Of a stretch of 25,300 nucleotides of DNA, positions 1-25,300 are shown piece after piece. Position 1 is the stretch's first letter. The number at the start of each line of letters is the position of its first letter. The stretch spans positions 1 to 25,300 of IMG/VR virus record IMGVR_UViG_3300044730_000325; one strand, 5' to 3'. The translations under genes and the position numbers were made by a program. The notes beneath the pieces are model-generated. The model saw only the letters and a program-made list of their open reading frames with translations, was not told the DNA's origin and searched no databases. The DNA is from a virus.

Positions 1-777
1 GTCCTTGACCAGCATCAGCTTCTTGGCCTCATCGCCCACGCGCTCAAGCACCCACTCGCGCATCTTGGGCGAGCGCACGCTGGTGATCTCACCGTCGGTC
101 AGCTCGGCCACGCGCTCCTCGATCTCGACGAGCTCGTCGTGAGCGTAGCGCATGGCGGCCTTGGCAAGCGGCACGTCCACCAGCACGCCACGGTCGTTGA
201 TGCGCTCGTTGACGTGGTAGTCGGCCAGCTCCTCGGCTGACAGCGGGCGCATGGCCTTGGAAACGGCTCGCATGGCCCGCACGTCGGTTTCGCAGTACTG
301 GATCATCTCGGCCATCAGCGCCGCGTCCTCGCGGAAGGTGCCATCAGCCTGAGGAATCGACAGCAGCCGGATGAGCTGCGCGCCTCGGTGGTCCTTCTTC
401 ATGCTGACGCTGGCGAAGCGCCCCACATCCTCAAGGCTGCCAGGCGCACAGTTGGCTCGGGCCTGCGTGGCGGTGCAGTAGAACTGCTCAAGGTCGAAGT
501 TGATCTGTAGGACGTACCAGAAGATCAGACGCTCGAACGCCGCGTTGTGGGCGTAGATCATGCCGGTGTGATTGGCTACAGCCTCGGGAAAGGGCGAGTC
601 GTTAAGCCACATCACACCGTCGGATGTGTACTTGGGCACCCACGTCTGCACCTCACCGTCGTCGAAGGCGTAGGACATGCACAGCACTTCGGTGCTCATG
701 TCCTGCGCGTAGTTGTAGACGCCCTTGGCGCCGAGGTCTACTCGGCTGCGCGTCTCGAAGTCAACCCAGAGGATCAT
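1..777 (-). CDS. DNA polymerase, family A (Pol I-like), N-terminal part
   Basis: Replicative DNA polymerase of the phage. The window holds the first 259 residues and the gene continues beyond position 1. The N-terminus is a DEDD-type 3'-5' proofreading exonuclease: WVDFETR carries the exo I acidic pair (D6, E8), YAHNAAFE at 75-82 is exo II, and YCETDV at 161-166 is exo III with Y161 and D165. From about residue 193, INDRGVLVD marks the usual linker into the polymerase domain, which lies outside the window. The start codon ATG at 777 directly follows a T-run and a GC-rich hairpin (786-829), and there is no Shine-Dalgarno at normal spacing; the nearest G-rich stretch is in the hairpin loop. It is the last visible gene of the leftward replication block, after the nuclease and the possible ssDNA-binding protein. 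Family assignment is firm; the start is slightly uncertain. Confidence 0.9.
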   Translation of the reverse strand, partial: MILWVDFETRSRVDLGAKGVYNYAQDMSTEVLCMSYAFDDGEVQTWVPKYTSDGVMWLNDSPFPEAVANHTGMIYAHNAAFERLIFWYVLQINFDLEQFYCTATQARANCAPGSLEDVGRFASVSMKKDHRGAQLIRLLSIPQADGTFREDAALMAEMIQYCETDVRAMRAVSKAMRPLSAEELADYHVNERINDRGVLVDVPLAKAAMRYAHDELVEIEERVAELTDGEITSVRSPKMREWVLERVGDEAKKLMLVKD

Positions 778-829
778 AAAAAGGCGGGGCGGCGTGATCT
801 CCCCCGAGAACCCCCGGAGGCGCCGCCCC
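778..829 (-). terminator. GC-rich hairpin plus T-run between ssb-like gene and DNA polymerase
   Basis: On the minus strand GGGGCGGCG (821-829) pairs perfectly over 9 bp with CGCCGCCCC (786-794) across a 26-nt loop, followed by GCC and five T residues (778-782). The T-run touches the polymerase ATG at 777. A short CTCC/GGAG pairing is also possible within the loop. The shape is that of an intrinsic terminator or attenuator lying between two genes of one operon. The loop is longer than usual, so it could instead act on translation. The hairpin is seen in the sequence; its function is inferred. Confidence 0.55.
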
Positions 830-838
830 TATTCTCAA

Positions 839-1474
839 TCAGGCCGAGCGACGACGACGGCCAGCAGCGGGCGCTGCCTCAGCAGCCGGCTCGGCCTCAG
901 CCTCGCCGTCCATGCTGACCCACTCCACGACCTCGAACACGGGCGTATAGATACGACCGTAGCTCTTGTGGGTGTAGTGGTCCTTGCCCAGCTTCACGAC
1001 CGGCACCGGCTTGGACTGGTCCTTCTCCACTTGCGCGGCGATGGCGACAGCCAAGGTCTGCACGGCCTTGCGGCCACCGACCGAGGTGGTCGTGAACCGC
1101 GCCTCAAGCCCAGCGTCCTCGCCGCTGATGCACTTGAGGCTCAGGCCCGTCTGCGGCTCCCAGCCCTTCTTTGCGCCGTGAGGCGCTGCGTCCTGCTCAG
1201 GCAGAGGCTCGGTGACGGGCACCAGCTTCTCACCAAGCACCTCGCCGTCGCCCCAAGCAATGAAGCCGTGGACGAACGAGAAGGGATTGACCGCCCAGCG
1301 GGCGTCGTCCTCGGCCTCGGTCTGGTCAGCGCCAAAGACCCAGTGCCCCGTGCGGTCCATCTTGATGATGGCCGTGGTCGAGGCGCTGACATCGGTGGCG
1401 ATGCTGCGAAGCGCGGTGGACAGGGAAGTGACAGACGGCAGGTTAGCGCCAGAGAACTTTACGATATTGGACAT
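839..1474 (-). CDS. Putative ssDNA-binding / replication accessory protein
   Basis: Protein of 211 residues between the Cas4-like nuclease and DNA polymerase, the place where phages commonly encode a single-strand DNA-binding protein. I recognise no decisive OB-fold motif, so the role rests mainly on context, on a protein body rich in beta-type residues and on a low-complexity tail. The tail is Ala/Glu-rich but ends in the basic run GRRRRSA, unlike the acidic tip of bacterial SSB. The ATG at 1474 was chosen because a GGAG lies six bases upstream. An ATG at 1486 overlaps the upstream stop (TAATG), would add four residues and has a poorer ribosome-binding site. It is translationally linked to the nuclease gene. 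It could also be another nucleoid or recombination accessory protein. Confidence 0.6.
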   Translation of the reverse strand: MSNIVKFSGANLPSVTSLSTALRSIATDVSASTTAIIKMDRTGHWVFGADQTEAEDDARWAVNPFSFVHGFIAWGDGEVLGEKLVPVTEPLPEQDAAPHGAKKGWEPQTGLSLKCISGEDAGLEARFTTTSVGGRKAVQTLAVAIAAQVEKDQSKPVPVVKLGKDHYTHKSYGRIYTPVFEVVEWVSMDGEAEAEPAAEAAPAAGRRRRSA

Positions 1475-1485
1475 GTGAAACTCCA

Positions 1486-2592
1486 TTACAGTTTAGAAAG
1501 GGCCTTTGACAGCCCGATGAACGACTGCACCGCTGGCCGGGGATCATCCACCGGGGCGAGCGTCGTGCCCGACGACACTGCCACAACAAGTAAGTCGGGC
1601 AGCGCCACCTTGCTCTTTTTGAGCTCTTTCTCCGCTTGTGCTGGAGAAATAGTCTCACCTTTAAAAGGGTTGACACCTTGGCTGTCCAGCCATTTGATGG
1701 CGGCCAGCTCATCGACCCACTGACGCCGCGCTTGCTTCTGGACTATCTTGTAGCCAGGCACATCAGCGCCCTTCTCAAGCAGCCCAAAAGCAAGCGCACG
1801 CAAATCTTTGATCCAGTCTTCAAGGAGGTCGGCAGTATGCAGATACTTAGCCAGCGTGTCAACGTCCATGTTGATGACCTGCTGCTTGATCGCGCGGTCC
1901 ACAGCGCCGGTCATTTGCGGGCAGATCGGCTTGGCCGCGCACCAGCGGCAGTGATCGCCCTGCGCCAGCGGCGCGTCGTCACGCAGCGCGGTCTTGACCG
2001 CAGCCACCAGCTCATGCTCGAACTGCTTGATGCGCCCCACGGTCGTCACCCAGCGCCGCACGACAGGCGGCTGCACGATGACGCACTCGATCTCGTCAAC
2101 GCCGTCGAACGCCCACTGCAGCTCATCGGTACGCATGGCCGCTGCGGCGTAGAACATGAGCTGCGCGTTCTCTACAGCATCAACGACAACACCGTCGCCA
2201 AACTTCCAATCAAGGACCACAGCACGCTGACCAATACGCCCAACAAGATCAGTGCTGCCAAACACTCCAGGCAGAAGATCGCCGAAACCAACGCGTGTCT
2301 CCACCTCGTATACCAAGTCACCGTGGGGATCGACCTCGTCGAGCGCGTCCAGGGCAGGCGTAATCTTCTCATCATATAGCTCCTGTGTGAGCAGTTGATC
2401 CTTGTGTTTGAACTGGCCGATGACGACACCCTGATCAAGCAAGATGCGGCTGATGACGTCATGCAGCATAGTGCCGCGATCAGCGTGAACGCTGGACGGC
2501 TGTGGGGGCATCTTCTGCACCAGCTTCACCGAGCCAGGGCAAGAGATGACGCGCTTGGCGGTGCTACCGCCGACGATGTTACTGTGCTGCAT
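1486..2592 (-). CDS. Cas4/RecB-like PD-(D/E)XK nuclease (DUF2800-like)
   Basis: A 368-residue nuclease probably acting in phage recombination or replication-end processing. Visible family features, in order: Cys18 in an SCPGS motif, RGTMLHD with His44, the catalytic GSTD (D115) and LDWK (D128, K130) motifs, AQLMFY (Q144, Y148), then a cysteine cluster C215-x2-C218-x5-C224. One N-terminal plus three C-terminal cysteines is the arrangement that binds a 4Fe-4S cluster in Cas4/AddB-type nucleases, so an iron-sulfur cluster is inferred. The gene lies just upstream of the ssDNA-binding-like gene and overlaps it by one base at most. Its start overlaps the preceding small gene by 14 bases, which points to coupled translation. 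No cas1 or cas2 is present, so this is a phage replication enzyme and not part of a CRISPR system. Confidence 0.85.
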   Translation of the reverse strand: MQHSNIVGGSTAKRVISCPGSVKLVQKMPPQPSSVHADRGTMLHDVISRILLDQGVVIGQFKHKDQLLTQELYDEKITPALDALDEVDPHGDLVYEVETRVGFGDLLPGVFGSTDLVGRIGQRAVVLDWKFGDGVVVDAVENAQLMFYAAAAMRTDELQWAFDGVDEIECVIVQPPVVRRWVTTVGRIKQFEHELVAAVKTALRDDAPLAQGDHCRWCAAKPICPQMTGAVDRAIKQQVINMDVDTLAKYLHTADLLEDWIKDLRALAFGLLEKGADVPGYKIVQKQARRQWVDELAAIKWLDSQGVNPFKGETISPAQAEKELKKSKVALPDLLVVAVSSGTTLAPVDDPRPAVQSFIGLSKALSKL

Positions 2593-2794
2593 CGCGGGCT
2601 TTCAGCATGGCGTCGGCTGTTGCATATGATTCCGCAGCAATGCGCTGCAAAACGCCTTCGTCAAGACTGCCCCCATCGCGAGCAATCGACCCCAACATCG
2701 CCTTAGCCGCGAAGTAGTCGCGCAAGGTCATGCCTGTCGTTTTTGGCTCGTGCAGGTGCTCGATGGTGTGCGGGAAGGCCGGTATGTCTGTCAT
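2579..2794 (-). CDS. Small conserved phage protein, first gene of leftward operon
   Basis: A 71-residue protein of unknown function containing GMTLRDYFAAKAM and a C-terminal helical stretch AESYATADAMLKARD, a pattern I recognise from many small phage early proteins. The ATG at 2794 has a GGAG ribosome-binding site seven bases upstream. That site lies in the 16-base sequence repeated, in mirror image, before the rightward gene at 2907. An upstream in-frame ATG at 2830 would lie inside the -10 region and is unlikely. As promoter-proximal gene of the nuclease/polymerase operon it should be among the first made. No catalytic motif is visible. Confidence 0.75.
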   Translation of the reverse strand: MTDIPAFPHTIEHLHEPKTTGMTLRDYFAAKAMLGSIARDGGSLDEGVLQRIAAESYATADAMLKARDAAQ

Positions 2795-2825
2795 GTCTGT
2801 ACTCCAGTTGATTGATGAGGACTGC

Positions 2826-2855
2826 ATCATAACACAGAAAAAATTGTTTGCACAA
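2826..2855 (-). promoter_or_regulatory. Leftward sigma70-like promoter (early operon 1)
   Basis: On the minus strand: -35 TTGTGC (2850-2855), 18-base spacer, -10 TATGAT (2826-2831). It would start transcription about 25 bases before the ATG at 2794. Its -35 overlaps the rightward -35 by four bases, so RNA polymerase probably cannot occupy both promoters at once. The match to host consensus is good; activity is inferred. Confidence 0.65.
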
Positions 2856-2876
2856 AAGTTTTTTACCCGTTATGAT
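2848..2876 (+). promoter_or_regulatory. Rightward sigma70-like promoter (early operon 2)
   Basis: On the plus strand: -35 TTGCAC (2848-2853), 17-base spacer, -10 TATGAT (2871-2876). Each box is close to the bacterial housekeeping consensus and the spacing is ideal. It drives the chain of small genes that begins at 2907. It is mirrored by the leftward promoter within the same palindrome. Confidence 0.7.
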
Positions 2877-2906
2877 GGCGGCTCGATTAATCAACTGGAG
2901 TACACG

Positions 2907-3080
2907 ATGGACGAGTTTTACATCCGCACCTTGCCCGGCGAGGCAATGATGGTAGACGCCTCTGACAAGAACGGCGCTATCTGGCTGACCATCTCCGTTA
3001 TGCGCGGGCGGGTCAGCACCGTGCTGACCAAGGAGCAGGCGCGGGAGCTGATTTTTGCACTGCAACAGGTGGCCGCATGA
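2907..3080 (+). CDS. Small phage protein, first gene of rightward early operon
   Basis: A 57-residue protein of unknown function with a mixed alpha/beta look (YIRTLPGEAMMVDA, then a C-terminal helix KEQARELIFALQQVAA). The ATG at 2907 follows GGAG (2897-2900) by six bases, within the 16-base leader shared in mirror image with the opposite operon. Its stop overlaps the next gene by ATGA. It is promoter-proximal, which in phages often means an early host-takeover or regulatory factor, but nothing in the sequence proves that. Confidence 0.7.
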   Translation: MDEFYIRTLPGEAMMVDASDKNGAIWLTISVMRGRVSTVLTKEQARELIFALQQVAA

Positions 3081-3187
3081 CCTGGCCATTCCCACCCTTT
3101 CCCAACCCGCTTGACCGCCCCGGCCAGCCGCCAGCGCCAAGCAAGTTTGACCCTAGCAAGGACGACCATGAACCAGCCCCCTATTGA
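3077..3187 (+). CDS. Proline-rich micro-protein
   Basis: A 36-residue frame starting at the ATGA overlap with the gene before it. It begins MTWPFPPFPNP and is about a quarter proline, then turns acidic/basic (SKDDHE). It has no predicted membrane segment. Very short proteins that start MTWPFP are familiar from phage early regions, which supports it as a real gene; the function is unknown. It overlaps the next gene, which starts at 3168, by 20 bases. Confidence 0.5.
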   Translation: MTWPFPPFPNPLDRPGQPPAPSKFDPSKDDHEPAPY

Positions 3188-3371
3188 CAAGGGAGTGCCT
3201 ATCCCTAACCGCTTTCCGTTTGACAAGATGGAAGTGGGCGACAGCTTTGTCATAACGACCGAGCGCCAGACCGCCTCTGTTGCTGCGCGGCGCTACGGTG
3301 ACAAGCACGGCATGAAGTTTGTAACCCGTCAGATGCCAGACGGCACGATCAGATGTTGGAGGACGCAATGA
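3168..3371 (+). CDS. Small conserved phage protein (FPFDKMEVGDSF family)
   Basis: A 67-residue protein with PFDKMEVGDSFVI, a helical centre rich in Ala/Arg (ASVAARRYGDKHGMKF) and a closing strand pair VTRQMPDGTIRCWR. This pattern is common in short phage proteins and looks like a small DNA- or RNA-binding fold, but I cannot assign a function. The ATG at 3168 was chosen over one at 3111 because an AAGGA lies at normal spacing and it reduces overlap with the upstream proline-rich frame. Its end overlaps the next start (ATGA). Confidence 0.7.
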   Translation: MNQPPIDKGVPIPNRFPFDKMEVGDSFVITTERQTASVAARRYGDKHGMKFVTRQMPDGTIRCWRTQ

Positions 3372-3589
3372 GCAAACAAACCGACGCTATGAGACTGGCT
3401 GATAAGTTAGAAGACGTAGCGTTAAACGCATACGTTATTGAGCCTGCCGTAGCCGAATTGCGCCGACAACACGCAGAAATTGAGCGCCTGACAAAGTTTT
3501 GCGACGAACTTATTTGCGAGCTATCGGGCCTGAGAATGGCGGCAAGTATGCAAAAAAAGATTGACGAACTTAAGGAGAAGAACACATGA
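3368..3589 (+). CDS. Small coiled-coil phage protein
   Basis: A 73-residue, largely helical protein. Heptad-like Leu/Ile spacing runs through DKLEDVALNAY, AELRRQHAEIERLTKF and QKKIDELKEKN, so a coiled-coil dimer is likely. The ATG at 3368 overlaps the previous stop and has GGAGG eight bases upstream; the ATG at 3353 is less well placed. No enzymatic motif is seen. Function unknown. Confidence 0.65.
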   Translation: MSKQTDAMRLADKLEDVALNAYVIEPAVAELRRQHAEIERLTKFCDELICELSGLRMAASMQKKIDELKEKNT

Positions 3590-3792
3590 GCAAGACTAGT
3601 GCCGTATACGCGCAAGGCCAACTTGTAGCAGCTGGAAGCTGCCCTATTTGCGGTGGCCGATTTGTCAATCTAACGTGCCAGTCATGCGGCGGGCATTTTG
3701 AAAATTTACAGCAAGTGCAGCAAATTTATGATTTGGCAGATGCGATCGTCAAAACCAAAGCCGCCATTGCTGCGGCAAAGGAGAAAGCATGA
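3586..3792 (+). CDS. Small zinc-ribbon protein
   Basis: A 68-residue protein with CPICGG and CQSCGG (C19, C22, C31, C34), a classic four-cysteine zinc ribbon, followed by a helical Ala/Lys-rich tail (AIVKTKAAIAAAKEKA). Such proteins often bind nucleic acid or RNA polymerase, so a regulatory role in early infection is possible. The ATG at 3586 is preceded by AAGGAG and overlaps the previous stop. Its own stop overlaps the next start. Zinc binding is inferred from the cysteine spacing. Confidence 0.7.
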   Translation: MSKTSAVYAQGQLVAAGSCPICGGRFVNLTCQSCGGHFENLQQVQQIYDLADAIVKTKAAIAAAKEKA

Positions 3793-4142
3793 AAGAAGAC
3801 ATCATCCGCATGGGGCGGGAGGCTGGGATGGAAATTTGGAGAAACGGGCACCGTTACATGGATGAGTTTGACATTTATGAATTTGCCGCCCTTGTCGCCG
3901 CAGCCGAGCGCAACAAGGTGGCTCAGTGGATGATGGCCCAGGGCTACGCCACCGGCCACGGTGACACGACCGAAGACCTGCTGGACGAGCTGGATTGGCA
4001 GATCACTGAATCATGGTCGAAAGTTGTCGTTGCCAGCGTTGAGGCCGAGCGCGAGGCGTGTGCAAAGGTGTGTGAGGACAAAAACACTTTGTTGGCTTGG
4101 CCGACATACGCCGCCGCAATCCGAGCAAGGGGGCAAGCATGA
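3789..4142 (+). CDS. Conserved phage protein of unknown function
   Basis: A 117-residue acidic, mostly helical protein. It has FAALVAAAERNKVAQW and, nearer the C-terminus, VEAEREACAKVCED followed by a short AAAIRARG tail. The pattern of an E/A-rich helix with EREACAKVCE and a terminal AIRAR segment is a recurrent one in phage hypothetical proteins; no role is established that I know of. A good ribosome-binding site (AAAGGAG) precedes the ATG at 3789. It is joined to both neighbours by ATGA overlaps, so it belongs to the same translation-coupled chain. Confidence 0.7.
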   Translation: MKEDIIRMGREAGMEIWRNGHRYMDEFDIYEFAALVAAAERNKVAQWMMAQGYATGHGDTTEDLLDELDWQITESWSKVVVASVEAEREACAKVCEDKNTLLAWPTYAAAIRARGQA

Positions 4143-4279
4143 CACTCCTAGAAGTCCTTCTGTACGTCGGCGTCTTCGTCGTCATCGTCTGGTGGGCCGC
4201 GAACGCGAACTTTGACGCTTGCGATGAGTGCAACCACGACTGTCGGCAAGGGCGTGACTGCCCGGCGAGGAAATCATGA
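4139..4279 (+). CDS. Tiny membrane protein with four-cysteine tail
   Basis: A 46-residue protein. Residues 4-20 (LEVLLYVGVFVVIVWWA) form one strongly hydrophobic segment. The rest is a short soluble tail with C28, C31, C35 and C41 and a basic end. It looks like a membrane-anchored metal-binding or disulfide peptide. The ATG at 4139 overlaps the previous stop (ATGA), and its stop overlaps the next start in the same way. The function is unknown; effects on the host envelope or superinfection exclusion are possibilities only. Confidence 0.6.
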   Translation: MTLLEVLLYVGVFVVIVWWAANANFDACDECNHDCRQGRDCPARKS

Positions 4280-4371
4280 ACCATTGGGAAACTGCATTCT
4301 TCGTGGCGGGCATGTTGATCTGCTGTTATTTGGTCGCAGAGATACTCGCTTGGTGGGCGCAGTTCTATTGA
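4276..4371 (+). CDS. Tiny single-span membrane protein
   Basis: A 31-residue frame, almost all of it one membrane segment (about residues 7-27, AFFVAGMLICCYLVAEILAWW). It starts at an ATGA overlap and has GAGGAAA upstream. It follows directly after another one-span protein, so the two may act together. It is short, but its coupling, ribosome-binding site and hydrophobicity support it. Function unknown. Confidence 0.5.
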   Translation: MNHWETAFFVAGMLICCYLVAEILAWWAQFY

Positions 4372-4373
4372 TT

Positions 4374-4652
4374 ATGAAAGAGTCAACAATTGAAAAGTAC
4401 TTTGTCGCCCAGGTCAAGGCCGCTGGCGGCATCGCGTACAAGTTCACCAGCCCAGCGCACCGAGGCGTGGCTGACCGCGTGGCGTGCCTGCCCGACGGCA
4501 GCACTTGGTTCGTCGAGCTGAAAGCGCCGGGCGGTCGGCTGTCTGAATTGCAAAAAATTTTCCAGTCCGACATGGCGCGGCTGCGTCAGAACTACGCCTG
4601 TCTATGGTCAAAGGAGCACGTTGATGGATGGATTAACAGCCTTGCCGGCTAA
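4374..4652 (+). CDS. VRR-NUC domain nuclease
   Basis: A 92-residue stand-alone VRR-NUC protein, a PD-(D/E)XK nuclease of the kind that in related families cuts branched or Holliday-type DNA. Conserved residues are visible in order: an N-terminal acidic helix (ESTIEKYF), GVADR with D34, FVELKAPGG with E48 and K50, and Q60. The size is normal for the minimal phage form. It sits two genes before the SNF2 helicase; a VRR-NUC next to an SNF2-type helicase is a known phage pairing, which suggests a joint role in processing replication or recombination intermediates. The ATG at 4374 was chosen because the homologous region begins there and the upstream DNA encodes the tiny membrane protein. Its ribosome-binding site is weak. 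Confidence 0.88.
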   Translation: MKESTIEKYFVAQVKAAGGIAYKFTSPAHRGVADRVACLPDGSTWFVELKAPGGRLSELQKIFQSDMARLRQNYACLWSKEHVDGWINSLAG

Positions 4653-4938
4653 GTACTTCGCCGTCGGCCCGTACCGTGCCGAGCAGGTCGGCCCGACATG
4701 GTGGGGCGTGATGAACAAAAACGGCGTCAACGTGCTGACGTTCGCCGAGAAGCGCGGCGCTGTGGTGACCGATGAGGCGCACGCCAAGCAGATCGCCGAC
4801 GAGTGGAACCAAACTACAGAATTCGTGTACCCGCCCGATCCGTATGTGCCGCCAGTCACGCAGCGCATGACCGACGAAGAGATGACTGCGTACATCCAAA
4901 GCCGGCGCTACAACTGGGAGACAAAAAGGTGGAGCTAA
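4624..4938 (+). CDS. Conserved phage protein between VRR-NUC and helicase
   Basis: A 104-residue protein. The first half (AKYFAVGPYRAEQVGPTWWGVMNKNGVNVL) looks like a small beta-sheet with a helix ending IADEWN. The second half has a proline-rich stretch YPPDPYVPP and an acidic helix DEEMTAYI. It overlaps the end of the nuclease gene by 29 bases and the helicase start by 10, so it is made together with them and may assist them. The ATG at 4624 has AAGGAG about eight bases upstream. No known domain is recognised. Confidence 0.7.
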   Translation: MDGLTALPAKYFAVGPYRAEQVGPTWWGVMNKNGVNVLTFAEKRGAVVTDEAHAKQIADEWNQTTEFVYPPDPYVPPVTQRMTDEEMTAYIQSRRYNWETKRWS

Positions 4939-6209
4939 GACCCTATCAAAATGAAGCGGCTGACTTCCTGTACGAGCACGACCGCGCCATGATCCTGGCG
5001 CCGGTCGGCGCGGGCAAGACGGCGATCACGCTGACGGCCATGCGGGACATGATCTTCGACAGCGATTACAAGCGTTGGCTGGTCATCGCCCCGCTGCGCG
5101 TCGCCACCAGCGTCTGGCCGCAGGAGCAGCCCAAGTGGGCGCCGCAGATCAAGATGGCCGTGGCCTGCGGCACGCCAACGCAGCGTCTTACCGCGCTTTA
5201 CAGCGGCGCTGATGTCGTCGTTACCAACTACGACAACCTGCAATGGCTGGCCGGGCAAGACCTAAGCACCTTCGACGGCGTGGTGTTCGACGAGCTGACG
5301 CGCCTGAAGAACCCATCGGGCGCCAGGTTCAAGGCGCTTGCCAAGGCGCTCGACTGCCCGATCCGCTGGGGGCTGACCGGCAGCTTCACCAGCAACGGCT
5401 TGGAGGACGTGTTCGGGCAGTGCAAGATCATTGATCAGAAGCTGCTTGGCCGCAGCAAGGGCGCGTTCCAGCAGCAATACTTCTACCTCGTCAACAAGGA
5501 CTACAACGACTGGCAGCCGCGCCCCGGCGCGCTGGAGCAGGTCATGGCCCGGATCAAGCCGGCCACCTTCGTGCTGGAGCCAGGCGAGTACAAGGACAAG
5601 CTGCCGCCGCTGCACACGGTCGAGGTGCGGCTGGACCTGCCCGACCGCAAGCCGTACGAGGACATGAAGAAGGACTTCGTGACGCGCTTCCCGGACGCGA
5701 CTGCGGTGGCGATCAACGCCGCCGTGGTGACGCAAAAGCTGTCGCAGATGGCCGCAGGGTTCGTCTACACGCCAGAGCCGGTCTGGTTCAGCAGCCACAA
5801 GTTCGACCGGCTCGAAGAGCTGCTGGCCGAGAACCAGCAGGCCAACACGATTGTCTTTTACAACTTTGTCGAGGAACTCCATGAACTCAAGCGACGTTTT
5901 CCTTACGCCCGAACGGTTGACAGCATTGATGACTGGAACGCCGGACGAGTACGCCTTCTATGCCTGCACCCGCGATCCGCCGGGCACGGGCTCAACCTCC
6001 AGCACGGCGGCCACCACATCGTCTGGCTCAGCCTGCCCTGGAGCCTTGAGCTGTTCGAGCAGGCCAACGGACGGCTGCACCGATCAGGGCAGCGCCACGA
6101 CGTCTGGTGCTACGTCATGATCGCCAACCAGACGGTCGATGAAAAGATATGGACCGCGCTGCACAGCAAGCAGGCGGTCAGCGACATTGCAATGGAGAGT
6201 CTGAAATGA
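4929..6209 (+). CDS. SNF2-type superfamily 2 DNA helicase/translocase
   Basis: A 426-residue ATP-dependent DNA translocase of the SNF2 branch. With the chosen start, the motifs are LRPYQ (Q-like, 3-7), Walker A APVGAGKT (24-31), Ia VIAPLRV (52-58), Ib VVVTNYDN (96-103), a motif II of DELT (121-124) in place of DEAH, III GLTGS (148-152), V SAGHGLNLQ (350-358) and VI QANGRLHRSGQ (378-388). Both RecA lobes are complete. GTG at 4929 is preferred because GGGAG lies eight bases upstream and the protein then begins at the conserved LRPYQ. An ATG at 4803 would add 42 residues that only shadow the previous gene. It probably remodels replication or recombination DNA with the VRR-NUC nuclease. Confidence 0.9.
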   Translation: MELRPYQNEAADFLYEHDRAMILAPVGAGKTAITLTAMRDMIFDSDYKRWLVIAPLRVATSVWPQEQPKWAPQIKMAVACGTPTQRLTALYSGADVVVTNYDNLQWLAGQDLSTFDGVVFDELTRLKNPSGARFKALAKALDCPIRWGLTGSFTSNGLEDVFGQCKIIDQKLLGRSKGAFQQQYFYLVNKDYNDWQPRPGALEQVMARIKPATFVLEPGEYKDKLPPLHTVEVRLDLPDRKPYEDMKKDFVTRFPDATAVAINAAVVTQKLSQMAAGFVYTPEPVWFSSHKFDRLEELLAENQQANTIVFYNFVEELHELKRRFPYARTVDSIDDWNAGRVRLLCLHPRSAGHGLNLQHGGHHIVWLSLPWSLELFEQANGRLHRSGQRHDVWCYVMIANQTVDEKIWTALHSKQAVSDIAMESLK

Positions 6210-6382
6210 ACACCCTGAAAGACCGTATTCGCTCGACGAAGGCGCAGTTCCGCATCGCCGTCAAGCAGTACAACCAAGCGCAGCGCCTGATGGAGCGGCT
6301 GAAGAAATCACTCGAACAACTGGAGAAGAAAGATGAACTGGCGCGAGCTAAACAAAAAGCTAAACATGCTGACCGAGGGTGA
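6206..6382 (+). CDS. Small coiled-coil protein
   Basis: A 58-residue, highly charged helical protein (DRIRSTKAQFRIAVKQYNQAQ, then [17 protein letters not shown]) that ends in a basic tail. It starts at an ATGA overlap with the helicase stop and has GGAGAG upstream. Its last 50 bases also encode the start of the next gene in another frame. A coiled-coil dimer is likely; the function is unknown. Confidence 0.6.
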   Translation: MNTLKDRIRSTKAQFRIAVKQYNQAQRLMERLKKSLEQLEKKDELARAKQKAKHADRG

Positions 6383-6515
6383 GGTGCTGGCGCTGCTGGA
6401 GGCCGAGCGCCAAGGCGCCAAGCGTGTGACGTTCTTGGAGCGCCTGCACCAGCGGTACACCATGCTGCGGGCGGCGCGCGAACGAGTGGAACTACTAAAG
6501 GAAGCAGTCAAATGA
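6333..6515 (+). CDS. Small conserved phage protein (MNWRELN family)
   Basis: A 60-residue helical protein, [18 protein letters not shown] followed by [28 protein letters not shown] recognise this as a common short phage early protein; the function is not established. Its ribosome-binding site (GGAGAAGAAAG) is good although it lies within the preceding gene. The stop overlaps the next ATG (ATGA). Confidence 0.7.
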
Positions 6516-6700
6516 AATCCCGTATCCTAGACCCCAACTTTAAATATGTGCCGGCAGCGGCGACAGATGTTCAGGCAACATGGCGAAAATTTGGATGGAA
6601 ACCTCTCGATGAAATGCCCAACGTGCGCAGCGTGGACAGAAGTAAAATTGACCAAGCAGATGGGCGAGTACGTCCAGAGATCAAGGGTATGCGGCAATGA
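6512..6700 (+). CDS. Small conserved phage protein ([15 protein letters not shown] family)
   Basis: A 62-residue protein. Its first half, with [14 protein letters not shown] and TWRKFGWKP, is a pattern I recognise from many phage early regions. The second half (after about residue 34) has lower recognisable conservation and shares its DNA with the zinc-ribbon gene in another frame. An older stop near residue 35 may have been lost, leaving a read-through tail. A strong AAGGA precedes the ATG. Function unknown. Confidence 0.65.
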
Positions 6701-6824
6701 GCACAAGTTCACCACAGAAGAGCGCGTCGTCCCCACCAAGCCGCACGGAGGGGCCAGACTTCGCAAGCTGGAGCCCAATGGTGCTGACGAAGTTCGCGCA
6801 AGACTCCTACGCAAAGATGCGTGA
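6609..6824 (+). CDS. NrdR-like zinc-ribbon protein
   Basis: A 71-residue protein starting MKCPTC. It pairs C3/C6 with C28 and H32 in [17 protein letters not shown], which resembles the N-terminal zinc ribbon of the repressor NrdR but without the ATP-cone domain. It may bind DNA or a host transcription factor; that is inference. The ATG at 6609 lies inside the previous gene (92-base overlap) and its last 128 bases also encode the start of the next gene. An upstream in-frame ATG at 6546 is ignored because the zinc ribbon begins at 6609. Confidence 0.6.
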
Positions 6825-6903
6825 GCAGGAGGACCAGCTAGAGCAGTTGCGCCAAGACCTCAAGACGGCGCTGGAGGCTTACCGGGCCTTGTTGCGGCTG
6901 TAG
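6697..6903 (+). CDS. Small conserved phage protein with C-terminal coiled coil
   Basis: A 68-residue protein: a Ser/Pro-rich N-terminus, then [18 protein letters not shown] and a coiled-coil tail [24 protein letters not shown]. This tail pattern recurs in phage early proteins. It starts at an ATGA overlap with the gene at 6512 and lies largely within the zinc-ribbon gene in a third frame. It is the last gene of the rightward block, and its final 25 bases overlap the 3' end of the convergent holin gene. Confidence 0.65.
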
Positions 6904-7250
6904 AACAGCGTCCGGTCGCCGAACAGGTAGAAGCCCACAGCCGCAGCGAAGTTGTCCACAGCGTCGCTCGGCTGCCCCGACAGCTTGAGCGAGGCCCAGG
7001 TGCCCAGCACAATCATCGCTACAGTGGGCCGCATGAGGCGCACAGCGGCCTCGACCCACGGGTACGAGGGATTGGCCCCACCGGCCTCGTTCATGGCCTT
7101 GAACATGTCCAGATCGAACTGGCGCATCTTGACGTACTCTTCGACGTTGACGGGCTTGTAGCCGTCGGTCTGAATGAAGCGCCCGATGAGCGACTTGCCT
7201 AGGTCAACAGCCAGAGGGCCGAGGGCGGCGAGGATGGTCAGCGGGTCCAT
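6879..7250 (-). CDS. Holin (GTA-type 3TM holin-like)
   Basis: A 123-residue membrane protein. It has an N-terminal hydrophobic segment (LTILAALGPLAVDLG), a polar middle with VNVEEYVKMRQFDLDMFKAMNE, and two closely spaced hydrophobic segments (RPTVAMIVLGTWASL and NFAAAVGFYLFG). This matches the holin family with three membrane segments described from gene-transfer agents. It should let the endolysin reach the cell wall at the end of infection. The endolysin gene lies directly upstream, one base away, which supports the role. GGAGG precedes the ATG at 7250. It is the last gene of the late operon and overlaps the convergent early gene at its 3' end. Confidence 0.8.
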   Translation of the reverse strand: MDPLTILAALGPLAVDLGKSLIGRFIQTDGYKPVNVEEYVKMRQFDLDMFKAMNEAGGANPSYPWVEAAVRLMRPTVAMIVLGTWASLKLSGQPSDAVDNFAAAVGFYLFGDRTLFYSRNKAR

Positions 7251-7251
7251 G

Positions 7252-7728
7252 TCACACCTCCAGCAAGTCGCAGATGCGGTTAGCCCAGCCTCGGCTGAAC
7301 GCCGGCCAGTTGGGCAGCTTTGCCATAAAGCGCAGGCGCTGGGCGAGGATGCGCCGGCGCAGGCCCTCGGAGTGCAGCGTACTGGCCGCGCGGATGGTGA
7401 TGGGGCCGATCACGCCGTCGTCCTTGACGCCGCAGGCCCGCTGGAGCCACTTGGACGATTGAGCCACGCCCGAGTTGACGGCGCCGTCGAAGACGATGTA
7501 GCGCACGTCTGGGGGCAGCGCCTCGGCCTGCACGGCGTCCCAGTACCGCTCTTTGTAGATGCGCTGCGCCAGCTCTAGTGGCAGCTCGCGCATGTCGCCA
7601 CGGTAGCCGACCTCGCGGGCCACGGCCTCGGTGATGCCGTAGCGGGTCTTGCCGCCAGGGTCGGCGGCGTGATCACTGTAACCACCCTCATGCTTGAGCA
7701 GCTTGTCGAAGGCGGTTAGGAAGTTCAC
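7252..7728 (-). CDS. Endolysin, glycoside hydrolase family 108 muramidase
   Basis: A 158-residue peptidoglycan hydrolase that breaks the host wall for lysis. The N-terminal domain shows LLKHEGGYSDHAADPGG with catalytic Glu14 and the following RYGIT, typical of GH108 lysozymes (the ZliS/secretion-activator type). The rest, with FDGAVNSGV and a helical segment after DGVIGPITI, matches the C-terminal PG_binding_3 domain. Length and domain order are standard. There is no clear signal peptide, so export should depend on the holin next to it. It overlaps the membrane-protein gene upstream by four bases. Confidence 0.9.
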   Translation of the reverse strand: MNFLTAFDKLLKHEGGYSDHAADPGGKTRYGITEAVAREVGYRGDMRELPLELAQRIYKERYWDAVQAEALPPDVRYIVFDGAVNSGVAQSSKWLQRACGVKDDGVIGPITIRAASTLHSEGLRRRILAQRLRFMAKLPNWPAFSRGWANRICDLLEV

Positions 7729-7946
7729 TTGTCTACCTTGCCGTCTAGCTTGTCGAAGATGCGCCCCAGCATCGACTTGATGTCTACCATGTCGGCGCGG
7801 TAGTCGTCGCGAGCGACGTAGTGCGTCGGCATCTGCCGCACATCAGCGTCAAGCCGGTCGATGGCCTGGTAGATGCGGTTGAGTGTCCAGCCCCCGAAGA
7901 ATCCTGCGACGGCCACGGCGATGTTGAAGAGAATTTGGTAGTCCAT
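7725..7946 (-). CDS. Small membrane protein of lysis cassette
   Basis: A 73-residue protein with one N-terminal membrane segment (about residues 4-19, ILFNIAVAVAGFFGGW) followed by a helical, charged region (AIDRLDADVRQM and a C-terminal FDKLDGKVDK). Its position before endolysin and holin suggests a lysis role, for example an antiholin or spanin-like factor, but no lipobox or proline-rich spanin signature is seen. The ATG at 7946 was chosen; a TTG at 7964 would add six residues. The ribosome-binding site is weak. Confidence 0.65.
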   Translation of the reverse strand: MDYQILFNIAVAVAGFFGGWTLNRIYQAIDRLDADVRQMPTHYVARDDYRADMVDIKSMLGRIFDKLDGKVDK

Positions 7947-7961
7947 GACCGTTAATTTGAC

Positions 7962-7971
7962 CAAACGTTTG
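7962..7971. other. Perfect 10-bp palindrome before lysis cassette
   Basis: CAAACGTTTG lies in the 59-base gap between the large virion gene and the lysis genes, the largest gap in this part of the late operon. It could be a regulator site, but a single 10-base palindrome can arise by chance and no good promoter boxes surround it. Confidence 0.2.
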
Positions 7972-8005
7972 TGCGAAGTTCAAGACGAGTGACAAGATTT
8001 TGCAG

Positions 8006-10264
8006 TTAGGGCGCGAGCGCGTTTTCCTTGCGCGATTGCGGGGCAAGGTTGTTGGTAGGCGTTGCAGGGACTGCCGCAGCCCGCGTCACCGCAGCGCCGC
8101 CTTTGCCCCATGTCGCGGGATTATTCAGCATACGAAGCACGGCGCCGCGTTCAACGGCTGGCAACGTGTTAAGCATCTCCAACGCGCTTTTGCCCGACAC
8201 CATACCGTCGCGCAATTTAGCGGCAATTTTTGGCCCGATTAACCCTTCTAGTTGGTCTAGCGTAAGGTTGGCAAACGTAACTCGTGGGTCAAGCATGTTG
8301 CGAAGGCGCGGGAAAGTTCTGCCGGCCCGTTCAATAGCTTCGGCAAAGTCTGGTTGGCCCAGACGCGCCGCGTCTTCCATAGCCCCTGTTCGCTCAATTC
8401 CGGCGGCTAGTTTTTCTAGCGTCGGCATCTTGCCGCTCATTTCTTTGAAGATGTCGTAGCTGCCGGGGCCAAAAATTGCCTCCACTGCGTCTGGATTGTT
8501 GCCGCGTACGAGCCGAATGTACTCTTGCGGCGATTTTTCAAAAAGGCGAGCCGCTTCAGCAGCCATCGCCTTCTGGTCAATCGCCTGCATGTTGGTGGCG
8601 TAGGTTTTGAGATAGTCGCGCCAGCCAGTGCCGCCGGCCTTTTCAATCGCGTCGTCAATCAAGGGGCGAACTTCTTGCAGCACGCTGCGCGTCACCTTGG
8701 CGCTGATTTTGGGGTCGGTCTGCCCCATGATCTGCATGATGCGCTCGTTGATGCCTTCTTTGCGAAGCGTGTACAGATCATGCGCGTCAATGACCCCGCC
8801 GCCTTTCTCAGTAAGATTGGCAATGTCGTCTTTGATTGTTGCCAAAATCTTGGCGACATTGGAGCTAGCGCGCAAACCCGGCTGCGCCAACTTTGCGTCG
8901 ATTGCACGGGTAATGCTCCCCGCGTCCAGCGGGCGCAGCCCGTAGTCTTCCAAGCTGCCGATCTGGCGCTCCAGAAAACCAGCTTCAGCGCGGCGCTGTT
9001 TTGCAAGATCAGCAAAGATGTCGGACGTTTGCTGCCACTCTTGTGCGCGGTCGCCTGCCGATAAAAATCCCGGCTTACCTTGAGCAGCAATTGCTGCTTG
9101 TTGCGCGGCCTCAGTCGCAGGCGAAATAGTGGCTTGGCCGGGCAGCGGTTGGCCGACGGGAATACCGCCCCGCAGCGCGTTCACCATAGACGCTTGCCGC
9201 TGCTGTGCTTGCGGCGCCAAGCGGTTCAACGTCTGTGCTGCCTGATTGGCCGCGCCCAATTCAATATTACGCATGTCCTGCGTGAGTTTATTGAGCCGAG
9301 CGATAGACGCTTCATAGGCGCGGCGCATTTCGGTTTCGTTGCCGCCCTCAGCCATGCGCTGTAGCACCGCCAAATCGTCAGCGGCTTGCTGCTTTAGCTT
9401 GAGCGATATTTCATCGGTCTTGCTGGCGAACGCGCCCAAGGCTTGGAAAGCGTTTTTCTGCACACCCGCCGCAGCCTGAGCAGCGGTCAAGTCTTCGGGT
9501 GCTGCTGCCAACGCAGCGCGGATTGCGGCGATTTGATCGCCGGCAATATCACGCGAAATCTGCCCTGCTTTGACTGCAGCAAGTCGGCCAGTAAAAGCGT
9601 CCTTCAAAAAGCCAGCGCTTTTTGCTAGCGTTTTTACGACAGGCGGCGCAACCGTAGCTACGCCCGCGCCGATCAAAGCGCCTGTTCCGGCTTCGTCTAT
9701 AGAAGGATTGATCAGCGCAGCGGTAGTACCGCCAGCAACGCCGCCGCCCGCCGCACGAATGCCAAGATCAGTTGCGCGAGCCGCGCCGCCTTGTACAGTA
9801 CGGCCCGTAGAGAACCCGCCAGTTTGAACGGCTCGCCCTAATGCAGGCGCGCCGCCTTTTGTGATTAAAAAACCAAGCCCCTGCGTAACGGGCGCAGTTG
9901 CCAGCACTTCGGCGCCCAGCTCGCCTGCGCCGGTAGCCATCGGGAACTCTTGCTTGTACTGCGCCGCAGCAGCTTGCGATTCCGCACGTCGGCGCGCCGC
10001 GTCAGCGGCCAGCGCGGTGCCGGTGTCAGTAGCACCAACCAACTGCAACCCCTTACCAAGCAATTCTTGGCCGCCAAACATGACGTTGCCCATGCCGGTA
10101 CTGAACCCAACAAAAGGCGCAGCAAGCTGGCGCAGCTCTCGCTGTACCAAGTCTTGGCGCGTCAGCCGAGGGCCGGGCACTTCGCTTGGTGTGGCTTGGC
10201 CTGCGGCCTTTGCCTCCAACTCGGCCATGCGCCGCAAAGCAGCCAGTTCTTCACGAGGTGTCAT
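8006..10264 (-). CDS. Large internal virion / ejection protein
   Basis: A 752-residue, Ala-rich protein. After a charged N-terminus there is a Gly/Ala-rich stretch (about 115-215) with GAGELGAEVL, AAGGGVAGG and GALIGAGVATVAPP, which could insert in or cross a membrane. A long helical, Gln/Ala-rich region follows (about 285-370, including LNRLAPQAQQRQAS), then a helical C-terminal half. Size, composition and position at the end of the structural block fit a podovirus ejection protein, delivered with the DNA to form a channel, comparable in role to P22 gp16/gp20 or T7 gp15/gp16. No lytic transglycosylase motif is visible. It starts in a TAATG overlap with the upstream gene, with a strong GGGGGAGG site. 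The function is inferred from context. Confidence 0.7.
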   Translation of the reverse strand: MTPREELAALRRMAELEAKAAGQATPSEVPGPRLTRQDLVQRELRQLAAPFVGFSTGMGNVMFGGQELLGKGLQLVGATDTGTALAADAARRRAESQAAAAQYKQEFPMATGAGELGAEVLATAPVTQGLGFLITKGGAPALGRAVQTGGFSTGRTVQGGAARATDLGIRAAGGGVAGGTTAALINPSIDEAGTGALIGAGVATVAPPVVKTLAKSAGFLKDAFTGRLAAVKAGQISRDIAGDQIAAIRAALAAAPEDLTAAQAAAGVQKNAFQALGAFASKTDEISLKLKQQAADDLAVLQRMAEGGNETEMRRAYEASIARLNKLTQDMRNIELGAANQAAQTLNRLAPQAQQRQASMVNALRGGIPVGQPLPGQATISPATEAAQQAAIAAQGKPGFLSAGDRAQEWQQTSDIFADLAKQRRAEAGFLERQIGSLEDYGLRPLDAGSITRAIDAKLAQPGLRASSNVAKILATIKDDIANLTEKGGGVIDAHDLYTLRKEGINERIMQIMGQTDPKISAKVTRSVLQEVRPLIDDAIEKAGGTGWRDYLKTYATNMQAIDQKAMAAEAARLFEKSPQEYIRLVRGNNPDAVEAIFGPGSYDIFKEMSGKMPTLEKLAAGIERTGAMEDAARLGQPDFAEAIERAGRTFPRLRNMLDPRVTFANLTLDQLEGLIGPKIAAKLRDGMVSGKSALEMLNTLPAVERGAVLRMLNNPATWGKGGAAVTRAAAVPATPTNNLAPQSRKENALAP

Positions 10265-12501
10265 TATTTACCTCCCCCGAAACGTGAACGAAGCTGGTCC
10301 AATTCTGCTTGTTCGGCGGGCGTAAGAGCGCCGCTTGCAGGAGGTTGCGCGGCGGCCCCAGGTTGCATCAACGCTTTTACCGCCGCGTCCATTTCTGGAG
10401 TCCAAGCCCTGCCTGCGCGAACTTTTGCGCTGTCAATAAGTCTCAGCATCCGCTTTCTTTTATCTTCCACCGCGTCAGCTTTATCGGTGAAAGCCGGAAT
10501 GTACGCTGCCATTTGCGAGTCAAGTTGCTCTCTGTTGTACGCAGCACCAGTGGACAAATACAGCATAGCGTCGAGCGCGTCGCGTTGCGCGCCGTACACA
10601 ATCTGACGCTGCGCGCTGCGCGCTACGTTGGCCGTGCCTGACAACCCAACAGACGCCGGCGCGGCTTCCAGCACGCCTGGCTTAAGAGCGCCGGGCTCTT
10701 TTTTAATCACTTCGTTAATCGTTTTTGCCGCGTCCAAAATGCGCCCGAGGTTATAGCTGGCTTGTTGCTCGGACACAGCAAGTTCTCTACCTCTACCTTT
10801 GAGCGGCTCACCCGGCGCCGCAGCTCCAAGAGCAGCGGGCACAGCCGCAGGCGCACCGGCAGAACGCGCAGCGTTAGCTGCCGCACCAGGCGCGGCAGCG
10901 CCGGGGGCAACTGGGCTGGGAGCAGAAACAGCTCCCGGTGCGGCGCCACCCAAAGTAACGGGGAACGCTTGCAACGTGCGCTTGTTGACGCCAACAACTG
11001 TTCCGTCTGCTTGTTCTTTTAGCTCAAAGCCAGGGTTAGCGCGCTCCCACGCAAATTTTTGTTGGTCAAATGCAAGGCGCTGCGCTGCAACAGTGCTGCC
11101 CCGTGCAGGCGCCCCAAATTCGCCCATCGTGACAGGCGTAGCAACACCAGTGCGGTTATTGATCGCAACGTACCTACCGTCGTCAAGCTGCTGTATGGTC
11201 TTACCGGGATTGGCCTGCTCCCATGCAAACTTCTGCCTTTGAAACTCTAGCGTCTGCGCGGCGACAGTGCTGCCCCTTGCAGGCGCGCCAAGTTCGCCCA
11301 TCGTAACGGGCGTAGCAACACCAGTGCGATTGTTAATCGCAACGATCCTACCGTCGTCAAGCTGCTGTATGGTCTTGCCGGGGTTAGCTTGCTCCCAAGC
11401 AAATTTTTCGCGCTCAAACGCCATACGCTGCGCTGCGTTTTCTCGCTCAAATGCCAAACGTTGCGCCGCAACAGTACTACCCCGCACAGCAGGCGCGCTT
11501 GGCGCAGCAGCGCCTGCCGCAAGAGCATTCGCATCCGCTGCGCCGGGCGCCAGAGCATTTGTGCCCTGTGCAGCCGCCGCAGGGGCGCCCGCCGGCGCGC
11601 TAGGCGCGCCCATCGTAACTGGTCTGGCAACTCCGGTGCGGTTGTTGATTGCGACAATGGTGCCGTCTTCAAGTTGCTGGATAGTGTTGCCGGGGTTGGC
11701 TTGCTCCCAAGCAGATTTTTGACGCTCAAACGCAAGTCGTTCTTGCGACACGGCAAGCTGCCCTTGAGCGGTTATGTCGCCAATCGTAGGTGTTTTTGTT
11801 ATTTCAGGCATGCCTGCGATGGGCAAGCCATAGCCCGGCAAATTAGGATTGTTTTGAATGTTGACAAATCGACCGCCCGCTTCTTGTCGCGCAATGTTCG
11901 GCTGCATCATGGCAACCTTGTCTTTGGCGTCCAAAAACTGAGCAATTTTTTGCATCCGCCATTGTCTGTATTCCTCTGGCGGCATGTTTTGAAGCTGATT
12001 GATCTGCTGCGACGCCGAAGTCATGTCAATCTCGCCGTTTCGCACCGCTCTGGTAAGCTGTTCAATAGCCAGTTGAGGCGTGTCTGCCGAGCCTGCGTTT
12101 TCCCAAGCCTGCCTAAATTTTTTCTGCTGAAGCCCAAATTGACTGGCCGCAGTCTCAGCCCTGGTCTTTTCTAGCGTTGCGGCCGCAGCTTGACGTTCAG
12201 CTTCTGTCTTAAAAAAACCAGGAAGAATCGAACCTTGTCCTTTTTGCGCCGCTTCAGCCGCAAAACCCGCCGCGTCAATAGTTCCCGTTTCCGGGTTAAA
12301 GTGACGCGCGTACAGTTCATTTTGAATGGTGGCAGATCGTTCGGCGCGTTTTGCGGCCTCTAGCTGATAGTTTGCCAGCTCTGCTTGGCGCTGGCCGCCC
12401 ATGATGCTTTGAATCTGCGCGTACTCGGCCAAGGCGTTGCGCGGCTGGTACTCGACCGTGGGTCGGTACGACATCGCGATGTTGGGATTGACAAGTGCCA
12501 T
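10264..12501 (-). CDS. Large virion protein with four tandem-like repeats (ejection protein candidate)
   Basis: A 745-residue protein. Residues 1-250 are mainly helical and Gln/Ala-rich. Four copies of a unit of about 46 residues follow (253-298, 356-402, 414-460, 472-518). Each has FAWEQANPG, a DG turn and VAINNRTGVATPVTMG; copies 2-4 are spaced by exactly 58 residues. Ala/Pro-rich linkers separate copy 1 from 2 and follow copy 4. The C-terminal 170 residues are helical again. It lies between two other internal-virion-type proteins, so an ejection or capsid-internal role is likely but inferred. The repeats may be short beta-hairpin modules. AAGGA precedes the ATG at 12501. Confidence 0.7.
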   Translation of the reverse strand: MALVNPNIAMSYRPTVEYQPRNALAEYAQIQSIMGGQRQAELANYQLEAAKRAERSATIQNELYARHFNPETGTIDAAGFAAEAAQKGQGSILPGFFKTEAERQAAAATLEKTRAETAASQFGLQQKKFRQAWENAGSADTPQLAIEQLTRAVRNGEIDMTSASQQINQLQNMPPEEYRQWRMQKIAQFLDAKDKVAMMQPNIARQEAGGRFVNIQNNPNLPGYGLPIAGMPEITKTPTIGDITAQGQLAVSQERLAFERQKSAWEQANPGNTIQQLEDGTIVAINNRTGVARPVTMGAPSAPAGAPAAAAQGTNALAPGAADANALAAGAAAPSAPAVRGSTVAAQRLAFERENAAQRMAFEREKFAWEQANPGKTIQQLDDGRIVAINNRTGVATPVTMGELGAPARGSTVAAQTLEFQRQKFAWEQANPGKTIQQLDDGRYVAINNRTGVATPVTMGEFGAPARGSTVAAQRLAFDQQKFAWERANPGFELKEQADGTVVGVNKRTLQAFPVTLGGAAPGAVSAPSPVAPGAAAPGAAANAARSAGAPAAVPAALGAAAPGEPLKGRGRELAVSEQQASYNLGRILDAAKTINEVIKKEPGALKPGVLEAAPASVGLSGTANVARSAQRQIVYGAQRDALDAMLYLSTGAAYNREQLDSQMAAYIPAFTDKADAVEDKRKRMLRLIDSAKVRAGRAWTPEMDAAVKALMQPGAAAQPPASGALTPAEQAELDQLRSRFGGGK
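10948..11745 (-). repeat. In-frame repeat array inside the virion protein (four copies)
   Basis: Copies lie at 11608-11745, 11296-11436, 11122-11262 and 10948-11088. The last three are in register with a 174-bp period. Copies 2 and 3 are nearly identical in protein; copy 4 is the most divergent and copy 1 is set apart by an Ala/Pro-rich insert. All keep the reading frame, so this is a protein repeat expanded by duplication and not a DNA-level element. Confidence 0.9.
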
Positions 12502-12510
12502 GATTAGTCC

Positions 12511-13236
12511 TTACCGATAGACCATGTACGAAGGCGTGTTGGCAAAGCCCTCTTCGGACGTGTATCCCATACCACCTCCGTAACCGCGTGCAAGCGCCTG
12601 CTGCAACAGCGAGTTGCGCGCCTGCTCTCCGCTATAGTTCATGTATTGGTTTAGCCCACCGCCTATTGCGCCAGCCATGCCCATGTAGCCCGAGCCTCTA
12701 GCCTGAGCAGCAGCGCCGAGCGCCTCACCGGCCCCCGAGGCGTACGCTTGCCCCGCCGCGCCTAGCGCGTTGGTCGAGGTCTGACCGACGCCGGCCAGCG
12801 ATTGCAGCGGGTTGAGCCGCGCGCTGCGCTCGGCCTGGTAGCGGTTAAATGCGTTCTGATACTCTTGCGAGCCCATCTCTTGGCCGAACCGCGTCAGCGC
12901 CTTGCCCGTAGCGCCGCCCATCAGCCCGCCCCGCGCCGCAGCGGATCGCTCCAGCGCCTTCTGGCCCTCCGACAGCCTGAATGCGTAGCCAGGATCAGCC
13001 TGAAACGCATTCATGCTAAACGGCGTGTAGTCAGCCGCCGCCTCCAGCTTGCCCAGCGCCCGGACGCCTGCCTCGCGGAACGGGGCTTGCAGCTCTACCT
13101 GCCGCTCAAACTGCTGCCGTTGCAGTTCAGCAGCGCGGTCAGCAGCGGAGGCTTGTGTGCTGGCGGCGCTGCTCGACGCCCTGCTGCCAAGCAAAGAACT
13201 GCCAATAATCGCGGCGGGGATCATCCATGCGGCCAT
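12511..13236 (-). CDS. DNA transfer / internal virion protein (P22 gp7-like role)
   Basis: A 241-residue protein. It begins with a short hydrophobic stretch (MIPAAIIGSSLLG), continues with a helical ADRAAELQRQQFERQVELQAP region, and from about residue 100 becomes very rich in Gly and Ala (GGLMGGATGKAL, GALGAAGQAYASGAGEALGAA, GMAGAIGGGLNQY), ending in aromatic/Gly-rich YGGGMGYTSEE. This composition is typical of small phage ejection proteins often annotated as DNA transfer proteins. It is the first of three such genes. GGAG lies eight bases before the ATG at 13236. The function is inferred from composition and order. Confidence 0.7.
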   Translation of the reverse strand: MAAWMIPAAIIGSSLLGSRASSSAASTQASAADRAAELQRQQFERQVELQAPFREAGVRALGKLEAAADYTPFSMNAFQADPGYAFRLSEGQKALERSAAARGGLMGGATGKALTRFGQEMGSQEYQNAFNRYQAERSARLNPLQSLAGVGQTSTNALGAAGQAYASGAGEALGAAAQARGSGYMGMAGAIGGGLNQYMNYSGEQARNSLLQQALARGYGGGMGYTSEEGFANTPSYMVYR

Positions 13237-13246
13237 GTCAGGCTCC

Positions 13247-13582
13247 TTAAGTCACTTCGCGTCCACTGACGCGCATGTTGATGGCGCTGGCAGTTCCAGC
13301 AATTGTACTGATGAAGTCGCCGATGCCAAGCACTTGGCCCACCAGTTCGGGGAAGGTGTACACCTCGGACGCCTGAAGCGTCTTGGTCTTGGTAATCAAG
13401 TTCTGATTGCCCGCCGAGCCAGCAGCCGTGACGAGGTTGACGCTGATCGTCGCGGCGCTGGCGCTGTAGTTCGTTGCGGTGAACTTGTCGATGATGGTCG
13501 TCACGCCAGTCGCGGTGTACTGGGTGGTTTGAGTGTTCTCGACCGTTTTGGCCGGAACGAGGACTTTGACTGAAACGGTCAT
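13247..13582 (-). CDS. Small structural protein, unknown role
   Basis: A 111-residue protein rich in Thr, Ser, Ala and Val with alternating beta-type residues (SVKVLVPAKTV, TQYTATGVTTIIDKFTATNYSA, ISVNLVTAAG). A closing motif, LQASEVYTFPELVGQVLGIGDFI, follows. It looks like a small all-beta virion protein, perhaps a decoration or tail accessory. It lies between a fibre/needle-like protein and the ejection proteins and has a good GGGAG site. No specific family is recognised. Confidence 0.65.
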   Translation of the reverse strand: MTVSVKVLVPAKTVENTQTTQYTATGVTTIIDKFTATNYSASAATISVNLVTAAGSAGNQNLITKTKTLQASEVYTFPELVGQVLGIGDFISTIAGTASAINMRVSGREVT

Positions 13583-13584
13583 GA

Positions 13585-14664
13585 CTAGACTCCCTGTAGT
13601 GTCGGCACAGAGGCTATCGACACAGTTAATATGACTGACGGCGTGGCCGGGCGAACTGGTCCAGTTTTTGCAGCAATGTACTCAATTGTAGTGGAGGTGT
13701 CAGTAGTTGCCCACATCAACTCAATGTATTCGTCAGCGGCTAAATCGACGAACAGGTTTAGCGCGCCGATTAAGTGCCCGTCTGTGCCGCCGTGCCGATT
13801 GGGCACGGAAAACTGGCTGTTAGTGTCAGGCACATCCACGCCGTTTTTACGCATCCAAATATCGGTGTCGTGGATGTTGTTGTCGGTGTTTACAAATTGA
13901 ACGCTGAACTGAATGTTGTACGTCCCGGCAATCTCACACCTGACTTTGGACTTGCAGGTGCCGGTGATGGTCGTAGACGCTACGGTCTGCGACACGCTGA
14001 CCTGATAGGTGCCGGTGCTGCCGTCCGTGCCAGTCAACTGAGACACGATGCGAGTTCCAGCCGTAACGCCGGTGCCCGTGATCACCATGCCAGGGTAGAT
14101 TGGCCCGGATGTGATCGCTGTCACCGTCATGGTGGTCGTGGCAATCGACGCAGTGAACACGGCTGTGCGGTCTTCTATCGTGACGTTTTTGCTGAACTGC
14201 GTGGTGTCGTACAGCAGCGGGTACGCCGTAGTCGTCGAGCCGTCAGGCTGGTTGGCCGTGCTGTAAAAGGAGCCGTATACAAACTGCGGAATCTGCGGCG
14301 TGGTAATCGGCGCAGACTGAAGTGCGTCGATCTGCTTTTGCATCTCGGCTATCTGCGACACCAAAGCCGAGCAGCAATCTGCCAACGCTGCTGCTTGGAT
14401 TTGCTTAGTCAACTCATCGCTCAAGTCAACCGCAGGTGGCAGCGTCTGCAACTCCTGCCGCACGGCGTCGAGCGAAGCCTCAAGAGACGCAATCGTTGAC
14501 TCGGCGCTGAACGTAAGCCCTGAGTCGTCAATGATCGCCGTGGCCGCGTTGTTGAGCGACAGGAAAAACAAGTACCAAGCCCTGTCGATCAACCCCGTGC
14601 GGGGGTCGATCAACGGCACCCGTGGCGGGGTGATTGGCGTCGGCGTCGCGTTAGGGCTAGGCAT
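13585..14664 (-). CDS. Fibre/needle-like virion protein with C-terminal jelly-roll and inserted domain
   Basis: A 359-residue protein. The N-terminus is Pro-rich with [22 protein letters not shown], an anchor pattern seen in phage fibre-like proteins. A coiled-coil region follows (about 55-118, [14 protein letters not shown] and [10 protein letters not shown]). From about 130 comes a beta-rich domain whose end ([11 protein letters not shown] through [14 protein letters not shown]) resembles C1q/TNF-like jelly rolls. A Thr/Gly-rich segment at about 169-236 ([17 protein letters not shown] and similar) appears inserted within that fold. A trimer linked by the coiled coil is likely. It directly follows the gp10-like gene, overlapping it by eight bases, the place where P22 encodes its tail needle gp26. 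Exact function is inferred. Confidence 0.65.
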
Positions 14665-16096
14665 TCGTTGGACTCAGAATCAACTCTGCGCCCATGATGC
14701 TGATCTTGACCGGATCGGTGCCCGATAGCTCATAAACGCGGTCGCGCAGCTTCAGGGTCATGCCCATGCGCCGCCAGAACACCCGGCGGTAGTATTCGCC
14801 GATCTTGCCGATCTGCGCCCAGTGCTCGTTGCCCCATGTGTGGCCGCCGTCGTCCGACCAGCGCAGCATGACCTCGGGGTTGCTGCCTTGGCCCAGATTC
14901 AGGCCAGTACCGGCCTCAATGTCCAGTTGCAGGCTGTGCTGCGCGGTGCGTTTGAGGTTGTTCTGGCCGGTAGGCAGCGCCCGCCACGACCGCAGCCACT
15001 TTTGAATCTGGCCGTTGTCCGAGTAGTCGTCCAGATCAAAGGCGTAGATGTTGCCATTTTCGTAGTCGCCAACAACGATCTTGTTGTTGAACGCCATCTG
15101 GCAGTTGCTGCGGTGCCGGGTGAACTCGCCGTTGCTCCAGCCAGCCCGCTCGTGCCAGGCTTGGGTGGCGGCGTCGTAGACCCAGGTCGTGTTGGCGCTC
15201 GGGAAGATCAGCACATAAAAGCTGTGGCCGTCTTGCTGGTAGGTGTACGCGATGGCGTCCGACAGATCGCTGTACTGCTGAATCTGCCACTCGACGGCGT
15301 GGGTGCTGATGCGCTGGCCGGTGTAGCCGTTGGCCCGGTAGACCATGCCTTGGCCCCGGCGGTCACGCCCAAGCCAGAACAAGGCGTTGTCCATCTTGGC
15401 AACCGAAAACGGGGCCGCGCAGCCCAGCTCGTTAAACGCGCCTTGGATGCGCTGAAGCGGGAAGTCGGTTGCGCCGGTGTCGTACCAGACCTCAATTGAG
15501 TTGGTGCCAAAGGCCCAGATTTCGCGGAAATTAGACGCCACGGCAACCAGCCCGTCAGGCGAGCCCTCGGTGCTGGCAAACTCTAGAGGGTCAATCGACG
15601 TGCCGTCCAGCAGCGCCGTGATCCACATCTTTTGGCTGTTGGGCTCGTTGAAGACGAAGTAGCCGTCGAGATACGCCACGGTCACGGCGCCGGGAAAATC
15701 CGGGTCGGTGATCTGCCCAAAAGCGTTGGTCGTGTTGTTGTAGATGTAGCTCGGGCCGTTGGCCGCGATGAAAAGCTGCGTGCCGTTGTCGGCCATGCTG
15801 ACCGGGCCAGTACCTGCCACGGTGCCCAGCAGCGTCGGCGCGTAGCTGTTGTTGATCTTGTAGAGCTGCGTGCCCGACACCACGAAGCCGGTGCCGTCTT
15901 GCGGCGAGAAGGCCCACAGGCCACGGATCGGGCCGGTGCCAATAGAGTTAAGCAGCTTCAGTCCCGGAGCACGGTTCAGGAACGCCGGCTCCTTGCCCGC
16001 CTCGGGCACGATCTCGGGGAACAGGTTGACCATGCGGGCGTCGGCAGCGTTGACGCTGCGAGCCACATAGGTCGAACCAAGGATCGGCGTTTTCAT
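14657..16096 (-). CDS. Packaged-DNA stabilization protein, P22 gp10-like
   Basis: A 479-residue beta-rich hub protein that should close the portal vertex after DNA packaging and hold the tail. It starts [27 protein letters not shown], a familiar start of this family, and contains repeated short strands such as [31 protein letters not shown] and [11 protein letters not shown], with a C-terminal [12 protein letters not shown] segment. Length agrees with P22 gp10 (about 470). It lies directly after the gp4-like gene, as in P22, and overlaps it by one base. The family call is supported by both sequence pattern and gene order. Confidence 0.85.
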
Positions 16097-16827
16097 CAGT
16101 AGTTACCGGCATAGATGTTGTACCGCTGCCGCGTGGCAATCAGCGAATACGGCATCGACATCACATCGTCCGGGTTGTTGATGCGCTTGAGGTTGCGCTT
16201 GCTGTACATCGCAATGCGCTGCACTTGGGGGCTTGGCTCGATGCCAAACTCCGGCGCGATCTCGCAGGCCAAGTTGTAGGTAAACGCCCGCAGGTAGCCT
16301 GGCGGGAACAGAATTTGGGTGGACAGATTGGCCGGCTGCGTCAGCTCTTGGACGCTGATGAAGTGAAACTCCAGCAGCCGCGTCGGGCGCGGGTAGATGA
16401 AGATGTCAAAGTCCGGGTAGGTGTTGTTGACGAACATCACCTGCGGGTACGTCGAGGTCACGGTCTTGACCGCGATGCCATCGTACTGCTGCTGGTTGAT
16501 TAGCTTGATGCCGTATGACACGCCAGTGCCGGGGTCTTTGAAGTAGGTGGCGTCGTCCACCAGAATCGGGCGTACAGCAGTGCCATTGAGCCGCACCAGC
16601 GAGCCGCTGGGGCCAAGGGTTGCGTTGATTAAGCCAACCGGCCAATTGCAAATCTGGTCGATGGTGGCAAAGACAGACAGGCGCTCGGTATTCCACGAGT
16701 CAATCATCTGATTTAGCGCCATCAGGGAGTCCTGAGACACTGAGGCCGACGACGTTTCGCCCTCGGCTAGAACGCCTAGCAGCCGCAACGCCCGGTTAAT
16801 CTGTTCGCCTGCGGTGTAGGTCGTCAT
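16096..16827 (-). CDS. Head-to-tail adaptor / head-completion protein, P22 gp4-like
   Basis: A 243-residue protein that should bind below the portal after packaging. The N-terminal helices (AGEQINRALRLLGVLAEGE and SLMALNQMIDSWNTERL) are typical of gp4-type adaptors, followed by a mixed region with FKDPGTGVSYGIKLI and the conserved-looking FPPGYLRAFTYNLACEIAPEFG helix near the C-terminus. It is longer than P22 gp4 (166 residues), as common in related phages. The gene sits between the decoration-like genes and the gp10-like gene. A GAGGAA site inside the previous gene precedes the ATG. Confidence 0.85.
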   Translation of the reverse strand: MTTYTAGEQINRALRLLGVLAEGETSSASVSQDSLMALNQMIDSWNTERLSVFATIDQICNWPVGLINATLGPSGSLVRLNGTAVRPILVDDATYFKDPGTGVSYGIKLINQQQYDGIAVKTVTSTYPQVMFVNNTYPDFDIFIYPRPTRLLEFHFISVQELTQPANLSTQILFPPGYLRAFTYNLACEIAPEFGIEPSPQVQRIAMYSKRNLKRINNPDDVMSMPYSLIATRQRYNIYAGNY

Positions 16828-16828
16828 G

Positions 16829-17023
16829 CTATTCCTCTTCGTCCTTCTTGCGCCGCCCGCGCCGAGGTGCAGGTGCTACCTCAATTTGCGGCTCGATCTG
16901 AGGCGCATCTTGTTCCTCAGGATTGTAGCGTGACCAGCCGTTTTGAACATCAAAATCGGCTTCCAAATCCATCACGGCAACTTTAGCGCCGTGGACGGGG
17001 TGTGTCAGGTAGATTGCGGCCAT
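16829..17023 (-). CDS. Small protein with charged tail
   Basis: A 64-residue protein. The first part (MAAIYLTHPVHGAKVAVMD) looks like two short strands, followed by an acidic segment and a Pro-rich, strongly basic then acidic tail (APRRGRRKKDEEE). Similar small proteins lie next to head-completion genes in related phages, but no function is known to me. The ATG at 17023 was chosen; a GTG at 17041 would lie in the hairpin before it. No clear ribosome-binding site is seen, so translation may depend on reading through or on the hairpin. Confidence 0.65.
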   Translation of the reverse strand: MAAIYLTHPVHGAKVAVMDLEADFDVQNGWSRYNPEEQDAPQIEPQIEVAPAPRRGRRKKDEEE

Positions 17024-17032
17024 AGAGTAAGA

Positions 17033-17051
17033 CGGGGGCACGAAGCCCCCG
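17033..17051 (-). terminator. Hairpin 3 after coat region (weak terminator or mRNA end)
   Basis: On the minus strand CGGGGGC and GCCCCCG form a 7-bp stem around a TTCGT loop, six bases after a stop codon. The following bases (TCTTACTCT) are only partly T-rich. Together with two similar hairpins upstream it may trim or stabilise mRNA or end part of the transcripts. Confidence 0.5.
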
Positions 17052-17056
17052 CCAAT

Positions 17057-17473
17057 TTAGTTTGCAGACATGACGACCCAGTCAGTCCCGTCACAAACGA
17101 GCATCGCAAACTTACCAGCAGTGTTGGCAAGGATGGCGGTGCCGGCCGTGTTGGAATTGAGGGGTTTCACGTTGGTTGCAGCAGAGTTGACTGCCTGAGC
17201 CGCAATCGTCTTGATCCAAACCACGCGGCCAGTGCTGGCCGAAGCGGTCGGGAACGTGACGGAAATTGCGCCTGATCCATTGCAAACAACGAAGTTTTCG
17301 GTGTCACCCAGAGTGAACGAAGCGGTCTTGATAACCGGCGCGTTCAAATCCAGTTGCGTACCGCTGAGAGCGCCAGTGGTGGTAACTGACGCAGCGGTAA
17401 CCGCGCCAGTGACTGTTACCGACTCGAACTCCGGGTCAGCAAACGCGACGCCTACTGCTTTAGTATTTGGCAT
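17057..17473 (-). CDS. Decoration-like small capsid protein (second of two)
   Basis: A 138-residue, Thr/Ala/Val-rich all-beta protein. It contains ESVTVTGAVTAASVTTTG, a central ISVTFPTASASTGRVVWIKT segment and a C-terminal KFAMLVCDGTDWVVM. Position two genes after the coat protein, small size and composition suggest a protein that binds the capsid surface or a fibre, but no known decoration family is certain. The ATG at 17473 has AAAAGGA upstream and directly follows a hairpin; in-frame codons farther upstream only shadow the preceding gene. It may be related in fold to its neighbour. Confidence 0.65.
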   Translation of the reverse strand: MPNTKAVGVAFADPEFESVTVTGAVTAASVTTTGALSGTQLDLNAPVIKTASFTLGDTENFVVCNGSGAISVTFPTASASTGRVVWIKTIAAQAVNSAATNVKPLNSNTAGTAILANTAGKFAMLVCDGTDWVVMSAN

Positions 17474-17485
17474 GATATGTCCTTT

Positions 17486-17510
17486 TAAAAACAGGAGGCC
17501 GAAGCCTCCC
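17486..17510 (-). terminator. Hairpin 2 after coat region with T-run
   Basis: On the minus strand GGAGGC pairs with GCCTCC around a TTCG loop (17494-17509), a G-T pair extends the stem, and GTTTTT follows (17486-17491). This is the best terminator-like structure of the three. It lies between a stop codon and the ribosome-binding site of the next gene, so it probably works as a partial terminator. Confidence 0.6.
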
Positions 17511-17516
17511 GTTAGC

Positions 17517-17945
17517 TTAGACGCGGTACAGAGTCCAAGTCGTGTCGCTGGTTTTACGAGCGATAAACGAGGCCGAAGTACCATCGTTGATGGCCAGCGA
17601 ACCGACAATCGTCCAGCCCGTGCCAGTGCCAGCGGCCATGGTGATGTCGCCGGTCGAGGTGCCAATGTTGACCACCACCCAGTTAAAGGTGCTGCCAACT
17701 TTAGCACTGGAGACCAGATCGTTCACACCAGTGACGCCGCCTGCTGTAACCACGATAGGCATCGTGTAGGTCGTAGCAGTGGTGCCAGGATTGGCGATCA
17801 GAATACCGCCAGTTACTTCAGCAGCCGTCAGGGTGACAGCGGAAGTGCCAGTTTCAGTAGTAGGGGCGGGCAAGTAGCCGATGACGGGTTCGTTGAGGTT
17901 GCCGTCGCCGACTTGATAGCCGCCTGCGCCATTAGGGAGAGCCAT
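17517..17945 (-). CDS. Decoration-like small capsid protein (first of two)
   Basis: A 142-residue protein rich in Thr, Gly, Val and Ala. It has a Pro/Gly-rich N-terminus (ALPNGAGGYQVGDGNLNEP) and a beta-type body (GGILIANPGTTATTYTMP, FNWVVVNIGTSTGDITMAAG). The end is SASFIARKTSDTTWTLYRV. It is the gene directly after the coat protein, the usual place for phage decoration or head-stabilising proteins. The ribosome-binding site AAAGGAA follows the coat hairpin. The role is inferred. Confidence 0.65.
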   Translation of the reverse strand: MALPNGAGGYQVGDGNLNEPVIGYLPAPTTETGTSAVTLTAAEVTGGILIANPGTTATTYTMPIVVTAGGVTGVNDLVSSAKVGSTFNWVVVNIGTSTGDITMAAGTGTGWTIVGSLAINDGTSASFIARKTSDTTWTLYRV

Positions 17946-17977
17946 GATAAATTCCTTTCAAAAAGTTACGAATTGAA

Positions 17978-17991
17978 GCCCCCGAAGGGGC
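17978..17991 (-). terminator. Hairpin 1 directly after coat gene
   Basis: On the minus strand GCCCC-TTCG-GGGGC forms a 5-bp stem with the very stable C(TTCG)G loop, eight bases after the coat stop codon. TTC and AATTCG follow, with a T-run only 12 bases later, so it may stabilise the coat mRNA as much as terminate it. Confidence 0.5.
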
Positions 17992-17998
17992 GTCAAAA

Positions 17999-19198
17999 TC
18001 AACCCCACATCCGAACGCCCATCTGGGGACGGATGGTGCTGTAGCCGTACAGAACGTCAATACGGCAGGGCATACGATCATTGTTGATGTCGTACTGGCG
18101 CACCACACGCAGGCTGATGCCATTGTGAACGGCGCGGGCGGCCATGTCCACACCTTGCGGCAGGAGCAGGTCGGCGGTTGCGAAGGTGATCGCGTCCTTG
18201 TGGTACACCAAGTTCTGGGCGTACTGGCTGGACGGAGCGCCAACGAACACGACAGCCTTGTTGTTGCCAGGCAGAGCGGTCATGGTAGCCAGTGCATGGC
18301 TGGCCGAGTACATCGGAGCCACGGTCACGGTTGCAGTGGTGGTGGCGGTCGAGGAGGCCAGAGCCACGAACTGGAACAGCGAACCGGTTGACTCACGGGT
18401 CTGCGGGTTCACAGCGTAGACATCAGCGATGGTGAACACGTCACCAACAGCGATGGTGTCGCCAGAGCCAACAGTCAGGGTCAACGTAGCAGCGCCTTCG
18501 GCAGTCACGGCAGCGGCGGTAACCACGCCAGTAGCAGCGCGGGAGCCGGTGGTGTGCTGCTTGATCGACTGAGACATGTTGATCTCGTCGAAGCCCAACA
18601 CGCCCATGCCCATCATGCCGTTCTTGAACTGCTTGCTGATGGTGTCGGTGGGGTTGAAGAGACCCTTCATGCCCTCGACCAGACCAGCGTTGGCAGCCGG
18701 GTTGACGGTTGCGTAGCGCGGGCTCATCACAGCAGCGTTCTCGTTGAGCTTCTGCTGGGCTTGCAGCAAAACCAGCGAGGTAGCGGGCGTGGTGCCAGGG
18801 GTGCCGACGGAGTTACCGATGCTCTTGTAAGCGTTGGCAACGTCAGCGTCGATGCTCGATGCCAACTGGCTGATACGAGGCTTCAACACACGCTCTGCGA
18901 AGTCGTCCAACTGCATGGTCAGTTCGGCAGACGTGAAGTTCACGCCGATGTGCTTCTGCGAAGCCACAGTCAGGGTGGTGAACTGCTCGTTGTCGTCCTG
19001 CACTTGCAGGGCGGCGCCGTCGGTGACCAGAGCGCGGTCAGGCAGACGGATACGCAGGGTCGAACCAATCTTGGCACCTTCAACAGCAAAGCTGTCGTCG
19101 TACTGACGGTTCACGTTACGGGTGAGCACGAGGTTGTTCTCCAGAATCTCCAGAGCCTTCCGCGTGATCATGTCAATGGTAAGAATGCTATTAGCCAT
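17999..19198 (-). CDS. Major coat protein, P22 gp5-like
   Basis: A 399-residue capsid protein of the P22 coat family. Start MANSILTIDMITRKALEILENNLV is characteristic; the following segments fit the HK97 core: N-arm, an FTTLTVASQKHIGVNFTSAELTM strand region, a long spine-like helix FAERVLKPRISQLASSIDADV, and PRYATVNPAANAGLV. An all-beta stretch at about 222-300 with GDTIAVGDVFTIADVYAVNP probably corresponds to the inserted I-domain. Length is close to P22 gp5 (430). It follows the scaffold gene and is preceded by AAAGGA. A near-consensus promoter sits before the scaffold, so both should be highly expressed. Three hairpins follow the gene. Confidence 0.92.
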   Translation of the reverse strand: MANSILTIDMITRKALEILENNLVLTRNVNRQYDDSFAVEGAKIGSTLRIRLPDRALVTDGAALQVQDDNEQFTTLTVASQKHIGVNFTSAELTMQLDDFAERVLKPRISQLASSIDADVANAYKSIGNSVGTPGTTPATSLVLLQAQQKLNENAAVMSPRYATVNPAANAGLVEGMKGLFNPTDTISKQFKNGMMGMGVLGFDEINMSQSIKQHTTGSRAATGVVTAAAVTAEGAATLTLTVGSGDTIAVGDVFTIADVYAVNPQTRESTGSLFQFVALASSTATTTATVTVAPMYSASHALATMTALPGNNKAVVFVGAPSSQYAQNLVYHKDAITFATADLLLPQGVDMAARAVHNGISLRVVRQYDINNDRMPCRIDVLYGYSTIRPQMGVRMWG

Positions 19199-19217
19199 TT
19201 CGGCGGTCCTTTCAAAG

Positions 19218-20009
19218 TTAGCGGTTCATTTGTGCTTGCAGCTTCTTCATCTGCCGGGCACGTTCAGCTTCAATCCACTGCGAGTCAGTCATGGTCTTCG
19301 TCGAGCGAGGATCAGTCGTGTCGTAGGACGAACTTCCACTGGTGCGTGCGGTAACAGGCGAAATAGGCGCAGGCGCAGACGTAGTCGGTTTCACAAGAGG
19401 ATTGGAGCCAAGTTTGGCCTCAATCTTCCCAATCTCTCGGGCCTGCAAAAGAGGTGCCAAGCGGGAAATGCGATCAGCTTCCTTCGGGTTGGTTCCCAGC
19501 CAGTAGGCTAGGTCCGGCCCCATGTCGGACGCCTTGATTGTCTCGGCCATCACGTCAGTGACTCGAAGCTGCGGGTTGTAGGCGACTTGTTCGAAGTCGT
19601 CGTACTTGGCCCTGGCCTCTTCCTCACGGTCGTGGTAAGCGTCGTTAATCTCAGCCTGCTGCCGTTGGAACTCACGCTGTGCAAGCAGTTCTTCAGCCTT
19701 TTTGACGGCCAACGCTTCCGCGTAGGCATCAGGGGACTCAAACTGGTCGATAGGCGGGACTTCTCTTGGCGCTTGCGGTTGGGCAAGTTTGGCCTGCTGC
19801 TCACGTTCCCATTTGCGCTGCTCTCTGGCAAGGCGCTTGCTGATCATCGCATCGATCTCGGCCTGGGTGAATTTCTTCTCCTCGGGCGTCTGCTCGGGTT
19901 GACTCTCAGCTACTTCCGGCGCGTTTTGTGCATTCTCCGGGGCGGCCGTCGCCTCGGGTGCTGGCGCGGATTCAACTTCCGCTAAGGCTTGTTGGACTTC
20001 TTCAGTCAT
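19218..20009 (-). CDS. Scaffolding protein
   Basis: A 263-residue, highly charged protein that should guide coat assembly and then leave the head. The N-terminal 45 residues are an acidic Ala/Pro/Glu-rich tail. A long helical region follows (TQAEIDAMISKRLAREQRKWEREQQAK to about residue 150), then a Ser/Thr-rich linker and a basic C-terminal helix (QWIEAERARQMKKLQAQM) of the sort that binds the coat in P22 gp8. Position directly before the coat gene and length (P22 gp8 has 303) support the call. The leader after the promoter carries a small hairpin just before the ATG. Confidence 0.85.
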   Translation of the reverse strand: MTEEVQQALAEVESAPAPEATAAPENAQNAPEVAESQPEQTPEEKKFTQAEIDAMISKRLAREQRKWEREQQAKLAQPQAPREVPPIDQFESPDAYAEALAVKKAEELLAQREFQRQQAEINDAYHDREEEARAKYDDFEQVAYNPQLRVTDVMAETIKASDMGPDLAYWLGTNPKEADRISRLAPLLQAREIGKIEAKLGSNPLVKPTTSAPAPISPVTARTSGSSSYDTTDPRSTKTMTDSQWIEAERARQMKKLQAQMNR

Positions 20010-20013
20010 TTTC

Positions 20014-20027
20014 GATTCTTGTGAATC
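20014..20027 (-). promoter_or_regulatory. Small hairpin just before scaffold start codon
   Basis: On the minus strand GATTC-ACAA-GAATC makes a 5-bp stem four bases before the scaffold ATG. The only Shine-Dalgarno-like bases (AGGGA) partly lie within its upstream arm, so folding may set scaffold translation. The stem is short and its effect is inferred. Confidence 0.35.
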
Positions 20028-20055
20028 CCTGGTCTACCGGGCCAGTACAGTTCTC

Positions 20056-20084
20056 AGATTATGCGCTAAGAAGGCGCTTGTCAA
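20056..20084 (-). promoter_or_regulatory. Near-consensus sigma70 promoter for scaffold and coat
   Basis: On the minus strand: perfect -35 TTGACA (20079-20084), 17-base spacer, -10 TAATCT (20056-20061). It lies in the 77-base gap between the second spike gene and the scaffold. The spacer holds a GCGC-N7-GCGC dyad that could be a protein site. It would give a leader of about 40 bases. The match is one of the best possible for a host promoter. Confidence 0.75.
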
Positions 20085-20086
20085 GA

Positions 20087-21202
20087 TTAAACATCGGTCA
20101 CAATGGTTTTTACAACACCATCAGAAAATTTGACTTTCAAATCTCCATCAGCGGAATCTACAAACAGAATTGCGTACCCTGTAACGGCGTTCGGTTCCGT
20201 AATTCCATCTTTCAAAAGACTACGATCTACTCGGCTAAAAGGTGCTCTTAGTTCTTGAGTGCTTATGTAATCGCGGGGTATGACAGTGTTTGCGGCCAAA
20301 AACGCCGTGCTCAAGTCTGACCCACCGCCAGTGTTGTCTTGACCTTGGACGTAATTACTGCTAGCCGTGCATCCAGCATTTGCTTGCAGCCAATAGCCAT
20401 TACCGCCTTGTTCACAGATCATGTTTGTCATCGAGTTCATCGACGATACAAACCCACCTTCATCTCTAATTTGAATAAAAGTAGTTGCCGGAGACAGGTG
20501 GAAAAAAAAGTTGCTGATGCGGTTGTCCGACCCACCGTTGACCGCAATCATTGATCCGCCAAGCGTAACGTTGCCCAATTCTTGCCCAGTGATGTCATCA
20601 ATGGTGTTGGCATTTGCAGCACCGTGCAGCCAAATGCCAATGTTGGCCGAACTTACTCGCAAACTTCTTAGCGTGTGGAAGTAACTAACTTTTATTGGAG
20701 AGCCAATTTCTGGATTTGGCATGTACACGCAAACATCTGGATTGCCAGTTGTTTGCCCGTAATCGGTAGAACCATAAATGCCAAGATTTGCCAATGTGCA
20801 ATAGGTCACGTTGTCGTGACTTTCAGTCATGTCTTTGTGACCAATACGCACAACACCGCGAGGACACTTTTTTTCCGTTGAAATAGATGACGCCATCTTG
20901 GCTGCACCAACTAACGCAGCGCCAGTTCCTTTAAGCCAGAACAACGGACCTTCATTAGAAGTCAAGGCGGCAGGCCGAACAATGTGAGCGCCAGCAGCAA
21001 GTTGCACAACTTTGCCAGCAGTCAGTTCAACCATGTCAGACAGGGCGTATGTACCTGCTGGAACATACACATTGTTTGACGCCGCGACTGCGGCAGCAAA
21101 CGCAGCAAAACAATCTGTGGTTCCATTGGCAACAGCGCCATAGTCCAGCACGTTAGCTGGAGCACCAGTGACCATTGAAAAAGATGCTTTTGTTAGCGAC
21201 AT
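20087..21202 (-). CDS. Tailspike-like beta-helix protein
   Basis: A 371-residue receptor-binding protein. It opens with SLTKASFSMVTGAPANVLDYGAV and the pectate-lyase-3-type signature DYGAVANGTTDCFAAF (20-35), where depolymerase spikes usually have D-Y/F-GA-x-GDG-x-x-DD. It continues with beta-helix-like turns (ANTIDDITGQELGNVTLGG, SDNRISNFFFHLS) and ends in the short closing segment DGDLKVKFSDGVVKTIVTDV. It lacks a large head-binding domain, so it probably attaches through a partner. Catalytic residues cannot be assigned by eye. The coding DNA is noticeably A+T-rich (21 G/C in 20101-20160), suggesting recent exchange. It is adjacent to a fibre adaptor and another spike. Confidence 0.75.
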   Translation of the reverse strand: MSLTKASFSMVTGAPANVLDYGAVANGTTDCFAAFAAAVAASNNVYVPAGTYALSDMVELTAGKVVQLAAGAHIVRPAALTSNEGPLFWLKGTGAALVGAAKMASSISTEKKCPRGVVRIGHKDMTESHDNVTYCTLANLGIYGSTDYGQTTGNPDVCVYMPNPEIGSPIKVSYFHTLRSLRVSSANIGIWLHGAANANTIDDITGQELGNVTLGGSMIAVNGGSDNRISNFFFHLSPATTFIQIRDEGGFVSSMNSMTNMICEQGGNGYWLQANAGCTASSNYVQGQDNTGGGSDLSTAFLAANTVIPRDYISTQELRAPFSRVDRSLLKDGITEPNAVTGYAILFVDSADGDLKVKFSDGVVKTIVTDV

Positions 21203-22183
21203 TTATGCACCTCGGATCAGAGCGCCGTTGAAAGTAACAAGCACAGTGCTTGTACTGTCGTTCAGCGTGTTGGCGTTTACTGACCTGAAATAAATTTCAA
21301 ATGTGTGCGTATTTCCATCCGCGTACACCAACGCACCGCCGTTAACTGTTCCACCAGCACTCGTGGTAACTCGACCAATTTCAACAAAAGGATTGCCGCT
21401 TCTATAAATTGAGACAATTACAGACCCAGGGTCACTTGCCCAATACACGCTGGCATTTAGTTGGTAGTAACCGGGAACCGTAGGTGTAAACGTGGATGAA
21501 GCAAAATTGGAGTTTGAGTCAAACAACTCATTTGCAAAGTCAACTTTAGTCCAAGTTGCAGCATTAATTGCTTGAGTCGTGTTGGCAGTTGCGCTGAACA
21601 CAGGCTGAACTGCAGAGCCGCCACCATAAACAGGATAGGCGATGCCTTTGCCCGAGGTGCCGATGACAAGGTTGCCAGTTTTGATGGTTAGATCTTTGTT
21701 GGTAACGTCAAGTTCCAGCGAAGATGTTCCAGCAAACCCCCACTCATGCGTCCCACCAAAATTCATCAAATATGATGGCTTGCTTACGCCGCGATCCACA
21801 TACAACATTAGGCTGTAGCCGTCGCTGTGTGTTTGAATGTAATTCGTGGTTGCGCTGCTTACGGTTGCAAAATTTACCTTTGCCGCCGTTGAATCAGTCA
21901 AATTGATGTTGTTGCCAAACGATTGAGCGCCGGTAAACGATTGCGCCGCATCGGTTCTAGCTGCGGTGAAGTTGGCGTTGGGCACCGTCATCACGCGAGT
22001 AGTGCTGGCGGCAGGCCCAGCAACTTGCAACACGCCGCTGGTGGCGTTGGACTGAAGCTGCGTAGGCCGCAAGCTGTTGTTTGTGACTTTGACAGTCGTT
22101 CCGCTTTGCACGATAGGCAAAACTTCCGTACCGTCTAACGGAAGCGTGGCAGCAGTAAGCGCAGAAATCTTTTTGTCAGCCAT
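21203..22183 (-). CDS. Tail fibre/adaptor protein with C1q-like C-terminus
   Basis: A 326-residue protein. The N-terminal 45 residues, MADKKISALTAATLPLDG and EVLPIVQSGTTVKVTN, are a widespread attachment module of phage fibres. A repetitive beta region follows (FTGAQSFGNNINLTDSTAAKVNF). The last 130 residues (VFSATANTTQAINA, FTPTVPGYYQLNASVYW, and the terminal TVLVTFNGALIRGA) resemble a C1q/TNF-like jelly roll that often binds sugars or closes trimers. It ends where the second spike starts, and the first spike precedes it, so it belongs to the receptor-binding cluster. Its target is unknown. Confidence 0.7.
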   Translation of the reverse strand: MADKKISALTAATLPLDGTEVLPIVQSGTTVKVTNNSLRPTQLQSNATSGVLQVAGPAASTTRVMTVPNANFTAARTDAAQSFTGAQSFGNNINLTDSTAAKVNFATVSSATTNYIQTHSDGYSLMLYVDRGVSKPSYLMNFGGTHEWGFAGTSSLELDVTNKDLTIKTGNLVIGTSGKGIAYPVYGGGSAVQPVFSATANTTQAINAATWTKVDFANELFDSNSNFASSTFTPTVPGYYQLNASVYWASDPGSVIVSIYRSGNPFVEIGRVTTSAGGTVNGGALVYADGNTHTFEIYFRSVNANTLNDSTSTVLVTFNGALIRGA

Positions 22184-22192
22184 GATCTTTCC

Positions 22193-24673
22193 TTAAAGTT
22201 TCAAAACCCAAACTTGCCAAGTGCCACTTGCCAAATTAACGGGCGCGCCTGTGTTGTTATCAACGCGGATCCGAACGGAATTTCCACTATCTACATACGC
22301 TGTGGCAGTCATGCCTTGCAAATCGTATGGGGCAGCAACAATTACAGGATTGCCAAACGCCGCATAAGTAACATTGATGGACGGTGATGTTTCACCGCTA
22401 CCACTTGCAATGCTGCCCGGATTCCACACCACAGAACCAGGCACAGTGGTAATCATGTTTTGTGCAAAATCCGTTGTTCCGTAATCCGAAACACGGTAGG
22501 TATGCACAAAATTTGTAAAGGCGTCGTTTTTATTGCCTGTAATGTTGATTTGATTCGCCGTAGCAGTGCCAGCAGCGGGGCCAGAACCATCGTCATTGTT
22601 TAACAACCACAAGTCACCCGAAACCGCAGGGGTGTTGGTGAACACGTTGTTCATAATTTCAGCATTTGTGAAATTGAACATACAACACTCACCGATGGTT
22701 TCGACTGAATTGTGGCTGAACGCTTGGGCGCCGTAAGCCATGTAGATTGACCACTGAGTCGGGCCGTTGGCAGTGACGTTGTAGATGCGGTTGTAAACCG
22801 CCCGACATGACCCGTTTGCGGAATATAGCGCGGTTTCAGCGCCATCAATGTAATTGGCCTCCACCAACGCCTCGTAGCCCGCAGTACCCGCAATGTAAAT
22901 CGCTGCCAGCGTGTCAGTGATGGTGTTGTCTTTGATCGTCATCGAGTCGCCATCGCTGATGCGAATGCCAGCCGTAGCATCATCAATGACGTTGCCGAGA
23001 TAGGAGTTGTTCAAGAAACGAGCGACCGCGCCTGTACCTGACACACGAATGCCAATCTTGTCGTCCGTTGAGTAAGACGCGCCTTTTCCGAGGCCGGTAA
23101 TGACATTTTCGCTGATGGTCAAGTTGGCGCCGTTCTGCACAAACACGCCAAAATTAGTGCCGCCCGAACAAACGATTTTGTTGTGGCTGCAAATGGAGTA
23201 ATCGGCTTGAATAGGCGCAAAATATTGGCTGGCTACCGGCGGGTCGTCGTGCCCCAGCACCACGGCCATCAGCGTAGGGTCAACAAACTCGTTGTCGTTG
23301 ATTGTGCAGAACGTGGTGTTGATGCCAACGCACGAAGTGGTTTCCCAGTACGTCCCAAAGTAGTTGTAAGAGATGTCGTGCCGAGCGCCGCCAACAGACT
23401 CGACAGGGCTGGAATTGCCATAGATTGAGTAGTTGTTGCGGAAATAGCATTGTTCGCTTTCTGCAATGAACAGCGATGAGCAACGCTCAAACCGAGAGTC
23501 CACAATTCCGCACCGTTGGCTGCGAACAAAAAACACCATCATTGTGTACGGATGGTGGTTAGCCTGAGTCATCGCATCAATGAGCCTGCAATTTTTGACT
23601 ACGCAGTTCACCGCATCTTCAAAACGCACCACATTGAATTCGGACACGGCCATTTCAGCGGGCGACAAGACATTCCCGTCACGATTTACATTGACGGTCA
23701 GGTTCTCAATAATGATGTTGAAATATGTCGGAACACCTGTGCCAATGCGCCAAAAACCAACCTCGGGGCGAGAGGTCACATTTACAGTTGTAAATAAGGC
23801 GTAAAAATGAGTGATTCCACCATTCCAGTTCAATGGGTTGATGTTGATAACTGCGTTGTATTGCCCGTATATGTGAACATTGCTTGGCGTTAAAATTTCC
23901 CCGCTGACCAAATAAGTTCCCGATGGGAAAATTACCTGACAACCGTTTGGTAGCGTACCCGCGTAGGTAACTGCATCTTGAATGGCAATTGTGTCATCCG
24001 CTACACCATCGCCAACAGCGCCAAAGTCTTTGACGCTGATGTATTGCGCCAGTTTGGCCTCAACATTGGTCGGCACAGACCCCGTAAACGGCGGCTGATA
24101 TGACACCTGTTGCGCGTCTACAGCGCCGCCGCCTTGCAACTGACTTGTAGTGAACTTGACCTCGGCGCCGACGTGCAGGCCAGACACAAACGTTACTGTG
24201 TCAGCGTCAGTCTCAAGGTAAGCGTATTGGGCGCCGGGGCCGTACTGATTCACGCCGTCCACAAACACCGATAAGCTGTTCGTGCCAGGCTGATAGCTGA
24301 TGCCAAGGTTGAACACCGTCTGACCTGCGGTGGCCGTGACGATCTCTTGCTGGTTGACAAACGCAACGAAGTTGCTGTTGATGCCGCTGATGTTGTCGTA
24401 GGTGGCGATCAGGACGTCGTTGGCATCTTTGAGCAAGAACTTGTACAGGATGCCATCGGTTATCCAAATCTCACCACCGCCAGAAACTCGGCCAGCAGCA
24501 TCTAGCACGATGGGGTTGGTCCACTGAACATTACCCTGAGACGACGTGTAGGCGGTTGCAGGCGTGGTGGTGCCTGCCAAGTAGGTAAACAGCTTGCCGC
24601 CCGTCAGGACAGCACCGGTGTTGGTGAAGAACTGGGCCGCAACGCCGCCCACTGGGGAAAGATTGACGGCCAT
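22193..24673 (-). CDS. Large tailspike with head-binding domain and beta-helix
   Basis: An 826-residue tailspike. Residues 1-110 (TGAVLTGGKLFTYLAGTTTP, then IVLDAAGRVSGGGEIWITDG) form the P22-like head-binding type of domain that fixes spikes to the virion. A linker domain (111-190) with VNLGI-type strands follows. ISVKDFGAVGDGVADDTIAIQ at 212-232 is the classic start of the pectate-lyase-like beta-helix, with many later N-x-I/V turns (NNVFTN, NDNEFVD, ISENVITG, IKDNTITDT). The C-terminus (about 720-826) is a separate beta domain. It should recognise and possibly cut a host surface polysaccharide; the enzyme type cannot be told from sequence alone. It is the first spike gene of the cluster. 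Confidence 0.85.
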   Translation of the reverse strand: MAVNLSPVGGVAAQFFTNTGAVLTGGKLFTYLAGTTTPATAYTSSQGNVQWTNPIVLDAAGRVSGGGEIWITDGILYKFLLKDANDVLIATYDNISGINSNFVAFVNQQEIVTATAGQTVFNLGISYQPGTNSLSVFVDGVNQYGPGAQYAYLETDADTVTFVSGLHVGAEVKFTTSQLQGGGAVDAQQVSYQPPFTGSVPTNVEAKLAQYISVKDFGAVGDGVADDTIAIQDAVTYAGTLPNGCQVIFPSGTYLVSGEILTPSNVHIYGQYNAVININPLNWNGGITHFYALFTTVNVTSRPEVGFWRIGTGVPTYFNIIIENLTVNVNRDGNVLSPAEMAVSEFNVVRFEDAVNCVVKNCRLIDAMTQANHHPYTMMVFFVRSQRCGIVDSRFERCSSLFIAESEQCYFRNNYSIYGNSSPVESVGGARHDISYNYFGTYWETTSCVGINTTFCTINDNEFVDPTLMAVVLGHDDPPVASQYFAPIQADYSICSHNKIVCSGGTNFGVFVQNGANLTISENVITGLGKGASYSTDDKIGIRVSGTGAVARFLNNSYLGNVIDDATAGIRISDGDSMTIKDNTITDTLAAIYIAGTAGYEALVEANYIDGAETALYSANGSCRAVYNRIYNVTANGPTQWSIYMAYGAQAFSHNSVETIGECCMFNFTNAEIMNNVFTNTPAVSGDLWLLNNDDGSGPAAGTATANQINITGNKNDAFTNFVHTYRVSDYGTTDFAQNMITTVPGSVVWNPGSIASGSGETSPSINVTYAAFGNPVIVAAPYDLQGMTATAYVDSGNSVRIRVDNNTGAPVNLASGTWQVWVLKL

Positions 24674-24678
24674 TTAGG

Positions 24679-24840
24679 TCACTCCAACAAAATCAAGCCG
24701 CCGTCCTCTTGGACGAGGTTGTCACCGGACTCGGTAAGAAGGTTGCTCTGGGCCTGCTCGCTACCACGCCCGCCGAAAAGCGAAATGATGCCGCCCAGCC
24801 CAAGGCCAACGGCGTTGCGAAAGGCTACACCGAAGCTCAT
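24679..24840 (-). CDS. Small phage protein ending in an acidic-leucine motif
   Basis: A 53-residue protein below the usual length cut-off. The first half is hydrophobic and Gly-rich (FRNAVGLGLGGIISLFGG). The second half is LLTESGDNLVQEDGG followed by LILLE, a short motif I recognise from proteins near phage tail and fibre genes. It starts in an ATGA overlap with the gene before it and ends six bases before the tailspike. The role is unknown; a small connector or peptide anchored in the virion is possible. Confidence 0.65.
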   Translation of the reverse strand: MSFGVAFRNAVGLGLGGIISLFGGRGSEQAQSNLLTESGDNLVQEDGGLILLE

Positions 24841-25148
24841 TGCTTATTGATGGGTTTGGCGTATGCGGTGCCGTCGGTGCTGCCGATCCGCAGCACGCTG
24901 ACGCGCCAGGGGGCGCCGGTCGTGTTCAGCGGCACGACAAACGGAATGGGCGTGAAGGCAGGAATCGGGGTGCTGGCGCTGGTAGCCACGGCCCCTACGC
25001 CCACTTCAACGTAGCAGGATTGGTCGCACCACACCAGTACGCCCTGCGGGCCAGGGCCCCATGCGGTCGTATTGCCCGCAGTAGCGCCGGCAGTTGCAGT
25101 GTACGCGGGGAAATCCGCTTTGCTCATCGGGTTGAGGAGTTCCATCAT
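24837..25148 (-). CDS. Small virion protein, unknown role
   Basis: A 103-residue beta-rich protein. It starts MMELLNPMSKADFPAYTATAG and has Gly/Thr/Pro-rich strands (GPGPQGVLVWCDQSCYVEVG, IPAFTPIPFVVPLN) and an Arg-containing end (PWRVSVLRIGSTDG). This pattern is common in small proteins near phage portal and capsid genes; a decoration or head-tail role is plausible. ATG at 25148 was chosen because AAAGGA lies at normal spacing; the longer frame to 25214 would overlap the upstream gene. It is coupled by ATGA to the next gene. Confidence 0.7.
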   Translation of the reverse strand: MMELLNPMSKADFPAYTATAGATAGNTTAWGPGPQGVLVWCDQSCYVEVGVGAVATSASTPIPAFTPIPFVVPLNTTGAPWRVSVLRIGSTDGTAYAKPINKQ

Positions 25149-25155
25149 GTGTCCT

Positions 25156-25300
25156 TTACGCCAGGAATTTGAGTTTGTACAGCGTTCGCAGATATATCTC
25201 GACGATATTATCAATCAACTGCTGCAATGTTGAGTCTTCTTTTTTCGCCACCTTGTAGCGCATCTCCTCGACCTCGGCCAGCGATGCCTCAAGGAACTCG
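25156..25300 (-). CDS. C-terminal end of an unidentified late protein
   Basis: The last 47 residues of a gene that enters from outside the window. They are mainly helical and charged (EFLEASLAEVEEMRYKVAKKEDSTLQQL, then a second helix IVEIYLRTLYKLKFLA). It stops seven bases before the next start. No family can be assigned from this piece; the neighbours suggest a head or packaging gene. Confidence 0.6.
   Translation of the reverse strand, partial: EFLEASLAEVEEMRYKVAKKEDSTLQQLIDNIVEIYLRTLYKLKFLA

Follow-up and report, generated by a model that had tools for sequence, protein, structure and literature searches.

The window analyzed here, a 25.3-kb IMG/VR virus record, derives from a freshwater, podovirus-like phage. 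Two operons with replication genes lie head to head around a short intergenic region (Table 1). The rightward operon begins with P0001, followed by further small genes, a gene for a VRR-NUC-like nuclease (a weak match), and an SNF2 helicase gene, while the leftward operon carries a small gene, the exonuclease gene, and the polymerase gene. Neither P0001 nor the 71-aa protein on the opposite side had a Pfam match. The predicted P0001 fold is β4-α (pLDDT 88); in a comparison with solved structures it had no significant relative, the resemblance to Pur-alpha repeats being weak and nonsignificant. Many uncharacterized phage proteins have a similar predicted fold.

Table 1. Features of the divergent promoter region and its flanking operons
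Feature	Position	Strand	Remark
Conserved symmetric core: A-tract, TTGCACAA (reverse complement TTGTGCAA) at 2848–2855, T-tract	2838..2866	.	Relatives' core motif and invariant columns
−35-like box TTGCAC, rightward promoter	2848..2853	+	17-bp spacer
−10 box TATGAT, rightward promoter	2871..2876	+	Inferred start ~2883
−35-like box TTGTGC, leftward promoter	2850..2855	−	18-bp spacer
Extended −10 TGTTATGAT, leftward promoter	2826..2834	−	Inferred start ~2819
16-nt leader arm AATCAACTGGAGTACA with Shine-Dalgarno, rightward operon	2889..2904	+	Sequence
Identical 16-nt leader arm, leftward (exonuclease/polymerase) operon	2798..2813	−	Sequence
P0001, 57-aa small gene	2907..3080	+	Homologues on either promoter side by clade; predicted β4-α fold
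71-aa small gene, phrog_2201-like, function unknown	2579..2794	−	Presence accompanies symmetric leader
PD-(D/E)XK exonuclease (DUF2800, phrog_69), core gene of leftward operon	1486..2592	−	
phrog_9528 protein (annotated nucleotidyltransferase), leftward operon	839..1486	−	
DNA polymerase (phrog_17), leftward operon	1..777	−	Truncated by window end
VRR-NUC-like nuclease, rightward operon	4374..4652	+	Weak match, below Pfam cutoff; coordinates from translation
SNF2-type DNA helicase, rightward operon	4803..6209	+	

The intergenic region forms a 107-bp imperfect palindrome (positions 2798 to 2904) centered on position 2851, in which 38 of the 53 opposed positions are complementary. Its arms (2798–2848 and 2854–2904) are 75% complementary, and their outermost 16 positions (2798–2813 and 2889–2904) pair perfectly; just two exact copies of this 16-nt leader arm are present in the window. 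The runner-up 53-pair palindrome in the whole window has 31 pairs, and 300 dinucleotide shuffles of the surrounding 200 bp yielded a maximum of 28 pairs, with a mean of 22.4. Thus, the palindrome is real and far above chance. The first-pass annotation had reported the same pair count and perfect 16-base arms, and both were confirmed by our recount, the window scan, and the shuffles.

Two predicted promoters face away from the center of the palindrome, the leftward −10 hexamer TATGAT occupying positions 2831 to 2826 of the minus strand within the extended −10 element. A distance of 40 bp separates the two −10 boxes, and one of 64 bp the predicted transcription starts. The −35 boxes, which lie on opposite strands, share the four base pairs at 2850–2853, exactly the overlap proposed earlier, which gives a predicted pair of overlapping divergent promoters. 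The earlier description of two good σ70-like promoters stands for the TATGAT boxes but was overstated for the −35 boxes: each matches TTGACA at three of six bases, and a consensus scan reported the plus-strand promoter alone. The support for the two predicted promoters is their conservation among relatives, not their match to the consensus.

An exonuclease search retrieved 80 related loci in viral contigs plus one contig binned as Rhodoferax, and about 50 relatives with distinct halves were compared after alignment on the core. Where the upstream sequence was long enough, almost every locus has the A-tract, TTG(TG/CA)CAA, and the T-tract, flanked on both sides by a −10-like box, and core positions are among the invariant alignment columns. 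The core includes both −35 boxes. Spacers range from 16 to 18 bp on the divergent side and are 17 to 18 bp in 46 of 51 relatives on the exonuclease side. Of 27 possible pairs in the core half, almost every clade A locus forms 16 to 19, and loci outside clade A mostly form 10 to 18. This conservation of the boxes in about 50 relatives supports the proposed divergent pair with overlapping −35 boxes. The annotated podovirus record MW202483.1, whose exonuclease is 52% identical, shares the head-to-head gene arrangement and retains TTGCACAA in a short gap, the symmetry of which is at chance level. The divergent layout is not universal in phages with these genes: Bordetella phage BPP-1 has its exonuclease, polymerase, and helicase genes in a single orientation. 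No annotated phage record matched the region in a nucleotide search, and phage DSL-LC05 is without the tract-flanked core.

The tract-flanked core, together with its promoter boxes, was found once per genome, at this locus, in all seven of the near-complete relatives checked; on this ground, we reject a repeated phage promoter motif with several copies per genome. A scan of viral contigs with a 15-mer of the leader returned mostly unrelated chance matches; those adjoining a core all have the same promoter layout.

We consider it probable that one host-type RNA polymerase promoter region, used in either orientation, expresses both replication operons. A single shared divergent promoter, likely read by the host σ70 RNA polymerase, would direct the exonuclease and polymerase genes leftward and the small genes, the VRR-NUC-like nuclease gene, and the SNF2 helicase gene rightward. 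The near-palindromic TTG(YR)CAA would serve as the −35 contact for both directions, and each A/T tract would fall within one promoter's spacer and, for the opposite promoter, at an upstream (UP-like) position. Because the −35 word is shared and only 64 bp would separate the starts, simultaneous occupancy appears unlikely, and mutual exclusion of the predicted promoters is plausible from their geometry. RNA polymerase would then bind in one orientation at a time, and the operons may be coexpressed by alternation with no dedicated switch. Two points count against a shared promoter: the −35 boxes match only half of the consensus, and in a subgroup of relatives (L013 and its kin) the core TTCGCGCAA makes a poor −35.

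This subgroup (L013 to L019, L023, and L028) has TTCGCGCAA in place of TTGTGCAA; the −35 is poor for the exonuclease direction, yet the core is conserved there. Such conservation is what would be expected if TTG(YR)CAA and the A/T tracts were mainly an operator for a dimeric phage or host regulator of both operons, with the promoter overlap being secondary. The central 8-mer is also a near-perfect dyad that persists in both YR orientations from clade to clade, and the invariant columns of the alignment include its positions. Against an operator, there is one such site per genome and a second was not found; no regulator gene was identified adjoining the core, where P0001 and the 71-aa gene lie; and the predicted P0001 fold is not a helix-turn-helix. 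The fold neither supports nor excludes P0001 as a regulator. On balance, we regard a primary operator role as unlikely and favor the shared promoter.

The conservation of the core does not extend to the mirrored arms, which are limited to relatives whose exonuclease side begins with a small gene on a ATCAACTGGAGTACA leader. Of 26 possible pairs in the arm half, 20 to 23 are formed only if the leader TCAATCAACTGGAGTACAGACATG and a small gene come first on the exonuclease side, about 8 to 16 where the exonuclease gene directly follows another leader (e.g., CTCAACAACTACAGGAGAGTTCAGTG), and mostly 6 to 14, roughly the chance level, in clade B and outside. Locus L003 has an exonuclease 98% identical to that of the window and no symmetric arm. 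On the clade A tree, the symmetric-leader state changes seven times, with at least four changes forced by well-supported branches. The relatives thus retain the core and the two −10 boxes but not the matched set of mirrored leaders. The first-pass annotation had held that asymmetric gaps between the same genes in related phages would speak against its mirrored promoter; close relatives with the same operons do have asymmetric arms, but the symmetry of the core survives. In locus L026, the core lies at position −37 from the exonuclease start, the start codon directly follows TATGATGAGCACC, and the exonuclease gene is seemingly leaderless.

The comparison of relatives also bears on two other explanations of the inverted arms. 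They might be kept for a hairpin in read-through or antisense RNA, or for a DNA cruciform, controlling translation of both operons. Folding of the 107-nt strand gives a very stable structure (−42.7 kcal/mol; z = −8.6), but this stability is a trivial consequence of the palindrome. Over 18 relatives there was no covariation (80.9% paired versus 80.7% after shuffling, with as many pair types in 490 of 500 shuffles), arm pairs are broken in about 10 of the 18, and the leaders of the two normal transcripts are identical, not complementary, to each other. A structured-RNA test detected neither compensatory changes in the 18 relatives nor an Rfam match. With arm symmetry lost in many relatives that have the same two operons, the earlier suggestion that the arms pair as RNA is not supported, and a hairpin or cruciform function is very improbable. 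Promoters flanked by perfect inverted arms could likewise mark a phase-variable segment that inverts by recombination at the two 16-nt arms. In almost all clade A relatives, however, the exonuclease half has a TGTG/CGTG-type spacer and the divergent half a CCCG/CTCG-type spacer, and swapped halves were not found among them; no recombinase was identified among the genes searched in the 25.3-kb window fragment. Inversion of the segment is accordingly hard to credit.

The P0001 family offers another origin for the mirror. Of 62 distinct rows, the family is on the divergent side in 31 and on the exonuclease side in 11, the former position being that of clade A and the latter that of clade B, and cross-side blastp comparisons reach E values as low as 4e-9. 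In clade B, the exonuclease-side P0001-type gene has the leader CTCATCAACTA(A/C)AGGACAGTCAAATG. When clade A divergent leaders were compared to these clade B exonuclease-side leaders, the mean local score was 16.6, versus 9.9 for shuffled sequences, while clade A divergent leaders showed no resemblance to clade B divergent leaders (8.5, versus 8.1 shuffled). Two changes suffice to explain the divergent-side state of the family on the exonuclease tree, compared to 20.8 with shuffled labels; this tree is midpoint rooted with one long outgroup, and the direction of the switch is therefore not proven. We infer with good support that a unit of leader and ~57-aa gene switched sides, in inverted orientation. 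The change of sides would leave both operons with the same ribosome-binding leader and so make the whole 107 bp look palindromic. The homology between leaders on opposite sides is limited in length, and convergence on an effective Shine-Dalgarno leader could contribute to it. The duplicated and inverted leader cassette of the first-pass annotation is thereby upheld in the form of a leader-plus-gene unit, found on opposite sides in clades A and B.

In several clade B loci (L062, L064, L065, L073, L077, and others), the divergent gene starts about 1 base past the predicted transcription start (TATTAT, then TCGGGCTATG), which suggests that clade B divergent genes are mostly expressed from leaderless mRNA.

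More tentatively, the shared promoter may act as a two-sided docking hub, with the identical leaders as short recombination joints at which promoter-proximal accessory genes are swapped in, out, and across sides. As part of the same tentative proposal, swapped genes would always receive a working promoter and ribosome-binding site. A hub fits the gene turnover on both sides, the side switch of the P0001 family, and the repeated gain or loss of the symmetric leader.

In the lambda PR/PRM switch, back-to-back promoters flank a symmetric region, a pair of repressors acts on repeated operators, and the two directions serve lysogeny and lysis genes. The present element similarly has predicted back-to-back phage promoters around a symmetric region; unlike PR/PRM, its core occurs once per genome in the seven relatives checked, no repressor pair was found, and both directions lead to replication genes. 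The Pr/Pc promoters of the conjugative plasmid pLS20 are also overlapping and divergent; their −10 and −35 boxes are proposed to coincide crosswise, and RcoLS20 acts there as a regulator (PMC4207663). In both systems, opposed σ-type promoters share DNA, which would hinder simultaneous use by polymerase, whereas in the phage the overlap comprises the −35 boxes alone, both promoters would serve replication operons, and no regulator gene was identified next to the core. As in the bidirectional promoters described by Warman, Grainger, and colleagues, the DNA is pseudosymmetric and polymerase could bind in two ways (PMC12825309, PMC10268837). Warman-type promoters, however, share the −10 element, with starts 7 to 25 bp apart, usually 18 (PMC10268837), whereas the phage element shares the −35 region. 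With its −10 boxes 40 bp and its predicted starts 64 bp apart, it is thus not of the Warman type. In Escherichia coli bidirectional promoters, competition appears solely at raised activity (PMC12825309). Our literature search, which covered few subscription journals, turned up divergent promoters that overlap, but no report of a phage element built in this way. The mirrored phage promoter is a variant of ordinary overlapping divergent promoters, not a new type of switch.

The locus illustrates a route to a mirror-symmetric promoter, in which a conserved symmetric −35 core is combined with a leader-plus-gene unit that would have crossed sides. It also offers a compact natural system for studying how polymerases compete at overlapping promoters, both of which would serve phage DNA replication, and is a candidate site for the exchange of small accessory genes among phages.

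Elsewhere in the window, the virion genes at 13250–20051 match phage DSL-LC05 with 78% DNA identity, while the replication region is without a DNA match, a discrepancy that suggests module exchange. Positions 22193 to 24673 encode an 826-aa protein with a pectate-lyase-like domain, which is likely a tail spike.
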